Assembly: GCA_025060595.1 (NCBI GenBank)
Contig: JANXBX010000003.1
Location: 90,933 to 154,932, forward strand
DNA: 64,000 nt
Reading direction: 5' to 3'
DNA from: Synergistota bacterium
GTDB lineage: Bacteria; Synergistota; GBS-1
Both the position numbers and the translations under genes were made by a program. Positions 1-64,000 of the stretch are shown here, piece by piece. The notes beneath the pieces are model-generated. The model searched no databases and was not told where the DNA came from. It was given only the letters and a program-made list of their open reading frames with translations. Numbering within the stretch: the stretch's first letter is position 1; each line of letters begins with the position of its first letter.

Positions 1-225
1 GTTACCCAAGCCAAACTGCGAGAGAACCACTCTAATGTCAGCTACATCAAAATCCTTTTGAAAAGTAACTTGAAAAACGGTTCCTCCTGCGAAATCTATA
101 CCTAAGTTTAAACCTCTTAACCAAAGAGAGAATAAACTTAAAACTATTAACGCACCTGAAATTATAAAAGCAAGTTTTCTACTGCCCATGAAGTTTATAT
201 TTGGAACATCCTTTAAGAAAAACAC
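1..225 (-). CDS. secF: Protein translocase subunit SecF, N-terminal part (3' end outside window)
   Basis: SecF is an RND-type membrane subunit that, with SecD, uses the proton motive force to help preprotein export through SecYEG. The visible 75 residues show a lead-in (FFLKDVPNINF), a first membrane segment at about residues 17-35, then the SecF-typical LGIDFAGGT motif. I start it at GTG 225 because a clear AGGAGG lies about 7 bases upstream. The ATG at 189 has no such site and would cut off the conserved PNINF segment. It begins directly after the secD stop (229), as in the usual secDF pair. The C-terminal membrane bundle lies beyond base 1. Confidence 0.93.
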   Translation of the reverse strand, partial: MFFLKDVPNINFMGSRKLAFIISGALIVLSLFSLWLRGLNLGIDFAGGTVFQVTFQKDFDVADIRVVLSQFGLGN

Positions 226-228
226 TGC

Positions 229-1677
229 CTATCCCTCCTTTGCTTTTGGAACAACAAGCGTCTTTAAAGCTTTAACTTTCATTGAAAGCAGAACATCAAG
301 TATGCTTCTCGTCACAGTGATCGCTGTAAACATACTTATTATTACACCAAGACTTAAGGTAACAGCAAATCCTTTTATAGGCCCACTACCAAAGTAAAAT
401 AGAACTACAGCAGCTATAAGAGTGGTAATATTAGCATCAAATATGGTCCTAAAGGCTTTCCTAAAACCAGCATCTATAGCAGCTCTTACCGTTTTCCCCT
501 CTTTAAGCTCTTCCTTTATCCTTTCGAATATCAAGATATTTCCGTCTACAGCCATACCTATATTAAGAACTATACCAGCTATTCCAGGAAGTGTCAGTGT
601 AGCCCCAAGTCCAGAAAGAGCGGCAAAAACCAAAAGAACATTAACAGCAAGAGCAAAATCTGCAACAAGACCAAGTAAACCATAATAAAGAACCATGAAG
701 ATAAATACTAAAGCAGCTCCAAATAGACCTGCTCTAATACCTCTTCTTATAGAATCCTGACCTAAGGCAGGACCTATGGATCTATTTTCAGCCACATCAA
801 CTTTTACAGGCAAAGCTCCCGCTCTTAGAAGAATCGCAAGCCTTTGAGCTTCATCAAGGGTAAATCTACCGGTTATTTGTGCCTTGCCCTCTGGAATAAC
901 CTCTTGAACGACGGGAGCTGAAATAACATTTCCATCGAGAACGATCGCAAGCTGTCTTCCCACATTTTTTCTCGTTGCCTCTTCGAAAATCTTAGCTCCC
1001 TCGCTATTAAATTCAAGACTAACAGCAGGAGCTCCGAATCTATCAAAGCTTGTTCTTGCATCTCTAAGATAACCACCTGTTAACCAAGTCTTTCCAAGAA
1101 GATATACTCTACCCGTATCCTTCTCAAAGTTAACAGTAAAGCCTGTCTCCTTTTTGGCTTTCTCCTCAAACTCCTTCAAAGCCTCATTATAAAGCTTCAA
1201 TGCCTCTTCATATCTTGATAAGGCGCCTTTATATTCCTCTTCCGAAGAATAATTTCTCCTTTGAGGTTCCAGAGGCTTTTGAGGACCGACATCCTCAACT
1301 TCCCTAAATTCAAGTAAAGCAGTTTTACCAAGAAGCTCTATAGCAGCCTGAGGATCCTTAACACCAGGAAGCTGAACCAATATCCTATCCGGTCCAGCTT
1401 TCTGAATCACAGGTTCAGCAACCCCAAACTGATCTATCCTATTTCTCAAAATTTCTAAAACCCTTGCAACAGAATCCTCGGTCACGGGAGCGTTAGGTGT
1501 AGAAACGCACTGAAGAATTATATGAGAACCTCCCTTAAGGTCTAACCCTAAGTTTATTCGTCCCTCAATTGGAAAAACATAAACAGCAGCAGCTATAATA
1601 ATACTAGCTATCAGAACTAAACGAATGATGTCTCCCCGCTTCAAGCTAAACACCCCCTTAAAGAAGCTTAACCCCAT
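229..1677 (-). CDS. secD: Protein translocase subunit SecD
   Basis: This is the SecD half of the SecDF export motor (482 aa). One N-terminal membrane helix (about residues 15-35) is followed by LGLDLKGG, a large extracytoplasmic domain (about 50-300), then a five-helix membrane bundle containing GMAVDGNILIFERIKEEL, the conserved motif with the proton-pathway aspartate. A charged, Glu/Lys-rich stretch at about residues 130-170 of the periplasmic domain looks like a lineage-specific insert. The start overlaps the end of the upstream HD-domain gene by 20 bases, suggesting translational coupling. secF follows 3 bases after the stop codon. Confidence 0.96.
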   Translation of the reverse strand: MGLSFFKGVFSLKRGDIIRLVLIASIIIAAAVYVFPIEGRINLGLDLKGGSHIILQCVSTPNAPVTEDSVARVLEILRNRIDQFGVAEPVIQKAGPDRILVQLPGVKDPQAAIELLGKTALLEFREVEDVGPQKPLEPQRRNYSSEEEYKGALSRYEEALKLYNEALKEFEEKAKKETGFTVNFEKDTGRVYLLGKTWLTGGYLRDARTSFDRFGAPAVSLEFNSEGAKIFEEATRKNVGRQLAIVLDGNVISAPVVQEVIPEGKAQITGRFTLDEAQRLAILLRAGALPVKVDVAENRSIGPALGQDSIRRGIRAGLFGAALVFIFMVLYYGLLGLVADFALAVNVLLVFAALSGLGATLTLPGIAGIVLNIGMAVDGNILIFERIKEELKEGKTVRAAIDAGFRKAFRTIFDANITTLIAAVVLFYFGSGPIKGFAVTLSLGVIISMFTAITVTRSILDVLLSMKVKALKTLVVPKAKEG

Positions 1678-2326
1678 TTATTACAAGGCCAAACTCACAA
1701 CCTAGTATATGAGCAGCCTTGCGAGATATCAGCATTCGAGTTAAGAATATTTCGAAATACTCCATTACCTGTGAGATCTCAGTATCTATTTCAATTTCTA
1801 AAGTAATCTTTCTACTATCTTTATCAACATTCAGAAAGGATCTTCTCACTGCATAGTTAACCCTATCATGGATATCAAAGCTTATTATGTCGGGATTTCT
1901 AACACGACTGTAATGGACATCAGACTTATCTGCGAGTATCAATGCAGCTGTTATAGGATCCACAGGTATCCCTATCTCTTCCTCATGATTGCTTATAGCA
2001 ACCATGATCTTTCCTATCTCAGATGGATCCATCCCTATCTCCTCAAGAAGTCTAAAAGCTATCAAAGCACCAGCAGGCCCGTGCATTTCTCTCCCACATA
2101 TATTACCTATGTCGTGCAAATACCCAGCTATAGCAGCAAGCTCAGCCATTCTTTCCCCATAGTCAAGCTTAACCAGAATGTTCCTCGCAACCTTAGCGAC
2201 AAACGCCGCATGTCTAAAACCATGTTCAGTATACCCTAAGGCAGAAAGAAAATCATCAGCTGCCTGAATATAAGCTCTGACCTTTGGGTTCTTTTCCAGC
2301 TTAATCAAATCCACCATATCTAACAT
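1658..2326 (-). CDS. HD-domain phosphohydrolase-like protein
   Basis: This 222-aa protein carries an HD metal-dependent phosphohydrolase fold. H...HD is visible as HGFRH (about residue 36) and GYLHDIGN (about 70), followed by HGPAG and SNHEEE, which supply further metal ligands. The C-terminal third is unlike common HD enzymes. I set the start at ATG 2326, because GAGGTG sits 6 bases upstream; a GTG at 2335 lies inside that site. It is placed between yajC and secD and overlaps secD, so it probably belongs to the export operon. The substrate is unknown; nucleotides or phosphomonoesters are typical for the superfamily. Confidence 0.8.
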   Translation of the reverse strand: MLDMVDLIKLEKNPKVRAYIQAADDFLSALGYTEHGFRHAAFVAKVARNILVKLDYGERMAELAAIAGYLHDIGNICGREMHGPAGALIAFRLLEEIGMDPSEIGKIMVAISNHEEEIGIPVDPITAALILADKSDVHYSRVRNPDIISFDIHDRVNYAVRRSFLNVDKDSRKITLEIEIDTEISQVMEYFEIFLTRMLISRKAAHILGCEFGLVINGVKLL

Positions 2327-2403
2327 AAAGGTCACCTCTTCGTATAATCTTAAGACCTTATAATATTGTCTAAAGCTTTAGAAGCTTTAATAGTTCTACC
2401 TAA

Positions 2404-2727
2404 TTACTCCTTGTTCTCTTTAGACTCGCTTGTCTCCTCTACACTCTCCCTTTTAGCAGCTATTGCACTTTTTGTCACACGTATCTTGACCGGCTTGTCC
2501 TCCTCTAACCTATCAATCTCAATTATGAAACTGTCATCCTTTATATCTCGCACAGTACCGTATATGCCACCTACCGTTACTATCTTATCTCCCCTTCTTA
2601 AGCTCTCTATCATCCTCCTATGCCTTTCCCTCTGCTTTCTCTGAGGCCAAATTAAAAGGAAATAAAAAACTACAAATATAAGTATTAGAGGAAGCAAACC
2701 TCCTAAAACACTTGGCTGTTGCTGCAT
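2404..2727 (-). CDS. yajC: Preprotein translocase subunit YajC
   Basis: YajC is a small single-pass membrane protein that associates with SecDF. The 107-aa product has an N-terminal hydrophobic helix (about residues 8-27) ending in WPQRKQRERH, then the typical basic-plus-beta domain with GDKIVTVGGIYGTV, and a charged tail. ATG 2727 is chosen because AAAAGGAGG lies 7-8 bases upstream; further upstream in-frame starts would add unrelated residues ahead of the membrane helix. It follows the HIT gene and precedes the HD-domain gene, secD and secF. Confidence 0.95.
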   Translation of the reverse strand: MQQQPSVLGGLLPLILIFVVFYFLLIWPQRKQRERHRRMIESLRRGDKIVTVGGIYGTVRDIKDDSFIIEIDRLEEDKPVKIRVTKSAIAAKRESVEETSESKENKE

Positions 2728-2783
2728 TCGCAAAACCTCCTTTTCCTCAAAATTTACGCTTTCTATTCTAACACAGCCAACTT

Positions 2784-3269
2784 TCAATCACAAGACGAAA
2801 GAACATCTTTTAGGGTTTTATAAGTATCCCTAACAGCCTGAGGGACTACCTTTGTATCAGCTATAATGGGCATAAAGTTGGTATCTCCATTCCATCTAGG
2901 AACTATATGAAGGTGAACATGATCCTCAAGACCCGCACCTGCTACCTTACCTATGTTAAAGCCAAGATTAAAACCATCAGGCCTCATAGCTTTTTTAAGT
3001 AGAAAAATCGCCTTCTGAGTCAGAAGCATCATCTCTAAAAGCTCATCCTTAGATAGTTTTTCAAGCTCACCGATGTGCCTATAGGGAGCAATCATAAGAT
3101 GTCCTGGGTTGTAAGGATAATTGTTCATTATGATAAAACACGACTTCCCCCTATAAAGTATGAGGTTTTCATCATCCTTATCCTCTCGGGGTAAATCGCA
3201 TAAGAAACACACTGAAGCCTTAGGAGCACGAATATACTCTATCCTCCATGGAGCAAATATAAAGTTCAT
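2784..3269 (-). CDS. HIT family nucleotide hydrolase/phosphorylase
   Basis: This is a histidine-triad protein of 161 aa. The HIT active site is HVHLHIVPRW (about residues 118-127), preceded by GHLMIAPYRH. CFLC near residue 21 could supply half of a zinc site. Its opening, NFIFAPWRIEYI, is characteristic of the Fhit/diadenosine-polyphosphate-type subgroup widespread in bacteria. Family members cleave or phosphorolyse nucleoside polyphosphates such as Ap4A. The ATG overlaps the stop of the upstream amidohydrolase (ATGA), so the two are probably translated together. The exact nucleotide substrate cannot be read from sequence. Confidence 0.9.
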   Translation of the reverse strand: MNFIFAPWRIEYIRAPKASVCFLCDLPREDKDDENLILYRGKSCFIIMNNYPYNPGHLMIAPYRHIGELEKLSKDELLEMMLLTQKAIFLLKKAMRPDGFNLGFNIGKVAGAGLEDHVHLHIVPRWNGDTNFMPIIADTKVVPQAVRDTYKTLKDVLSSCD

Positions 3270-4459
3270 AATTTCCCTCTCCTCAGAAACTCATAAGCTA
3301 TGTTTGCCATGAGCTCTACACCTTTTGGAAGAGCATCATCATCCACATCAAAGTAAGGATTATGATGGGGTTTGTCAGTACCTTTCTCCTTATTGCCGGT
3401 GCCAAGCAAAAAGAAAGTACCTGGAACCCTTTCTAAATAAAGGGAAAAATCCTCTCCACCCATATTTATATCCGCTTCTATTACACTCTCCTCTCCATAG
3501 AGCCTTTTAGCTATATTCGAAGCAAACTCTGTAAATTTAGAATCATTGATTAAAGCTGGCGTAGAATAATAGTCTACAAACTCTATCGAGCCCCTCATAG
3601 CCTTAGCCACACTATTCGCGATCTCCTCAACTCTTGAAACAACCTTTTCCCTCGTTTTAGGTGAGAAAGTCCTTATCGTTCCTACCATCTTAACCTCTTC
3701 AGGAATTATATTAAACGCCGTTCCGCCCTCTATTTTACATATAGATACAACAGCCGGCTCTATCGGATCTACTTCCCTCGAAACCACAGTCTGAAGAGCA
3801 AGGATAATAGCAGAAGATATAACTATAGGATCAACAGCAAACTGAGGAGCAGCTCCATGTCCACCTTTACCCTTAACATTTATCTCTATTCTATCTACAG
3901 CGGCAAAAAACGGCCCTTTTCTGAAACCTAAAGTTCCAGATGGATAGTAAGCCCATACATGAAGCCCAGTTACAGCATCAACATCTTCCATCCCACCAAC
4001 CTTTATTATTTCTTTAGCACCTGCAGCGCTTTCCTCTGCTGGTTGAAAAATCAGTCTAACGCTCCCAGGAAGCTCCTCCTTAATTTGGGATAAAACCTTA
4101 GCTGTAGCTAAAAGAATCGCTATATGAGCATCATGCCCACAAGCGTGCATAACACCCTCATTCTTAGAACAATACGGTAGAGATCTATTTTCCTCCCTCA
4201 TTCTTAAGGCATCTATATCAGCTCTTAAAGCTATCATGGGCTTTAAAGCCTTCCCTCTTATGGTAGCTATAACACCGGATTCTTTACCTCCGCAACCCAC
4301 CTTAATATCATCAATTCCATATTCTCTTAACTTGCTGACTATAAATTTAGTAGTCTCATACTCTTCAAAAGAAGGTTCAGGATAAGCGTGAAGATAATGC
4401 CTCATTTCAACAAGCTCACTTTTTACTTCTTCCACCAACCTTTTAATCTTGTCTTGCAT
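3266..4459 (-). CDS. M20 family amidohydrolase (N-acyl-L-amino acid amidohydrolase / hippurate hydrolase-like)
   Basis: This is a 397-aa zinc-dependent M20D amidohydrolase. Visible hallmarks are the metal-site motif HACGHDAHIA, the acid pair QPAEESAAGAKE, GLHVW, and the late MGGEDFS motif. The dimerisation domain sits in the middle (about residues 180-300). Enzymes of this group remove acyl groups from amino acids or release amino acids from aromatic conjugates and peptides, which suits an amino-acid-using organism. The start at ATG 4459 has GGAAGGGGGTG 7-8 bases upstream. An extended -10 (TGC-TATAAT, minus strand, 4491-4499) lies just before it. It heads the HIT-yajC-HD-secDF gene string. 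Confidence 0.93.
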   Translation of the reverse strand: MQDKIKRLVEEVKSELVEMRHYLHAYPEPSFEEYETTKFIVSKLREYGIDDIKVGCGGKESGVIATIRGKALKPMIALRADIDALRMREENRSLPYCSKNEGVMHACGHDAHIAILLATAKVLSQIKEELPGSVRLIFQPAEESAAGAKEIIKVGGMEDVDAVTGLHVWAYYPSGTLGFRKGPFFAAVDRIEINVKGKGGHGAAPQFAVDPIVISSAIILALQTVVSREVDPIEPAVVSICKIEGGTAFNIIPEEVKMVGTIRTFSPKTREKVVSRVEEIANSVAKAMRGSIEFVDYYSTPALINDSKFTEFASNIAKRLYGEESVIEADINMGGEDFSLYLERVPGTFFLLGTGNKEKGTDKPHHNPYFDVDDDALPKGVELMANIAYEFLRRGKL

Positions 4460-4490
4460 AAAGAGCACCCCCTTCCTTTCACCCTTAAAA

Positions 4491-4499
4491 ATTATAGCA
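4491..4499 (-). promoter_or_regulatory. Extended -10 promoter element for the M20/yajC/secDF gene string
   Basis: The minus strand reads TGCTATAAT, an extended -10 with a perfect TATAAT, about 32-40 bases before the M20 start codon. No convincing -35 hexamer is present at the usual distance, which extended -10 promoters often lack. Confidence 0.5.
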
Positions 4500-4553
4500 T
4501 ATTGCAAAAGGAAAAATTTTATTGTAAGCTTATTAAGCTGGAGGTGGATAAAG

Positions 4554-5666
4554 TTGAAGAAAGTTCTCCTACTTGGATGCGGATTAGTAGGTAAAACAAT
4601 AGCTTCAGAGTTATCGAAAGACTTTGACGTAACTGTCTTAGATTTAAATGAAGAAAACCTAAATAAGCTAAATGAAAGAATTAAGAAAGTGAAAGGATCT
4701 GCAGTTGATGAAGAATTACTAAAGAATCTTACAAAAAACGTAGATTTGGTTTGCGGAGCTCTTCCAGGAAAAATAGGCTACAAAGTGGCACAAACAATAA
4801 TTAACCTGGGGAAAAACTACTGCGATGTATCTTTCATGCCGGAAAACTTCCTTGAACTCGAGAGACTAACTCAAGAAAGAAAGGTTACAGCAGTTTTCGA
4901 CATGGGGGTTGCTCCTGGTCTATCGAATTTGTTAGTTGGGCGAGGAGCATCCTTATTAGATGAGGTAAATTATGCTAAGATATATGTAGGAGGGTTGCCA
5001 GAAAAACCAGAACCTCCGTTCTCTTATAAAGCGGTGTTTTCCCCTTATGACGTCTTAGAGGAATATACAAGGCCTGCAAGAATAATAGTGGATGGCAAAG
5101 AAAGTGTGGTTGAAGCATTAACTGGATTAGAAGAGATATGCTTTCCAGGATTTGGAAAGTTAGAGGCCTTTTATACAGACGGGCTAAGATCTCTCTTATA
5201 CACAATAAAAGCCAAAAACATGGAAGAAAAGACCTTAAGATATCCAGGGCATGCCAATATAATAAAGGCTTTAAAGCAGATGAAAATGCTAAACGAAGAG
5301 CATATTAATTTGACAGCAAAACTTCTTTTTCCTCTATGGCAGTTAGAACCTGAAAAGGGAGATAGAGATATAACTATAATGATCGTAGAGGTAAGTGGAA
5401 GAAAAAACGGAGATAAATTAACACTTAGGTGGGAATTGTTTGATAGATTCGACGAGGAAAGTTGGACCCACTCTATGGCAAGAGTTACCGCTTTTCCTTG
5501 CGTAATAGTCTCAAAGCTCATATTACAAGAAAAAATTACAGAAAAAGGCATTATAACACCAGAGAAGCTCGGTATGAATGAAGAGTTTTATAGATATATA
5601 ACCGAGGAGCTTAGAAAAAAGGGTATAAAGATAAAAGAAAAGATAATTATAGAGAAGGGAGACTAA
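4554..5666 (+). CDS. Saccharopine dehydrogenase family oxidoreductase (lysine dehydrogenase-like)
   Basis: This 370-aa protein has an N-terminal Rossmann fold (KKVLLLGCGLVG, about residues 2-13) for NAD(P) binding, then MPENF and DMGVAPGLSN, typical of the saccharopine dehydrogenase/L-lysine 6-dehydrogenase family. The C-terminal domain (about 125-350) is also of that family. It starts at TTG 4554, since GGAGGTG lies 7 bases upstream; earlier in-frame starts have no site and add residues unlike the family. The likely role is oxidation or reduction at an amino-acid carbon-nitrogen bond. Lysine catabolism is plausible but unproven. It converges on fchA, and the two stop codons overlap. Confidence 0.8.
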   Translation: MKKVLLLGCGLVGKTIASELSKDFDVTVLDLNEENLNKLNERIKKVKGSAVDEELLKNLTKNVDLVCGALPGKIGYKVAQTIINLGKNYCDVSFMPENFLELERLTQERKVTAVFDMGVAPGLSNLLVGRGASLLDEVNYAKIYVGGLPEKPEPPFSYKAVFSPYDVLEEYTRPARIIVDGKESVVEALTGLEEICFPGFGKLEAFYTDGLRSLLYTIKAKNMEEKTLRYPGHANIIKALKQMKMLNEEHINLTAKLLFPLWQLEPEKGDRDITIMIVEVSGRKNGDKLTLRWELFDRFDEESWTHSMARVTAFPCVIVSKLILQEKITEKGIITPEKLGMNEEFYRYITEELRKKGIKIKEKIIIEKGD

Positions 5667-5684
5667 ACATTTAGTCTCCCTTCT
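5653..5684. terminator. Bidirectional palindromic terminator covering both convergent stop codons
   Basis: A perfect 15-bp stem (arms 5653-5667 and 5670-5684, loop CA) contains the TAA of the lysine-dehydrogenase-like gene (5664-5666) and the TAG of fchA (5663-5665, minus strand). U-rich tracts on either side are short, so termination strength is uncertain. Confidence 0.7.
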
Positions 5685-6283
5685 ACTATTTCCATTACCT
5701 CACTATAGATAGATTTACCCACTTTTAAGAGGGCTTGAGCTTTTTCTTTAGAAGATCTCCTAAACTCATTATCTTTCATAGAAAGGCAATTTATAAGAAC
5801 ATTGAAATATGCTGATTCCATCCCTGCATAAGCTGATATAGCTGCAACAGCAACATCGCTCATTGCATTTTTATTTCCCTTATCTAAAAGCTCTTTAGAA
5901 AGCTTTAAAACCTCGAAGGAAAGCTCCATAACAGAAAGGGGAAGCAAAGTAGCCTTCTTAAGTGCTTCTTCAAGTGCCATTTGTCTTTCCTCACTATCCT
6001 TTGGAAGCTTAAGAGCGCTCATAAAAGAGTTAAAGGCTTCCGCATCTTCATCAACCTTTTGGAGGAGATTTCCCATCAAGCTCTCAGATATATTAAGTAA
6101 TCTCTTTATGTCATCTTCAAAGGGCTCATAACCCTTCCTCCCTAAAGTAAGATTAGAAACCATAGAGATTAAAGCAGCACCTAAAGCCCCCATTAATGCA
6201 GCAACGCTTCCTCCTCCGGGCACCGGAGAGGAAGAGGAAAGCTCCTTCAAAAATCCCTCAAGAGTACTCTCTTTTAGCTTCAT
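5663..6283 (-). CDS. fchA: Methenyltetrahydrofolate cyclohydrolase / formiminotetrahydrofolate cyclodeaminase
   Basis: This 206-aa protein is a stand-alone FTCD C-terminal-type cyclodeaminase. The N-terminal PVPGGGSVAALMGALGAALISM region forms the folate-binding helical bundle. It releases ammonia from 5-formimino-THF to give 5,10-methenyl-THF, finishing the histidine-derived one-carbon transfer begun by the adjacent glutamate formimidoyltransferase. The start codon overlaps the end of hutI by 26 bases, arguing for coupled translation. It is the last gene of the livG-to-fchA transcription unit. Stand-alone homologues called FchA can also serve in one-carbon metabolism as cyclohydrolases; both activities are possible. 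Confidence 0.92.
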   Translation of the reverse strand: MKLKESTLEGFLKELSSSSPVPGGGSVAALMGALGAALISMVSNLTLGRKGYEPFEDDIKRLLNISESLMGNLLQKVDEDAEAFNSFMSALKLPKDSEERQMALEEALKKATLLPLSVMELSFEVLKLSKELLDKGNKNAMSDVAVAAISAYAGMESAYFNVLINCLSMKDNEFRRSSKEKAQALLKVGKSIYSEVMEIVEGRLNV

Positions 6284-7523
6284 AAACGATCCTCCCTTTC
6301 TTTATAACAGTCTTAACGTGACTTCTACCTATCTCGTAGAAAAGAAAAGCATATTTAGGAACGTCCATAATAGTTATGTCAGCTTGCTTTCCTATATCGA
6401 TACTTCCAACCTTATCCCCAATGTCAACAGAGTAAGCAGAATTCAAAGTAGAAGCAACTATAGCCTCTTCAGGAAGCATTCCCATAGCTAGAACCGCTAA
6501 TTGCAGCACCATCTCCATAGAACTACAATAGCAGCTGCCAGGGTTAAAATCCGTTCCCAAAGCCACAGGAACACCAGCTGAAATAAACTTTCTAGCTGGA
6601 GCATAAGGTTTTCTTAGAGAAAAAGAGGTACCAGGCAATAAAACAGCAAAGACACCTTTTTCTGCCATCATTTCTATTCCTCTATCGCTCACCTTTATTA
6701 GATGTTCTGCGCTCTTGGCCCCCAGGTTAGCTGCAAGTTCAGCTCCCCCAACTGGAGCTATTTCATCAGCATGAATCCTTAACTTTAAACCTAACTCTTT
6801 AGCTTTAGTTAAGATTTCCTCGGTTTCTTCAATTGAAAATACCCCTTCATCACAGAAGACATCACAATAAACCGCTAATCCTCTGCTTACAACCTCAGGT
6901 AAAGCAACATTTTTAAGAAGCTCGATATATCCCTTTCGGTCATTCTTATACTCCTTAGGAATAGCATGAGCTCCAAGAAAAGTTGGAATAACCTCAAGCG
7001 GTCCTAAAAGATTTATATCCCTTAAAACCTCAAGTTGCTTAATCTCGTCCTCAAGGTTTAAACCATATCCGCTTTTTGCCTCAGCAGTAGTTATGCCTGA
7101 AGAAAGAAGCTTAAAAGCATTAGCTATTGTGGTCTTGAAAAGCTCTTCCTTGCTTGCACTTCTTACCTTTTCGACAGTATTTAGTATTCCACCACCTGCT
7201 TTGAGTATTTCTATATATTCTACTCCCTTAAGCCGCATAAGAAACTCATCTTCTCTAGTTCCAATAAAAGGAAGATGAGTGTGAGCATCAACAAATCCTG
7301 GCAAAACTATACATCCACTAGCATCTATCTTATTAGAAGCATCAACATATTTTTCAAAAAGATCCTCAGACTTACCTACATCTATTATTCGACCATCACA
7401 AATAGCTATAGCAGCACTTTCAATCACTCCTAGATCAAGCATCTCCTCTCCTATCTTTGGTCCTTTTTTATCATCCTTAACCCTAATAAGCTGAGATATG
7501 TTATAGATGAGAATATCGACCAT
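6258..7523 (-). CDS. hutI: Imidazolonepropionase
   Basis: HutI hydrolyses 4-imidazolone-5-propionate to N-formimino-L-glutamate, the third step of histidine breakdown. The 421-aa sequence is a metal-dependent amidohydrolase: VDAHTHLPFIGTREDEF (metal His pair, about residues 78-94), HADEI (second metal His), SAEHL, and the late GTDFNPGS aspartate motif. The SD for ATG 7523 is GGAGG just upstream, inside the 3-base gap after ftcD. It lies between ftcD and fchA, in pathway order with the rest of the hut genes. Confidence 0.97.
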   Translation of the reverse strand: MVDILIYNISQLIRVKDDKKGPKIGEEMLDLGVIESAAIAICDGRIIDVGKSEDLFEKYVDASNKIDASGCIVLPGFVDAHTHLPFIGTREDEFLMRLKGVEYIEILKAGGGILNTVEKVRSASKEELFKTTIANAFKLLSSGITTAEAKSGYGLNLEDEIKQLEVLRDINLLGPLEVIPTFLGAHAIPKEYKNDRKGYIELLKNVALPEVVSRGLAVYCDVFCDEGVFSIEETEEILTKAKELGLKLRIHADEIAPVGGAELAANLGAKSAEHLIKVSDRGIEMMAEKGVFAVLLPGTSFSLRKPYAPARKFISAGVPVALGTDFNPGSCYCSSMEMVLQLAVLAMGMLPEEAIVASTLNSAYSVDIGDKVGSIDIGKQADITIMDVPKYAFLFYEIGRSHVKTVIKKGRIVYEAKREYS

Positions 7524-7526
7524 TTC

Positions 7527-8438
7527 CTATTCCTCCAGTTCGAGTAAGCGCATCTCTATAACCTGCTTCATTGGATCAAAATTGTGTAATTTAAGATAGT
7601 AAGAAATAGAATCAAACAAAGCCTCAGCGGGAAGAAGACCTATTATTTCACTCTCAACTACCGGTACTCCCCACCTTTCTGCCTCTATCTTAACAAGCTC
7701 ATAAACTCTGTAAACCGCATTTTTGGTATAATCAGTTAAATTCATTGAGACTTGGACCAATCCTTTTTCTTTCAATTCAACTCCTATAGCTTTAACAAAG
7801 CCTAATCCACCGCTTGAAGCTCTAACAAACTGAGCTATTTTTTTAGCTATGTTTATGTCGTTAGTTCCAAGATTAACGTTAAAGGCTATAAGAGGCTTTC
7901 TTGCTCCAACAACCGTTGCCCCCGCTGTTGGATGAAGCTTAGGTAAACCATAATCAGGATGACGCTCAGGTTTGGAAATTTCCTCCTTTAGCCCCTCATA
8001 CTCTCCTTTTCTTATAACCTCAAGCCTCTTTCTCTCAGGCCTTAAAGCAGCCTCCTCATAGAGGTAAACCGGGATACCAAGTTCATCAGCTATCTTCTTA
8101 CCAAGCTTTCTTGCAAGCTCGATACACTCCTCCATTGTTATCCCTTTTAAGGGAACAAACGGAATAACATCCGTTGCACCTATTCTCGGATGCCCCCCTT
8201 TATGCTCCTCCATGTTTATCAGCTCTGATGCAATCTTAACGGACTCAAACACGGCATTAAACATAGCCTCAGGATCTCCGATAGCAGTTACAACCATTCT
8301 GTTATGATCTCTATCAGAAGAGACATCCAAAAGCCAAACCTTTTCTTTTCCCCTAAAGCAATCCGCTATCTTATTTATCACATCTGCTCTCCTTCCCTCA
8401 CTATAGTTTGGGACACACTCAACAAGCTTCCTGGACAT
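7527..8438 (-). CDS. ftcD: Glutamate formimidoyltransferase
   Basis: This enzyme moves the formimino group from N-formiminoglutamate to tetrahydrofolate, giving glutamate and 5-formimino-THF. The 303 aa match the transferase half of FTCD: ECVPNYSEGR at the start, HNRMVVT, GGHPRIGATDVIPFVPL, and PTAGATVVGAR. The cyclodeaminase half is encoded separately (fchA), two genes downstream. GGGAGGT lies 8 bases before ATG 8438, immediately after a hairpin in the 85-base gap from hutU. Confidence 0.96.
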   Translation of the reverse strand: MSRKLVECVPNYSEGRRADVINKIADCFRGKEKVWLLDVSSDRDHNRMVVTAIGDPEAMFNAVFESVKIASELINMEEHKGGHPRIGATDVIPFVPLKGITMEECIELARKLGKKIADELGIPVYLYEEAALRPERKRLEVIRKGEYEGLKEEISKPERHPDYGLPKLHPTAGATVVGARKPLIAFNVNLGTNDINIAKKIAQFVRASSGGLGFVKAIGVELKEKGLVQVSMNLTDYTKNAVYRVYELVKIEAERWGVPVVESEIIGLLPAEALFDSISYYLKLHNFDPMKQVIEMRLLELEE

Positions 8439-8461
8439 CGAAGACTACCTCCCTAAAAATT

Positions 8462-8496
8462 AGGTGGGACCCTTCTCGCTAAGAAGAGTCCCACCT
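8462..8496 (-). terminator. Intra-operon hairpin between hutU and ftcD (attenuator or processing site)
   Basis: AGGTGGGAC (8462-8470) pairs with GTCCCACCT (8488-8496). The stem continues inward for five more pairs after one mismatch. On the minus strand it is followed by AATTTTTA and then the ftcD ribosome binding site. It looks like a partial terminator, or a hairpin that protects the hutU mRNA end, and would lower expression of ftcD-hutI-fchA relative to the upstream genes. Confidence 0.6.
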
Positions 8497-8523
8497 TAAG
8501 ATTACTACTTAAAGTCCAATAAT

Positions 8524-10188
8524 CTATTTAAGCATGGGAATTTTTATACCATATTTTTTAGCCCATTCTATAGCTTTATCATATCCAGCATCAGCATGTC
8601 TAACTACACCTATTCCAGGATCGTTCCTTAAAACCCTCTTAACCTTCTCAGCAGCTTCATCAGTACCATCAACTACCGTTACCTGTCCTGCATGAAGAGA
8701 ATACCCTATTCCAACCCCTCCTCCATGATGGAAGGAAACCCAACTTGCACCGCTAGCGGTATTCAAAAGAGCGTTAAGAATCGGCCAATCAGCTATAGCA
8801 TCGCTTCCGTCCTTCATTCCCTCCGTTTCTCTGTAAGGCGATGCAACAGAGCCTGTATCAAGATGATCTCTACCTATGACAATAGGTGCTTTAATTTCTC
8901 CCTTCTTTATAAGATCATTAAATATTAAACCCATCTTATCCCTCTCACCGTAACCAAGCCAGCAGATCCTAGCTGGAAGCCCTTGGAATTTAACCTTCTT
9001 GTTAGCCATCTGAATCCAGCGTACAAGATGTTTCTTTTCTGGAAAAGTCTCTATGACCGCCTGATCAGTCCTGTAAATATCCTCAGGATCCCCAGATAAA
9101 GCAACCCACCTAAAGGGACCTTGACCTTCACAGAAAAGAGGTCTTATGTACTCAACTACAAATCCAGGGAAATCATAAGCGTTTCTGACTCCTCTCTTAT
9201 AAGCTTGAGTTCTTATATTATTACCATAGTCAAAAACTACTGCTCCCCTTTTCTGAAGGTCAAGCATAGCCTTCACATGCCTAGCAATAGAATCCAAGGC
9301 CATCTCCTTGTACTTTTCAGGATCAGTTCTTCTAAGCTCTAAGGCCTCCTCATAAGATATACCGGCAGGAACATAACCATTAAGCTCATCGTGAGCTGAC
9401 GTTTGGTCAGTAACCACATCAGGAACTATACCTCTTTTAACAAACTCAGGAAAGATATCCGCAGCGTTTCCAAGAAGGCCAATAGATATAGCTCTACCCT
9501 CATCCTTAGCCTTTAAGGCTATATTCAAGGCCTCATCTAAGCTTTCAACCATTACATCTAAGTAGCCGGTTTCAAGCCTTCTTTTAATTCTCTGACGGTC
9601 AACTTCAACTATTATTCCAACACCCTCGTTCATAGTTATAGCAAGAGGCTGAGCACCACCCATTCCACCAAGCCCCGCTGTTAAGACAAGCCTTCCCTTT
9701 AAAGTCCCATTAAAATGCCTATTAGCCACGGCAGCAAGCGTCTCATAAGTTCCTTGAAGTATTCCCTGCGTTCCTATATAGATCCAACTTCCAGCGGTCA
9801 TCTGGCCATACATTATAAGGCCTCGAGCTTCTAGATCCCTAAAGTAGTCCCAATCAGCCCATTTAGGAACAAGGTTAGCATTAGCTATTAAAACCCTGGG
9901 AGCCCAAGGATGAGTTTTAAATATAGCCACAGGCTTACCAGATTGTACAAGGAGAGTTTCATCATTCTCGAGCTCTGTTAAACACCTAACTAATGCATCA
10001 AAACACTCCCAATTTCTTGCTGCCTTACCTGTTCCACCATAAACTATCAACTCTTCTGGTTTTTCCGCAACCTCAGGATCTAAGTTATTCATTAGCATCC
10101 TTAAGGCTGCCTCTTGAACCCACCCCTTACACCGAAGCTCCCTTCCCCTAGGAGCCCTTATAACTCTCTTTTCTAGAACTACTCCCAC
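8524..10188 (-). CDS. hutU: Urocanate hydratase
   Basis: HutU adds water to urocanate to form imidazolone propionate, using tightly bound NAD+ as an electrophile. The 554-aa length is normal. Signatures include [14 protein letters not shown] near residue 48, [12 protein letters not shown] (dinucleotide site, about 170), DQTSAHD, and the late [19 protein letters not shown] with family-conserved residues. The start is GTG 10188, with GAGGAG 9 bases upstream, formed by the last codons of the binding-protein gene. The gap to that gene is only 6 bases, tying histidine catabolism to the LIV transporter. Confidence 0.97.
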
Positions 10189-10194
10189 AAAACA

Positions 10195-11337
10195 TCACTC
10201 CTCAGGTGGCTTTATTATCTCAGGATCGTCAATAACTCCATAGTGACGGAAAGTACCATCTTTAACTATCTGTACTTGAACAGCTTTAACGACCTCTCCT
10301 ATCTTAGTAAATCTCTTTATCTTGCCGGTCAGGACATCAAAATCTTTCAAAGAAGCTATAGCATCCTTTATCTTAGCCGCCTCAGTAGAACCCGCTCTCT
10401 TTATGCCTTCAACAAGGATAAAAACGGCATCAAAAGAGGAAGCCCCAACCATATCCGGATCAATCTTATACTTCTCCTTATATTTATTTATGAACCACTT
10501 CACTAGGGGTCTTGGATCATCTCTATCGAAGTTAGTGACTATAACGACACCTTCAGCAGCTTTTCCAGCAATCTCTATAAATTTGGGAGAATCAAAACCC
10601 TCCTCACCCACTATATACCCTGTGTACCCAAGATTACGAGCTTGAACAACAGCAGGAGCATGGAAGTAATAACCGCTAATGAATATAGCATCAGGATTAG
10701 CAGCCTTTATCTCAGTAAGATATGGTGTAAAATCCTTTTCCCCCATCGGGAAAAACTTCTCACCAATTATTTTAAGACCTATCTTCTCTGCTCTGCTTCT
10801 AAATCCTGCAGAAAGAGCCCTACCGTAATCAATATCAACGGTCAAAAGATAAACAGTTTTAGCATTGAGTTTCTTCCCAACTACTTCTGCCGCAGCAGCT
10901 CCCTCAATCTCTCCAAGGAAACCATTTCTAAATATATACTCTCCAGCCCTCGTAATCTCAGGATGAACAGCATAAGCGGCAACCATAGGTATTTTAGCCT
11001 CCTGAAAAACTGGAGCAGCTGCTCTCGTTGGACCACTATAAGACCCACTAACCACACCTACCACCTTATCCTTTTCTATCAGCTTACGCGCTACCGCAAC
11101 AGCCTCACTTGGCTTTAAGCCATCATCATAAACTACAAGCTCAAGCTTCTTTCCCAAAACTCCACCCTGTTCATTAATATATTCAATAGCAAGTTGTGCA
11201 GAGTTCAAAGCGCTGGCTCCATCAGCAGCAGCGGGACCAGTGAGAGGCGCAAAGAATCCTATCTTAATAGTATCCTGAGCTAATGCTACCCCTCCTACTA
11301 ATAGAACCAAAACCATCATAATTAACGCTTTCTTCAA
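10195..11337 (-). CDS. Branched-chain-type (LIV family) amino-acid ABC transporter, substrate-binding protein
   Basis: This exported type I periplasmic binding protein has 380 aa. It has an N-terminal signal peptide (basic MKKA, hydrophobic about residues 5-17, cleavage near ALAQ), then IKIGFFAPLTGPAAADG and YDDGLKPSEAV, as in LivJ/LivK-like receptors. I start it at TTG 11337, with AAAGGAGGTG 7 bases upstream; a GTG at 11346 overlaps that site. It sits between livF and hutU in a histidine-degradation operon, so histidine or a related amino acid is a likely ligand (inference). No lipobox cysteine is visible. Confidence 0.92.
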   Translation of the reverse strand: MKKALIMMVLVLLVGGVALAQDTIKIGFFAPLTGPAAADGASALNSAQLAIEYINEQGGVLGKKLELVVYDDGLKPSEAVAVARKLIEKDKVVGVVSGSYSGPTRAAAPVFQEAKIPMVAAYAVHPEITRAGEYIFRNGFLGEIEGAAAAEVVGKKLNAKTVYLLTVDIDYGRALSAGFRSRAEKIGLKIIGEKFFPMGEKDFTPYLTEIKAANPDAIFISGYYFHAPAVVQARNLGYTGYIVGEEGFDSPKFIEIAGKAAEGVVIVTNFDRDDPRPLVKWFINKYKEKYKIDPDMVGASSFDAVFILVEGIKRAGSTEAAKIKDAIASLKDFDVLTGKIKRFTKIGEVVKAVQVQIVKDGTFRHYGVIDDPEIIKPPEE

Positions 11338-11362
11338 GATTGCCACCTCCTTTTATTTTATA

Positions 11363-11377
11363 GCTCCCAAAGGGAGC
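11363..11377. repeat. Short hairpin between livF and the binding-protein gene
   Basis: GCTCCC-AAA-GGGAGC (6-bp stem, 3-base loop) occupies most of the 46-base gap between the livF stop and the binding-protein start. It may separate expression levels of the ATPases and the receptor, or stabilise mRNA. It is too short to call a firm terminator. Confidence 0.4.
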
Positions 11378-11383
11378 AAACAC

Positions 11384-12103
11384 TTAACCACCAAGGTAAG
11401 CTCGCTTAACCATCGGATTATCAGAAAGCTCTTTAGCGCTACCTTCAAGAACTATCTGGCCAGTCTCCAATACATAGCCTCTATCAGCAACCTTAAGGGC
11501 TTGACGAGCATTTTGTTCCACGAGAAGTATAGTAATACCTCTTCTTTTAAGCTCCATTATCGCTTCATAGATCTTCTCAACCAAAATAGGCATAAGTCCT
11601 AAAGAAGCCTCATCTATCATTAAAAGCTTTGGATTAGACATTAGCGCCCTTCCCAAGGATAACATCTGCCTCTCCCCACCGCTCATTGTACCAGCAAGCT
11701 GGTTTACTCTCTCCTTCAACGCTGGGAAAACTTCAAAAATTTTATCCATCCTCATTCGGAGCTCTTTCTTGTCTGTAATAGGTAGAGCTCCGACTCTCAA
11801 ATTTTCCTCCACGGTAAGATCTGGAAAAACTCGAGCCCCCTCGGGAACCATCCTTATACCTAACTGAGCTCTTAAATGAGGTGCCATACCGTTTATAAGC
11901 TTACCCTCTAAAAATATCTCTCCCTTTTCTATCCTTTCCAACCCCATTATGGAACGCAATATACTGGTTTTACCAGCACCATTCGCTCCTATGATCGTAA
12001 CAAGCTCACCCTGCTCGATCTTTATAGAGACACCCTTTAGGGCCTTAATTTTCCCATAGCTTAGATGAACATCTAAAAGCTCAAGAAGCGGCAACTTCCT
12101 CAC
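11384..12103 (-). CDS. livF: LIV family ABC transporter ATP-binding protein LivF
   Basis: This is an ABC ATPase of the LivF type (239 aa). Walker A is GANGAGKTSIL (about residue 38), Q-loop MVPEGARVFPDLTVEENL, signature MSGGERQM, Walker B LLMIDEASLGLMP, and H-loop replaced by the LivF-typical LVEQNARQAL. It pairs with LivG on the cytoplasmic side. The reading frame begins inside the 3' end of livG (23-base overlap), so translation is probably coupled. A TTG at 12094 is an alternative start. Confidence 0.95.
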   Translation of the reverse strand: MRKLPLLELLDVHLSYGKIKALKGVSIKIEQGELVTIIGANGAGKTSILRSIMGLERIEKGEIFLEGKLINGMAPHLRAQLGIRMVPEGARVFPDLTVEENLRVGALPITDKKELRMRMDKIFEVFPALKERVNQLAGTMSGGERQMLSLGRALMSNPKLLMIDEASLGLMPILVEKIYEAIMELKRRGITILLVEQNARQALKVADRGYVLETGQIVLEGSAKELSDNPMVKRAYLGG

Positions 12104-12857
12104 CCCTACCTCTGCCGAGATAAGCCTCTATGACCTTAGGATCGTTCCTTATTTCCTCCGGTAAACCTTCGGCTATTTTATGACCGTGATCTAAAACTAC
12201 CATTCTATCGCAAAGCTTCATAGCAACCTTCATATTATGCTCTATTAATAAAACTGATACACCCCTTTTCCTTATGCTTCTTATAAGATCCATAAGAGGT
12301 TCTATCTCCTCATGAGCTAAACCAGAAAAAGATTCATCAAGAAGAAGAAGCTTAGGATTTAAGGCCAAGGCTCTTGCTATCTCTAACCTCCTTAAGAATC
12401 CTAAAGGGAGAACCCCAGCTAACATGTCTTCGAAGCCCTTTAGACCAACGCTTTCTATAAACTCGTATGCCTTTCCTTTAAAATTCTGTGAAATATAAGA
12501 CTTAAAACTCTCAAGTAAGTTATCATATCGCTCCCTACCATAGGCAGAAAGAACATTTTGCCATGATGCCAGCTTCTTAAATGGACGAACTATTTGAAAG
12601 GTCCTGCCAATGCCAAGCTTAGCAATCTTATGGGGGGAGAGCCCGGTAATTCTCTGACCCAAGAAATAAACTTCACCACTTGTAGGCTTTAAGACCCCAC
12701 TTATAAGATTAAAACAGGTAGTCTTACCAGCCCCATTGGGACCAATAAGTCCTAAAATTTCTTCCTTCTTGACAAAGAAAGAAACATCCTTTAAAGCTTC
12801 CAAACCACCAAATCTTTTGCTTAAGCCTTTAACCTCAAGAACGATCTCATCGCTCAT
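12081..12857 (-). CDS. livG: LIV family ABC transporter ATP-binding protein LivG
   Basis: This is an ABC ATPase of the LivG type (258 aa): Walker [26 protein letters not shown] (LivG-typical Q-loop region), a divergent signature at [16 protein letters not shown], Walker [12 protein letters not shown], and [10 protein letters not shown]. The signature LPLGFLRR departs from LSxGQ, in that the usual GxQ pair is absent, a point to note although LivG proteins vary here. It is the first gene of the livG-livF-receptor-hutU-ftcD-hutI-fchA unit. Its membrane partners livH and livM are 12 kb away on the same strand. Confidence 0.94.
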
Positions 12858-12877
12858 TTAAGTATCACCAACTATTT

Positions 12878-12905
12878 ATTATATCTCAAATAATAAAAAA
12901 GACAA
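12878..12905 (-). promoter_or_regulatory. Promoter for the livG-to-fchA operon
   Basis: On the minus strand TTGTCT (12905-12900) is followed after 16 bases by a perfect TATAAT (12883-12878), placing transcription start just ahead of livG. It lies back-to-back with the tdh promoter in the 87-base divergent region. Confidence 0.5.
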
Positions 12906-12908
12906 AGG

Positions 12909-12917
12909 TGCTATAAT
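12909..12917 (+). promoter_or_regulatory. Extended -10 promoter for tdh and the cob genes
   Basis: TGCTATAAT is a perfect extended -10, about 28 bases before the tdh TTG. The -35 region is weak (AATAAT at 17-base spacing). No cobalamin-riboswitch-sized leader exists, since the gap to the start codon is under 30 bases. Confidence 0.55.
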
Positions 12918-12944
12918 ATCTTCTAGAGAAAGGAGGAGAAAATC

Positions 12945-13982
12945 TTGGAAAAAATGAAAGCTATAATAAAGGAAAATGTGGGGATAGGAGCCTCTCTGAA
13001 AGAAACGCAAATCCCGAAGATAAAAGAAGATGAAGCGCTAATAAAGGTCATTTACGCGGCAGTTTGCGGAACAGATCATCATATATTTACCTGGAATACA
13101 TGGGCTCAAAAGAATGTAAAGCTTCCACAAATCCTAGGGCATGAGTTCGTGGGAGAAGTGGTAGAAGTTGGAAAAGGCGTAAAGCAGCTTAAGGTAGGAG
13201 ATATAGTATCTGCAGAAACTCATATATTCTGTGGGAGCTGCAAACAGTGTCTTACTGGTAACCACGGTATATGTAAATCCATGACTCTCTTTGGAATTCA
13301 TACCCCTGGGGCTTTCGCTGAATATACTGTCGCTCCAGAAAAGATCCTATGGAAAAACTCTAGGGAAATCCCTCTAAGGCACTGCGCGATTCAAGAACCT
13401 CTTGGAGTTGCACTTGAAGGCACATTAGCGGAGGACATATCAGGTAAAAGCGTTTTGATCACAGGATGTGGACCGATAGGACTATTGGCCATCTCAATAG
13501 CTAAAGCCTCGGGAGCAAGCAAAATATATGCATCTGATTTTAAAGATTTTAGACTATCCTTAGCAAAAAGGGTGGGAGCAGATGTAGTTATAAACTTGAA
13601 AGAAGAAAAGCTGGTAGAGGCCATGCTAGACTATACAAATGGAGATGGAGTAGACGTTTTAGTTGAGTGTTCAGGCTCACCCCAAGCCTTGAAAGAGGGA
13701 TTAGAAGCTCTAACTAAAGGTGGAAGAGTAAGTTTAATAGGGCTATTTGACAGAGACATAAACCTAGAGGCTAATTCATTGCTAGTATTTAAAGCAGCAA
13801 GAGTTTATGGGATAAGCGGAAGAAAGATATTCAATACCTGGTGGAAGGTTAAAGAGCTTCTTGAAAACAGAAAACTTAATATAGACCCGATAATTACCCA
13901 TGAACTACCTCTTGAAGACTTCGAAAAAGCAATGAGACTAGTTGAAACAGGAGAGTGTGGAAAGGTGTTAATAAGACCATGA
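12945..13982 (+). CDS. tdh: L-threonine 3-dehydrogenase (zinc-dependent)
   Basis: This is a medium-chain zinc alcohol dehydrogenase, 345 aa, resembling L-threonine 3-dehydrogenase along its length. Catalytic zinc ligands lie in CGTDHHIFTWNTWAQ and GHEFVGEVV, structural zinc cysteines in CGSCKQCLTGNHGIC, the NAD site in GCGPIGLLAISIAKASGA, and GISGRKIFNTWWK near the C-terminus. It oxidises threonine to 2-amino-3-ketobutyrate. The start is TTG 12945, with AGGAGG 8 bases upstream; the ATG two codons on is too far from the site. It heads a plus-strand string whose other members are cobamide genes. The partner ligase Kbl is not in the window. Confidence 0.85.
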   Translation: MEKMKAIIKENVGIGASLKETQIPKIKEDEALIKVIYAAVCGTDHHIFTWNTWAQKNVKLPQILGHEFVGEVVEVGKGVKQLKVGDIVSAETHIFCGSCKQCLTGNHGICKSMTLFGIHTPGAFAEYTVAPEKILWKNSREIPLRHCAIQEPLGVALEGTLAEDISGKSVLITGCGPIGLLAISIAKASGASKIYASDFKDFRLSLAKRVGADVVINLKEEKLVEAMLDYTNGDGVDVLVECSGSPQALKEGLEALTKGGRVSLIGLFDRDINLEANSLLVFKAARVYGISGRKIFNTWWKVKELLENRKLNIDPIITHELPLEDFEKAMRLVETGECGKVLIRP

Positions 13983-15028
13983 AAGAAATAAACTTACCAG
14001 AGGAAACTTTAAAAAGTAGAATTATTGAAAGATTAAATAACCTAACTAAACCCATAGGAAGTTTGGGATTCTTGGAGGAGATAGCCCTTAAGGTTGGATT
14101 AATTCAAGGCAAGATAATTCCGGAACTACCGAAAGATAAAAGGGTTTTTGTCTTTACTGCAGACCATGGAGTATCCAAAAAAGGGGTTTCAGCTTATCCT
14201 AAAGAAGTTACATACCAAATGGTCCTAAACTTCCTTAGGGGCGGTGCTGCGATAAACGTTTTTGCAAGGCATGTAGGAGCAGAGGTATATGTCGTAGACG
14301 CTGGAGTAGATGGAGATTTTAACATAGAAAGTAAACACTTAATTAAAGCTAAAGTGGGATATGGTACTATGGACTTCACAGAGGGACCAGCTATGACACA
14401 AGAACAAGCCCAAAGATGCATAGAAATTGGAAGAAAGATCGCAAAGGAAGCAATAGAAGACGGAGCGGATCTGCTTGTTGTTGGAGACATGGGGATAGGA
14501 AATACTACCACAGCAAGTGCAATAGCTGTCAGCTTTGGTTTCGATATCGAGGAGATATTAGACATAGGTACACCGATAGACAGAGACGGATTAATTAGAA
14601 AAAAGGAAGCAATAACTAAGGGAATAGAGATTAACAAGCCCGATCCGAAAGATCCTATAGATGTGCTTAAGAAGGTAGGCGGCTTTTGTATAGGCCAGAT
14701 GACCGGGTTTATACTGGAAGCCACAGATAGAAAGGTTCCGATAGTTATTGATGGGTTTCCCACAACTGTAGGTCTCTTATTAGCCTGGAAGATAAACCAA
14801 AATGTAACAAAGTATGCATTTGCAGGGCATAAATCGGGAGTCAAAGGACATGGATTACTTCTTAGCATATTGGGACTAAGACCGATATTAGATCTTGGCA
14901 TGAGGCTTGGAGAAGGTACTGGAGCGGTATTATCTATAGCTATAATTGAGGCCGCTATAAAGATGATCAGAGAGATGGCCACTTTCGATGATGCTGGTGT
15001 ATCCAAGGGAACAGACAGATTACAATGA
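13979..15028 (+). CDS. cobT: Nicotinate-nucleotide--dimethylbenzimidazole phosphoribosyltransferase
   Basis: CobT activates the lower-ligand base of cobamides, making alpha-ribazole phosphate from nicotinate mononucleotide and dimethylbenzimidazole or another base. The 349 aa include LTKPIGSLGFLEE at the N-terminus, FTADHGVSKKGVSAYPKEVT, GDMGIGNTTTASA, and MRLGEGTGA with the conserved catalytic glutamate. The ATG overlaps the tdh stop (ATGA), and the 3' end overlaps cobU likewise. It is the first of four genes for cobamide salvage or remodelling. Confidence 0.97.
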   Translation: MKEINLPEETLKSRIIERLNNLTKPIGSLGFLEEIALKVGLIQGKIIPELPKDKRVFVFTADHGVSKKGVSAYPKEVTYQMVLNFLRGGAAINVFARHVGAEVYVVDAGVDGDFNIESKHLIKAKVGYGTMDFTEGPAMTQEQAQRCIEIGRKIAKEAIEDGADLLVVGDMGIGNTTTASAIAVSFGFDIEEILDIGTPIDRDGLIRKKEAITKGIEINKPDPKDPIDVLKKVGGFCIGQMTGFILEATDRKVPIVIDGFPTTVGLLLAWKINQNVTKYAFAGHKSGVKGHGLLLSILGLRPILDLGMRLGEGTGAVLSIAIIEAAIKMIREMATFDDAGVSKGTDRLQ

Positions 15029-15531
15029 TAGTTTTAATAACAGGAGGAATAAGGTCAGGCAAGAGCTCCTTCGCAATCAAATATGCTCTCAGTAAGAACT
15101 ATAAGAAATTGGCCTTTTTAGCTACAGGCGTTCCATTCGATGAAGAAATGAAACATAGAATAGAAAAACATAAAATGGAACGCTCAAACTTATTTGAAAC
15201 CTTTGAAGAACCTATATATGTTCCAGAGCTTCTTAAACAAATTAGTCCAAAGTACGAGCTTATAATAGTTGACTGTATGACCACATATCTTGCTAACCTC
15301 TATCACTATCAATTAGACGTAGAAAGCTTCCTTAATTCTTTCTTTGAAACGATCAAACAAACAGTTTCAAACTTAATCATAGTAACAAACGAAGTCGGGC
15401 TCTCTATCATTCCAGAAAACAAGCTCGCAAGAAACTATATGGAAAAGTTGGCTGATATAAACAAAAGGATCGCTCACATAGCTAACGAAGTTTACTTTAT
15501 GATATCAGGTATAGAAGTAAAAATAAAATGA
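15025..15531 (+). CDS. cobU: Adenosylcobinamide kinase / adenosylcobinamide-phosphate guanylyltransferase
   Basis: CobU phosphorylates adenosylcobinamide and attaches GMP. The 168-aa sequence has the P-loop GGIRSGKSSFA at its start and a RIEKHKMERSNLFETFEEP segment, whose histidine matches the one guanylylated in the family. IIVDCMTTYLANL is the Walker B region, and TNEVGLSIIPENKLAR follows. It is a little shorter than typical (about 180 aa). Its start overlaps the cobT stop by ATGA and its end overlaps cbiR by ATGA, so the cluster is tightly coupled. Confidence 0.95.
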   Translation: MIVLITGGIRSGKSSFAIKYALSKNYKKLAFLATGVPFDEEMKHRIEKHKMERSNLFETFEEPIYVPELLKQISPKYELIIVDCMTTYLANLYHYQLDVESFLNSFFETIKQTVSNLIIVTNEVGLSIIPENKLARNYMEKLADINKRIAHIANEVYFMISGIEVKIK

Positions 15532-16175
15532 AGCTACCAAAAAAGCAAGTTATAGGAACGACATCCTGGTTAGTACCAGGAACATACTATGAAAATGCCC
15601 TCATAGCTTCCCCTTTCGTAGACTTTATAGAACTACTTGTCTACACATGGGATGAAGATACCAAGGCCCTACTAATTTCAGAAATAGAAAAATTAAACTC
15701 TTTAACCGAAAAAAACAATCTCTTATATACGGTTCATCTACCAACTGATAACATCATAAATGTAGAAATGGCGTATGACTTCTTTTTGAAGAGCAACTTA
15801 AAAATTATAAATTATGTGCTTCATCCTATGGAAGGAATAGAAAAGTTTTTACTGAAAAACGGTAAAAATGTCTCTTTAGAAAACCTTAAAGAAGAGATCG
15901 TTTATCATGAGAACCTTACCTTCGATATAGGCCACCACATGTTAGGAAAAAAATTTCCTAAAAGCTATATTAAAAATATAAGAGAAGTCCATCTTATGGG
16001 AGTTATTGGAGAAGAAGATCATCTTAAACTAAACGAAGCAACCTTAAATGAGTTAATAAACTTCTTAGGAGAAAGGCTCACTAGCATACCTATTATCTGC
16101 TTTGAAGTTTTCAACATTGATGATGCGGTAGAATCGATACTCCTATTTTCTAGATACACCAATAAAGAGGGATAG
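15528..16175 (+). CDS. cbiR: CbiR-like cobamide-remodelling phosphodiesterase (TIM-barrel family)
   Basis: This 215-aa protein resembles the sugar-phosphate isomerase/AP-endonuclease-2 TIM barrels. The opening VIGTTSWLVPGTYYENA, the FIELLVYTWDE segment, histidines at YTVHLPTD, VLHPME, FDIGHHMLGK and VHLMG, and acidic CFEVFN form a plausible metal site. CbiR, described from Akkermansia, cleaves the nucleotide loop of cobamides so that the lower ligand can be exchanged. The assignment rests on family likeness from memory plus the diagnostic location between cobU and cobS, both by near-contiguous genes. An alternative is an uncharacterised xylose-isomerase-like enzyme. Confidence 0.75.
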   Translation: MKLPKKQVIGTTSWLVPGTYYENALIASPFVDFIELLVYTWDEDTKALLISEIEKLNSLTEKNNLLYTVHLPTDNIINVEMAYDFFLKSNLKIINYVLHPMEGIEKFLLKNGKNVSLENLKEEIVYHENLTFDIGHHMLGKKFPKSYIKNIREVHLMGVIGEEDHLKLNEATLNELINFLGERLTSIPIICFEVFNIDDAVESILLFSRYTNKEG

Positions 16176-16177
16176 AT

Positions 16178-16918
16178 ATGAAGGTAACTGTAAAAGCTTA
16201 CTTAATGAAGCTAATAGAAGAAATTATCTTTGCCTTCTCCTTCTTATCTCGATTACCTATCAAAACTGACCACTTTGAAAACTCCTTAAATATTCTAAAA
16301 AATATCTCATCCTATTTCACTCTGATAGGATATATCCCAGGTCTTATATATTCACTCACAGCGGTCTTTCAAAGTGAGATAGCTATCAGAATAGCAGGAC
16401 TAGCCTTAGGCTTTTATCTTTTCGACCTCTTCCATTTTGATGGATTATTGGATATGCTCGATGGTTTCTTAAACCAATCGACACGGGAAAAAAGATTGGA
16501 AATAATGTCACGTGGAAACGTTGGTCCCTTTGCCGTCTTTTACGGCACTTTATATGTGATTGCCCTTTATACTACATTTTCTACTCTCAATCCTATAGAT
16601 TACATGTATGCTTCTGTACTTGGCAGATATGCTATGACAATCCTAATTCACATTTCAAAACCAGCTAAAAAAGAGGGCCTTGCAGCCTCGCTTTTCCCAC
16701 AAAGAAGATCAAGTTTGTTTTTAGCCTTGCTTTTTTCAACTCCTCTTATCCTATCTCCACAAAGATTTACACTGTCCCTCTCCATATCTATTCTGCTAGC
16801 CTTCATCATTAAAAGAATATCAGAAATCAAAATCAACGGAATAACAGGAGATGTCCTTGGAGGAACTTGCCTTATAAGCCAGCTAACTATCCTCCTCTCG
16901 CTCTCCATACTTTACTGA
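16178..16918 (+). CDS. cobS: Adenosylcobinamide-GDP ribazoletransferase (cobalamin synthase)
   Basis: CobS is the membrane enzyme that joins adenosylcobinamide-GDP to alpha-ribazole (phosphate), closing the nucleotide loop. The 246-aa protein has FSFLSRLPI near its start, the metal-binding DLFHFDGLLDMLDGFL with family aspartates, SRGNVGPFAV, GRYAM, and several hydrophobic helices, ending with a GITGDVLGG motif. GAGGG lies 6-8 bases before ATG 16178. It ends the plus-strand cluster, 4 bases from the stop of the convergent SDR gene. With CobT, CobU and CbiR it gives a salvage/remodelling route without de novo corrin genes here. Confidence 0.95.
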   Translation: MKVTVKAYLMKLIEEIIFAFSFLSRLPIKTDHFENSLNILKNISSYFTLIGYIPGLIYSLTAVFQSEIAIRIAGLALGFYLFDLFHFDGLLDMLDGFLNQSTREKRLEIMSRGNVGPFAVFYGTLYVIALYTTFSTLNPIDYMYASVLGRYAMTILIHISKPAKKEGLAASLFPQRRSSLFLALLFSTPLILSPQRFTLSLSISILLAFIIKRISEIKINGITGDVLGGTCLISQLTILLSLSILY

Positions 16919-16922
16919 TAGA

Positions 16923-17678
16923 TTAATCCATCATTATACCGCCATCTACATCCATAATCTCACCTGTGATGAAGCTGGCGTAATCTGAAGCCAAGAACAA
17001 TACGGCATGGGCTATATCTTCAGGTCTCCCAAAACGCCTTAAAGGAATGGTCTCCATAAAGGGCTTTCTTCTATCCTCAGAAAACCCGTTTAGCATCTTA
17101 GTCTCTGTAGGACCAGGACATATGGCATTTACATTAACTCCATATGGTCCCCCTTCTCTAGCTAACGCTTTTGTGAAAGCTATAACTCCTCCCTTAGAAG
17201 CAGCATAAATGGAGTTTCCAAATATTCCTCCTCCGCGTTTTCCAGCCACAGAAGCAATATTTATTATCTTTCCATACTTTCTTTCTATCATGTGAGGGAA
17301 AACAGCGCGACAAGTGTTAAAAACGCCTATTAAATTAACCGCTATAACCCTTTCCCATTCAGAAGGAAGGCACTCAACGAAAGGCTTAGTATAAACTATA
17401 CCAGCATTATTAACGAGAACATCTATTTTACCATGCTTATTTAGGACTTCATCAATAGCCCTTTTAACCTCATCAAAGTTAGACACATCGACCTTATAAA
17501 ATTCCCCTTTCCCTCCATGCTCGCTTATCTCATTTACGACAAGCTTTCCCTCTTCTTCAAGAATTTCAAATATAATAACAGTTGCTCCACTAGCAGAAAA
17601 AAATAGGGCTATAGATCGTCCTATACCTCTTCCTCCTCCTGTAACTAAAACAACTTTACCAGAGAAATCAAACTTCAT
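16923..17678 (-). CDS. Short-chain dehydrogenase/reductase (SDR), 3-oxoacyl-ACP reductase/glucose dehydrogenase-like
   Basis: This is a classical SDR of 251 aa. The cofactor motif TGGGRGIGRSIA is at about residues 12-23, NNAGI at about 90, the catalytic Ser in NIASVAGKRGG, Tyr-x3-Lys in YAASKGG, then PGPTETKM and the C-terminal DVDGGIMMD. Glu/Ile rather than Arg after the second strand (IFEI) hints at NAD preference. AAGGAGGG lies 7-8 bases before ATG 17678. It is the last gene of the TRAP-transporter unit, so it probably oxidises or reduces the imported hydroxy/keto compound or a derivative. The substrate is unknown. Confidence 0.88.
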   Translation of the reverse strand: MKFDFSGKVVLVTGGGRGIGRSIALFFSASGATVIIFEILEEEGKLVVNEISEHGGKGEFYKVDVSNFDEVKRAIDEVLNKHGKIDVLVNNAGIVYTKPFVECLPSEWERVIAVNLIGVFNTCRAVFPHMIERKYGKIINIASVAGKRGGGIFGNSIYAASKGGVIAFTKALAREGGPYGVNVNAICPGPTETKMLNGFSEDRRKPFMETIPLRRFGRPEDIAHAVLFLASDYASFITGEIMDVDGGIMMD

Positions 17679-17704
17679 AAAATACCCTCCTTAAAGAAAG
17701 CTCT

Positions 17705-18094
17705 TTAAGAGATTTTTTCTCCAGGGCTTTTATGCACATGAACAATTTTCCACCCCTCTGGGAAACGTATAGCAACTCGCGTTTCGTTAATGGTCCTATG
17801 CTTTAGCTCTCCTTCCTCCACCACAGTAAGCAAGAGAGTATAGCTAAATATGGCTGTATTACCGTAAACCTGAAGCCTCTTATCTAAGAGATCTATTCGA
17901 TAAGGTTTACCCCTTGTAGCCCAGGACCTCTCAATCATAAAACGATGAAAAGGCAAACCATCTAAACGATGCGGGGTCACAAACCACTCATAGATCGCAA
18001 GATCGCTACTTGTGGTGGCTTCATAAGTGGTCCAATCACCATCGTATATGCTTTTAAGATGTCTCTCAAGAAAAGTCCAAAGCTCCTCTTCCAT
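17705..18094 (-). CDS. NTF2-like / DUF4440-type small protein
   Basis: This 129-aa protein has the cone-shaped NTF2-like fold pattern: an N-terminal helical pair (LWTFLERHLKSIYDGDWTTY), HRFMIERSW, beta strands with YRIDLLDKRLQVYGNTAIFSYTL, and the closing WKIVHVHKS, as in DUF4440/CaMKII-association-like proteins. ATG 18094 is chosen because AAAGGAGGCG lies 6-7 bases upstream. It sits between the PPC-domain protein and the SDR in the TRAP unit. NTF2-like folds may be small enzymes (isomerases, hydratases) or ligand binders. No function can be assigned. Confidence 0.7.
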   Translation of the reverse strand: MEEELWTFLERHLKSIYDGDWTTYEATTSSDLAIYEWFVTPHRLDGLPFHRFMIERSWATRGKPYRIDLLDKRLQVYGNTAIFSYTLLLTVVEEGELKHRTINETRVAIRFPEGWKIVHVHKSPGEKIS

Positions 18095-18095
18095 A

Positions 18096-18584
18096 TCAAA
18101 CGCCTCCTTTCGGCGAGAAGCTAAATAAAGTAAAGCCAGTTTCTTCATCTAAACCCCTAATTACGTTAACATCGCTTAGCTCCCTTATAACCACCTCAAC
18201 GGTGACCAAAACTGGGTTTCCTTGCAAGACGTGACCGCCATAAACCCTTCCGTTTCTATCAGCCACAACTGCATGAAGATGAAGAGCTTTTCCCCCACTA
18301 GACGCCACTCCAACTATACCGTTTCCACACAAAAGCTCTATGGGGCCATCAATTTCAACTGGATCACAATACTTTACGCCCATCTTATTTTGATCATCTC
18401 TTATGGGGTAAACAAATGTAAATTTTCTAAGGCTACCAAGCACTAAATCTATACTACCGCTTGATATACCATGGTCCTCGCATATCCTCAATATACCTTC
18501 TATAAGGTCCGTTCCTGGAAAAACCCTACCAACTACGACTCTATTAGATAGAGAGCTTACCGATACGACCCTTACTTCACCCAA
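18096..18584 (-). CDS. PPC/DUF296 domain protein
   Basis: This 162-aa single-domain PPC (DUF296) protein shows the family core: VVGRVFPGTDLIEGIL, GSIDLVLGSLRKFTFVYP, and especially LHLHAVVADRNGRVYGGHVL followed by VTVEVVIREL. The repeated histidines (HLHA, GGH) are the putative metal or ligand site of this trimeric fold. Plant relatives carry AT-hooks, which are absent here. The start is TTG 18584 with AAGGGGTG 6 bases upstream. The stop is 1 base from the next gene's start. Its conserved pairing with transporter and SDR genes suggests a metabolic or sensing role, not yet defined. Confidence 0.8.
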   Translation of the reverse strand: MGEVRVVSVSSLSNRVVVGRVFPGTDLIEGILRICEDHGISSGSIDLVLGSLRKFTFVYPIRDDQNKMGVKYCDPVEIDGPIELLCGNGIVGVASSGGKALHLHAVVADRNGRVYGGHVLQGNPVLVTVEVVIRELSDVNVIRGLDEETGFTLFSFSPKGGV

Positions 18585-18596
18585 AATAACCACCCC

Positions 18597-19916
18597 TTAT
18601 TTAAGGGTCACAGTGGGTAACCACATAACTATATCAGGAAAGATTATGCACAGTGTGAGCCCCAATGCTTGAAGCGCAACAAAGGGGACAACTCCTCGAT
18701 ATATATCGGTAGTTTTAACCTCAGGTGGAGCAACTCCCTTAAGGAAGAATATAGCGTAAGCAAAGGGAGGTGTCAAAAAGGACATCTGAAGATTAATAGC
18801 TATTAACTCAACGAAATAGAGTGGATCAAATCCGAGATTAACCGCTATAGGAAGAAAAACAGGTATAACTATATAAAGTATTCCTATCCAATCTATAAAC
18901 ATTCCAAGTATAAACACTACAAACATCATCAAAGCTAAAATCCCCCATTTCCCGAGACCTGTAGCTAAAAGAAACGATTCAACTAAAGCTCCGCCTCTCA
19001 TAAATAGAAAAATCGCTGTAAACATTCCTGCTCCAATTATTACGAAGAAAACCATGGAAGTTATCTTTAAAGTCTCGTAAACTGCTATTTTAAGAACTTT
19101 AAGGTTTAATCTTTTGTAAGCCAAAGCTACTATAATTGCACCAAGAGCTCCAACAGCTGAAGCCTCTGTTGGAGTAGCCATGCCTAAGAGAATAGAACCT
19201 AACACCCCGACTAGCAAACCAAAAACAGGTATCATATAAATTAAAGTTTGGACTATAAGAGTCTTTTTATCTGCAGCTCTTTCAGCAGCACTTATCGCTG
19301 GTGCTACTTCTGGTTTAAGCCAAGATAGGACCAATATATAAACCACATAAAGTCCAGAAAGAAGTAACCCAGGAAATATAGCACCAGCAAAAAGCTTTGC
19401 TACAGAAAGGTTACACATCGGACCCATCATAACCAACATTACACTTGGAGGAATAAGTATACCTAACGTCCCACCAGCACAAACTACCCCTGAAGCAAGC
19501 CCCTTATCGTAATTTCTCTTAAGCATCGCAGGAAAGGCTATCAAGGCCATCATAGTTACAGAAGCAGCTATTATACCAGTACAAGCAGCAAAAAGCGTAC
19601 TTATAATTACGGTAGTTATGGCAAGTCCACCTCTAATGGGGCCAAAAAGCTGAAACATAGTACTAAATAACTTTTCCGCCGCCTCACTCTTCTCTAAAAT
19701 TATTCCCATAAAAACAAAAAGAGGAACCGCTATCAAAACCTCATTTTGCATAACCTCATAAGTTTTCTGAATGAAAAGATCAAATATTCTCGGCCCTCTA
19801 TATAAGTATCCAAAGAGAACCGCTAAAAACATAAAAGAGAAAGCAAGCCTTATGCCAGCTAGAACCAAGCTTATAACAAGTATCATAGCTATTAAAGCTA
19901 CCACCTCAGGAGCCAT
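18597..19916 (-). CDS. dctM: TRAP transporter large permease (DctM)
   Basis: This is the large membrane subunit of a tripartite ATP-independent periplasmic transporter (439 aa, about 12 hydrophobic segments). Family segments include VPLFVFMGIILEKS, IISTLFAACTGIIAASVTM, GTLGILIPPSVMLVM, ATPTEASAVGALGAI, and the C-terminal LNLGFDPLYF-like and PFAYAIFFLKG regions. It uses a sodium gradient to import the substrate delivered by DctP. AGGAGG precedes ATG 19916. It follows dctQ by 3 bases and precedes the PPC gene by 12. Confidence 0.96.
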   Translation of the reverse strand: MAPEVVALIAMILVISLVLAGIRLAFSFMFLAVLFGYLYRGPRIFDLFIQKTYEVMQNEVLIAVPLFVFMGIILEKSEAAEKLFSTMFQLFGPIRGGLAITTVIISTLFAACTGIIAASVTMMALIAFPAMLKRNYDKGLASGVVCAGGTLGILIPPSVMLVMMGPMCNLSVAKLFAGAIFPGLLLSGLYVVYILVLSWLKPEVAPAISAAERAADKKTLIVQTLIYMIPVFGLLVGVLGSILLGMATPTEASAVGALGAIIVALAYKRLNLKVLKIAVYETLKITSMVFFVIIGAGMFTAIFLFMRGGALVESFLLATGLGKWGILALMMFVVFILGMFIDWIGILYIVIPVFLPIAVNLGFDPLYFVELIAINLQMSFLTPPFAYAIFFLKGVAPPEVKTTDIYRGVVPFVALQALGLTLCIIFPDIVMWLPTVTLK

Positions 19917-19919
19917 AAC

Positions 19920-20423
19920 TTAAACCTCCTTTTGTTTGAGCTTCTTAACGTTCTTAATAAGCTCTAAAATGCCCTGGAGGAAAACTAAACCGAACCCAAG
20001 AGGTATCATTGTTTTAACAGGTCCAGAAGGAAAGCCCCATGTGGTCGTCGAAAGTCTCTCCCCTGTGCTCCATGCATAAGTTGCATATTCTATTCCTTTC
20101 CAGGTAAGAATTAACATAACCGGTATAAGCATAATCGAGAAAAATATTATCTCCCATATTAACCTAAACCTTTCAGGCAAAGCGTTAAGTATAATATCAA
20201 TTCTAACGTGTCTCCCCTCTTGAAGAACCCAACCACCACCTAAAAGAAAAAGGGCGCTAAAAAGCATCCAAGCGGTATCATAAACCCAATCGGTAGGCTT
20301 ATTTAAAACATACCTTATAAAAACCTCATAAAGAACAACCATATTTAATGGAATTACTAACCATGCTCCTCCTTTACCACAAATCCTTACTAGCTTTTCT
20401 ATAGAACTAGATAGTACCCCCAT
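19920..20423 (-). CDS. dctQ: TRAP transporter small permease (DctQ)
   Basis: DctQ is the four-helix small membrane subunit of the TRAP system (167 aa). It shows the family pattern VVLYEVFIRYVLNKPTDWVYD, LLGGGWVLQEGRHVRIDI and four hydrophobic spans. ATG 20423 is preferred because GGAGGGGGT is 5 bases upstream; an ATG at 20441 lies ahead of this site. It is separated from dctP by a hairpin in a 69-base gap, probably tuning the binding protein above the permeases. Confidence 0.93.
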   Translation of the reverse strand: MGVLSSSIEKLVRICGKGGAWLVIPLNMVVLYEVFIRYVLNKPTDWVYDTAWMLFSALFLLGGGWVLQEGRHVRIDIILNALPERFRLIWEIIFFSIMLIPVMLILTWKGIEYATYAWSTGERLSTTTWGFPSGPVKTMIPLGFGLVFLQGILELIKNVKKLKQKEV

Positions 20424-20454
20424 TTTTACCCCCTCCATCACCCCTTAGTTTTAA

Positions 20455-20482
20455 GGGGAGGCATCACAGCAGCTGCCTCCCC
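20455..20482 (-). terminator. Hairpin between dctP and dctQ
   Basis: GGGGAGGCA (20455-20463) pairs with TGCCTCCCC (20474-20482), loop of 10 bases. It lies 10 bases after the dctP stop on the minus strand and is followed by TTAAAACTAAGGGG with no long U tract. Such hairpins downstream of binding-protein genes commonly stabilise the receptor mRNA or partly terminate transcription. Confidence 0.6.
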
Positions 20483-20492
20483 CTAAGACTAA

Positions 20493-21539
20493 CTATATAT
20501 CAAACTTACTAAACTCGTAGAACGGCCTTATCTTCTGGAGGAACTTCTTCTGAGATTCCCAAACCTTCCTAAAGAACTCGTCTTCCTTCGCTTTATCCTC
20601 AAGTATCTTAAAAGCTATTTCTCTAGCCTTCTTCTGATCCTCAGGAGAAAGCTTTGTCATCTGAACACCGGCTTGCTTTATCTTCTCAAAAGCCTCCATA
20701 GATTCAACCCAAGCTTGGGCATAACCCTCTATAGTAGCTGCTACAGCTGCATTCTTTATTATCTCCTTAAGATCCGGGGAAAGAGCCTCCCAAACCTTTG
20801 GATTAATGATGAGCTGGAAGATATTCGAGCTCATATGTATAGGTGGATTAAAGAGGTACTTCGCAACCTCATGCAATCCTAATGCATAGTCCATCGAAGG
20901 ATAGGCAAATTCAGTAGCATCTATAAGACCTCTCCTTAAAGCGGGAATCACCTCTCCTGCAGGTAATAGCACCACAGAGGCTCCAAGAGCTTTAAAGAGC
21001 TCCATGCTTAAACCAGCAGCTCTTATCTTCAATCCCTTGATATCTTCAAGGCTCTTTATGGGCTTCGTGGACCAGATCTCTTCAGGAGGAGTTAAACCCA
21101 ATGGAAACGCTACAATCGCTCCCTTATACATCTCATTCTGCAACTTTATACCCTCACCGCTATACATCCACACAAAAAGATCATGAAAATCGAATACGCC
21201 TCCAGGAAGAGTATAGAAAAGATCACCTGCGGGGAACTCTCCCTTCTGCCAAGCTGGCGTATTCATCCCCACATCCACTACTCCTTTCCTTACCGCATCT
21301 AGAACCTCAGTCGCCGGAACGATCTCGCCAGGTTCGTGAAGCCTTACCTTCAATCTACCACCGCTCATTGCATCTACCTTTTCAGCCCATGAAACTATTC
21401 CATACTTACCTAATGGAGACTTAAGAGGAAAACAGCTGGCACCTACTAACGTTTTAGTTTGAGCTAAAGCAAAACTAGAAAGAAGGAGCACAAGAACCAA
21501 ACAAAATACAAACCTCACAACCGCCGCCCTTCTCCACAT
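20493..21539 (-). CDS. dctP: TRAP transporter substrate-binding protein (DctP family)
   Basis: This exported receptor of 348 aa has a signal peptide at residues 1-26 (RR, hydrophobic core, FALAQ). The DctP features are WAEKVDAMSGGRLKVRL, IWSTKPIKSLEDIKGLKIRAAG with the arginine that usually clamps the ligand carboxylate, ALRRGLIDATEFAYPSMDYA, and an end rich in charged helices. The conserved arginine argues for an organic acid substrate, not identified here. GAAGGGGGTG lies 9-10 bases upstream of ATG 21539, behind a consensus promoter. Confidence 0.94.
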   Translation of the reverse strand: MWRRAAVVRFVFCLVLVLLLSSFALAQTKTLVGASCFPLKSPLGKYGIVSWAEKVDAMSGGRLKVRLHEPGEIVPATEVLDAVRKGVVDVGMNTPAWQKGEFPAGDLFYTLPGGVFDFHDLFVWMYSGEGIKLQNEMYKGAIVAFPLGLTPPEEIWSTKPIKSLEDIKGLKIRAAGLSMELFKALGASVVLLPAGEVIPALRRGLIDATEFAYPSMDYALGLHEVAKYLFNPPIHMSSNIFQLIINPKVWEALSPDLKEIIKNAAVAATIEGYAQAWVESMEAFEKIKQAGVQMTKLSPEDQKKAREIAFKILEDKAKEDEFFRKVWESQKKFLQKIRPFYEFSKFDI

Positions 21540-21606
21540 TTTGACACACCCCCTTCAAAAATCAAAATACATTAAAGAAAAATCATTGATATAGATTACA
21601 TTTAAC

Positions 21607-21636
21607 ATTATAAGTTAAAGCATCTAATATTGTCAA
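21607..21636 (-). promoter_or_regulatory. Consensus housekeeping promoter for dctP
   Basis: The minus strand has a perfect TTGACA (21636-21631), an 18-base spacer and a perfect TATAAT (21612-21607). Predicted transcription start is near 21600, giving a leader of about 60 bases before dctP. This is the best-matching promoter in the window. Confidence 0.8.
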
Positions 21637-21663
21637 TATTTATTTCAAAGTATACAAAGCCAG

Positions 21664-21692
21664 TTGCTACATTAATATTTTTAAGATAAAAT
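21664..21692 (+). promoter_or_regulatory. Promoter for the E1/E2 dehydrogenase genes
   Basis: TTGCTA (21664-21669), 17 bases, TAAAAT (21687-21692) on the plus strand, about 35 bases before the E1 alpha TTG. It is divergent from the dctP promoter with about 28 bases between the two -35 boxes, so a shared regulator is possible. Confidence 0.55.
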
Positions 21693-21726
21693 TCTACTAG
21701 AAAGCTTTTTGAAGGGGGTGAAAAGC

Positions 21727-22704
21727 TTGAAAAAGGAGGATTTGCTTTTGCTTTATGAGACAATGGTAAAGATAAGGCTCTTTGATACAAAAGCAGAAGA
21801 ACTATTTCTACAAGGCAAAATTCCCGGCTTCATTCACTCCTATGTAGGAGAAGAAGCAGTAGCAGCAGGGGTCTCAGCTAACTTACGTCCTGATGATTAC
21901 ATAACAAGCACTCATCGAGGCCATGGACACATGATAGCAAAAGGAGCGGATTTAAAGCTAATGATGGCTGAATTATACGGCAAAAAAACCGGCTACTGTA
22001 AGGGTAAAGGTGGATCTATGCATATAATGGATTTCTCGCTTGGAGTCCTAGGTGCAAATGGAGTTGTAGGAGGAGGAGTACCTATAGCGGTCGGAGCTGG
22101 AATGGCAATTAAGCTTATTAAGAAGACGGACCAAGTTGTCGTTTGCTATTTCGGCGACGGTGCTTCAAACAGAGGAAGCTTTCATGAAGGATTAAACTGG
22201 GCATCAATCTATAGATTACCTGTGGTATTCGTTTGCGAAAACAATATGTATGCCTCAACAGCTTACATGCCAGAAACTACTTCAGTTTTAGATATCTCAG
22301 CAAGAGCAGTGGGATACAGTATACCTGGTGTTACAGTTGATGGAAACGATGTCCTTGCAGTATACGAAGCAGCAAAGGAAGCCATTGAGAGAGCAAGAAG
22401 AGGTGAGGGACCTACCTTAATAGAGGCAAAAACTTACAGATTAAAGGGGCACTTCGTTGGAGATCCCGAGCTATATAGAACAAGGGAAGAGGTTAAAAAG
22501 TTCTGGGAAAAGGAACCTATAGGAAGATTTGAAAGCAAACTCTTTAGCGAGGGGGTTCTAACCGAAGAAAAGAAGAGGGAGATATGGACTAAAGTGGAAA
22601 GGGAAATTGAAGAAGCTATAAAGTTCGCAGAGGAAAGTGAACTTCCTCCACCTGAAGATGCACTAACGGATCTATTCGTAGATGATAGAGGCTATGATTA
22701 CTAG
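21727..22704 (+). CDS. acoA: TPP-dependent 2-oxo-acid/acetoin dehydrogenase E1, alpha subunit
   Basis: This is the alpha chain of a heterotetrameric thiamine-diphosphate dehydrogenase (325 aa). HSYVGEEAVAAGV, STHRGHGHMIAKG, and the TPP/Mg site GDGASNRGSFHEGLNWA...NN are present. The short N-terminus and the GKGGSMHIMD motif resemble acetoin dehydrogenase AcoA more than the larger pyruvate or branched-chain E1 alphas. The start is TTG 21727 because GGGGGTG is 6 bases upstream. It is co-directional with E1 beta and E2. Whether acetoin, pyruvate or another oxo-compound is the substrate cannot be settled. Confidence 0.85.
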   Translation: MKKEDLLLLYETMVKIRLFDTKAEELFLQGKIPGFIHSYVGEEAVAAGVSANLRPDDYITSTHRGHGHMIAKGADLKLMMAELYGKKTGYCKGKGGSMHIMDFSLGVLGANGVVGGGVPIAVGAGMAIKLIKKTDQVVVCYFGDGASNRGSFHEGLNWASIYRLPVVFVCENNMYASTAYMPETTSVLDISARAVGYSIPGVTVDGNDVLAVYEAAKEAIERARRGEGPTLIEAKTYRLKGHFVGDPELYRTREEVKKFWEKEPIGRFESKLFSEGVLTEEKKREIWTKVEREIEEAIKFAEESELPPPEDALTDLFVDDRGYDY

Positions 22705-22720
22705 GAAAGGGGGGAAAAGG

Positions 22721-23695
22721 ATGAGAGAGATAACGTTCGCTGAGGCTATTTGTGAGGCAATCCGAGAGGAAATGGAGAGAGACCCCACCATATTCACATA
22801 TGGTGAAGACATAGCTAAGCAAGGAGGCATATTTGGAACCTATAAATGTATACTAGGAAAGTTTAAAGATAGAATAATAGATACACCAATATCTGAAGAA
22901 GTGATATACGGATCAGCAGTTGGAGCCGCATTGGCTGGAGCAAGACCTGTTGTTGAGTTTCACTTTGCAGATTTCATATTCACTGGAATGTGCTCTGTAG
23001 TTAACCAGATAATGAAGATAAGATATATGTCAGGCGGGCAAGGAAAGCTTCCAATAATACTAAGAGGACCAGACGGCGTAGCAAGGGCAGCAGCAGCACA
23101 TCATTCCCAGTCTATAGAAACCATCTTTATGCATATCCCTGGAATAAAAGTCGTTATTCCTTCTACACCCTATGACGCAAAGGGTTTAATGAAAACCGCC
23201 TTAAGAAGCGATGATCCTGTAATCTTCTTTGAACATAAGAGGCTTTACAAGACAAAAGGGTTAGTTCCTGAAGAAGAGTATTTTATACCGTTTGGCAAAG
23301 CTGATATAAAAAGAGAAGGAAAAGATGTAACAGTAATAGCTACTTCAAGAATGGTATTAGAAGCTTTAGAAGCAGCAAAAGAGCTTGAAAAGGAAGGGAT
23401 AGACATCGAGGTAATAGACCTAAGAACCTTGGTTCCCTGGGATAAAGAAACAGTAATTAACTCTGTTAAAAAGACTCACAAGGTTATTATAGCCCATGAA
23501 ACATGGAGAAGAGCAGGTTGGGGAGCAGAGATAGCAGCCACGATATATGAGGAAGCTTTTGAGTATTTAGATGCTCCTATAAAGAGAATAGGAGCAAAGA
23601 ATGTCCCGCATCCGTTTTCTCCCCCCCTCGAGGATGCGGTTATTCCCCACAAAGATGATATAATAAGGGCGGCAAAAGAGATTTCAAATCTTTAA
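22721..23695 (+). CDS. acoB: TPP-dependent 2-oxo-acid/acetoin dehydrogenase E1, beta subunit
   Basis: This beta chain of 324 aa shows REITFAEAICEAIREEMERDP, GEDIAKQGGIFG, DTPISEEVIYGSAVGAALAG, HHSQSIETIFMHIPGIKVV and the C-terminal ETWRRAGWGAEIAA region, all typical of pyruvate/acetoin E1 beta. ATG 22721 is preferred to an earlier in-frame start because GGAAAGGGGGG precedes it. It lies 16 bases after E1 alpha. With alpha it decarboxylates the oxo-substrate and passes the acyl group to the E2 lipoyl arm. Confidence 0.92.
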   Translation: MREITFAEAICEAIREEMERDPTIFTYGEDIAKQGGIFGTYKCILGKFKDRIIDTPISEEVIYGSAVGAALAGARPVVEFHFADFIFTGMCSVVNQIMKIRYMSGGQGKLPIILRGPDGVARAAAAHHSQSIETIFMHIPGIKVVIPSTPYDAKGLMKTALRSDDPVIFFEHKRLYKTKGLVPEEEYFIPFGKADIKREGKDVTVIATSRMVLEALEAAKELEKEGIDIEVIDLRTLVPWDKETVINSVKKTHKVIIAHETWRRAGWGAEIAATIYEEAFEYLDAPIKRIGAKNVPHPFSPPLEDAVIPHKDDIIRAAKEISNL

Positions 23696-23711
23696 TAAGG
23701 AGGCAAAAAGA

Positions 23712-24824
23712 ATGTATGAGCTCTTAATGCCTAAGTTCGGACTAACAATGGAAGAAGGAAAAGTAGAACGATGGTTAAAAAAAGAAGGTGAAAATATTAA
23801 AAGGGGAGAAGCTATTGTTGAGATATCATCAGAAAAAATAACTAATGTAGTAGAAAGCCCTATTGATGGTATACTGGCTAAAATCCTTGTAAAAGAAGGA
23901 GAAACTGCTAAGGTTGGAACTCCTATCGCCATAATAGCTCTATCAAGGGAAGAGTATGAAAGCTTAAGTTCACAAACTGAATCAGGAAAGGTAGCAACCG
24001 AGGAGGAAATAAACGCTTCACCCTTAGCTAAGAGAATAGCAAGAGAGAAGGGAATAGACCTAAAGCTAGTAAAAGGAAGCGGTGAGGGGGGAAGAATCAC
24101 AAAAGAGGACGTGCTTAAGTTTATAGAGTCTATGGAGAAAAAGACGGAAGCCCCAACCTATAAAGAAATCCCTCTAACCTCTATAAGGAAAACCATAGCT
24201 GAAAGGCTTTCTAAATCTTTCCACACAGCAGTTCCCGTAACCGAAACCATGGAAATAGATGTAACTGAACTACTCAGAGAGTTTAAAAAACGAAAAGAAT
24301 CCTCAAATGTTAAAATAAGCTTAACCGCAGTATTCGTGAAGCTACTGAGCAATTTAATTCCTGAGTTTCCTCAATTTAATGCGCACTTCGATGGAGAAAA
24401 GCTTAAAGTCTTTGAAAACATTAATATAGGAGTAGCCTTTGATACGCCCGAGGGACTTTTAGTTCCAGTTATAAAAAACGTTAATAAAAAGACCCTCGAA
24501 GATATAGCAAAAGAGCTTTCTGAAATAGCAGAAAAAATAGAAAGTAAGAAATATACCTTGGATGACATAACAGGATCCACCTTTACGATATCTAACCTTG
24601 GAATGCTAGAAATAGATATATTCACACCCATTATAAACCCACCAGAGGTAGCGATACTTGGAATAGGGAAAATAAGAAAGGTCCCGGAAATTAATGAAGA
24701 TGGTATAAGGTTTAGAGAAAAAATATGGTTTTCTTTAACCTTTGACCATAGAGTAATAGATGGAGCACCTGCAGCAAGATTCTTAAAGAGACTCGCGGAG
24801 CTCTGCAAAGAACCAAAGCTATAG
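23712..24824 (+). CDS. acoC: Dihydrolipoamide acyltransferase (E2)
   Basis: This is a 370-aa E2. The lipoyl domain is at residues 1-76 with the lipoyl-lysine motif EISSEKITNV. A peripheral-subunit-binding domain (ASPLAKRIAREKGIDL to ITKEDVL) is near 97-135, and the catalytic domain ends with the FDHRVIDGAPAARFL histidine motif. It forms the core that passes the acyl group to CoA. It is short, with a single lipoyl domain. No dihydrolipoamide dehydrogenase (E3) lies in the window, so E3 must come from elsewhere. AAGGAGG precedes ATG 23712. Confidence 0.93.
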   Translation: MYELLMPKFGLTMEEGKVERWLKKEGENIKRGEAIVEISSEKITNVVESPIDGILAKILVKEGETAKVGTPIAIIALSREEYESLSSQTESGKVATEEEINASPLAKRIAREKGIDLKLVKGSGEGGRITKEDVLKFIESMEKKTEAPTYKEIPLTSIRKTIAERLSKSFHTAVPVTETMEIDVTELLREFKKRKESSNVKISLTAVFVKLLSNLIPEFPQFNAHFDGEKLKVFENINIGVAFDTPEGLLVPVIKNVNKKTLEDIAKELSEIAEKIESKKYTLDDITGSTFTISNLGMLEIDIFTPIINPPEVAILGIGKIRKVPEINEDGIRFREKIWFSLTFDHRVIDGAPAARFLKRLAELCKEPKL

Positions 24825-24865
24825 CATAAGGGCCCCGGAAGGTGTTTCCGGGGCCCTTATGCTAT
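24821..24865. terminator. Bidirectional terminator with both convergent stop codons inside the stem
   Basis: A perfect 20-bp stem (arms 24821-24840 and 24846-24865, five-base loop) with a GGGCCCCGGAA core. The TAG of E2 (24822-24824) and the TAG of livM (24864-24862, minus strand) occupy mirror positions at the base of the stem. Confidence 0.85.
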
Positions 24866-25707
24866 TTCCTTAATCTAATAAGACTGGCTAAGCCTCCTGG
24901 GCAAAACCTTAACATTAAAAGCAAGAGAAAACCATAAAAGAGCAACCTATATTGCGCAAGCGGTCTCAATATTTCTGGAAGAGCTCCCAGAAAGAAAGCA
25001 CCTATAATGCTTCCCTTTATCGTGCCTACACCACCAAAAACGAGCATGGAGAGAAAGGTAACAGAAAGAGGAAAGCTAAAGTCATCAGAGCTTATGAATC
25101 CCATAAAATGAGCATAAAGAGCCCCTGAAGCACCAGCATAAGCGCTACCCAAAACGAATGCCATGAGCTTAAACCTCACAGGATTTATCCCAATCACATT
25201 AGCAGCAAGTTCATCTTCCCTTATAGTCTCTGAGGCAAGCCCAGCCCAAGATCTATAAAACTTAAAGGATAAAATAATACCAACTAAAAGCACTATCAGT
25301 ACTATTAGTGAGTAATACCCTCCCCTAAACACAAACTCTCCAATTCGAGGCTTAGGAATACCTCCAATGCCTAAAGCAGCTCCAAAAAATGGAACATAAA
25401 GAAAAATAGCCTGAACTATAAAGTTTATGCCTATGGTAGTTATCGCAAGGAAGTCATCCCTAACTCTCAAACTTGGAAGTCCCAAAAGAAAACCTATAAC
25501 AGCAGAGATTAAAACCGCAAGGGGAAAAGAAAACCAAAAGGGAAACCCAGCTTTAGTAGAAAGAAGAGCGGAAGCATAAGCCCCTATACCCATAAAGGCA
25601 GCATGCCCCAGAGAGATCTGCCCAGCATATCCTAAGATTATATTTAAGCCTAAAACAGCTATAGAGTTTATCATAAGAGTGGTTAAGACAGTGTAAAGAT
25701 AACCCAC
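24862..25707 (-). CDS. livM: LIV family ABC transporter permease LivM
   Basis: This membrane permease (281 aa, about 8 hydrophobic segments) has the LivM hallmarks INSIAVLGLNIILGYAGQISLGHAAFMGIGAYASALL at the N-terminus, LRVRDDFLAITTIG, and a GGVGTIKGSIIGAFFLG motif. The start is GTG 25707 with GGAGGGG 9 bases upstream. It is the last gene of the long nadE-to-livM unit. Its cognate ATPases livG/livF are 12 kb downstream in the same orientation, beyond an apparent insertion. Confidence 0.95.
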   Translation of the reverse strand: MGYLYTVLTTLMINSIAVLGLNIILGYAGQISLGHAAFMGIGAYASALLSTKAGFPFWFSFPLAVLISAVIGFLLGLPSLRVRDDFLAITTIGINFIVQAIFLYVPFFGAALGIGGIPKPRIGEFVFRGGYYSLIVLIVLLVGIILSFKFYRSWAGLASETIREDELAANVIGINPVRFKLMAFVLGSAYAGASGALYAHFMGFISSDDFSFPLSVTFLSMLVFGGVGTIKGSIIGAFFLGALPEILRPLAQYRLLFYGFLLLLMLRFCPGGLASLIRLRK

Positions 25708-25711
25708 CTAG

Positions 25712-26572
25712 CTATCCCCTCCTCCCAAGCAAGCCTTGAGGCTTAAGCAAAATAACCACTATCATTGCTATAAATGCTAAAGCATCCCTTGGAAGAGGAA
25801 TTTCAGCATAACCAATAAGAAGAGTTTCTGCCATACCTAAAAGAAGAGAAGCAATCACAGCTCCTGGAACGCTACTCAAACCCCCAACGACTATCAGAGC
25901 CAGGGATTTATAAGCTGGCATATCACCCATACTTGGATAGACCTGATTGTAATTAATCCCTACAAGTATCCCAGCTATAGCAGCGAAAGCAGATCCCAAG
26001 GCAAAGGTTAAGGCGACAACCTTTTTAGAATCTACTCCGCTTGCCTCAGCCATCTCCATATCTTGACTTGTAGCTCGCATCATTAAACCAAAACTAGTCT
26101 TGGAAGTTAAAAACCACTGAAAAAGAAGTATAACTGCCGTAACCGAAAATATAAGCACCTGAATCGGAGCTATAGATACTCCAGCCACGTTAATCGAGGG
26201 AAGGCGTATAACCACAGGGAAAGAAAGAGGGTATGGACCAGCTATTAACCTACATATCTCTCCTATGGATAGAAACATCGCTATTCCAGCTATTAACGGT
26301 ACGAATGGAGGAAACCTAAGAAGAGGATAGTAAACGAATCTTTGAATGGCTACCCCTATAACAGCGCAAAGAGCCATTGAAAAAATAGATGAAATCAAGA
26401 AACTCTCGGTTAGATTAAAAAGGTAAAGCCCAATATAGGCACCTATAGTGTAAATACCAGCATGAGCAACATGAAGTATCCTTAATATACCATAAACCAT
26501 AGCTAACCCCATAGTTATTAAAGCATATATACTACCTATAGAAATACCATTAGCTATTTGCTGCCAGAGCAA
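25712..26572 (-). CDS. livH: LIV family ABC transporter permease LivH
   Basis: This second membrane permease (286 aa) has the LivH signature NGISIGSIYALITMGLAMVYGILRILHVAHAGIYTIGAY, ATSQDMEMAEASGVDSKKV and VVGGLSSVPGAVIASLLLGMAETL. The start is TTG 26572 behind GAGGGGGGTAG. It precedes livM by 4 bases and follows the EamA gene by 3. With LivM it should form the channel for the receptor encoded next to hutU. Confidence 0.95.
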   Translation of the reverse strand: MLWQQIANGISIGSIYALITMGLAMVYGILRILHVAHAGIYTIGAYIGLYLFNLTESFLISSIFSMALCAVIGVAIQRFVYYPLLRFPPFVPLIAGIAMFLSIGEICRLIAGPYPLSFPVVIRLPSINVAGVSIAPIQVLIFSVTAVILLFQWFLTSKTSFGLMMRATSQDMEMAEASGVDSKKVVALTFALGSAFAAIAGILVGINYNQVYPSMGDMPAYKSLALIVVGGLSSVPGAVIASLLLGMAETLLIGYAEIPLPRDALAFIAMIVVILLKPQGLLGRRG

Positions 26573-26575
26573 AGC

Positions 26576-27451
26576 CTACCCCCCTCTCTTTATAAGAAGA
26601 AGTATCGAAAAAACTATTAAACCACCGCTAAGGAAATGAGACAGGCTAAGCTTCTCAGAAAAAAATAAAAAAGCAAGAAAAGTTGTCATGGGGATTTCAG
26701 AAAGCGCGCCAATGCTTGCCTTACCAGCTTCAAGATATTTAAAAGAAAAGAGGAAAAACATATAAGGTAAAAAGGTACAAAAGAAGCTTAAAATGAGAAG
26801 ATAACCGAATTCAGCCTCTGTGGGAATTCTCACCTTACCCTCAGCTATAAGTAAGACAACAAAGAGAAATATTGCTCCAAAAAGAAACCCCCAAAAAAGG
26901 GTCTTTAAGCTTTCGATCTTCCCTGAAAACTTTCTTCCTATTAAAGCATAAGAGGCATTACCGATCGCAGAGATCAAGGCCCAAAAGTAACCTTCAGGAG
27001 AAAACACGATATCCCCTCCCAAGATGATTACCAAACCTATCATGGACAGAAAAAGAGATAAGAGCTTTACCCTAGTTATCCTTTCCCCTAAAAAGATCCT
27101 CCCTAAAACCACTACCAATGAGGGAAACGTATAGAGGATTAAAAGCGCAGTAGCTATCTTAATATATTTTATAGAAGCAATAAAACCCAAGTAATTGAAC
27201 CCTACTCCTATACTGCCAAGAAGCGCAAGATAGAAGAAATCACCTTTCTTTATACCACGAAGAAAGCCTTTTTTCGAAAGATAAAGATAAGCCCCAACTA
27301 TAAGACAGGCTAACAAGGCTCTCCAAAAAACCACCTCATAAGGTGACATTCCTGCCTTGAAAAGGATCCTTCCTAATATAGCTATATTAGCCCAGAAAAA
27401 CGCAGCTAGGAAAACAAAAACATACCCTTTCAAACTATCAGAATAAACCAT
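26576..27451 (-). CDS. EamA-type drug/metabolite transporter
   Basis: This is a 291-aa integral membrane protein of ten predicted helices in two EamA halves (about residues 8-138 and 150-289), beginning with GYVFVFLAAFFWANIAILGRILF. Proteins of this family export or import small metabolites such as amino acids. It overlaps the end of hutH by 14 bases and lies between hutH and livH, so a role in the histidine/amino-acid module is plausible, for example exporting excess product. The substrate is unknown. Confidence 0.85.
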   Translation of the reverse strand: MVYSDSLKGYVFVFLAAFFWANIAILGRILFKAGMSPYEVVFWRALLACLIVGAYLYLSKKGFLRGIKKGDFFYLALLGSIGVGFNYLGFIASIKYIKIATALLILYTFPSLVVVLGRIFLGERITRVKLLSLFLSMIGLVIILGGDIVFSPEGYFWALISAIGNASYALIGRKFSGKIESLKTLFWGFLFGAIFLFVVLLIAEGKVRIPTEAEFGYLLILSFFCTFLPYMFFLFSFKYLEAGKASIGALSEIPMTTFLAFLFFSEKLSLSHFLSGGLIVFSILLLIKRGG

Positions 27452-28964
27452 TTACAGCGCCCTCCACTTCCTCCAAAAAAAGATCCCCCTTCAAGATCTT
27501 TTCAACCTTTGATATATCTATATATAGGGGAGAATCTTCCACAAGAAACGGTACTTCTTCCCTTATCATAGAATAGGCCTTAATTGTGCCTTTTCCAGGC
27601 TTTAAAGGGCTTCTAAAATCTATACCCTGACAAGCTACAAGCATTTCAATAGCCAAGACTTTATATACATTGTCAATAATATTAAGAAGCTTTAAACCCG
27701 AATTCATACCCATACTTACATGATCCTCTTGATTGGCAGAAGTAGGAATAGAATCCACAGCCGCCGGATGAGCCAAGACTTTATTCTCAGACACCAGGGC
27801 TGCAGCTACATATTGAGGAATCATGAATCCAGAGTTCAATCCCTTAGAGAAAATCAGAAAGTCCGGCAGGTTACTTAAATGCCCATCAACTAATCTTGCT
27901 ACCCTTCGCTCTGAAATGTTAGCTACCTCAGATAAAGCTATAGAAAGCAGATCCATACCTATAGCTAATGGCTCTCCATGAAAGTTACCTCCAGAAAGTA
28001 TCTCCTTATCCTCGGGAAAAACAAGGGGGTTATCAGTAACAGAGTTAAACTCTCTCTCTAAAATTCCTCTTAAAAAAGATAGCGCATCCCTTGCAGCCCC
28101 ATGAACTTGAGGAGCACATCTTATAGAATAAGCATCCTGAGTCCTCTCCCTAGGTGAAAGATAAATTATTTCACTTCCCTCAATAAGCTTTAAAACGTTA
28201 GAGGCACAGGCCTCTTGCCCTGGATGAGGACGAAGTCGATGAATCCTCAAGTCAAAAGCGTCTGGAATACCCTTTAAAGCTTCTATGCTCAATGAAAGAG
28301 AAACATCAGCAAGCTTAAGGATCTTTGAAGCCTCATAAAGAGCAAAACCACCCACCGAAGCCATCATTGAAGTCCCATTTATTAAGGCTAAGCCTTCCTT
28401 CGCATCAAAAACTATCGGAGGCAAGAGCTCCTCCTTAAAGGCTAAAGATGCAGGAAGTAGTTTCCCTTTATAGAAGACATTCCCTTCTCCCATCATCGCT
28501 AAAGCTATATGAGCAAGAGGGGCTAAATCTCCACTAGCGCCAACTGAACCTTTCATAGGAACATATGGACAGATATCTCTATTTATCATCTCCGCCAAAA
28601 ATTCAAGAATTTCGTATCTAACACCAGAATACCCTTTGGCTAAAGCATTAAGCCTTAAAAGCATAGCTCCTTTAACTATGGAAGGGGGAAATGGATCTCC
28701 AACTCCACAGGCATGACTTCTTACAAGATTCCTCTGTAATTCCTTGATTTTATCAGTAGGTATGGCTACCTTAGCGAGATCTCCAAAACCCGTAGTTATT
28801 CCATAAATGATCTTCTTAGAAGATATTGCCTCCTCAACTACCCTTCTTGACTTGTCCACCTTTTCCTTAACACCCGAAGCTATTCTTACTTTCCAACCAT
28901 ATTTAGCAACTTTAACAAAATCCTCAATCCGAAGGTTTTCTCCATCTATCACAACTTCTTTCAT
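27438..28964 (-). CDS. hutH: Histidine ammonia-lyase
   Basis: HutH removes ammonia from histidine to give urocanate. The 508-aa protein contains YGITTGFGDLA, and the Ala-Ser-Gly triad in GSVGASGDLAPLAH that self-condenses into the MIO prosthetic group, plus SDNPLVF-like (VTDNPLVFPED) and NQEDHVSMG motifs. ATG 28964 is supported by GGAGGG 8-9 bases upstream. It sits in the nadE-to-livM operon, separated from hutU/hutI by the 12-kb block, and begins 17 bases after amrS. Confidence 0.97.
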   Translation of the reverse strand: MKEVVIDGENLRIEDFVKVAKYGWKVRIASGVKEKVDKSRRVVEEAISSKKIIYGITTGFGDLAKVAIPTDKIKELQRNLVRSHACGVGDPFPPSIVKGAMLLRLNALAKGYSGVRYEILEFLAEMINRDICPYVPMKGSVGASGDLAPLAHIALAMMGEGNVFYKGKLLPASLAFKEELLPPIVFDAKEGLALINGTSMMASVGGFALYEASKILKLADVSLSLSIEALKGIPDAFDLRIHRLRPHPGQEACASNVLKLIEGSEIIYLSPRERTQDAYSIRCAPQVHGAARDALSFLRGILEREFNSVTDNPLVFPEDKEILSGGNFHGEPLAIGMDLLSIALSEVANISERRVARLVDGHLSNLPDFLIFSKGLNSGFMIPQYVAAALVSENKVLAHPAAVDSIPTSANQEDHVSMGMNSGLKLLNIIDNVYKVLAIEMLVACQGIDFRSPLKPGKGTIKAYSMIREEVPFLVEDSPLYIDISKVEKILKGDLFLEEVEGAVNGLF

Positions 28965-28981
28965 CTTAGTATCCCTCCAAA

Positions 28982-29971
28982 TCAAAGGATGAATCTATTC
29001 TCAGCTCCACAAAAGACACACCTTTTCCCCTCAAGATTTATCTCAATAATGCTATAGCCGCTTCTTTTCAAAACAGGCTTACCACAACTTAAGCAATAAG
29101 TAGTTTCATATTTTTCCTCCCAGATATTGCCTAAGTAAACATAAGGCATCTTACTTCTTGCTATCTCATAGGCCCTATAAAGTCTTGAAAGTGGCGTCGG
29201 AGGATTAGACATTTTATATTGTGGGAAATACCTTGAAAAGTGAAGAGGAATTAGAGGATCTATCTCATAAACTAGATTCACCACCAGCTTAATATCCTCA
29301 TCAGAGTCGTTTTCACCTGTAACAAGGAGATTGGTAACCTCAACGAGACATGAGGAATTCGCCAGCTTTATCGTCCTTAAGACCGGATCAAGCCTTCCTC
29401 CGCATAAACGCTTATAAAAATCATCATTTGAAGCTTTAAGATCTATATTCATAGCATCTATGAAAGGAAGAAGTTCCCTTAAGGGAGCCTCTTCTATAAA
29501 GCCATTGGTAACAAGAACATTTTTAAGCCCTCTCTCTTTAGCAAGCTTAGCTGTATCATAGACGAATTCATACCAGATCGTTGGCTCGTTATAAGTATAA
29601 GCTATACCAATACTCTTATAAGCTATAGCCGCTTCAACTATTCTATCAGGAGGTACATACTCAGTTCTCACCTCTCCTCGAACAAGATGCCAGTTTTGGC
29701 AAAACTTACAGGAGAAATTACAGTAAAGCGTTCCTATAGACAGAATCTTGGTACCAGGATAAAAATGATAAAGGGGCTTTTTCTCAATAGGGTCCATATT
29801 TATAGCCGCACACTCACCGTATATCCTTGTAAAAAGCTTTCCTCCTTTATTTTCCCTAGCTCTACATAATCCTAAAGCTCCATCAGGAATTACACAGTTA
29901 TGAGGACACAAAAGGCATTTTACCCTCTTTTCCTGGAGAGCTTCATAAAAAAGCGCTTCCTTAGGTATCAC
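28982..29971 (-). CDS. amrS: AmmeMemoRadiSam system radical SAM enzyme
   Basis: This is a radical SAM enzyme of 329 aa. The iron-sulfur motif is CNFSCKFCQNW (CxxxCxxC, about residues 83-93), with SIGTLYCNF preceding it, TYNEPTIWYEFVYDTA, and a C-terminal CLSCGKPVLKR...CVFCG pair that may bind zinc. N-terminal cysteines (CLLCPHNCVIP, LCRARE) are also typical of this PflA-like subfamily. GTG 29971 has GGAGG 9 bases upstream and abuts the stop of amrA. AmrS occurs with Memo and AMMECR1 domain proteins, but the reaction of the set is not established. Confidence 0.92.
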   Translation of the reverse strand: MIPKEALFYEALQEKRVKCLLCPHNCVIPDGALGLCRARENKGGKLFTRIYGECAAINMDPIEKKPLYHFYPGTKILSIGTLYCNFSCKFCQNWHLVRGEVRTEYVPPDRIVEAAIAYKSIGIAYTYNEPTIWYEFVYDTAKLAKERGLKNVLVTNGFIEEAPLRELLPFIDAMNIDLKASNDDFYKRLCGGRLDPVLRTIKLANSSCLVEVTNLLVTGENDSDEDIKLVVNLVYEIDPLIPLHFSRYFPQYKMSNPPTPLSRLYRAYEIARSKMPYVYLGNIWEEKYETTYCLSCGKPVLKRSGYSIIEINLEGKRCVFCGAENRFIL

Positions 29972-31294
29972 TTACTTATACCTCCTGACCGTAAATTTAT
30001 AAATCCTTTTTGACTCTCCAGGAAGAATACCTGCCTTTCTGGAGGCAATTTCTATCTGCTCTTCAACTGTATCTACCCCTTCAAGATCGGGAAGAAGAAG
30101 ACCTTTTCTACCATCAGAAGCTTCAACTATAACTCCGTAAAGCTTAGGATCAAGCTCGGCTAAGTCATCAACAGGCTCCGGTTCTGTTAAGATATCCACA
30201 GAGTACTCTAAAAGGGGTAATTCATCTTCTCTAACGGGATCAAAGCGAGGATCCTCGCTACAAGCAGCTATAGCATTCCTTATTACCTCCTCAGCGACAT
30301 TTCTACAAGTAGGAAGATAAGTACCTATACAACCCCTTAACTTCCCCTTCTTTTTTATGGAAACGAATACTCCAGCCCTCTCCTTCATCTCGGGAGTCAA
30401 TTCTGAGGGGGGAGGCGGAGATATAACCTTACCCTGTTTAACATAAGACTCAACCGCCTTTCGAGCTAATCTCACCAGAGGATGCTCTTCCCAAACCAGC
30501 CTCCTTTGAGGATATATAGCTGCTACACAATAGCCAACACCAAAAGGACCCTCGTAAGATAAAATCTCCGTTTTTACTTCCCATTTATCAAAGGCACCAA
30601 ACAAAATAACGATCGGTCTGTAACCACACTCACCAGCCTCTTCCAGGAAATAAGGATCCATATTTAGAATATCCTCTTTTCTAAAACCCTTTATTATCTC
30701 CACTATCCTCCTATCAAACTCCCTACCCTGAGGAGAGTATCCAGCAGGAGCATCATGAGTTAATCTATGGGATAGATCACCGCTGGCTATAATGCATGTA
30801 GGAACCGGATCCCTAGAAAGAAACTCCTCCAAAAAAGCGCCGATTTCGTAAAGAGTATGTGAAGGAAGAAAAGCAAAACTTAAAACAACTATAGGAATAC
30901 TCGCCTTAACTCCTAAAAGATAGTAAAGAGGAACTAAAGTACCATGATCTAATCGAGAGTTTCTTATAAAATCGACAGGGAGGCGTTTATCTTGAGCTTC
31001 TCTAACAAAACGCTCCACAAAATCTCTATCTGAGGGATAAGAGAAATCCCTCGGTCCCCCAAACTGCCCCAAGCTACCTTTAAAACCATCAGCCCAAAGA
31101 ACTCCAAGAGCGTCACCAAGAACTATATTATGAGGAGTTATAATTATAAGCCTTTTAACATCTATCTCCTTAAGTTTTTTAGCAAGCTTTCTTAAACTAT
31201 CAACGGTACTCTTAACCTTTTCAAGCTCAAGCCCACCTATCTCAGGGATTATTATAGGCGGATGGGGGGTTAACGCACCTAATACCAATCCCAT
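29972..31294 (-). CDS. amrA: AmmeMemoRadiSam fusion protein: LigB/MEMO-like dioxygenase domain + AMMECR1 domain
   Basis: This 440-aa fusion has an N-terminal class III extradiol dioxygenase (LigB/MEMO-like) domain at about residues 1-265, with [30 protein letters not shown] and a histidine-rich putative metal centre. The C-terminal AMMECR1 domain (about 270-440) has [31 protein letters not shown] and [22 protein letters not shown]1 and MEMO have unknown biochemical roles in bacteria and often sit beside a radical SAM enzyme, as here. The intact metal motifs suggest a real catalyst. It lies 16 bases after queA. Confidence 0.9.
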
Positions 31295-31310
31295 AACTAG
31301 GTCACCCCCT

Positions 31311-32321
31311 TCAAAGAATCAGCATGGCATCGCCAAAGCTATATAGGCGATACCTCTCCCTAACAGCTATTTCATACGCCCTTTTCAAAAACTCCTCACC
31401 TGCAAAAGCCGAAACCAAGGCCAGCAAGGTCGTCCTTGGAAGATGAAAGTTAGTTATAAGACCGCTTATGATCCTAAAATTAAAGCCGGGAAGAATAAAT
31501 AAGTCAGTCCATCCTCTCCCAGGAGATATGAAACCTTCACTATCGCAAACGCTCTCTAAAACCCTTGTGGTGGTCGTCCCAACAGCTATAACTCTTCGTC
31601 CCTCTTTCAAAGCAGAATTAACCTCTAAAGCACATTCTTCAGAAACCTCATAATACTCAGGGGGAACTTTGTGTTCACTCACATCTCCTCTCACAGGAAG
31701 AAAAGTAGCAGCACCAACGTGAAGAACAAGAAAAGCAGTCCTTACACCCATCTTCCTAAGCTCTTCTAACAGCCTTTCAGTAAAGTGAAATCCTGCAGTT
31801 GGAGCAGCAACTGATCCAGGAACTTCAGCATAAACAGTTTGATAACGATTAGGATCCTCCACATCTTTCTTTATATAAGGAGGAACAGGTACTTCCCCTA
31901 TTCTATCAAGCAACTCCAGAAACTTCTCCCCTCCAACTGAGAAACGAACCCTTCTAAAGCCCTCTTCTAAAACCTCCTCAACCACACAAGTTAAACCATC
32001 CTCAAACACAACTTCAGTTCCCTTTTTAAGCCTCTTAGCTGGTCTGGCTATAACCTCCCACAAACTATCATCAAATCTTCTTATAAGTAGAAGCTCTACT
32101 TTAGCGCTACCACCCTTCTTTGTTCCTAAAAGCCGAGCTTTTATAACCTTGCTTTTATTAAAAACGAGAAGATCCCCCTCTTTTAAGAATCGCGGTAACA
32201 TATAAAATATCGCATGTTCTATTGTCCCTTCTTTTCTCCTTAAAACCATCAATCGTGAGTGATCTCTCGGACTAATAGGCTCCTGAGCTATAAGCTCTTC
32301 TGGAAACTCGTAGTCAAAAAT
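31311..32321 (-). CDS. queA: tRNA preQ1(34) S-adenosylmethionine ribosyltransferase-isomerase (AUU start likely)
   Basis: QueA moves the ribosyl part of SAM to preQ1-tRNA to make epoxyqueuosine. The body carries [29 protein letters not shown] and [12 protein letters not shown]. The conserved N-terminus ([14 protein letters not shown] then [11 protein letters not shown]) lies upstream of the first ordinary start codons (TTG 32252, ATG 32249). Reading it in frame leads back to ATT at 32321-32319, with AGGAGGTG about 10 bases upstream and no ATG, GTG or TTG in frame between. I therefore place the start at AUU, giving 336 aa, the usual size. The ribosome binding site overlaps the end of the DUF2905 gene. 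Confidence 0.88.
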
Positions 32322-32328
32322 TTTAAAT

Positions 32329-32544
32329 TCACCTCCTAAAAATCAAATTCAAAAGCAAAGTTAACACCAAACTTAAAACTAGACTTGTAACTATGGGGAA
32401 GTAGATCACCATTCCCTTTCTCTCTACATATATATCTCCTGGAAGCTTACCGATATAAGGAATCTTTGGAGCGAAAGTTAATACAAGCCCTGTAATAACT
32501 ATTATCAGACCAAAAATTATCAAGATTTTACCCAAAGATTCCAT
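32329..32544 (-). CDS. DUF2905 small membrane protein
   Basis: This 71-aa protein has two hydrophobic helices (about residues 3-24 and 46-68) separated by IPYIGKLPGDIYVERKGMVIYFPI, the DUF2905 signature. Function is unknown. ATG 32544 has AAAAGGAGGGG about 6 bases upstream and overlaps the ruvB end by 17 bases. Its last codons and stop (AGG AGG TGA) double as the queA ribosome binding site. Linkage to ruvB and queA is seen in many bacteria. Confidence 0.9.
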   Translation of the reverse strand: MESLGKILIIFGLIIVITGLVLTFAPKIPYIGKLPGDIYVERKGMVIYFPIVTSLVLSLVLTLLLNLIFRR

Positions 32545-33499
32545 TGCAACCCCTCCTTTTCCAGATTTCATAAGCTCTTTGGGTCGCAACTCTTCCTCTT
32601 TTAGTCCTCTCTATAAAGCCCATTCTCATGAGATAAGGCTCATACACCTCAGATATAGTATCAGGCTCTTCATTTAAAGCCGCTGCAAGAGTCTCTATAC
32701 CAACAGGACCACCGGAAAACTTCTCTATTATGATTGAGATAAGCCTCCAATCCGTCAGATCCAACCCATAAGGATCTACACCATAAAAATCTAATGCCCT
32801 TAAAGTAAGCTCCCTATCTATGAACTCTCTTCCTTCAACCTGAGCATAATCTCTTATCCTCTTTAATAACCTATTTACTATTCTCGGAGTCCCTCTACCT
32901 CTTATGGCCACCTCCTTAGCAGCCTCTTTTGATATCTCTACTCCCAATATCATAGCTGAACGAAACACTATCTGTTCAAGCTCCTCTACAGGATAAAAAT
33001 CTATCCTTTCTATAACACCAAATCTACTCCTTAAGGCACCAGTTAAAAGGCCAAGCCTTGTCGTCGCTCCTATAAGAGTAAAAGGAGGAAGATCTATACT
33101 TATAGTTTTAGCCATCACTCCCTTACCTACAACTATATCAATCCTATAATCCTCCATAGCAGAGTAAAGCATCTCCTCACAAGATCGGGGTATTCTATGG
33201 ACCTCATCTATAAAAAGAACACTACCCTTCTCAAGGCCACTTAATATAGCTGCAAGATCTCCAGCCCTTGAAATAGATGGACCACTTAGCTGAAAAAACG
33301 GAGAAGATAGCTCATTAGCTATAATACTCGCCAATGTCGTCTTACCTAGACCTGGTGGACCGTAAAACAGTATGTGATCTGGAGAATCTCCACGAGCCTT
33401 TGAGGCCTCTATAAGTAAAGATATCCTCTTTTTAAGCTCCCCTTGACCAATAAAATCAGCAAGCGTTTTCGGCCTTAAGGATTTCTCCCAAGCTTCCAA
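32528..33499 (-). CDS. ruvB: Holliday junction branch migration helicase RuvB
   Basis: RuvB is the AAA+ motor that drives branch migration with RuvA. The 323-aa sequence has SLRPKTLADFIGQ, Walker A YGPPGLGKTTLA (about residue 47), Walker B LFIDEVHR, sensor 1 GATTRLGLLTGALRSRFG, and a C-terminal winged-helix (YGVDPYGLDLTDW, GGPVGIETLA). The start is TTG 33499, 3 bases after the ruvA stop. It belongs to the ruvC-ruvA-ruvB block of the long minus operon. Confidence 0.98.
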   Translation of the reverse strand: MEAWEKSLRPKTLADFIGQGELKKRISLLIEASKARGDSPDHILFYGPPGLGKTTLASIIANELSSPFFQLSGPSISRAGDLAAILSGLEKGSVLFIDEVHRIPRSCEEMLYSAMEDYRIDIVVGKGVMAKTISIDLPPFTLIGATTRLGLLTGALRSRFGVIERIDFYPVEELEQIVFRSAMILGVEISKEAAKEVAIRGRGTPRIVNRLLKRIRDYAQVEGREFIDRELTLRALDFYGVDPYGLDLTDWRLISIIIEKFSGGPVGIETLAAALNEEPDTISEVYEPYLMRMGFIERTKRGRVATQRAYEIWKRRGCNGIFG

Positions 33500-33502
33500 C
33501 GC

Positions 33503-34066
33503 TTAATTGTCCCCCTTAAGGAAAGATAAAGCCTCTTTCACCAAATCCTCAACCTTCCTAGAACCAATCCCATACCTTGCTAACTTTAAGATTGCCATAT
33601 TAGCTTCCCTCTCGCTATACCCTAAACTTAAAAGGGCATCCTTGACCTCAGAGAAAATTCCCTCGCCACTTAATAGCTCACCCTTAAGCTCAAAGATAAT
33701 CCTTTTAGCTCTTTTCTCCCCAACCTTAGGAATAGAAGAGAGAAGAACCACATCCTCCCTCTCAATAGCATCTAAAAATTCCTTCCAAGAAAACTTCTCT
33801 AAAATCTCAAAGGAGATCCTAGTTCCTATTTTCGTTATACTTAAAAGCCTCTCAAAAAAATCCCTATCTTCCCTCCTTAAAAATCCAAAAAGCTCAAGCC
33901 TTTCCCCTTTGTAGTTCAGGTAAACATAAAGTAGAACCTCATCCCCTTCCCGAATTAAGGAAAGGTCTCTCGAAACAACAAAAACCTTAAAACCAAAACC
34001 ATTTACGTCAAGAAATAACTCTTTCTCCTTTTTTTCAACTGCCTTTCCCCTCAGATAATCTATCAT
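33503..34066 (-). CDS. ruvA: Holliday junction branch migration protein RuvA
   Basis: RuvA binds four-way junctions and recruits RuvB. It is 187 aa: an OB-fold starting [29 protein letters not shown], a helix-hairpin-helix region (LLSITKIGTRISFEIL, LLSSIPKVGEKRAKRIIFELKG), and a C-terminal three-helix RuvB-binding domain (LLSLGYSEREA). The ATG lies inside the ruvC 3' end (32-base overlap), so translation is coupled. Confidence 0.96.
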   Translation of the reverse strand: MIDYLRGKAVEKKEKELFLDVNGFGFKVFVVSRDLSLIREGDEVLLYVYLNYKGERLELFGFLRREDRDFFERLLSITKIGTRISFEILEKFSWKEFLDAIEREDVVLLSSIPKVGEKRAKRIIFELKGELLSGEGIFSEVKDALLSLGYSEREANMAILKLARYGIGSRKVEDLVKEALSFLKGDN

Positions 34067-34535
34067 TAAAAGAACTACACCTCTTTAGATAAGTCAAACC
34101 ACATATAGCTAAGGCCGCTGCATCAAACTCATGCGATGTAGAAAAACTTAAACCAAAAAACCTCTTTAAAACCTCTGCTATTTCCTTCTTAGAAGCTCTT
34201 CCCCAGTTGGTTAAAGCTTTCTTAAGCTCAAGAGGAGAGATCTCTAAAAGTTTAATTCCTCTTTGAGCACATAAAAGAGATACAACTCCTCTTACCTCTC
34301 CCACTTCCATAGCGCTTTTAACATTTTTATGAAAAAAGACCTTCTCCATACAGACAAGAAAAGGGGAGTATATCCTTACCTCCTCTTCTAAACGCTCATA
34401 TATAATTTTTAATCTCTCTGCTTTTTCAAGGTCTGGATAGGTATACAGCGTATCAGATTTAAGAAGCTTAAAACCCTCTTCTAGTATCACATAACCTAGT
34501 TCTCTTAAACCCGGATCAATTCCCATTACCCTCAC
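34035..34535 (-). CDS. ruvC: Holliday junction resolvase RuvC
   Basis: RuvC is the dimeric RNase H-fold nuclease that cuts Holliday junctions. The 166 aa begin [16 protein letters not shown] with the first catalytic aspartate. The catalytic glutamate is in [10 protein letters not shown], and the closing acidic residues in [13 protein letters not shown]. The GTG start overlaps the yebC stop by 4 bases. Confidence 0.96.
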
Positions 34536-35284
34536 GCTGCAGCACCGATCTTCTCCATTATTTCATCAGGTATGTCAAAGTTAGCATATACATGCTGAAC
34601 GTCATCGTGATCCTCAAGCGCCTCCATTAGCTTAAGCATCCTTACAGCATCCTCTCCCTCAAGACGAGTAGTGCTCTTTGGAATCATAGTTACTTCGGCC
34701 CGCACAGGCTTAATTTTAGCCTTTTCGAAAGCTTCTCTAACAGCCATGAAATCTTTAGAGTCAGTAATAACCTCGATAGTTCCATCGCTTTGAACTCTAA
34801 CATCTTCCGCCCCTGCATCGAGAGCTACTTCCATTACCTTGTCCTCACTAACCCCTTCGAAACTCAAAATCCCTTTTCTCTCAAATACCCAGCTCACGCA
34901 ACCAACCTCGCCAAGGCTTCCACCGTATCTACTGAAAATATGTCTTATCTCCGCCGTTGTCCTATTCCTATTATCAGTCATAGCTTCAACCAAGACAGCA
35001 ACACCACCAGGCCCATAACCCTCATAGCTGACTTCCTCATAGGCAGCACCTGGGATTTCGCCTGTTCCACGCTGAATAGCTCTTTTTACATTCTCCGAAG
35101 GCATATTAACTTCACGAGCCCACTGGATAGCAAGCCTTAACCTAGGATTCTTTTCCGGATCCCCTCCACCCTCACGGGCTGCTGTAATTATAGCTCTTAT
35201 AACTTTAGCAAAAAGCTTTCCTCTCTGAGCATCAACCTGGGCCTTCCTATGTCTAATATTTGCCCACTTAGAATGACCCGCCAT
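34532..35284 (-). CDS. yebC: YebC/PmpR family protein
   Basis: YebC-type proteins (250 aa) begin [23 protein letters not shown] and contain [31 protein letters not shown] and [16 protein letters not shown]. Historically annotated as transcription regulators, recent work ties some members to ribosome stalling relief at proline tracts; which role holds here is open. AGGGAGGTG precedes ATG 35284. The position directly upstream of ruvC is a widely conserved arrangement. Confidence 0.96.
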
Positions 35285-35298
35285 GAAAAAACACCTCC

Positions 35299-36027
35299 CT
35301 ATTTCTTGAAGAGGAGTACCTTTGGAGGCATCCTCTTATGATCGCTTCTCTTTCTCATTCCCTCGATTTTTCTAACTATATCAGGATCAGCTTTACCCTC
35401 AAGAAGATATTTATCAAGAACTTCGTAAGTTATGCCCATTTCCCCCTCATCGGTTTGTCCATCCCAAAGTCCAGCAGTTGGCGGTTTATGTATTATTTTC
35501 TCCGGAACACCGAGATGTCTAGCAACCTCTCTCACCTCAGACTTAACCAAACTTCCTATAGGAAGTATATCAACTCCACCATCCCCATACTTAGTGAAAT
35601 ATCCAACCTCAAGCTCACTCCTATTCCCAGTTCCGACCACAAGATAGTTAAGCCTATTTGCAAAGTAGTAAAGGGTTATCATCCTTAAGCGAGGCTTAAT
35701 ATTAGCCAAAGCAATGTCTCCCCTCTTATCAACTTCACCTAAGATATTAAGAAAAGCCTCGTAAATAGAAGAGAGATCTACCAGTCTATAAGGAATTTCA
35801 AAAGCTTTAACAAATTCTAAAGCATCACTAAGATCTGATGAAACAGAACGACAAGGCATTATGAGCCCAAGCATATTTTCCCCCATTGCTCTCTTCAATA
35901 GTAGGGCAACCACGGCAGAGTCAACCCCACCACTTATACCAACAACCCCCCCTTTAGCTCCAGCCTCTCCTATTTCATCCCTGATCCAGGAAACAGCTCT
36001 CTCAACAAACTCAGCTGCGTCAAACAT
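35299..36027 (-). CDS. nadE: NH3-dependent NAD+ synthetase
   Basis: NadE makes NAD+ from deamido-NAD, ATP and ammonia. This is the 242-aa ammonia-only form, with no glutaminase (nitrilase) domain. The PP-loop [16 protein letters not shown] is near residue 29, with [27 protein letters not shown] and [14 protein letters not shown] further on. GGAGGGATCAAC precedes ATG 36027. It is the first gene of a 12-gene minus-strand unit running to livM. Confidence 0.97.
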
Positions 36028-36061
36028 GTTGATCCCTCCATAGCTTAAGTGACTAAAAACT

Positions 36062-36085
36062 ATTATAACACAGCTATGTTATAAT
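36062..36085. promoter_or_regulatory. Symmetric divergent promoter palindrome between nadE and the aminotransferase
   Basis: ATTATAACA (36062-36070) and TGTTATAAT (36077-36085) are a perfect 9-bp inverted repeat around AGCT. Each arm contains a perfect TATAAT: plus strand 36080-36085 and minus strand 36067-36062. Neither has a clear TTGACA. It may be both promoters and an operator; no known regulator site was recognised. Confidence 0.55.
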
Positions 36086-36123
36086 ATAATTTGCTTTCTT
36101 CAATATTAAGGAGGTGTTTCTTT

Positions 36124-37242
36124 TTGTATTTTAAACCCTTCAAGGTAGAGGCATGGCTTAACGAGCATGAACCAAAGGCTAAATATCACCTTGGAGAAAC
36201 ATCGATAGCTCCCTTATCCCTAAGGGAACTTAAAGAAATTACCGATTTCCGATGGGAAGAGCTACTTGACATAAAACTTGACTATGGAGAAATTCAAGGG
36301 ATAAGCATTCTTAGAGAGGAAGTTTCAAAGCTTTTTCTTAATACAAACCCTGAGGAGGTATTGATCACAAACGGATCTATAGAAGCAAACTTTCTTGCCA
36401 TAGCTGCTCTCTCTGAAGAATGTGAAACCTTTTTAGCCGAATTTCCAGAATATAATCAGCTTTATGAGCTACCTAAAGCATTTGGGAAAAAAGTTAAGCT
36501 TTACAGGCTTAAAAGAGAAAATGGATTCTCAGTAGATGTAGAAGAACTATTAGAAACCGCTAGAGACTCTCAAGCAGTTATCTTGAACCATCCACACAAT
36601 CCCACGGGAGCAGCTCTCGAAGAGGAAAAGATGCAATATATAATAGAAAACCTGATTAAGGCCGGTAAGAAGATAATGTTTGATCAAGTTTATCTTAACC
36701 TCTCAAAAGAAAATCCTATAACACCATCAGCAAGGAAGCTTTCTAATGAAGTAATAGTCACAGGAGGACTCTCAAAAAGCTTCGGTTTACCTGGTTTAAG
36801 AATAGGCTGGATAATCGCTCCAAAAAGCTTCATAGAGAGATGCTGGAAGATCAGAGATTATGTTGCGATATCCATCTCTCCATTAAATCAGTTTTTAGCT
36901 TATAAAGCGCTTCAGAATAAAGACAAAATTCTTAAAAGAAGCAGAGATATATTGAGGAAAAACTTTGATATAATCTCCAATTGGATGGAAAAAAACAGGG
37001 ACATTATAGATTGGATTCCTCCAAAAGAAGGTTGTGTTTGTTTCCCTTGGTTAAAGAAAGTAGAGAATAGCGAGGATCTTTGTAAGGCTCTCATGGAAAG
37101 AGACAGTGTTCTTCTTGTACCCGGAAGCTGCTTTGATATGCCCGAGCATATAAGAATCGGTTTTGGTTTTGAAAGCGAAATTTTAATCAAGGGGCTCGAA
37201 GTGTTAGAAAAATTTTTAAGGAGGGATATAGATAATTTATGA
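36124..37242 (+). CDS. Pyridoxal-phosphate-dependent aminotransferase, class I/II
   Basis: This fold-type I aminotransferase of 372 aa has [29 protein letters not shown] (cofactor phosphate site), [16 protein letters not shown], and [18 protein letters not shown] with the PLP lysine. The specificity is not evident. It is nearest to the broad group of amino-acid/2-aminoadipate-like aminotransferases. TTG 36124 is chosen because AGGAGGTG is 7 bases upstream; earlier in-frame starts lie before that site. Its end overlaps lepA by 4 bases. Confidence 0.85.
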
Positions 37243-39029
37243 TAGCCCCTGAAAGGATTAGAAACTTCTGTATAATAGCCCATATAGATCATGGAAAATC
37301 AACCCTGGCTGATCGATTTCTTGAGATCACAGGAACCATACCGGAAAGGAAAATGGTAGAGCAATACCTCGATATGCTTGAAATAGAAAGAGAAAGAGGC
37401 ATAACCATCAAAGCTCAACCGGTTAGAATGGAGTACAAAGGATATGTTCTAAATCTTATAGATACACCAGGCCATGTAGACTTCACTTATGAGGTATCTC
37501 GCTCCTTAGCCGCATGTGAGGGAGCAATACTTGTCGTGGACGCAACCCAGGGAGTAGAGGCTCAGACTGTAGCAAATGCCTTCCTTGCTATAGAAAGTAA
37601 TCTTGAGATAATCCCGGTAATAAACAAAATAGACCTTCCAAATGCCGATCCCGAAAGAGCTAAAAGAGAAATAGAGGAAGCCATAGGGTTAGACGCCTCT
37701 GGAGCAATACTTGCAAGCGCAAAGGAAGGAATAGGAGTAGAAGAAATATTAGACACGGTTATAAAACAGATACCTCCTCCAAAAGGAGACCCTAATGCCC
37801 CTCTAAGAGCACTCATATTCGACTCAATTTATAACAGCTATAGAGGTGTTGTAATTTACATAAGAGTCAAGGATGGGACAATAAAGGCTGGCCAAAAAAT
37901 AATCATGATGTCTACAGGAAATATTTACGAGGTAGAAGAGGTTGGAATCTTTACACCTCATATGAAGCCTATAAATGAGCTTGGCCCAGGCGAGGTTGGA
38001 TACGTTATAGCAGGAATAAAAGAGATAAGACAAGCTCGAGTTGGAGATACTATAACCGATGCCTCAAACCCAGCGAAAGAACCCTTACCAGGCTACAAAA
38101 AGGTAAAACCGGTGGTTTTTTGTGGTGTTTATCCTGTAGATAGAAATGATTTTGAAAACCTAAGAGACGCTCTTGAAAAGTTAAGATTGAACGATGCTTC
38201 CATTTATTTTGAGCCAGAGTCATCAGCAGCTTTGGGAGCAGGTTTTCGATGCGGATTCCTAGGAATGCTTCATATGGAGGTAGCTTTAGAGAGACTAAGA
38301 AGAGAGTTTGAACTCGACCTTATAGCTACCGCACCTAACGTAGTATACAAGGTAGTAAAACACTCTGAAGAGGTTTTAGAGATAGATAACCCTGCCAAGT
38401 TTCCACCTCTGGGAGAGATAAGAGAAATACAGGAGCCTTTCGCTAGAGTAACCATATTCACTCCAACAGAATTCGTTGGAAACATAATGTCCTTCCTTCA
38501 GGAAAGAAGAGGTTCTTTCAAAAGCATGGATTACTTAAGTCCAGAAAGGGTCATGCTTATATACGAGGTTCCGCTTGCGGAAATAATCATCGACTTTCAC
38601 GATAAACTAAAATCGCTAAGCAAAGGATACGCATCAATGGATTACGAACCTATAGGTTATAAAACTTCTGATTTGGTAAAAGTAGATATACTCATTCATT
38701 ATGAACCTGTAGATGCCTTCTCCTTTATAGTCCACAGGGAGAAAGCCTACCATAAGGCTTTAGCTCTCCTTCAAAAGCTAAAAGAGATGATACCTCGTCA
38801 GCTATTCGAAGTAGCGATCCAAGCAGCTATAGGAAAAAAGGTTATAGCAAGAGTCGATATTAAACCTTTAAGAAAAGATGTTCTTGCAAAATGCTACGGT
38901 GGAGATGTAACAAGAAAGAAAAAGCTATTAGAAAAGCAAAAGGAAGGTAAAAAGAGAATGAAAGCCTTAGGAAAGGTAAATGTCCCAACAGAGGCCTTCT
39001 TAGCTTTAATGAAGCTAGAGAAAGAATGA
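37239..39029 (+). CDS. lepA: Elongation factor 4 (LepA)
   Basis: LepA is a translational GTPase that acts on the ribosome in back-translocation or assembly. The 596 aa show P-loop [15 protein letters not shown], switch [34 protein letters not shown], and the LepA-specific C-terminal domain ([38 protein letters not shown]). The start overlaps the aminotransferase stop by ATGA. It overlaps hemW by ATGA. The lepA-hemW pairing is conserved in many bacteria. Confidence 0.98.
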
Positions 39030-40126
39030 TAGCCCTTTATGTGCATGTTCCTTTTTGTATAAGAAAGTGTAAATATTGTAATTTCTTTTCTATTCCCTTT
39101 GAAGATCAATTATCTCAAAGATATCTAAGAAATTTATTTAAAGAGATAGATTTCTGGCGCGAGAAACTATCCGAAAAGGTAATAAAAACCATCTATATAG
39201 GTGGAGGAACACCAACCGTATATGACGAAGAAACGTTAGTTCTAATACTAAGAAAAATTAAAGAGAGCTTCAATATAAGTGAAAACGCTGAGATAACAGT
39301 CGAAGCTAACCCTAAAACCATAAACGAAAAGAAGCTTAAAGGCCTTAAAGAGGAAGGGGTAAACAGGCTAAGCTTAGGAATACAGAGTCTAAATGACAGG
39401 CTACTCAAAATCTTGGGAAGACCTCACTCAGCTCAAGAGGCTATAGAGGCAATGGAACTTGTTAGTAAAGTTAACTTTAAGAGCTGGAACGTAGATTTAA
39501 TATATGCTATACCAACCCAAACTTTAGATGAATGGGAAAAAACGCTAAGGGAGGTGCTTTCCTTTTCCCCTCCGCATCTTTCACTTTATAGTCTAATTCT
39601 CGAAGAAAAAACCCCCTTATACGAGGAAATTAAATCAGGGCTATATGAACTTCCGGAAGATGAAGGATATGAAGCTTTCACTATGGCAAAGAACCTCCTT
39701 AAAGAGAAAAATTATATACACTATGAGATTTCTAACTTTGCCATTGAAGGGCACTTTTGCCAACATAACATTACTTACTGGAAAAACGAACCCTATATAG
39801 GAATAGGACCGGGAGCTTCCTCTTTTTACGAAGGATGGAGATTTAAAAGGGAAGAAAACTTTGATTGGTTCTTAGGATATTCAGAGGTTATAAGGATAGA
39901 CAAGGAAGAGGAAATGAAGGAAACCATATTTATGAACTTAAGAATGTTAGAAGGCATAGATAAAGAGGGCTTCTTTAAAAGGTTCGGCATTAGGATAGAA
40001 GAAAAATATAAAGAAATTATAGAAAAATTGAAAAAAGAGGGACTTCTTGAAGAAGATCAAAATAGAATAAAGCTAACCGAAAGGGGTCTTCTTCTTGGAA
40101 ACCAGGTTTTTGAAAGTTTTGTTTAG
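39026..40126 (+). CDS. hemW: Radical SAM protein HemW (heme chaperone / coproporphyrinogen oxidase-like)
   Basis: This 366-aa protein has the radical SAM motif [10 protein letters not shown] (CxxxCxxC, about residues 11-20), [32 protein letters not shown], and the HemW C-terminal helical domain (about 280-366, [19 protein letters not shown]). HemW is a heme chaperone rather than a true HemN. It directly follows lepA. Its last 32 bases are overlapped by the CPBP gene. Confidence 0.93.
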
Positions 40127-40649
40127 CTACATTGGGCTTTTCTTAACGATCTGGTTAAAGAGAGACTTAGCTATAGCCTACATGCTTTATCTTCCTCTCT
40201 TAATCGTTCCAAAGAAACATTGGGAGAGCTATGGAATAACACTAAAAAGCTGGGAAAAATCTTTAAAGCTTTGCGCTTTAGCTTCATTAATCTTTCTCTT
40301 ACCTTTCACTATAGCCTCCATAGCTTTGTCTATTAGTCAGGGCTTTAGGGGTATAACCTTTAGCGCAGCTTTATATCAATTTATCGGTGTAGCTTTACCT
40401 GAAGAGCTCTTTTTTAGAGGGTATCTCCAAACGGAGATATCGAAGCTTACCCTAAATCCTTGGAAAAGCATTATACTTACCTCTATCCTTTTCACAGTCG
40501 TTCACCTTTTTAAGGGTATAACTCCCGTAAATGTTGGGGTCTTCTTACCATCTCTTATATTTGGCTACCTTCGTGAGGAAACCGGCTCTATCTTAGCTTC
40601 TACCATCTTTCATGCTCTATCTAATATAATATTCTTTTCTCTATTTTGA
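40095..40649 (+). CDS. CPBP family intramembrane metalloprotease
   Basis: This is a polytopic membrane protein of about 184 aa with the CPBP/Abi motif set PEELFFRGYLQ (motif 1), FTVVHLFKG (motif 2) and STIFHALSN (motif 3), with Glu-Glu, Arg and His in their expected places. Family members cleave or regulate membrane proteins, or modify prenylated proteins; the bacterial substrate is unknown. The start is unsure: TTG 40095 has AAGGGG 8 bases upstream, while TTG 40110 is the next in-frame option. It overlaps hemW by 32 bases. Confidence 0.82.
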   Translation: METRFLKVLFSYIGLFLTIWLKRDLAIAYMLYLPLLIVPKKHWESYGITLKSWEKSLKLCALASLIFLLPFTIASIALSISQGFRGITFSAALYQFIGVALPEELFFRGYLQTEISKLTLNPWKSIILTSILFTVVHLFKGITPVNVGVFLPSLIFGYLREETGSILASTIFHALSNIIFFSLF

Positions 40650-40666
40650 AAAAGGAGGTGAAGATA

Positions 40667-41035
40667 GTGAAAAGCATTGTAATAAGATTTAAAGGATTAG
40701 AGCTAAAGGGGGTTTTGAATGAAACCTTAACTGCTCAAAAGATCTACGAAGCATTACCTATAAAATCCCACGGTAATAGATGGGGACAAGAGTTTTACTT
40801 TAAGATACCCGTTACCATGGAGTTAGAAGATGGAAAAGAGGTGGTAAACAAAGGAGACATAGGATACTGGCCTCCTGGAAAAGCCATGTGCATCTTCTGG
40901 GGACCTACTCCCATAAGCCCTCCAGATAAGATAATACCAGCAAGCGCTGTAACAATCGTAGGGAAAATAGAAGGAGACCTTAATTTATTAGACCAGCTTG
41001 ATGACGGAGACAGAATAGAAATAGAAAAAGCCTAA
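40667..41035 (+). CDS. Cyclophilin-like (DUF369/TM1367-type) domain protein
   Basis: This 122-aa protein resembles the DUF369/cyclophilin-like fold: IVIRFKGLELKGVLNETLTAQKIYEALPIKS, YFKIPVTMELE, GDIGYWPPGKAMCIFWGPTPIS and the closing LDQLDDGDRIEIEKA. Arg and Trp residues line the equivalent pocket, but isomerase activity is not shown for this family. The start is GTG 40667, with AAAGGAGGTG 7 bases upstream. It ends the plus-strand string, followed by a terminator hairpin. Confidence 0.8.
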   Translation: MKSIVIRFKGLELKGVLNETLTAQKIYEALPIKSHGNRWGQEFYFKIPVTMELEDGKEVVNKGDIGYWPPGKAMCIFWGPTPISPPDKIIPASAVTIVGKIEGDLNLLDQLDDGDRIEIEKA

Positions 41036-41043
41036 AAAGAAAA

Positions 41044-41073
41044 AGGCTCCCTCAAAAAACACTGAGGGAGCCT
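41044..41073. terminator. Rho-independent terminator between the cyclophilin-like gene and rpmF
   Basis: An 11-bp stem (41044-41054 with 41063-41073, GC-rich core GGCTCCC/GGGAGCC, 8-base A-rich loop). On the minus strand it is followed by TTTTTCTTTTT, a strong U tract for the rpmF transcript. On the plus strand the downstream sequence is less U-rich. Confidence 0.9.
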
Positions 41074-41093
41074 CATAATTCAGTCACCTTAAA

Positions 41094-41291
41094 TTACTTT
41101 TCCTCTTTTTCCTCTACAACAAGTACCTCTCTTCCATCGTAATAACCACACTCAGGACAAACCCTATAAGTGGGAACTATTTCCCCACAATGAGAGCAAG
41201 TAGTTAAACTGGGCGTCTTAATACTCCTTAACCATTGAGCCAGTCTCTTATCTCTACGAGCCTTTGACGTTTTTCTCTTCGGAACTGCCAT
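41094..41291 (-). CDS. rpmF: 50S ribosomal protein L32
   Basis: L32 is a small structural protein of the large subunit. The 65 aa start MAVPKRKTSKARRDKRLAQW and contain a zinc-ribbon of two CxxC pairs (CSHC near residue 32, CPEC near 50). The C-terminus is unusually acidic (VVEEKEEK). GGGAGGTG precedes ATG 41291, which lies inside the 3' end of the DUF177 gene (38-base overlap). DUF177-rpmF is a conserved pair. Confidence 0.98.
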   Translation of the reverse strand: MAVPKRKTSKARRDKRLAQWLRSIKTPSLTTCSHCGEIVPTYRVCPECGYYDGREVLVVEEKEEK

Positions 41292-41835
41292 CGCTCACAC
41301 CTCCCTTCATAAGCCCTTTTAAAGCACTCCATCTGGGATCTTCTACATCACGCTCACATCCACAATCTCCCTCATTGAGATTTTTACCACACACGGGACA
41401 AAGTCCCTTACAATCCTCTTTACATAAGGGTTTCATTGGTATAGATAAAATTATAAACTGCCTTATATCCCCTTCTATGTCTATATTTTCACCAGCGAAG
41501 TAAGATATTCTAAAATCATCTTCGTTCAAGGATCTTTCCTTGGAAGAAGTAAATTGCTCCTCCCCCCTCCTATATTCTACTTCAAACTCAACCTTAACAG
41601 GAAAGCTAAAAAGCTCTAAACACCTACTACAGTGAAGCTTTAAAGTTGTTGTAGCCTCGCCCCAAACCATAAACCCCTCTTTTACTTTAACAACACCGCC
41701 TTCTACAAAAACCTCCTCAGAGAAATTTACCTTTTCCCCTTTGTAATCGAAGGACTCGAAGTTTTCCTCAAAAGTAAACTCTAAGACTTTCCCAGGCTCT
41801 CTTTCAAGCTCTTCTAATTCTATCACCATCGCCAT
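41254..41835 (-). CDS. yceD: DUF177 (YceD) domain protein
   Basis: This 193-aa protein of the DUF177/YceD family, linked to 23S rRNA accumulation in E. coli and plants, is nearly always encoded before rpmF. The conserved CxxxC...CPVCG core (CKEDCKGLCPVCGKNLNEGDC, about residues 138-158) may bind zinc. LHCSRCLE supplies another cysteine pair. ATG 41835 has AAGGGGGCG 7-8 bases upstream. Its end overlaps rpmF by 38 bases. Confidence 0.92.
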   Translation of the reverse strand: MAMVIELEELEREPGKVLEFTFEENFESFDYKGEKVNFSEEVFVEGGVVKVKEGFMVWGEATTTLKLHCSRCLELFSFPVKVEFEVEYRRGEEQFTSSKERSLNEDDFRISYFAGENIDIEGDIRQFIILSIPMKPLCKEDCKGLCPVCGKNLNEGDCGCERDVEDPRWSALKGLMKGGVSDGSSEEKNVKGS

Positions 41836-41897
41836 TCAAAATCGCCCCCTTTAAAAAAATAAAAAGCCTTAATAAAATATACTAAGGGGGAATAAAT

Positions 41898-43142
41898 ATG
41901 AAAGTTGTAGGCCTTATTACTGAATACAATCCCTTTCACACAGGGCATTTATACCATCTCCACAAGAGCATAAAACTTACGGAAGCCGATTTTAGCATAG
42001 CTGTGATGAGCGGGAATTTCTTACAAAGAGGAGAACCCGCTATCGTAGACAAATATAAGAGAGCTGAAATGGCCCTCGCTGCTGGTGTAGACATAGTTTT
42101 TGAACTCCCCTTTCCCTTTGCCTCACATAATGCTGGCGTTTTCGCGTTCGGTGCTATATCCCTTCTTAACTCCCTAGGAGTGATAACTCATCTCTGCTTC
42201 GGAAGCGAATCAGGAAACCTAGAAGAACTTCAGACTATCGCAAAAATTCTATACCAAGAATCGGAAAATTTCAAGGCCGATATAGTTAAATTTTCGAAAG
42301 AGGGACTACCATATCCTGAAGCAAGATTAAAGGCTTTAGAAAACGAACTTAAAAGAAAAGGAATTAATCCAGAAACCCTTAAAGGCTCTAACAACATCTT
42401 AGGAATAGAATACCTTTTAAGCCTACTAAAGCTTAAAAGCAGTATAAAACCCATGACAATAAAAAGGATAGGAAGCGCCTATCTTGATCCAGAAATAAAG
42501 GGAAAATTTTCAAGCGCAACAGCAATAAGAAAGAGAATTCTTGAAAGCGGGGTCTCTAGCGTAAAAGATATAGTTCCTCCAATAACTTATAAGATATTAA
42601 AGAAGGCTGAAGAAAATAACGAACTCGTCTCTATAAAAAATTTTGAAAGAGAGATATTAATACTGATCAAGAGATTAGAAGTAAGTGAGATAAGAGAGAT
42701 AGCCGAAGTAAAGGAGGGCCTTGAGAATAGAATTAAAAAAGCTGGTTTAAAGGCCATAACCATTGAAGAATTACTTCAGGGAATTAAAACCAAAAGATAC
42801 ACTCTAACAAGGATATCTAGAATATTGATACATCTTCTAGTAGGATTTAAGGAAAGGGAAAACAAACTCTTTCAAAAAACAGGCGCGCTTTACGCTTTCC
42901 TTCTAGGATTTTCAACTAAAGGGAAAGAGCTTCTAAAAGAAATAAAAAGACGATCTTCCATTCCCATTATAACTAGACCGACGGGGCTAAACGAACCCGC
43001 CTCGATTATGCTTAAACTCGACCTGAAAGCCACAAGAATATACGAAGCGGGAATTGGAAAACGCTTAGAGCTTTTCCAACCTGTTCAGAGAGATGTTGAC
43101 GAAGAAACTTTAAGCTTCTTAAGTAGCATCTCCTCTACATAA
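41898..43142 (+). CDS. tmcAL: tRNA(Met) cytidine acetate ligase
   Basis: TmcAL attaches acetate to the wobble cytidine of elongator tRNA-Met using ATP. The 414 aa begin VVGLITEYNPFHTGHLYHLHKS with the HxGH nucleotide-binding motif, then AVMSGNFLQRGEPAIVDKYKRAEMAL, and a mid-domain PMTIKRIGSAYLD with SSATAIRKRI. It is somewhat longer than many homologues at the C-terminus. AAGGGGG precedes ATG 41898. The final 58 bases overlap the convergent coaD gene on the other strand. Confidence 0.93.
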   Translation: MKVVGLITEYNPFHTGHLYHLHKSIKLTEADFSIAVMSGNFLQRGEPAIVDKYKRAEMALAAGVDIVFELPFPFASHNAGVFAFGAISLLNSLGVITHLCFGSESGNLEELQTIAKILYQESENFKADIVKFSKEGLPYPEARLKALENELKRKGINPETLKGSNNILGIEYLLSLLKLKSSIKPMTIKRIGSAYLDPEIKGKFSSATAIRKRILESGVSSVKDIVPPITYKILKKAEENNELVSIKNFEREILILIKRLEVSEIREIAEVKEGLENRIKKAGLKAITIEELLQGIKTKRYTLTRISRILIHLLVGFKERENKLFQKTGALYAFLLGFSTKGKELLKEIKRRSSIPIITRPTGLNEPASIMLKLDLKATRIYEAGIGKRLELFQPVQRDVDEETLSFLSSISST

Positions 43143-43582
43143 GGAGGAACCATTCCCCTTACACATCCTCCGAAACTCGCTATTTCCTTAACCATGCGAG
43201 AAGTAAGATAAAGATACTTGGAATCAGAAAGTAAAAAAACGATTTCCACATTTTTATTAAGCTTTCTATTGGTTAAGGCCATCTGAAACTCATAGTCAAA
43301 ATCAGTTACAGCCCTCATACCTCTTATAACTACATCTATTTTCCTCTCTCTAAGGTAGTTTACAAGAAGTCCATCAAAACCGTCTACTTCAACATTACTA
43401 ACATGCCTAATTGCTTCTTTTATCATGTCTATTCTTTCCTCCATAGAGAAAAGCGGCCTCTTTGAAGGATTAGTAACAACAGCAACTATAAGCTTATCAA
43501 ATATCCTTGAAGCCCTTTCAATTATATCCACGTGACCATATGTAATTGGATCAAAGCTCCCCGGGTAAACAGCTGCTTTCAC
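43085..43582 (-). CDS. coaD: Phosphopantetheine adenylyltransferase
   Basis: CoaD makes dephospho-CoA from 4'-phosphopantetheine and ATP. The 165 aa show AVYPGSFDPITYGHVDIIERA with the TxxH motif, PLFSMEERIDMI, VDGFDGLLVNYLRE, and RGMRAVTDFDYEFQMALTNRKL. The GTG start is 3 bases after rsmD's stop. The 3' end overlaps the tmcAL end by 58 bases in antisense. rsmD-coaD is a widely conserved pair. Confidence 0.97.
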   Translation of the reverse strand: MKAAVYPGSFDPITYGHVDIIERASRIFDKLIVAVVTNPSKRPLFSMEERIDMIKEAIRHVSNVEVDGFDGLLVNYLRERKIDVVIRGMRAVTDFDYEFQMALTNRKLNKNVEIVFLLSDSKYLYLTSRMVKEIASFGGCVRGMVPPYVEEMLLKKLKVSSSTSL

Positions 43583-43585
43583 CCA

Positions 43586-44059
43586 TTACACCCCCTTATA
43601 GAGATAACTTAAAATAGTATCTCCATATCTACGCTCCTTAAGTAATTTCCAACTTCCCGGTTCAAAATCTTCCTTGAAAAACCTCTCAATAACAAGAAGT
43701 CCATCATCCTTAAGTAAAGGAACTTCCTCTAGAACCCTTAAAATCTCACTAGGAAAACCCATCCCATAGGGTGGATCTGCAAAGATTATATCGAACTTTT
43801 TTCCATCAAGGTAGAGCTTTTTAATTGCTTTTTTATAATCCATACATAAAATATAGTCACGAGCTACCTTTTTCGAAATCTCCCTTACCATACGCGGATC
43901 AATTTCTACAAAAAAAACCTCCTTAGCACCCCTCTTTAAGGCCTCTTCACCGATCTTACCGCTTCCAGCGAAAAGCTCAAGAAATGTTTTCCCCCTTATA
44001 TTTCCCAAAGTATCAAAAAGAGCTCTCATCACAAGAGAAGTAGTATGTCTAACTGACAT
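43586..44059 (-). CDS. rsmD: 16S rRNA (guanine966-N2)-methyltransferase RsmD, N-terminally short
   Basis: RsmD methylates G966 of 16S rRNA. The 157 aa have the SAM motif ELFAGSGKIGEEALKRGA (about residues 24-41) and the catalytic FADPPYGMGFP (about 93). The family's N-terminal ~20-25 residues (before the RPTxDRVREALF equivalent) are absent: the frame begins at RHTTSLVMRALF, and two in-frame stops (TAA TAA) immediately precede the ATG, so it cannot be extended. Its start overlaps the recG end by 11 bases. The missing segment normally helps bind RNA. Confidence 0.9.
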   Translation of the reverse strand: MSVRHTTSLVMRALFDTLGNIRGKTFLELFAGSGKIGEEALKRGAKEVFFVEIDPRMVREISKKVARDYILCMDYKKAIKKLYLDGKKFDIIFADPPYGMGFPSEILRVLEEVPLLKDDGLLVIERFFKEDFEPGSWKLLKERRYGDTILSYLYKGV

Positions 44060-46178
44060 TTATTAAATCACCAGCTTCAGCAAATCTTCTTTTAACCATT
44101 AACCTTAAAATAGGATACTCTTTAAGGTCAGGGGATTCTTTAACCAATGAAAATGCTTCATTTCTTGCTATTGAAAGAAGATCATAGTCCCTTAATATAT
44201 CTGCAACTTTAAAATCGGTAACCCCGTGCTGTCTTACACCACATAATTCTCCAGGCCCTCTCAGTTTTAAATCCTCTTCTGCTATCTTAAAACCGTCTGT
44301 CGTAGAAACTATAACTGACAGCCTCTTTCTAGCTTCTTCTGTTTTGGGATCCGCCAAAAGAATGCAATAAGATCGTTTATGACCTCTTCCTACTCTTCCT
44401 CTAAGCTGATGAATCTGAGACAAACCGAACCTATCGGCATTCTCTATAACCATAACGGTAGCATTAGGAACATCTATACCAACTTCTACTACAGGAGTAG
44501 CAACAAGAACTTCTATCTTACCTGCCTTAAAGGCCTTCATAACACTTTCTTTTTCTTCGATCTTCATTCTTCCGTGAAGAAGCCCAAGCTTTTCGTCTTT
44601 TAGAAAAGTAGCTTTAAGCTCTTCAAATAGCTTTGTTGCAGCCTCAGCCTCAAGAACATCCGACTCCTCAATTAATGGACATATAACATAGGCTTGCTCC
44701 CCTTGAGAAACTCTATTTTTCACAAACTCATATACCTTCTCTCTCCTTTTACTTGTAACCCAATAGGTCATAACGGGTTCTCTGCCAGGTGGCATCTCAT
44801 CTATAACTGAAACGTCAAGATCACCATATATAGTTAGACTAAGGGTTCTAGGTATAGGAGTAGCAGTCATAACAAGAACGTGAGGAGAATTGCCCTTTTT
44901 AAGAAGTGCAGCCCTTTGCATAACACCAAACCTATGCTGTTCATCTATAATAACTAATCCAAGGTTCTTAAACTCCACCCCTTCCTGAATAAGCGCATGA
45001 GTACCAACGACTACTTTAGTTTCTCCATTAGATAACTCTTCAAGAATACGCTTTTTTGTTCTATCCTTCAAGCTACCGATTAGTAAACCTATCTTGACTC
45101 CTAATGGGGTAAGATATTGGTCCAATACCCAAAAGTGTTGTTCAGCTAAAACTTCAGTTGGAGCCATCAATACAGCTTGATATCCGTTCTCTACCGCAAG
45201 GAGCATAGATGCTATCGCAATAACAGTTTTTCCAGATCCAACATCTCCCTGCAGAAGCCTGTTCATGGGCTTACCGCTTGATAAATCTGACTGAATCTCC
45301 CTCCATGCCCTTTTCTGAGCATTGGTCAAGGTAAAGGGAAGCCTATTCCAAAACTCCCTTAAAAGATCTCCTCTTACCTTAAATATAGGAGCACTCTCAA
45401 TCTTTCTATCCCTCATTTTTAAAGCTAAAAACAGCTGAAGTAAGAAAAGTTCATCAAAAGCCAGTCTATCCCTAGCCTTCAAAGCCAACTCTAACGAAGA
45501 CGGAAAATGAACCTCTTTCAAAGCAGAGGTTAAAGGCATAAGCGAGTTTCTTTCCAAGATGTCTTGCGGAATTATCTCGGGGATCTCTGGAATCAGAAGC
45601 TCAAGAGCCGTTTCTACTGCAGATCTTAAGATCTTCTGGGTCAAGTTCCCTGCAAGAGGATAAATAGGTAGAATCTTCCCAACACTAAGTTCCCCTACAT
45701 CCTCAATCGGCTCAAACTCTGGATCTTGAATCTGTATCTCCCCATACTTGCTCACAACCTTTCCATAAAATAAAAACTCCTTTCCCAGAGAAAGGAGTTT
45801 TTTCACGTAGTCCTTATTAAACCAAACAGCATAAGCCTTTTTTCTTGTTCCATCGGAAATAAGAGCCTTTATAACCTTAAAATTCCTCCTAACTGATACT
45901 TCCTCAACTCCAAGAACCTTCGCTTTAACCAGATTAAGGTCACCAAAAATCACTTCCTTTAGAGAACGAACTTCTCTCCTATCCTCATATCGGCGAGGAA
46001 GAAGATAAATAAGATCTTCAAGGGTTCTGACATTGAGCTTCTCAAAATCTAAAGCTCTTTTTGGACCGATACCCTTAATGTACCTTATCTCCTGTCCAAA
46101 GAGCTCTAGAAACCTCATATTCGCTAAACCTTCTATTTCTATAATCCTATCTTTAAGGTTACCTCTCCAGTTATTCAA
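44049..46178 (-). CDS. recG: ATP-dependent DNA helicase RecG
   Basis: RecG reverses stalled replication forks. The 709 aa comprise the N-terminal wedge/OB domain (LLPRRYEDRREVRSL, about residues 60-160) and a superfamily 2 helicase: GDVGSGKTVIA, APTEVLAEQHF, DEQHRFGVMQR (DEQH box), MTATPIPRTLSLT, LLHGRM, and GRVGRGHKRSYC. The start is uncertain: TTG 46178 has a weak site, whereas ATG 46118 has GAAGG about 10 bases upstream and would give 689 aa. Confidence 0.97.
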   Translation of the reverse strand: MNNWRGNLKDRIIEIEGLANMRFLELFGQEIRYIKGIGPKRALDFEKLNVRTLEDLIYLLPRRYEDRREVRSLKEVIFGDLNLVKAKVLGVEEVSVRRNFKVIKALISDGTRKKAYAVWFNKDYVKKLLSLGKEFLFYGKVVSKYGEIQIQDPEFEPIEDVGELSVGKILPIYPLAGNLTQKILRSAVETALELLIPEIPEIIPQDILERNSLMPLTSALKEVHFPSSLELALKARDRLAFDELFLLQLFLALKMRDRKIESAPIFKVRGDLLREFWNRLPFTLTNAQKRAWREIQSDLSSGKPMNRLLQGDVGSGKTVIAIASMLLAVENGYQAVLMAPTEVLAEQHFWVLDQYLTPLGVKIGLLIGSLKDRTKKRILEELSNGETKVVVGTHALIQEGVEFKNLGLVIIDEQHRFGVMQRAALLKKGNSPHVLVMTATPIPRTLSLTIYGDLDVSVIDEMPPGREPVMTYWVTSKRREKVYEFVKNRVSQGEQAYVICPLIEESDVLEAEAATKLFEELKATFLKDEKLGLLHGRMKIEEKESVMKAFKAGKIEVLVATPVVEVGIDVPNATVMVIENADRFGLSQIHQLRGRVGRGHKRSYCILLADPKTEEARKRLSVIVSTTDGFKIAEEDLKLRGPGELCGVRQHGVTDFKVADILRDYDLLSIARNEAFSLVKESPDLKEYPILRLMVKRRFAEAGDLINVS

Positions 46179-46223
46179 GCGATCTTCACTTTTAAGCTTG
46201 AAGATTGCACAAAAGCCCTAACC

Positions 46224-46757
46224 TCAAGAGCTTCCTCTCGAAAGCCCGCTACTTTCCCTTTCCTCACCCCAGTTTGAACCTTGAGCTTTAATTTCAAGTC
46301 TCTGCTCCTTCTCTAGCTCTTTTCCAAGAAGTCCCCAGAAAGTAGAAATAAGGGCTTTCATCTCTAAAAGGAATCTCTCCTTTTCCTTCTGAAGCTCCTT
46401 TATCCTTCTTTCTACCTCTTGAAGCTTAGCTAATGCTCCATCTATTATCCTCTGCGCCTCAAGTTTAGCTTCTTTAATTATTATTTCCGCCTCTCTTTCA
46501 GCATTTAAACGCCTTTCTTCAGCAGCCTTTTGAGCTAAAAGAAGAGCCTCCTGCATGGAGGATTCCATCTTCCTATATTCGCTTATTTTATTCTCGAGCT
46601 CTTTTATCCTGTCTTTCAGCTCCGCGTTCTCCCTAAATAAGGCACTATAATCTTCAACTATTAAGTCAAGAAACTCATCTACCTCCTCTTCCCTATACCC
46701 TCTAAAAGCCCTGCTAAATTCCTTGTTCTGAATGTCCAGAGGTGTCAACTTCGCCAA
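46224..46757 (-). CDS. divIVA: DivIVA domain cell-division/polarity protein
   Basis: This 177-aa protein starts with the DivIVA lipid-binding motif KLTPLDIQNKEFSRAFRGYREEEVDEFLDLIVEDY (about residues 3-37), then a long coiled coil rich in E, K and R (about 40-150). DivIVA proteins sense membrane curvature and recruit division or polar proteins. The tail is serine-rich. The start overlaps sepF by 44 bases. Sequence order yggS-sepF-divIVA matches many Gram-positive-type division clusters. Confidence 0.93.
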   Translation of the reverse strand: MAKLTPLDIQNKEFSRAFRGYREEEVDEFLDLIVEDYSALFRENAELKDRIKELENKISEYRKMESSMQEALLLAQKAAEERRLNAEREAEIIIKEAKLEAQRIIDGALAKLQEVERRIKELQKEKERFLLEMKALISTFWGLLGKELEKEQRLEIKAQGSNWGEERESSGLSRGSS

Positions 46758-47142
46758 GCCTTACACCTCCTCTTGGAAAGGGCTGTTCAAAAACTTCAAA
46801 CCCTGGTGGAACAAGTAAAAAAACGTTTTCTCCGAGAGATTTCATAACACCTCTTATAGCAAAGACAACCCCATACACGAAGTGAAGCATTTGCTTAGCG
46901 TCGTCCTTCTCAAGAAGAGAAAGATCCATAATAACAAGCCATCCTTTTTTAAGGGCATTTGCCATCTCCTTAGCATCGCTTCCATTTCTTGGAGTCCATA
47001 TTTGGACTACCTTCTTTCCTCCAGAGGAAGCTGAAATCTTGCTTTCCCGCTCTTCCCAAGCAGGTAGCTTCGATTGAGGCTCCTCCTTTGTTTCTTCCTC
47101 GACAAAACCTATAAAGCCCATAACCTTATCCCAAAACCCCAT
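46714..47142 (-). CDS. sepF: Cell division protein SepF
   Basis: SepF anchors FtsZ to the membrane. The 142 aa have a short N-terminal amphipathic region (MGFWDKVMGFIGF), an acidic linker, and the core domain KKVVQIWTPRNGSDAKEMANALKKGWLVIMDLSLLEKDDAKQMLHFVYGVVFAI. ATG 47142 is chosen because AAGGAGTG lies 7 bases upstream. It lies directly after yggS and overlaps divIVA. Confidence 0.95.
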   Translation of the reverse strand: MGFWDKVMGFIGFVEEETKEEPQSKLPAWEERESKISASSGGKKVVQIWTPRNGSDAKEMANALKKGWLVIMDLSLLEKDDAKQMLHFVYGVVFAIRGVMKSLGENVFLLVPPGFEVFEQPFPRGGVRLGEVDTSGHSEQGI

Positions 47143-47143
47143 A

Positions 47144-47839
47144 TCAATCACTCCTTGGACCAAATATAGCCCTCCCAATCCTAACCATGTTTGATCCCTC
47201 TTCTATAGCTATTTCGAAGTCATCGGTCATACCCATCGAGAGATACTCCCAATTAAGAGATGGAAACTCTTGCCTTACTTTATCAAAAAGCTCCTTCATT
47301 TTCCTAAATGACTTTCTAATCTTTTCCCTATCTTCGGTTAACGGACCTATAGTCATAAGGCCTCTAACATCAATAGATCCAAAACTACTTAAACTATTTA
47401 TAAATTCAAGAAGCTCCTCAGGTTTAACACCATGCTTAGTAGGCTCACCAGAAATATTAACCTCAACTAAGACTTTGACCTTACCTATGCCCATTCTTTT
47501 CGCTTCCTTATCTATCTCCTCTGCTAAAGACAAACGATCAAGCGACTGAATGAAATCAAATATTTTTAAAGCCTTCTTAACCTTGTTTCTCTGTAAATAA
47601 CCAACCATGTGCCATTTTATGTCAAGATCCTTCAAAGCCTCATATTTCTCCAAAGCCTCTTGAACCTTATTCTCCCCCACTAAGCGAATTCCAGCAAAGA
47701 ATGCTTCTCGTACCGCCTCCGGAGGAAACGTTTTACTAACAGCTACAAGTTTGACTTCTTCATAAGACCTTCCAACCCTTTCACATACCCTATTTATTCT
47801 TTCTAAAACGCTTTCAACTCTGCTTTTCACATCTACCAT
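47144..47839 (-). CDS. yggS: YggS family pyridoxal phosphate homeostasis protein
   Basis: This PLP-binding protein of 231 aa shows VKLVAVSKTFPPEAV with the PLP lysine (about residue 36), GENKVQEALEKYE, WHMVGYLQRNKVKKAL, VNISGEPTKHGVKP, SMGMTDDFEIAIEEGSNMVRIGRAIFG. It controls free PLP levels and has no known enzymatic turnover. It overlaps the end of the HlyD-like gene by 7 bases and is followed by sepF after one base. Confidence 0.96.
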   Translation of the reverse strand: MVDVKSRVESVLERINRVCERVGRSYEEVKLVAVSKTFPPEAVREAFFAGIRLVGENKVQEALEKYEALKDLDIKWHMVGYLQRNKVKKALKIFDFIQSLDRLSLAEEIDKEAKRMGIGKVKVLVEVNISGEPTKHGVKPEELLEFINSLSSFGSIDVRGLMTIGPLTEDREKIRKSFRKMKELFDKVRQEFPSLNWEYLSMGMTDDFEIAIEEGSNMVRIGRAIFGPRSD

Positions 47840-48720
47840 CTTACAAAAGCCCCTTCACTTACCTTATCAGGTTCAACAACTATTCTATCACCGTCTTTTA
47901 AATCCGAAGTTATAGCCAAAGCTGAGCTAAGCTCCTTAAACTTTATTTCTTTAAAGAAAACCCTCCCTCCCTTAACCATATAAACTCCACTCTTACCATC
48001 TTTAATTATTATAGCATTGATAGGTATTACAGCCCCCGTAAGCTTCCTCTTGATAAGTCTAACATCAACACTCCTTAGTCTTACAAGCTCGTCCCAGCCT
48101 ACTAAAGATAAAATAACAAAAAGATCACCCTCCACAACCTTTATATCTACAAGCTTACTTAATACCTCTCTCTTAAAAGAAGGAAAAACCAAAGAAATCT
48201 TCCTTTTCTCTAACCACCTAGCATCAAAATCTTCTTTCTTAACTCTCAAAAAAAGATTTATAAATAAGTTATCCCTGATTTCCCCTATAGGAGAGCCCGC
48301 TTTGACAATTGAGCCATCTTCGATTAACCTTATCTTCCCAGAAGGTATATTTATAATCCCTCTCTCCCAAGCATCTTCGAGCTTCCATATACCAGAAAGA
48401 TCATCAACTCCATAGAGTAGGATGCCGCTTTCTCCAGCCAAAACATCCCTATCACCAACTTTAGCAACAATAGAGCCCTTTTTAACCCTCTCTCCATCCT
48501 TTTTTAGCCACGTTACCTTCCCAGAAGAAGGGGAAACCAAGAGAGATCCCTCACAAAAAACAAAAGCTTTAGCCTCTATAAATTCTTCCATCTTCTCAAG
48601 CTTAACACTTAGAGTCGAAATCTTAGGAGGTTGAGAGGCGCTCTCTACCCTAAAATAAAAAATACAAGCTGATATCACAATTATTACTGAAAATAGAATT
48701 ACTATTACTTTCCTCATCAC
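47833..48720 (-). CDS. Membrane-anchored HlyD-like (membrane-fusion-type) protein
   Basis: This 295-aa protein has one N-terminal membrane anchor (about residues 3-20), then a barrel-sandwich/lipoyl-like region with EGSLLVSPSSGKVTWLKKDGERVKKGSIVAKVG, and a beta-rich C-terminal segment with AVIPINAIIIKDGKSGVYMVKGGRVFFKEI, the pattern of HlyD/macrolide-export-type adaptor proteins. No transporter genes are adjacent; instead it lies between frr and yggS-sepF-divIVA, so it may act at the cell envelope in division. No clear ribosome site is seen. Confidence 0.75.
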   Translation of the reverse strand: MMRKVIVILFSVIIVISACIFYFRVESASQPPKISTLSVKLEKMEEFIEAKAFVFCEGSLLVSPSSGKVTWLKKDGERVKKGSIVAKVGDRDVLAGESGILLYGVDDLSGIWKLEDAWERGIINIPSGKIRLIEDGSIVKAGSPIGEIRDNLFINLFLRVKKEDFDARWLEKRKISLVFPSFKREVLSKLVDIKVVEGDLFVILSLVGWDELVRLRSVDVRLIKRKLTGAVIPINAIIIKDGKSGVYMVKGGRVFFKEIKFKELSSALAITSDLKDGDRIVVEPDKVSEGAFVRW

Positions 48721-48728
48721 TAAAGGGC

Positions 48729-48752
48729 AAGGAAGAGCTAATTAGCTCTTCC

Positions 48753-48754
<2 letters not shown>
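48729..48754. terminator. 26-base palindrome at the end of frr
   Basis: A perfect palindrome with 13-base arms (48729-48741, 48742-48754; core GGAAGAGC/GCTCTTCC) includes part of the frr stop codon (48755-48753). On the minus strand it is followed by GCCCTTTAG, so there is only a short U tract. It probably marks the end of the rpsB-tsf-pyrH-frr transcript, with possible readthrough. Confidence 0.65.
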
Positions 48755-50634
<1,880 letters not shown>

Positions 50635-50636
50635 AA

Positions 50637-51485
50637 CTACATCTCCCCCTTACGACGACGTTTCTTTATTTCCTCTTCTTCATCAAAATCCTCTTCAAGT
50701 TCATCAAAAACATCTCCATACTTCTCCAAAAGCTCCTCTCTCATGGTCATATCCTCTTCCTCAGCCGCAACCTCTTCACCTTCTTGTACTCCTCTTATCT
50801 GTACCCCTTGTTTACCTTCCAAGACAGCATCAGCTATGATACTTGTTATTAACTTTATAGATCTTATAGCATCATCATTACCCGGAATAGGATAATCAAC
50901 AGGATCTGGATCACAGTTAGTATCAACTATAGCAACTACAGGTATTTCAAGTCTATTAGCTTCGGTAACAGCGATTTTTTCTTTCCTTGGATCTACGACA
51001 AAAAGAACATCAGGAAGATCGGTCATTTCCTTAATGCCACCGAGATACCTTCCAAGCTTACTCTTTTCTCTTTCAAGTCTCACTACTTCCTTTTTAGGTA
51101 AAACCTCAAACATTCCTTCCTTTTCCATCTCCTCAAGCTCCTTAAGCCTTTCAATCCTCTTTCTTATGGTCTTAAAATTCGTCAAAAGTCCACCAAGCCA
51201 CCTCTGGTTAACATAAAACATCTCGCACCTTTCAGCCTCGCTCTTGACCACGTCTTGTGCCTGACGTTTCGTACCAACGAAAAGAACAGTCCCACCATTC
51301 ATAACTCTCTCCTTGACAAAGTTATAAGCCTCTTCAATCTTCTTTAAGGTCTTTTGAAGATCGATGATGTAAATACCGTTTCTCTCTGTAAAAATGTACT
51401 CCTTCATTTTAGGATTCCAGCGTTTAGTTTGGTGTCCGAAATGTACACCAGCCTCAAGAAGCTGTTTCATACTAACTATAGCCAC
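50637..51485 (-). CDS. rpsB: 30S ribosomal protein S2
   Basis: S2 (282 aa) shows [64 protein letters not shown] and the end of the core at [12 protein letters not shown]. The C-terminal ~50 residues are a lineage-specific acidic extension ending in a basic cluster (KKRRRKGEM). The start is GTG 51485 with GGAGGG 7-8 bases upstream. It is preceded by a structured leader and heads rpsB-tsf-pyrH-frr. Confidence 0.98.
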
Positions 51486-51598
51486 GCAAACATCCCTCCT
51501 TAAAATTTTGGTTTTATACCCTCCATGTCCATCTTCAAGAAGAGGAACCCCTTCTTAGGCACCGCCCCTTCTCTCCGGACATGTGTGATTTACAAGCT
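51486..51598 (-). promoter_or_regulatory. Structured 5' leader of rpsB (candidate S2 autoregulatory RNA)
   Basis: The leader of about 113 bases has an outer pairing CATGTCC/GGACATG (51583-51577 with 51530-51524) enclosing an inner hairpin AAGAAGGGG/CCTCTTCTT around 51536-51555. Ribosomal protein leaders often bind the product to shut off their own translation. No match to a named leader class was made. Confidence 0.5.
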
Positions 51599-51604
51599 CT
51601 TTGA

Positions 51605-51633
51605 AGTATATCATAAACTCTCAAGAAAAGCAA
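51605..51633 (-). promoter_or_regulatory. rpsB promoter within the end of the hldD remnant
   Basis: On the minus strand TTGCTT (51633-51628), 17-base spacer, TGA then TATACT (51610-51605), an extended -10. The -35 and spacer lie inside the last codons and stop of the hldD remnant, so rpsB has its own start after the heptose genes. Confidence 0.6.
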
Positions 51634-52201
51634 AATACTCACGGATGCCCTCCTCCAAAGAGGCAAAAGCCTCGCTGTACCCTGCCTCCTCCCTGAGAAG
51701 GGTTAAATCTGCTTGAGTATAACCTTGATATCTTCCAACTAGCTCATCAGGAAAGGGAATATATTCGTAGCTTCCTTTACCGTTTAGCTGAATTAATATT
51801 CTAACCACATCATTAAAGCTCCTTGAAACCCCTGTTCCACAGTTAAATATACCTGAAATTTCCCTTTCAAAAAGAAATAGGTTTACTTTTACTACATCTT
51901 TAACATATACGAAATCCCTTCTTTGTTCTCCAGCCCTATATCCGCCACCTTCTCCAAAAAGCCTTATAACGCCCTTTTCCTTAAGCTGCTTATAAAACTG
52001 ATAAATTACCGAAGCCATCTTCCCCTTATGAAACTCATTAGGCCCATAAACATTAAAGTATCTTAAGCCGGTTACCTGCAAAGTTACCCCTTTTTGGTAA
52101 ATTTTTCTAACATAACGATCAAACATGTATTTCGAAAAACCATTCAGCCCCTTAATGAGATTACTACCTATAAAACCCGCTCCTCCAGTTACAACTATCA
52201 T
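51611..52201 (-). pseudogene. hldD: ADP-glyceromanno-heptose 6-epimerase with an internal in-frame deletion
   Basis: The frame of 196 aa is an HldD with its middle missing. The N-terminal VVTGGAGFIGSNLIKGLN matches family residues 1-20, then the reading jumps to FSKYMFDRYVRK, which aligns near residue 141. The C-terminal half (RYFNVYGPNEFHKG, RRDFVYVKDVVKVNLFLFE, GIFNCGTGVSRSFNDVV, GRYQGYTQADLT) is intact. About 120 residues are lost, including most of the Rossmann fold, the catalytic serine, and the tyrosine of Y-x3-K (the lysine remains after NGFS). The open frame is maintained. Such a product should not epimerise ADP-heptose. Confidence 0.8.
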
Positions 52202-53637
52202 TATTTTTTTCCCTCCAATATCTTTCTCACGAGGGAGGTAGTAGAATACCCCTTAAATAGCGGAACTATATGAACCTCACGAGCATATTCCCTACCAACC
52301 ACTTCTTCTACTTTGTAATCTCCACCCTTAACAAGAACATCAGGTCTAATAAGACTGATAAGCTTCTCCGGTGTATCCTCATCGAAGATAACCACACAAT
52401 CAACGAATTCCAAAGCAGCAAGCATCCTTGCCCTGTCCTCCTGAGGAACTAAAGGCCGTCCTTCTCCCTTAAGTCTCCTAACCGATGAATCAGAGTTAAG
52501 CCCCACTATAAGTTTATCTCCTCTCTTTTTTGCTTCCTCAAGAGAATATATATGTCCAACGTGAAGAAGATCAAAACAACCATTAGTAAAGACTATCTTA
52601 AAGCCGTCCCTTTTCCATCTCCTTACAAGTTCTATAGTTTCGTCAAAGCTCTTTATCTTAGATTCAATACTAAGTTTAAAGCTTGAATTTCTCAAAGCCT
52701 CCTCAAGCTCCGATAGGGTTATGGGGGCAGTTCCAATCTTACCTACAACCACGCCAGCCGCAATGTTAGATAGCCTAGCAGAATCAACTAAATCTCTTCC
52801 AGTTGCAATACAAGCCGCTAATGTAGCTACAACCGTATCTCCAGCTCCAGAAACATCAAAAACCTCCCTAGCCTTCGTAGGTATGTGATGTATGTTTCCA
52901 CTTTCAAATAGAGTCATTCCCTTTTCAGAACGGGTAACCAAAAGATTCTCAAGCTTATATTTATATAAAACTTCAAACCCCGCTTTTTCTATATCCTTAT
53001 CAACGTTAGGAACGCCCTTACCATATACCTCACCTAATTCCTTTACATTAGGGGTAACTATAAATGCACCCTCATACTTTTTCCAATCCGGCCCTTTAGG
53101 ATCCACTATAACAGGAATTCCAAACCTCTTCGATTCCTCTATAACAAAGCGACATAAGCTAGTTGTGCAAAAGCCTTTACCATAATCAGATATCACAACA
53201 CACTTTGAATCCCTTATTTCTTCAAGAAACCAATCCAAAACTATTTCTTCTTCCGCTCTTTTAAGAGGGGAAACCTCTTCAAAATCAACCCTAACCACTT
53301 GCTGCCTACCACCTAAAATTCTCACCTTAGTTATAGTAGGACAGCTTCTAAGAATCAAACCTGAAACGTCTATACCCTTATCAAGGAGTGCCTTCTTAAG
53401 AAGCTCTCCAGAAGAGTCTTCCCCTAAAGCTCCAGCAAGAAAAACCTTGCATCCTAAATTAACTAAGTTAACTGCAACATTCCCTGCCCCACCTGGAGAA
53501 ACTTTCTCCTCACAAACCCTAACCACAGGAACGGGAGCCTCCGGGGAAATCCTATTAACTTCACCATAGTAATACCTATCAAGCATAACATCACCGATAA
53601 CGAGAATTTTGGCAACAAAAGGGGATAAACTATCCAT
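52201..53637 (-). CDS. hldE: Bifunctional D-glycero-beta-D-manno-heptose-7-phosphate kinase / heptose-1-phosphate adenylyltransferase
   Basis: HldE makes ADP-D-glycero-beta-D-manno-heptose. The N-terminal ribokinase-type domain has VIGDVMLDRYYYG, SPEAPVPVVRV, GGAGNVAVNL and FDVSGAGDTVVATLAACIA; the C-terminal nucleotidyltransferase has FTNGCFDLLHVGHIYSLEEAKKRGD and VLVKGGDYKVEE. The 478-aa total is typical. The ATG at 53637 overlaps the gmhA stop; a longer N-terminus from GTG 53661 is possible but unlike the family. The bacterium thus appears to have a heptose-containing outer surface, or at least the precursor. Confidence 0.95.
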   Translation of the reverse strand: MDSLSPFVAKILVIGDVMLDRYYYGEVNRISPEAPVPVVRVCEEKVSPGGAGNVAVNLVNLGCKVFLAGALGEDSSGELLKKALLDKGIDVSGLILRSCPTITKVRILGGRQQVVRVDFEEVSPLKRAEEEIVLDWFLEEIRDSKCVVISDYGKGFCTTSLCRFVIEESKRFGIPVIVDPKGPDWKKYEGAFIVTPNVKELGEVYGKGVPNVDKDIEKAGFEVLYKYKLENLLVTRSEKGMTLFESGNIHHIPTKAREVFDVSGAGDTVVATLAACIATGRDLVDSARLSNIAAGVVVGKIGTAPITLSELEEALRNSSFKLSIESKIKSFDETIELVRRWKRDGFKIVFTNGCFDLLHVGHIYSLEEAKKRGDKLIVGLNSDSSVRRLKGEGRPLVPQEDRARMLAALEFVDCVVIFDEDTPEKLISLIRPDVLVKGGDYKVEEVVGREYAREVHIVPLFKGYSTTSLVRKILEGKK

Positions 53638-54187
53638 AGAGGGCTTTTTCAACCTCCTCACAAACCAGATGACCTATCAAAATATGGACCTCTTGAATCC
53701 GAGGAGTAGAGTTTGAAGGAACAACTATAGCAACATCGCAAAGCTCCCTTAACTTGCCTCCTCCCTTTCCCAAAAGACCAACTACTCTTACATTCTTATT
53801 CTTAGCACCTAAAACAGCTTTTACCACGTTCGGACTTTCACCGGAAGTGGATATAGCAACAAGCAAATCACCCTCTCTTAGTAATGCGTCAACCTGCCTT
53901 AAGAAAATGTGTTCAAACCCATAATCATTCCCCACAGCAGTTAGTATGGATGTATCCGTCGTCAAGGCCACGGCTGGAAGAGGAGCTCTGTCTTTAGCAA
54001 ACCTACCAACAAACTCCGCAGCTAAATGTTGACTATCAGCAGCACTACCGCCGTTTCCCATAAAGGCAATTTTTCCTCCATTTTTTAGAGTTTTTATAGC
54101 AAGCTCGATAAAAGCCTTTATTTCTTGTTCACATACTCTTAATGTCTCTCTAACTACAGATATATGTTCCTCAAAGGACTCCTTCAT
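53630..54187 (-). CDS. gmhA: Sedoheptulose-7-phosphate isomerase
   Basis: GmhA converts sedoheptulose 7-phosphate to heptose 7-phosphate, the first committed step to ADP-heptose. It has 185 aa and SIS-domain features: FMGNGGSAADSQHLAAEFVGRF, ALTTDTSILTAVGNDYGFEHIFLRQ, STSGESPNVVKAV and a C-terminal IQEVHILIGHLVCEEVE. The start at ATG 54187 has AAGGTG 8 bases upstream. It overlaps hldE. Confidence 0.95.
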   Translation of the reverse strand: MKESFEEHISVVRETLRVCEQEIKAFIELAIKTLKNGGKIAFMGNGGSAADSQHLAAEFVGRFAKDRAPLPAVALTTDTSILTAVGNDYGFEHIFLRQVDALLREGDLLVAISTSGESPNVVKAVLGAKNKNVRVVGLLGKGGGKLRELCDVAIVVPSNSTPRIQEVHILIGHLVCEEVEKALYG

Positions 54188-54226
54188 CAAATTGTCACCT
54201 TATCTAATTTTAACATAATTATGAAG

Positions 54227-54796
54227 TCATTTCCTTTTAGGCCCAAAGAGCTTCCTAAGAAAATCTAGCAATTTTGCATCTCCATACCTTGATATAGGAA
54301 CCACCTTTTTAGCCTCCCTAACGTCTTCGATAGTATAGAAAGACTGAGGACTATACTGATAAACTATACTAAGAAAGCGCTCGATCCTCTTCCTTTCAAC
54401 AACGGCAAATATAATCACAATAGGACCTTCCCTTCCCTGAGCATCAACCGTAGTCACGATAAACCCCTCGTCTCTCAAAGCCTTAATCAATGTCTCAGGC
54501 TCTTGTCGTGTTATAACCCTTATAACCACGTTTCCAAGGGCAAGCTTAGCCTCAAGAACCAAACCGACGTAGTTACCACAAGCGAACCCACCAGCAAAGG
54601 CCACATAATATATAGGGCTTGCCAGATGCTTTATTATCTGAGCAGTCACAATTATCCAAAGCAAGGATTCAAAAAAACCTATTAAGCTCGCCTCTAAACG
54701 ACGTCCTCGCGCTAAAAGAACTATACGAACTGTACCCAAGCTAACATCGCATATTCTCGCTAAGAATATCAAAAGCGCTCCTTCTATTAAACCCAT
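54227..54796 (-). CDS. DUF2179 (UPF0316/YebE-like) membrane protein
   Basis: This is a membrane protein of about 189 aa with three N-terminal hydrophobic helices (first with LEARICD-like LIFLARICDVSLGTVRIVLLARG), EASLIGFFESLLWIIVTAQIIKH, and a C-terminal cytoplasmic DUF2179 domain (NVVIRVITRQEPETLIKALRDEGFIVTTVDAQGREG). The family function is unknown. The start is uncertain among ATG 54796, ATG 54808 and a longer TTG 54847. A promoter-like TTGATT-N17-TATCAT just upstream favours the shorter starts, and none has a strong ribosome site. Confidence 0.8.
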   Translation of the reverse strand: MGLIEGALLIFLARICDVSLGTVRIVLLARGRRLEASLIGFFESLLWIIVTAQIIKHLASPIYYVAFAGGFACGNYVGLVLEAKLALGNVVIRVITRQEPETLIKALRDEGFIVTTVDAQGREGPIVIIFAVVERKRIERFLSIVYQYSPQSFYTIEDVREAKKVVPISRYGDAKLLDFLRKLFGPKRK

Positions 54797-54818
54797 TGCC
54801 TCTATCATAACGGCCGTC

Positions 54819-54847
54819 ATGATAGCATAAAAATTGACATAAATCAA
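54819..54847 (-). promoter_or_regulatory. Promoter for the DUF2179 gene
   Basis: Minus-strand TTGATT (54847-54842), 17 bases, TATCAT (54824-54819). It lies immediately after the flagellin terminator stem, so this gene is likely expressed separately from flagellin. Confidence 0.5.
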
Positions 54848-54879
54848 CGGGGTGCTCTCCTTAAGGAGAGCACCCCGTT
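54846..54879. terminator. Flagellin terminator palindrome
   Basis: A perfect 15-bp stem (54846-54860 with 54865-54879) around TTAA, core GGTGCTCTCC/GGAGAGCACC, lies 24 bases after the flagellin stop on the minus strand. The 3' side is only mildly U-rich. Its base overlaps the -35 of the next gene. Confidence 0.8.
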
Positions 54880-54903
54880 TAAGGGAGAAAACTATTAGTA
54901 AAC

Positions 54904-57405
54904 TTATCTTAATAACTGAAGAACTGATTGCGGCAGCTGATTAGCTTGAGCAAGCATTGCCACTCCCGATTGATGCAGTATCTGAAGCCTAACGAACTCC
55001 ATCATTTCCTGAGCTATATCAGCATCCCTTATTCTTGACTCAGCTGCCTGAACATTAACCTCCATTATGTTAAGGTTCTTTATGGTATGTTCAAGCCTAT
55101 TTTGAAAAGCACCAAGCTTTGAACGAGCGGTTGAAACCTGCTCTAAAGCTTTGGTTACCTTACTAATAGCAAGCTCCGCTTCCTCCCTTGTTAGGACGGT
55201 TAAGTCTGATATTCCAAGTCCATCAGTATTCAAGGAGTCTATATCAACTCTCATAAGCTCATTTTCATTAGGACCTATATGTAAAAAGAGCGTACCTGAG
55301 GCATCAACCCTTATATCAGCCTCATCCCACCTTTCTCCGTTTATTTCAAAAGAAAGCCCAAGAGGAATAAGCGTATAATTAACATTAGTGGGTGTATAAT
55401 ACTTGTAGTCCTTTATCTTCTTTTCAAGGACTACATGAGATCCCGTTCCCTCTATTATTAGAGTATCAGGACTGTTTATATCATAAGAATTACCATTTTC
55501 ATCCTTCGATGGAACTCTCACCTTAACATTAGTTCCAGAGGAGGCTATAGTCCCATCCTCTATTCCCTCAGTTACATTATCTAAACCGAGCCAATTAATT
55601 AATGTAGCGTTCCCTTCAACTATTATCTTGCTCGAGGGATCACCAGAGGATTGAATTAGGAAAAGATAACTATCACCGTTAACATTTCTATTGTAAGCTT
55701 TGACATTAGTATAAGCCGAGAGATTATTTATCTTTCTTATAACGTTAGAGAGAGTATCAGAAGCATCAATATCTATTCTAACACCATTTATGTATATAGC
55801 ACTTGTAACTCCGGCAGCTACAATTACAGGATCCCCTCCCATAACCCATCTTCTTGGATCATATCGAGTATCATCATGAGCCCAGTGAGTTCTAAAGCCT
55901 ATCCTTTCAAGAAAAGTCGTAGTCACATTAACCATATCCTTATCTTCAAGCTCTATCTTAGTCCCAGGATTTGCAACTAATCTTATATAAGCTCTGTAGT
56001 CCCCGCCACCAGCATCATAATAAGTCAATGTAGCTGTAACCCCTGTTTCAGGAGACTTAGCATTTATTGCATCAACTACTTTATTAAGATCAAGGTCATC
56101 AGCATTACCATCGCCATCGAGATCTTCCGTAGTAACATTTATTTCAACACCATTTACGTAAAATGTATAAGTGGTCCCACTAGGAGTAGCAGTACCATCG
56201 AAGTTTATGAAGTAGGTTCTATTTGTATCATTCACATCAACATCAAATCCTCTCATTTCCATCTGAGTCTGACTCACTCTCGTAGTATTAAAGCCTATCG
56301 CTTGAAGATCTAAATCGTACCTATTAAGTCCTCCCAAAAACTCAACATCTTCCTCTAATACCACATCTCTACCAGAACCTTGAGCGTTTATCCTTATATA
56401 GAGCTTACCACCAATATCAAGAACCTCCGCCCAGACTTGACCCCCCATCTGGGAGTTTATCCTATTAACGACATCTTGCCATGTAGAAGCTCCGCTTAAG
56501 TCCACAGTGGTTCCATTTATCTTTATTAACCTGTCCCCACTAAAAGTGGGACCGGTCCCCGAAAGCTCATTACTTAAAACACTAGGTACAGCACCAAATC
56601 CTAAGTCTTGAAGAAGATCCTGACTACCTGACAATACTATCCTTTTTCCAGAACCTTCTTCAGTCTGAACAAGCTTTAAGTGACCACCTGATCTTTCCGC
56701 TTTAACACCAGTATTATGGGTTTTCTCATTGATCTTATCTATTACATATTGAAGCTTATCTAAGGCAGCTGAGAACTCTGTAGAATTTAAATAAACCGCC
56801 ACACCATTTATAACTATCTCACCGGTATGAATCCTATCTAACGAAGATATATTTGTAACCCCCGTCAGCTCCGCCCTACTTGCCTCCTGATAAATCTTCA
56901 CCTTATAAGTCCCAGGCTGAGTAGAGGGAGAAGCCGTCATATTAGAAACATAAGCATTACCACCAACTTGGTTGATTATAAATGAAAGCTCTCCCGTAAG
57001 AAGCTTTCTTGTATTAAACTGGGCACTTTCACCAATCCTATCTATCTCAGCTTTAAGCTGATCTATTTCCTTTTGAATTTGCTCTCTATCGTAAGAAGTA
57101 TAAGTATCATTTGCAGCCTGAATAGCAAGCTCCCTTATTCTATGGAGAATCGCTTGAACTTCATCAAGCGCTCCTTCCGCAGTTTGAATAAGAGAAATGC
57201 CATCCTGTGCATTTCTCGATGCCTGATGAATGCTTCTTATCTGGGAGCGCATCTTTTCTGAGATAGCCAAACCCGCAGCATCATCAGCTGCACGATTAAT
57301 CCTTAAACCTGAGGAAAGCTTCTCGAGGGTACTTTGCAGTTGACCCGAGGTCACAGTCAACTGCCTGTAGGCTTCCATAGCCGCAATATTATGATTTATT
57401 CTCAT
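54904..57405 (-). CDS. hag: Flagellin, very long form with four tandem IN-type repeats
   Basis: This flagellin has 833 aa, versus 270-500 aa in most bacteria. Terminal D0/D1 domains are intact: RINHNIAAMEAYRQL and SSGLRINRAADDAAGLAISEKM at the start, AAESRIRDADIAQEMMEFVR and QANQLPQSVLQLLR at the end. The middle (about residues 165-690) has four divergent INGxxI...INxxxxxTxVxA repeats at about 197-270, 294-372, 413-504 and 536-608. A DLDGDGNADDLD loop (residues 428-439) fits a DxDxDGxxxxxD calcium site. The ATG at 57405 follows GGGGTGAGGA, buried in leader structure. It is encoded downstream of fliW and csrA. Confidence 0.97.
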   Translation of the reverse strand: MRINHNIAAMEAYRQLTVTSGQLQSTLEKLSSGLRINRAADDAAGLAISEKMRSQIRSIHQASRNAQDGISLIQTAEGALDEVQAILHRIRELAIQAANDTYTSYDREQIQKEIDQLKAEIDRIGESAQFNTRKLLTGELSFIINQVGGNAYVSNMTASPSTQPGTYKVKIYQEASRAELTGVTNISSLDRIHTGEIVINGVAVYLNSTEFSAALDKLQYVIDKINEKTHNTGVKAERSGGHLKLVQTEEGSGKRIVLSGSQDLLQDLGFGAVPSVLSNELSGTGPTFSGDRLIKINGTTVDLSGASTWQDVVNRINSQMGGQVWAEVLDIGGKLYIRINAQGSGRDVVLEEDVEFLGGLNRYDLDLQAIGFNTTRVSQTQMEMRGFDVDVNDTNRTYFINFDGTATPSGTTYTFYVNGVEINVTTEDLDGDGNADDLDLNKVVDAINAKSPETGVTATLTYYDAGGGDYRAYIRLVANPGTKIELEDKDMVNVTTTFLERIGFRTHWAHDDTRYDPRRWVMGGDPVIVAAGVTSAIYINGVRIDIDASDTLSNVIRKINNLSAYTNVKAYNRNVNGDSYLFLIQSSGDPSSKIIVEGNATLINWLGLDNVTEGIEDGTIASSGTNVKVRVPSKDENGNSYDINSPDTLIIEGTGSHVVLEKKIKDYKYYTPTNVNYTLIPLGLSFEINGERWDEADIRVDASGTLFLHIGPNENELMRVDIDSLNTDGLGISDLTVLTREEAELAISKVTKALEQVSTARSKLGAFQNRLEHTIKNLNIMEVNVQAAESRIRDADIAQEMMEFVRLQILHQSGVAMLAQANQLPQSVLQLLR

Positions 57406-57480
57406 GAGTCCTCACCCCATCCTTGTAATCTGCCGCATCCTTGCGCTGTCTAACTTATCCTCATCCGTGAGGACCATTCA
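57406..57480 (-). promoter_or_regulatory. Flagellin leader with three CsrA-type sites and an anti-Shine-Dalgarno element
   Basis: In the predicted sigma-28 transcript (start near 57480), hairpin A has a 6-bp stem and CGGA loop (57473-57458), hairpin B is CGCA-AGGA-TGCG (57445-57434), and TACAAGGATG (57427-57418) matches the CsrA consensus and overlaps the ribosome binding site (57418-57406). GTCCTCAC (57474-57467) is complementary to GTGAGGAC (57415-57408) in that site. It overlaps hairpin A, so the two folds exclude each other. Confidence 0.75.
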
Positions 57481-57487
57481 CTTATCT

Positions 57488-57515
57488 TTATCGGCAAAGG
57501 TGAGGACTCGCTTTA
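57488..57515 (-). promoter_or_regulatory. Sigma-28 (FliA/SigD-type) flagellin promoter
   Basis: Minus strand TAAA (57515-57512), 16 bases, then GCCGATAA (57495-57488), a perfect match to the flagellar sigma -10 consensus. The predicted start is near 57480. It lies just downstream of csrA, giving flagellin its own late promoter. Confidence 0.8.
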
Positions 57516-57521
57516 GAAAAC

Positions 57522-57779
57522 TTATGTCTTTTTCTTTTTTAGCTTTTCAAGTTCTTTTACAACACTTTCTTCAACCTTTTCCTCAACTTGAGCCGCCATT
57601 TGAGCAGCAAGTATGTTTTCCTTAACTATAGCTTCGTATACCTCTTTTCTATGCACGGGAACTCTTTTAGGAGCCTCTATACCAATGCGAACTTGGTCCC
57701 CTCTTATCTCCAAGATCTTTATCTCTATATCATCACCTATCATTATGCTCTGGTTAACCTTCCGACTTAAGACAAGCAC
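57522..57779 (-). CDS. csrA: Translational regulator CsrA
   Basis: CsrA is an RNA-binding dimer that blocks ribosome access at GGA sites. The 85 aa start [24 protein letters not shown], with [22 protein letters not shown] and a basic KKKK tail. I place the start at GTG 57779, because the family opens MLVLxRK and AGGAGG is 9 bases upstream; a TTG at 57785 would add two residues. It follows fliW with overlapping stop and start region, and lies immediately before the flagellin leader, its presumed target. Confidence 0.97.
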
Positions 57780-57781
57780 AG

Positions 57782-58216
57782 TCAAGCTCCTCCTTCAGGA
57801 AAAAGAGGGTAACGAACCGGATAATCTTCATTCAAAGCTATAACTTGTTTAGCCTTTTTATTTTTGATATTTATAACTATAGGAGCCTTTAGGTTAACGG
57901 TAGCATCCTTTGGCTTACCAGCGGGTATTACCATAACAAGAAAAATTATGGCATCCCTGGGATCCTTAAGCTCTATATCCTCAAGATCGCTATCGCTTAT
58001 ATCTACACTAAAGTTTGAGAAAATCTCAAAAGGGTTAATTACAGGAAGGGCTATCTTGGGATCATCAACAGATTGAAGCCATCTTACAAGCTGCCCCTCT
58101 TCTCCTATTACAAAAAAGCTTTTAAGCTCTGGGAAACCTATTAGACCATGAGGCATTAGTATTAGCTTTTCTTCGGGTATCTCGATCTCCCCAAAGCGAA
58201 GGGTATTAACCCTCAA
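57782..58216 (-). CDS. fliW: Flagellar assembly factor FliW
   Basis: FliW binds CsrA and flagellin, relieving CsrA repression when free flagellin is low. The 144 aa begin [32 protein letters not shown] and contain [15 protein letters not shown] and [23 protein letters not shown], all FliW hallmarks. The start is TTG 58216. It is translated with csrA and precedes the flagellin gene, the same partner trio as in Bacillus. Confidence 0.96.
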
Positions 58217-58239
58217 TCCCTCATTCCCCCTCTTTCCAG

Positions 58240-59448
58240 CTACTCAAGGAAATCTATAAGACTGGTTTGAATTATCCTAGCACCAGTTCTTAAGGCTGCC
58301 TGATATATAGCTTGCTGATTGCTCAAGTCCATGACTATCTCTGCAATATCCACATCCTCTATTTTTGAAAGAAGCGAAGTTAGCTGAATCTTGTTATCTT
58401 CAAACCTACTCTGAGTTGCCTCAAGCCTGTTAACCTTAGCCCCAACCCTCGCTCTCATCCTTAAAAGATGATCAAGATAAGCATCGAGCTCTTCAAGCCT
58501 TTCACCGGACAAAGAAGTAACCCTACTATATCTTAAATCCTCACTTATCTTCTGCAATATATCAAATATATCTAAGTTACCAACAAAAACCTTTTCCTCC
58601 TTCTTATCAAGCAAACCTAAGCTACTTAAAACCGAACCAACAGAATCAGAAAGACTCATATGTTCATTAGTTTTAGTTTGAATAACAAGTTTGACCCCAA
58701 TACCATCTGGAACAAGATATGCGTTCACCTTACTCCCTGCCCTCAAATTTATCCTATCAGCTATTATAGAAACGTTCGCTCCAGAAGGAATATCCACTGT
58801 AAAAACACTGCTTCCAACTCTTATGGTAAACGCTCCTGGACCAAATACAGAGGAAGCGAGGTGCATATCGCTTTCTATTCTATACTCAATCCTTTGAGCG
58901 GCAAAAACCTGACTTCCAGGGATATTAACTACTACCCTTTCACCGCTCTCTATCTCCCAGGCCATCTCCCCCTCATCTCCCTGATATATAGCCACGTTAC
59001 TATCTCCAAGAGCGTAAGGCTTGCTTTGCGTCCTAAACCCAGCAAATATATACCTACCTCCTAAAGAGGTATTGGCTATTTGGAGGGCTTCCTCTCTTAA
59101 CTTATCTATTTGATCAGCGATAGCGTCTCTATCTACTTGAGCCAGAGTATCATTAGCTCCCTGGATAACTCTTTCCCTTACAGTATGAATTATAGAAGTC
59201 AATTGATCTAACGCGGATTCCGTAGCGCTTAACCAGCTTATCGCCTCATCCATGTTTTTGGTAAACTGCTCATTCTCATTAAGTACCCTATTTAACCTCA
59301 AACTTCTAACCGAACCTACCGGGTCTTCCTCAGGTAGATCAAACCTCTTGCCCGTTGAAGCTTGATGCTGAAGCTTAAGAAGTTTATCTCTATTACCCAT
59401 CAAATCTGTTAAAAACACACTTGTAAAAACCTTATCGCTCACCCTCAT
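58240..59448 (-). CDS. flgL: Flagellar hook-associated protein FlgL (HAP3)
   Basis: FlgL is the second hook-filament junction protein (402 aa). The flagellin-like N-terminus has QHQASTGKRFDLPEEDPVGSVRSLRLNR; the C-terminus has VGAKVNRLEATQSRFEDNKIQLTSLLSKIEDVDIAEIVMDLSNQQAIYQAALRTGARII. An IN-type segment (FTIRVGSSVFTVDI...INLRAGSKVNAYLVPDG) sits in the middle, similar to the repeats in flagellin. It follows flgK by 9 bases. Confidence 0.95.
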   Translation of the reverse strand: MRVSDKVFTSVFLTDLMGNRDKLLKLQHQASTGKRFDLPEEDPVGSVRSLRLNRVLNENEQFTKNMDEAISWLSATESALDQLTSIIHTVRERVIQGANDTLAQVDRDAIADQIDKLREEALQIANTSLGGRYIFAGFRTQSKPYALGDSNVAIYQGDEGEMAWEIESGERVVVNIPGSQVFAAQRIEYRIESDMHLASSVFGPGAFTIRVGSSVFTVDIPSGANVSIIADRINLRAGSKVNAYLVPDGIGVKLVIQTKTNEHMSLSDSVGSVLSSLGLLDKKEEKVFVGNLDIFDILQKISEDLRYSRVTSLSGERLEELDAYLDHLLRMRARVGAKVNRLEATQSRFEDNKIQLTSLLSKIEDVDIAEIVMDLSNQQAIYQAALRTGARIIQTSLIDFLE

Positions 59449-59457
59449 TTATAAAGC

Positions 59458-61554
59458 TCACCTACCTACAAGCCCCAAATTATTTACAATCCTGTTATAA
59501 ACTTCATCCATAGCGTTTATAAATCTAGCAGCAGCAGAAAAAGCATGCTGATACTTTATGAGTTCTGTCATTTCCTCATCTAAAGATACCCCCATAACCT
59601 CCTGACGCCTGTTATCTATCTGTTTTACAAGAAGCTCCTGATTAGAGCTCATTCTACTTGCCTCTTGAGCTTCAACCCCAAGCTTAGCTATTGTAGCTTC
59701 AAGAAACTGATTTAAATTCACAGTTCCGCCCCTCATTACATTCCTATACCTTATATAAGCAAGCTTATAAGCTACAGAGCCATCGCCAGGACCATTGTTC
59801 AAGCCATTATTATCTCCAGCCGTAGCAATCATTTCTGGATAGCGATTTATATAATCTGAAATAGATATTAAAGAAGAGGCTCCCTCTGGCTTATAAATTT
59901 CATTAAAGAAATTAACCCCGTTTTTAACCTGATTTAGACCGTATCCTGCTCTGTGCTGAGCATTAAATTCCTTTATAAATGTATAAGAAAACTCATCAAG
60001 AAGATTAAGATAGTTAACTAAAATCCCATCTCTTGACTCTAAGTATCCAAGAAGCTCACCATTCTGAGCTGGGAAATAGGATTTAAATATCGTAGTTCCA
60101 ATCCCTTTAAGCTCAAAAAGCATACCATTTACGACTAAGCCATATTCTCCAGTAGAAACTTTCACAGCCTCTCGGAAACGATTTCTACTACTTCTGTAAA
60201 GCTCTCCGTTAACGCTAAATATAGCATCTTGAGGTGTCCAAATGTCATTAGTATTTGTTCCATTCCAAAGCCCTAATCGCTGAGCTATGCTTGCCATATC
60301 ACCCAGAATAGTTATCCTATAGTCTTCCCCAAGCTCATTACTTCTTAACACAAGATAATACCTTCCATTGTCATTCCTAGCTATAGAAGCAGCAAGCCAT
60401 TCCTTATATGTAAATGGATAAGAAGAGAGAGATTCATTATGAAAGGCAGCGTTTATCTTATTCATTACGGTCCTAAGGCTATCCCCACCATCTACATGTA
60501 TACTAACTACAGGACCATTATCAACCTTTATAGAAAAGTCTCCCCTTTCATTTCTATCAAGCCAACCTAAAGTATAAAACGTTATATCTTCACTCACTAA
60601 AGAGGCAGCCTCACTTCCTATCATATGAGGAAGCTCATTAGCGACTTGTATCACACTTACCATGTATTGAGTGTTTCCCGCTATTGTAGAAGCATAACCT
60701 ATGGCCACATCAGGATTAGAAGAAAAGCTCAGGGGCTCAAAATCCCAACGAACATCATACATCCCATTATTCGAAGGGTTAGGGATAAGAACAAGATAAT
60801 GCTTTATACCACCCCTTATAACATCAACGCCGTTAACAGTTAAAATTACCCCCCCTATAGGATCTTCACGAACATCCACATCTATCATCTTAGATAACTT
60901 CTCAACAAGAAGATCCTGCTTATCTTCCAAATCATTAGGGTTATCCCCAAGACCCCTAACCATTTGAATCTGACGATTAAGATCAGCTATTTGATCTATG
61001 TAAGAGTTTATCTCATAAACTTTTGCTGCTATCTCATCGTTTAGCTCAGATCTATAAGAGCTCAATTTACTTGATATATATTTAATCAAGCTAGATAAAG
61101 TTAAAGCCTTTTCTCTAACGCTCTCTCTTAAAGCAGGGTCCTCAGGGTTAGTTTGAAGGGATTGTAAGGCAGCCCAAAATTCATCAAAAGATTGCCTTAT
61201 GCTTGAATCAGAAGGTTCATTAAAAAACTCCTGGATCCTTTGGTAAACTACTTCTTTTACTTTCCACTTACCCCAAGTTTGGAGCTCCTCTCTATACTGA
61301 AAGTCAAGGAATTTATCCCTTAAACGAGCTATCTGATCAATAGTTACACCGGTCCCTAACTGACCAGGAGTCGCAGGTCTATTAAGCGCAGGATCAGTAT
61401 AAGGAACCATCGTTGTTAATTCTACTCTCTGTCGAGAATACCCCTCGGTTCCCGCATTAGACACATTGTGCCCTGTTACCTCAAGACCACGCTTTTGAGC
61501 GAATATAGCTCTTTTCCCTAGCTCTATTCCAAAGAAGCCACCTGGATCTCCCAT
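59458..61554 (-). CDS. flgK: Flagellar hook-associated protein FlgK (HAP1)
   Basis: FlgK is the first junction protein (698 aa). Conserved features are FGIELGKRAIFAQKRGLEVTGHNVSNAGTEGYSRQRVELTT at the N-terminus, QDLLVEKLSKMIDVDV, and the C-terminal EEMTELIKYQHAFSAAARFINAMDEVYNRIV. The length is above the common ~550, owing to a mid-region insert carrying an IN-type module (FSIKVDNGPVVSIHVDGGDSL to INAAF). It belongs to the flgM-flgN-flgK-flgL string. Confidence 0.95.
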   Translation of the reverse strand: MGDPGGFFGIELGKRAIFAQKRGLEVTGHNVSNAGTEGYSRQRVELTTMVPYTDPALNRPATPGQLGTGVTIDQIARLRDKFLDFQYREELQTWGKWKVKEVVYQRIQEFFNEPSDSSIRQSFDEFWAALQSLQTNPEDPALRESVREKALTLSSLIKYISSKLSSYRSELNDEIAAKVYEINSYIDQIADLNRQIQMVRGLGDNPNDLEDKQDLLVEKLSKMIDVDVREDPIGGVILTVNGVDVIRGGIKHYLVLIPNPSNNGMYDVRWDFEPLSFSSNPDVAIGYASTIAGNTQYMVSVIQVANELPHMIGSEAASLVSEDITFYTLGWLDRNERGDFSIKVDNGPVVSIHVDGGDSLRTVMNKINAAFHNESLSSYPFTYKEWLAASIARNDNGRYYLVLRSNELGEDYRITILGDMASIAQRLGLWNGTNTNDIWTPQDAIFSVNGELYRSSRNRFREAVKVSTGEYGLVVNGMLFELKGIGTTIFKSYFPAQNGELLGYLESRDGILVNYLNLLDEFSYTFIKEFNAQHRAGYGLNQVKNGVNFFNEIYKPEGASSLISISDYINRYPEMIATAGDNNGLNNGPGDGSVAYKLAYIRYRNVMRGGTVNLNQFLEATIAKLGVEAQEASRMSSNQELLVKQIDNRRQEVMGVSLDEEMTELIKYQHAFSAAARFINAMDEVYNRIVNNLGLVGR

Positions 61555-61560
61555 ATAAGG

Positions 61561-62055
61561 TTAAGCCTCCTTCTGAAAAAGAGAAAAAAGCGGAGCGCTC
61601 TGCTTTCCTCTACTATAAGTGGGCCTTGTGAGAGAGCTCATTAATGAATCTATAAAATAACTTATATATTTTAGAGTAGACTCAACCAAATAACGATTTG
61701 TTTCGTTTATCTCTTTAAGCTCGTTCAATACAGCCTTAAGTTGATTAGCCCTTTCCTCCAAAGGAGAGAACTCCTCGCTATCTAAAAAGCTCCTGAGATC
61801 ACTTAGCTTTATATCCCCGTTTAATCCAAGCTCCTGAGCTATTTTTACAACCTCACTTAACCTTTTAGATTCGAGTCTTTCAGCCTCAACAATAAGTATC
61901 CTCTCTTCACCTATAATTTTAGTCAAAAGCTCGATGTTATCTTTCAAAATAGCCTCTTTCTTCTGCAAAGATAAATTACAAAGCTTCCGATAAAGAGCAA
62001 GCTCCTCATCCAATACGGAAACGAGCCTATTTAAATTCAACTTCTCTCCACTCAT
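61561..62055 (-). CDS. flgN: FlgN-like flagellar export chaperone
   Basis: This 164-aa, largely alpha-helical protein has the FlgN pattern: LVSVLDEELALYRKLCNLSLQKKEAIL at the N-terminus and a C-terminal amphipathic helix (LVESTLKYISYFIDSLMSSL). FlgN-type chaperones escort FlgK and FlgL to the export gate. Position between flgM and flgK supports it. Sequence conservation in this family is low, so the call leans on context. Confidence 0.85.
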   Translation of the reverse strand: MSGEKLNLNRLVSVLDEELALYRKLCNLSLQKKEAILKDNIELLTKIIGEERILIVEAERLESKRLSEVVKIAQELGLNGDIKLSDLRSFLDSEEFSPLEERANQLKAVLNELKEINETNRYLVESTLKYISYFIDSLMSSLTRPTYSRGKQSAPLFSLFQKEA

Positions 62056-62057
62056 TT

Positions 62058-62360
62058 TTATTCACCTGAGGAGAAGTAAAATTCCTCCAATATCTTACGA
62101 GCTACCTGTTTTAAGTCAGGATTGTACTTCCCCTCCTCTATAAGCTTCTTTATCTCTTCCACCTTTTCCTTTCTAATATCAGGAACTTTCGAAAGAGCAT
62201 CCTTTGCTATTTTAAGCTCAACAGCTCTGGAAGATATTTCTACCTTATCATCTGCTGATGATACCTTACTTTCCTCCTCAAATTTTATCTTTTTCCTTAT
62301 GGGTTTTATTCCCTCAAGATATGTCTTAAAAATCTCACCTATCTTTTTTCCATACTCCAC
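62058..62360 (-). CDS. flgM: Anti-sigma-28 factor FlgM
   Basis: FlgM (100 aa) holds flagellar sigma inactive until it is exported. The C-terminal DKVEISSRAVELKIAKDALSKVPDIRKEKVEEIKKLIEEGKYNPDLKQVARKIL shows the family helix pattern VExSxxAxEl and IEEGxYxxd. The start is GTG 62360 with GAGGGGGTG 7 bases upstream. That site lies in one arm of a hairpin (62370-62402), which could restrict flgM translation. The target sigma is presumably the one reading the flagellin promoter. Confidence 0.92.
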   Translation of the reverse strand: MEYGKKIGEIFKTYLEGIKPIRKKIKFEEESKVSSADDKVEISSRAVELKIAKDALSKVPDIRKEKVEEIKKLIEEGKYNPDLKQVARKILEEFYFSSGE

Positions 62361-62369
62361 TGAGGTTCA

Positions 62370-62402
62370 CCCCCTCATTTTTATTCTCGGCAAGCGAGGG
62401 GG
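62370..62402 (-). promoter_or_regulatory. Hairpin covering the flgM ribosome binding site
   Basis: CCCCCTC (62402-62396) pairs with GAGGGGG (62376-62370) on the minus strand, 19-base loop. The second arm is the flgM ribosome binding site, so a closed stem would block initiation. Confidence 0.5.
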
Positions 62403-62408
62403 ACTTCT

Positions 62409-62846
62409 TCACTCCTTTTTATCCTTTTTCTTAAAGACATCTATTATGTACATCTTAGCCATCTCCTTTTCTTTCTCTTTCCTTTCAACATCTTTCCCAA
62501 GCTCCTCTTGAATCTTGCTTAAGGATTCCTGAAACTCTTTAAGACAACTTGGACAATACTCTCCAGAGCTTATAGGTTCCCCACATCTCTTACATCTCAG
62601 CCTACCAGCCACATCAGTAAACTTAAGTTGAATCCTCCCTTGCTTTATAAACTCAAGTATTTCATCTTCATCAACCTCTGTAGCTTCACTTATTTCCCTT
62701 ATAGTTGCACGAGGGTGATCTCTCAGATAGTTATAAACTTTTTCAAAATCCTTCTCTTCCTCCTCAAGACACCGAGGACACACTTTCCTTCCACCCGTCC
62801 ACAAAAAAGCTCTATTGCACTTTATGCAATTAGCAAGATCTGCCAA
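62409..62846 (-). CDS. yvyF: YvyF-type flagellar operon zinc-ribbon protein
   Basis: This 145-aa protein has two zinc-ribbon cysteine sets (NCIKCNRAF with CPRC near the N-terminus, LRCKRCGEPIS...YCPSC near residue 90), a winged-helix-like middle (HPRATIREISEATEVDEDEILEFIKQGRI) and a charged tail. This matches the YvyF/TIGR03826 family seen next to flgM in many Gram-positive-type bacteria. TTG 62846 is preferred since AGGGGGTG lies 6 bases before it. The biochemical role is undefined. Confidence 0.85.
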   Translation of the reverse strand: MADLANCIKCNRAFLWTGGRKVCPRCLEEEEKDFEKVYNYLRDHPRATIREISEATEVDEDEILEFIKQGRIQLKFTDVAGRLRCKRCGEPISSGEYCPSCLKEFQESLSKIQEELGKDVERKEKEKEMAKMYIIDVFKKKDKKE

Positions 62847-62865
62847 CCTAGACACCCCCTTTCTA

Positions 62866-63456
62866 TTAAGGGTTAACTGCTATAACGAGCTTGTAAACCT
62901 TAAAAGCCCCCGCATTGTACAAAGCTTTTGAACATTCTCTCAAAGTAGAACCTGTTGTAGTAACATCATCAACTAAAAGAACCTTCTTCTCATGAAAACT
63001 TTCCTTAGCTAAAAAAACCCCCTTTAAGTTTTTTTCTCTCTCCCTCTTCTCAAGACCAACTTGTGGAGGGGTAGGGAAAACCTTAATCAGTGAAATAGAA
63101 AGCGCTCTATCCAAAATTAAACTCAAAAGTTCAGCTAAAAATGATACATGATTAAAAATCCTTCTTCTTAAAGGGTCCTCTGGAACGGGAACTATTAAGT
63201 CTACCTTGTCCTTAAGGGGATAGATATCCTCTTTAAAGAAAAATAAAAGCTCCTTTAACGGTTCACTATAAGATTCAAATTTAGCCTTGTAAATGAGCTC
63301 CTTTAAAACCCCCTCATAAAATCCGAAAGCATAAACTTCACCATAAAGCTTAAAACCCCCTATTTTGCTTAAACAACGCTCACATAACGCCCTACCCCAA
63401 GATCCACAACCTACGCATCTATCAGGAAAAAAAAGCTCCCTTAAAAACGAAAGCAT
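62866..63456 (-). CDS. comF: ComF family phosphoribosyltransferase-like protein
   Basis: This 196-aa protein shows CVGCGSWGRALCERC at the start, a PRTase fold with VPVPEDPLRRRIFNHVSFLAELLS, and the PRPP-binding motif VLLVDDVTTTGSTLRECSKAL near residue 155. ComF proteins act in DNA uptake or, in related forms, in amidophosphoribosyl-type chemistry. It lies between metK and the flagellar genes, as comF-yvyF-flgM does in many genomes. No clear ribosome binding site is seen. Confidence 0.9.
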   Translation of the reverse strand: MLSFLRELFFPDRCVGCGSWGRALCERCLSKIGGFKLYGEVYAFGFYEGVLKELIYKAKFESYSEPLKELLFFFKEDIYPLKDKVDLIVPVPEDPLRRRIFNHVSFLAELLSLILDRALSISLIKVFPTPPQVGLEKREREKNLKGVFLAKESFHEKKVLLVDDVTTTGSTLRECSKALYNAGAFKVYKLVIAVNP

Positions 63457-63466
63457 AAATATAGTT

Positions 63467-64000
63467 TTATAGTCTCTCAGCCGCCTTCTTTAAAGCTTCA
63501 GCTTTATCTGTCCTTTCCCAAGGGACATCAAGATCTTCTCTACCAAAGTGACCATAAGCTGCAACCTGCTTATATATAGGCCTACGCAGGTTAAGATCCC
63601 TTATTATAGCAGCAGGACGAAAATCGAAGTACTCCTTAACAAGCTCCTCTATCTTATCGTCAGCTATCTTACCTGTACCAAAAGTATCAACAGATATAGC
63701 AACCGGGTGCGCCACACCTATAGCGTAAGCCACGTGTATCTCACATTTATCCGCAAGCCCAGCAGCAACTACATTTTTAGCAGCATACCTTGCCATATAA
63801 GCGCCAGACCTGTCTACTTTAGTTGGATCCTTTCCAGAGAAGCAACCTCCACCATGCCTAACAACCCCACCATAAGTATCAACCATTATCTTTCTTCCAG
63901 TTAATCCCGTATCCGCTAGAGGACCACCAAGGACAAATCTACCTGTGGGGTTTATAAGATATCTCACATCTTTGGCTAAAAGCTCCGGAGGTATTACAGG
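63467..64000 (-). CDS. metK: S-adenosylmethionine synthase, C-terminal part (5' end outside window)
   Basis: MetK makes SAM from methionine and ATP. Visible are about 177 residues: [69 protein letters not shown] and [19 protein letters not shown]. The C-terminal GRED motif ([18 protein letters not shown]) is typical. The reading frame continues without stop to the window edge ([13 protein letters not shown]), so the true start lies beyond base 64000. It supplies SAM for queA and the radical SAM enzymes in the same region. Confidence 0.97.

Follow-up and report, generated by a model that had tools for sequence, protein, structure and literature searches.

Flagellin is expensive to produce and has to come last. 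The closest described counterparts of the flagellin leader presented here belong to Bacillus subtilis hag, for which the work of Yakhnin (2007) and Mukherjee (2011) on CsrA and FliW is summarized in a section of the review PMC7652899, and to Campylobacter jejuni flaA. As at our locus, where the promoter type and the CsrA sites are predicted, FliW and CsrA are co-encoded in B. subtilis, the flagellin promoter is of the sigma-28 type, and the leader carries CsrA sites, one of them at the Shine-Dalgarno (SD) sequence; however, hag has two CsrA sites where our leader has three, and the portions of PMC7652899 and PMC6529632 drawn on here mention no anti-SD copy in either the hag leader or its promoter spacer. 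The flaA leader resembles ours in that ANGGA motifs occupy hairpin loops as well as the ribosome site, that its structure is conserved, and that FliW is the antagonist, but it is 45 nt long with two hairpins, and no read-through lock is described in the corresponding portion of PMC4894983. A FliW-CsrA complex has been solved (5dmb), and according to the relevant section of PMC7652899, a hairpin presenting ANGGAN as a hexaloop is the high-affinity form for CsrA, which can bridge sites 10-63 nt apart.

Here, we analyze the leader of a flagellin gene of a Synergistota bacterium, which lies on the minus strand of a 64,000-nucleotide stretch of DNA (the window, i.e., the whole stretch that was analyzed), and compare it across four genomes of the class, namely, the bacterium's own (G000), G001, G002, and G003.

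Results

The minus strand carries the gene order flgK - flgL - fliW - csrA - fliC. Downstream of flgL (59448-58240) lies fliW (57782-58216; 144 amino acids), whose product is a CsrA antagonist by homology: over its full length, it matches the FliW proteins in 5dmb, 5dmd, and 5jak (E value, 2e-23) and is the one match to PF02623 in the whole genome. The csrA gene (57522-57785, with the stop codon at 57524-57522) encodes 87 amino acids when counted from the first possible start, including a C-terminal extension; its product, the sole CsrA of the genome, matches PF02599 (1.4e-25) and the CsrA chain of the 5dmb complex (2e-18). The gene proposed to be regulated is fliC (54904-57405, with the ATG at 57405-57403), encoding a flagellin of 833 amino acids (PF00669, 2.6e-47). 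The order fliW-csrA-fliC is kept in all four class members. Within 57300-58300, neither a terminator-like nor a sigma-70-like site was found, and Rfam gave no match up to an E value of 5. As far as the sequence can tell, this terminator-free region makes read-through into fliC plausible.

The csrA-fliC gap of 116 nt contains, in this order, TAAA, a 16-nt spacer, GCCGATAA, hairpin A, hairpin B, UACAAGGAUG, and the SD region. A previous sequence-only reading of this DNA had named a sigma-28 promoter, two hairpins exposing CGGA and AGGA followed by TACAAGGATG beside the SD, and two anti-SD copies; when the sequence is read directly, all of these elements are present on the minus strand at the positions given below, and the elements, their conservation, their pairing, and the energies computed for them are matters of observation. 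All four class genomes have this leader in the csrA-fliC gap, with that of G001 being the same as in the MAG 'bacterium 42_11', and a covariance model of the leader gave strong scores in the four class members only among 188 genomes of the phylum. A fifth match (G128; E value, 0.04) was rejected, being another flagellin leader without an anti-SD copy; it has a sigma-28-like site and a hairpin whose loop contains AGGA, and upstream of it lies a terminator-like hairpin with a T-run.

The predicted sigma-28 promoter (57488-57515) consists of TAAA as the -35 element (57515-57512), a 16-nt gap (57511-57496), and GCCGATAA as the -10 element (57495-57488), and it would start transcripts at about 57482-57480. 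The arrangement TAAA-N16-[GA]CCGATAA is kept in all four relatives, reading ACCGATAA in G002. Since the bare pattern TAAA-N14-17-CCGATA is not enriched genome-wide (17 matches versus 25 for the reversed pattern), we base the call on where the site lies, on its full GCCGATAA, and on its conservation in the four species; the -10 element that had been noticed after csrA is present and conserved, with its assignment depending on this context. A short frame, GUG AAU GGU CCU CAC GGA UGA (57481-57461, minus strand), begins at the predicted transcript start, and every one of the four species retains the start and stop codons of this frame, a 3-nt insertion notwithstanding. The window sequence, unlike those of the other species, also has a 21-codon ATG frame (57477-57412, minus strand).

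Each of the four leaders contains three CANGGAUG sites. Site 1 is hairpin A (57457-57474), GUCCUCA[CGGA]UGAGGAU, or TCCTCA[CGGA]TGAGGA in DNA (57473-57458), whose core UCCUCACGGAUGAGGA is invariant in all species and whose loop becomes an ACGGAU hexaloop if an A-U pair opens. Site 2 is hairpin B (57434-57445), CGC[AAGGAU]GCG, or CGCA[AGGA]TGCG in DNA, which is likewise kept in all four; both hairpins show the ANGGAN hexaloop in every species. Site 3 is the single-stranded UACAAGGAUG (57418-57427), directly 5' of the SD region, where UACANGGAUG, found in all four species, adjoins that region without overlapping it. The N of the motif is a base tolerated by CsrA, and it is the sole base that varies inside the CANGGAUG motifs, always being C in hairpin A, A or U in hairpin B, and A, G, C, and G at site 3. 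The distances between the sites (15-41 nt) fit the bridging range given above, which we count in favor of a CsrA target. Two CANGGATG within 33 nt occur at four places in the 1.86-Mb genome, compared with none for the reversed pattern, and two of the four are the fliC leader; the other two were rejected as leaders, which they do not resemble, one lying within an open frame of 288 codons and the other in one of 84 codons. With three CANGGAUG sites in all four species, fliW-csrA immediately upstream, and no terminator, the previous view of this leader as a probable CsrA target is well supported.

The second flagellins of the lineage (L120, L121, L122, and L123, the last being G000:C14), of about 790-810 amino acids where complete, have a promoter-like CCGATAT site, no anti-SD copy, and, in a leader some 150-165 nt long, several ANGGA hairpins; one long stem shows a compensatory change from CACC/GGUG to CGCC/GGCG between G000 and G001. 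These hairpins support a predicted control of flagellins by CsrA in this lineage. A tandem extra copy of the second-type flagellin (L124, G002:C26) has a GGA-rich leader in which no CCGATA promoter was found. A short third flagellin-like protein of 247 amino acids (L125, G000:C6, as well as L126 and L128) combines a sigma-70-like promoter with a leader that is rich in GGA and contains no CsrA-type hairpins.

The SD region GGGUGAGGACUC (57406-57417), nearly invariant in the four species, is the shared partner of both anti-SD copies. GTCCTCAC occurs at 57507-57500 and 57474-57467, and each copy is complementary to GTGAGGAC at 57415-57408, as had been described. For the upstream copy, the complementarity extends to an 11-bp Watson-Crick pairing of GAGTCCTCACC (57509-57499) with GGTGAGGACTC (57416-57406), and its placement before the predicted sigma-28 start was verified in the sequence. 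The whole arm (57498-57509), which pairs with 57406-57417 at -24.2 kcal/mol (p = 0.0005), sits entirely within the promoter spacer, between the predicted -35 and -10 elements, so that it is absent from the predicted sigma-28 transcript and would be found in read-through RNA only. Across the species, this spacer-SD duplex has 13, 13, 15, and, in G002, 10 contiguous pairs including G-U, with energies of -18.7 to -26.4 kcal/mol; against dinucleotide shuffles, p is 0.0005, 0.003, and 0.001 in three species and 0.14 in G002. When the four sequences are aligned, 95.8% of the cells of the helix are paired, compared with 31-60% when it is slid. Four pairs show one-sided changes between Watson-Crick and G-U, one shows a two-sided G-C/A-U change, and two outer pairs are broken in G002 only. 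A point against the lock is that the upstream arm can change from C to U or from A to G with the pairing kept automatically. A column-shuffle control was not exceeded (244/500; four sequences), and covariation alone proves little for this helix with four sequences; of the covariation that had been looked for, the maintained pairing and the two-sided change were found, and an excess over the shuffle control was not.

Folding sets the two predicted transcripts apart. The SD is paired with a probability of 1.0 in the read-through RNA of three species and of 0.57 in G002, where a different register partly takes the place of the exact upstream pairing. The read-through leader folds better than its shuffles (z = -3.55), whereas the sigma-28 leader alone does not (z = -1.2). 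By constrained folding, freeing the SD costs 16.9 (window), 14.8 (G001), 21.7 (G003), and 13.0 (G002) kcal/mol in read-through RNA and 4.3, 4.1, 4.9, and 5.1 kcal/mol, respectively, in the predicted sigma-28 RNA. The energy models were run at 37-65 C, and the gap seen at 37 C (13-22 versus 4.1-5.1 kcal/mol) persists at 65 C (8-14 versus 3.4-4.5 kcal/mol). Among 341 sampled genes of this genome, whose starts were assigned by rule, the median SD cost is 4.0 kcal/mol; the fliC read-through value of 13.9 is the seventh highest, and the fliC upstream:SD duplex (-23.4 kcal/mol in this survey) is the strongest of all genes sampled. The models therefore predict that read-through mRNA would be locked and that sigma-28 mRNA would be close to the genome median. 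The suggestion that fliW-csrA read-through mRNA silences itself gains from conservation, folding, and the genome background and is weakest in G002, by both its shuffle p value and its SD pairing. Among the highest costs of the 341 genes is also that of 54227-54847 (minus strand; 19.9 kcal/mol at the assumed start), which a wrong start or a fliC terminator hairpin just upstream may explain.

No comparable upstream:SD pairing was found in the other csrA-flagellin neighbors (mostly planctomycetes, a Brevibacillus, and G005), where it amounts to -7.8 to -17.8 kcal/mol. The more distant csrA-fliC pair of G005 (L090) keeps CACGGAUG and CAUGGAUG; its gap has no CCGATA promoter and no anti-SD copy. 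Terminator-like runs lie upstream in the Brevibacillus locus (L008) and in G128 (L207), both without an anti-SD arm, and this contrast between terminator and arm fits the idea of a lock, with few cases to draw on. The fliC2 leaders with a sigma-28-like promoter, serving as controls, have ANGGA sites, no anti-SD copy, and spacer duplexes of -2.7 to -7.1 kcal/mol. Among the flagellin loci of the phylum that could be read automatically, a survey from which several loci were left out, the other leaders have SD costs of 1.4-7.6 kcal/mol, with one at 9.3, and the other promoter spacers form SD duplexes of -1 to -14 kcal/mol. A spacer-SD complementarity of -14 kcal/mol (L215; p = 0.01) was treated as chance, as its apparent G127 counterpart (L236) reaches only -4.8. 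In L215 and L237 (G128:C24), which have the same leader, the flagellin gene lies directly 3' of a gene that looks by eye, from its C terminus, to be of the galU type and whose stop codon overlaps the -35 TAAA. In six planctomycete neighbors (L018, L020, L035, L039, L077, and L081), the SD is framed by an inverted repeat, AATC-AAGGAG-GATT, which would place the SD itself in a CsrA-like loop.

The shorter anti-SD copy (57467-57474) is the 5' arm of hairpin A and has 57408-57415 as its alternative partner, with 8 to 10 pairs in the four species. Hairpin A and the short helix cannot form together, and each of them is preserved in all four. Folding of the sigma-28 RNA favors the anti-SD form over hairpin A in every species (P, 0.75-0.99; 0.9-3.3 kcal/mol), while in read-through RNA the SD is taken up by the upstream arm and formation of hairpin A is predicted (about 0.95). 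The choice between the two structures that the sequence-only reading had postulated is structurally plausible in view of their exclusiveness and conservation and draws nothing from covariation, since hairpin A never varies and the test is without power. Since freeing the SD of the sigma-28 RNA has a net cost near the genome median, the short copy would hold translation back no more than mildly when CsrA is absent. We regard the toggle, plausible on structural grounds, as the least secure part of our interpretation; if CsrA bound hairpin A alone, it should free the SD rather than hide it.

Discussion

We consider, with moderate confidence, that repression of flagellin by CsrA under the control of FliW, combined with a lock that depends on the promoter of origin of the RNA, is the best reading of this locus. 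In the first layer, which is very likely, a CsrA dimer would dock on hairpin A and/or hairpin B, bridge to site 3, and block ribosomes; flagellin export would free FliW, which would remove CsrA and lift the block. In the second layer, which we judge to be on balance probable, RNA running on from flgK-flgL-fliW-csrA would carry the additional anti-SD arm, because the sigma-28 promoter spacer contains this arm, and the SD would be sealed in a helix of 10-15 pairs, while RNA begun at the sigma-28 promoter would be without the arm and stay translatable. Flagellin would then be made from sigma-28 transcripts only, i.e., late in flagellar assembly, although no terminator follows the earlier operon. 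Within the sigma-28 RNA, the mutual exclusion of hairpin A and the weaker anti-SD helix may provide a moderate default block. From the features described above we infer where transcripts start, that read-through occurs, that CsrA binds, and every regulatory effect; if CsrA by itself already keeps read-through RNA repressed, part of what the lock does would be redundant.

A simpler explanation is that the three CsrA sites do everything and that both anti-SD copies arose incidentally from an SD rich in G, a look-alike CsrA stem, and a drifted spacer. CsrA-FliW control of flagellin is established, as set out in the portions of PMC7652899, PMC6529632, and PMC4894983 used here, the stem of hairpin A may match the SD by coincidence, and opening the SD of the sigma-28 leader costs only about the genome median. 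However, the upstream copy lies outside any CsrA site and yet is kept in all four species with mostly pairing-compatible changes, and the shuffle p values of 0.0005-0.003 in three species, the strongest upstream:SD duplex of 341 genes, and the just -1 to -14 kcal/mol reached by other flagellin promoter spacers of the phylum speak against coincidence, so that we regard this explanation as possible but unlikely. It is highly improbable that the GTCCTCAC/GTGAGGAC inverted repeat is instead a DNA operator whose spacer copy and near-start-codon copy bind a transcription factor. A repeat between the -35 and -10 elements would occupy a classic repressor position, but the arms are more than 80 bp apart, with complementarity reaching toward the start codon, and several of the changes between species turn Watson-Crick into G-U pairs, which are tolerated in RNA and break symmetry in DNA; RNA fits better.

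The toggle leaves room for CsrA to act in the opposite direction. By stabilizing hairpin A, CsrA could release the anti-SD strand and turn translation on, for which there are precedents with CsrA or RsmA on ymdA, moaA, and phz2 in the section of PMC7652899 devoted to them. The dominance of the anti-SD form in the folded CsrA-free sigma-28 RNA of all four species (0.75-0.99) would suit such an activator, and the shift to hairpin A, at 0.9-3.3 kcal/mol, would be well within the binding energy of CsrA. Nevertheless, the placement of site 3 by the SD and the operon context with FliW and CsrA speak for repression of the kind seen with the Bacillus and Campylobacter flagellins, and the paralogous fliC2 leaders carry CsrA-type sites without an anti-SD switch; activation alone therefore seems very unlikely to us. 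It is conceivable, if rather doubtful, that the switch is biphasic, with CsrA freeing the SD at hairpin A and blocking at site 3, and that the promoter-embedded copy in addition ties translation to the promoter of the RNA; if so, losing site 3 alone would make CsrA an activator of flagellin.

Returning to repression by CsrA with a promoter-of-origin lock, the SD-sequestering helix that CsrA (or RsmA) could undo is shared with Escherichia coli ymdA and Pseudomonas aeruginosa phz2; as far as the cited section of PMC7652899 goes, CsrA activates these genes from sites in or upstream of the sequestering hairpin, whereas our leader has a further site beside the SD. CsrA-FliW control of flagellin is already known, and its combination with a promoter-of-origin lock, which we did not find described, would be a lineage-specific twist; a search by title or abstract, with most subscription papers outside its scope, returned no read-through lock on flagellin. 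If the lock is real, one and the same promoter DNA both provides fliC with a start of its own and encodes the arm by which read-through RNA is silenced, and the cell needs no terminator to keep flagellin behind an earlier operon. The closest likeness to such a lock is found in the phage T4 genes e (lysozyme), soc, 49, and I-TevI, in which RNA initiated upstream forms an SD-sequestering helix as predicted here (PMC3014915). In these genes, a late promoter within or next to the 5' arm yields an armless, translated RNA (PMC3014915), and the physical arrangement described for gene e is the same as that proposed for fliC. The T4 cases are phage lysis and homing genes with late promoters and no CsrA, in contrast to a bacterial flagellin gene with a predicted sigma-28 promoter, and the likeness is one of functional analogy, not kinship. 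If our reading is correct, this trick of phage T4 has been carried into a cellular developmental program and joined there to control by CsrA and FliW.
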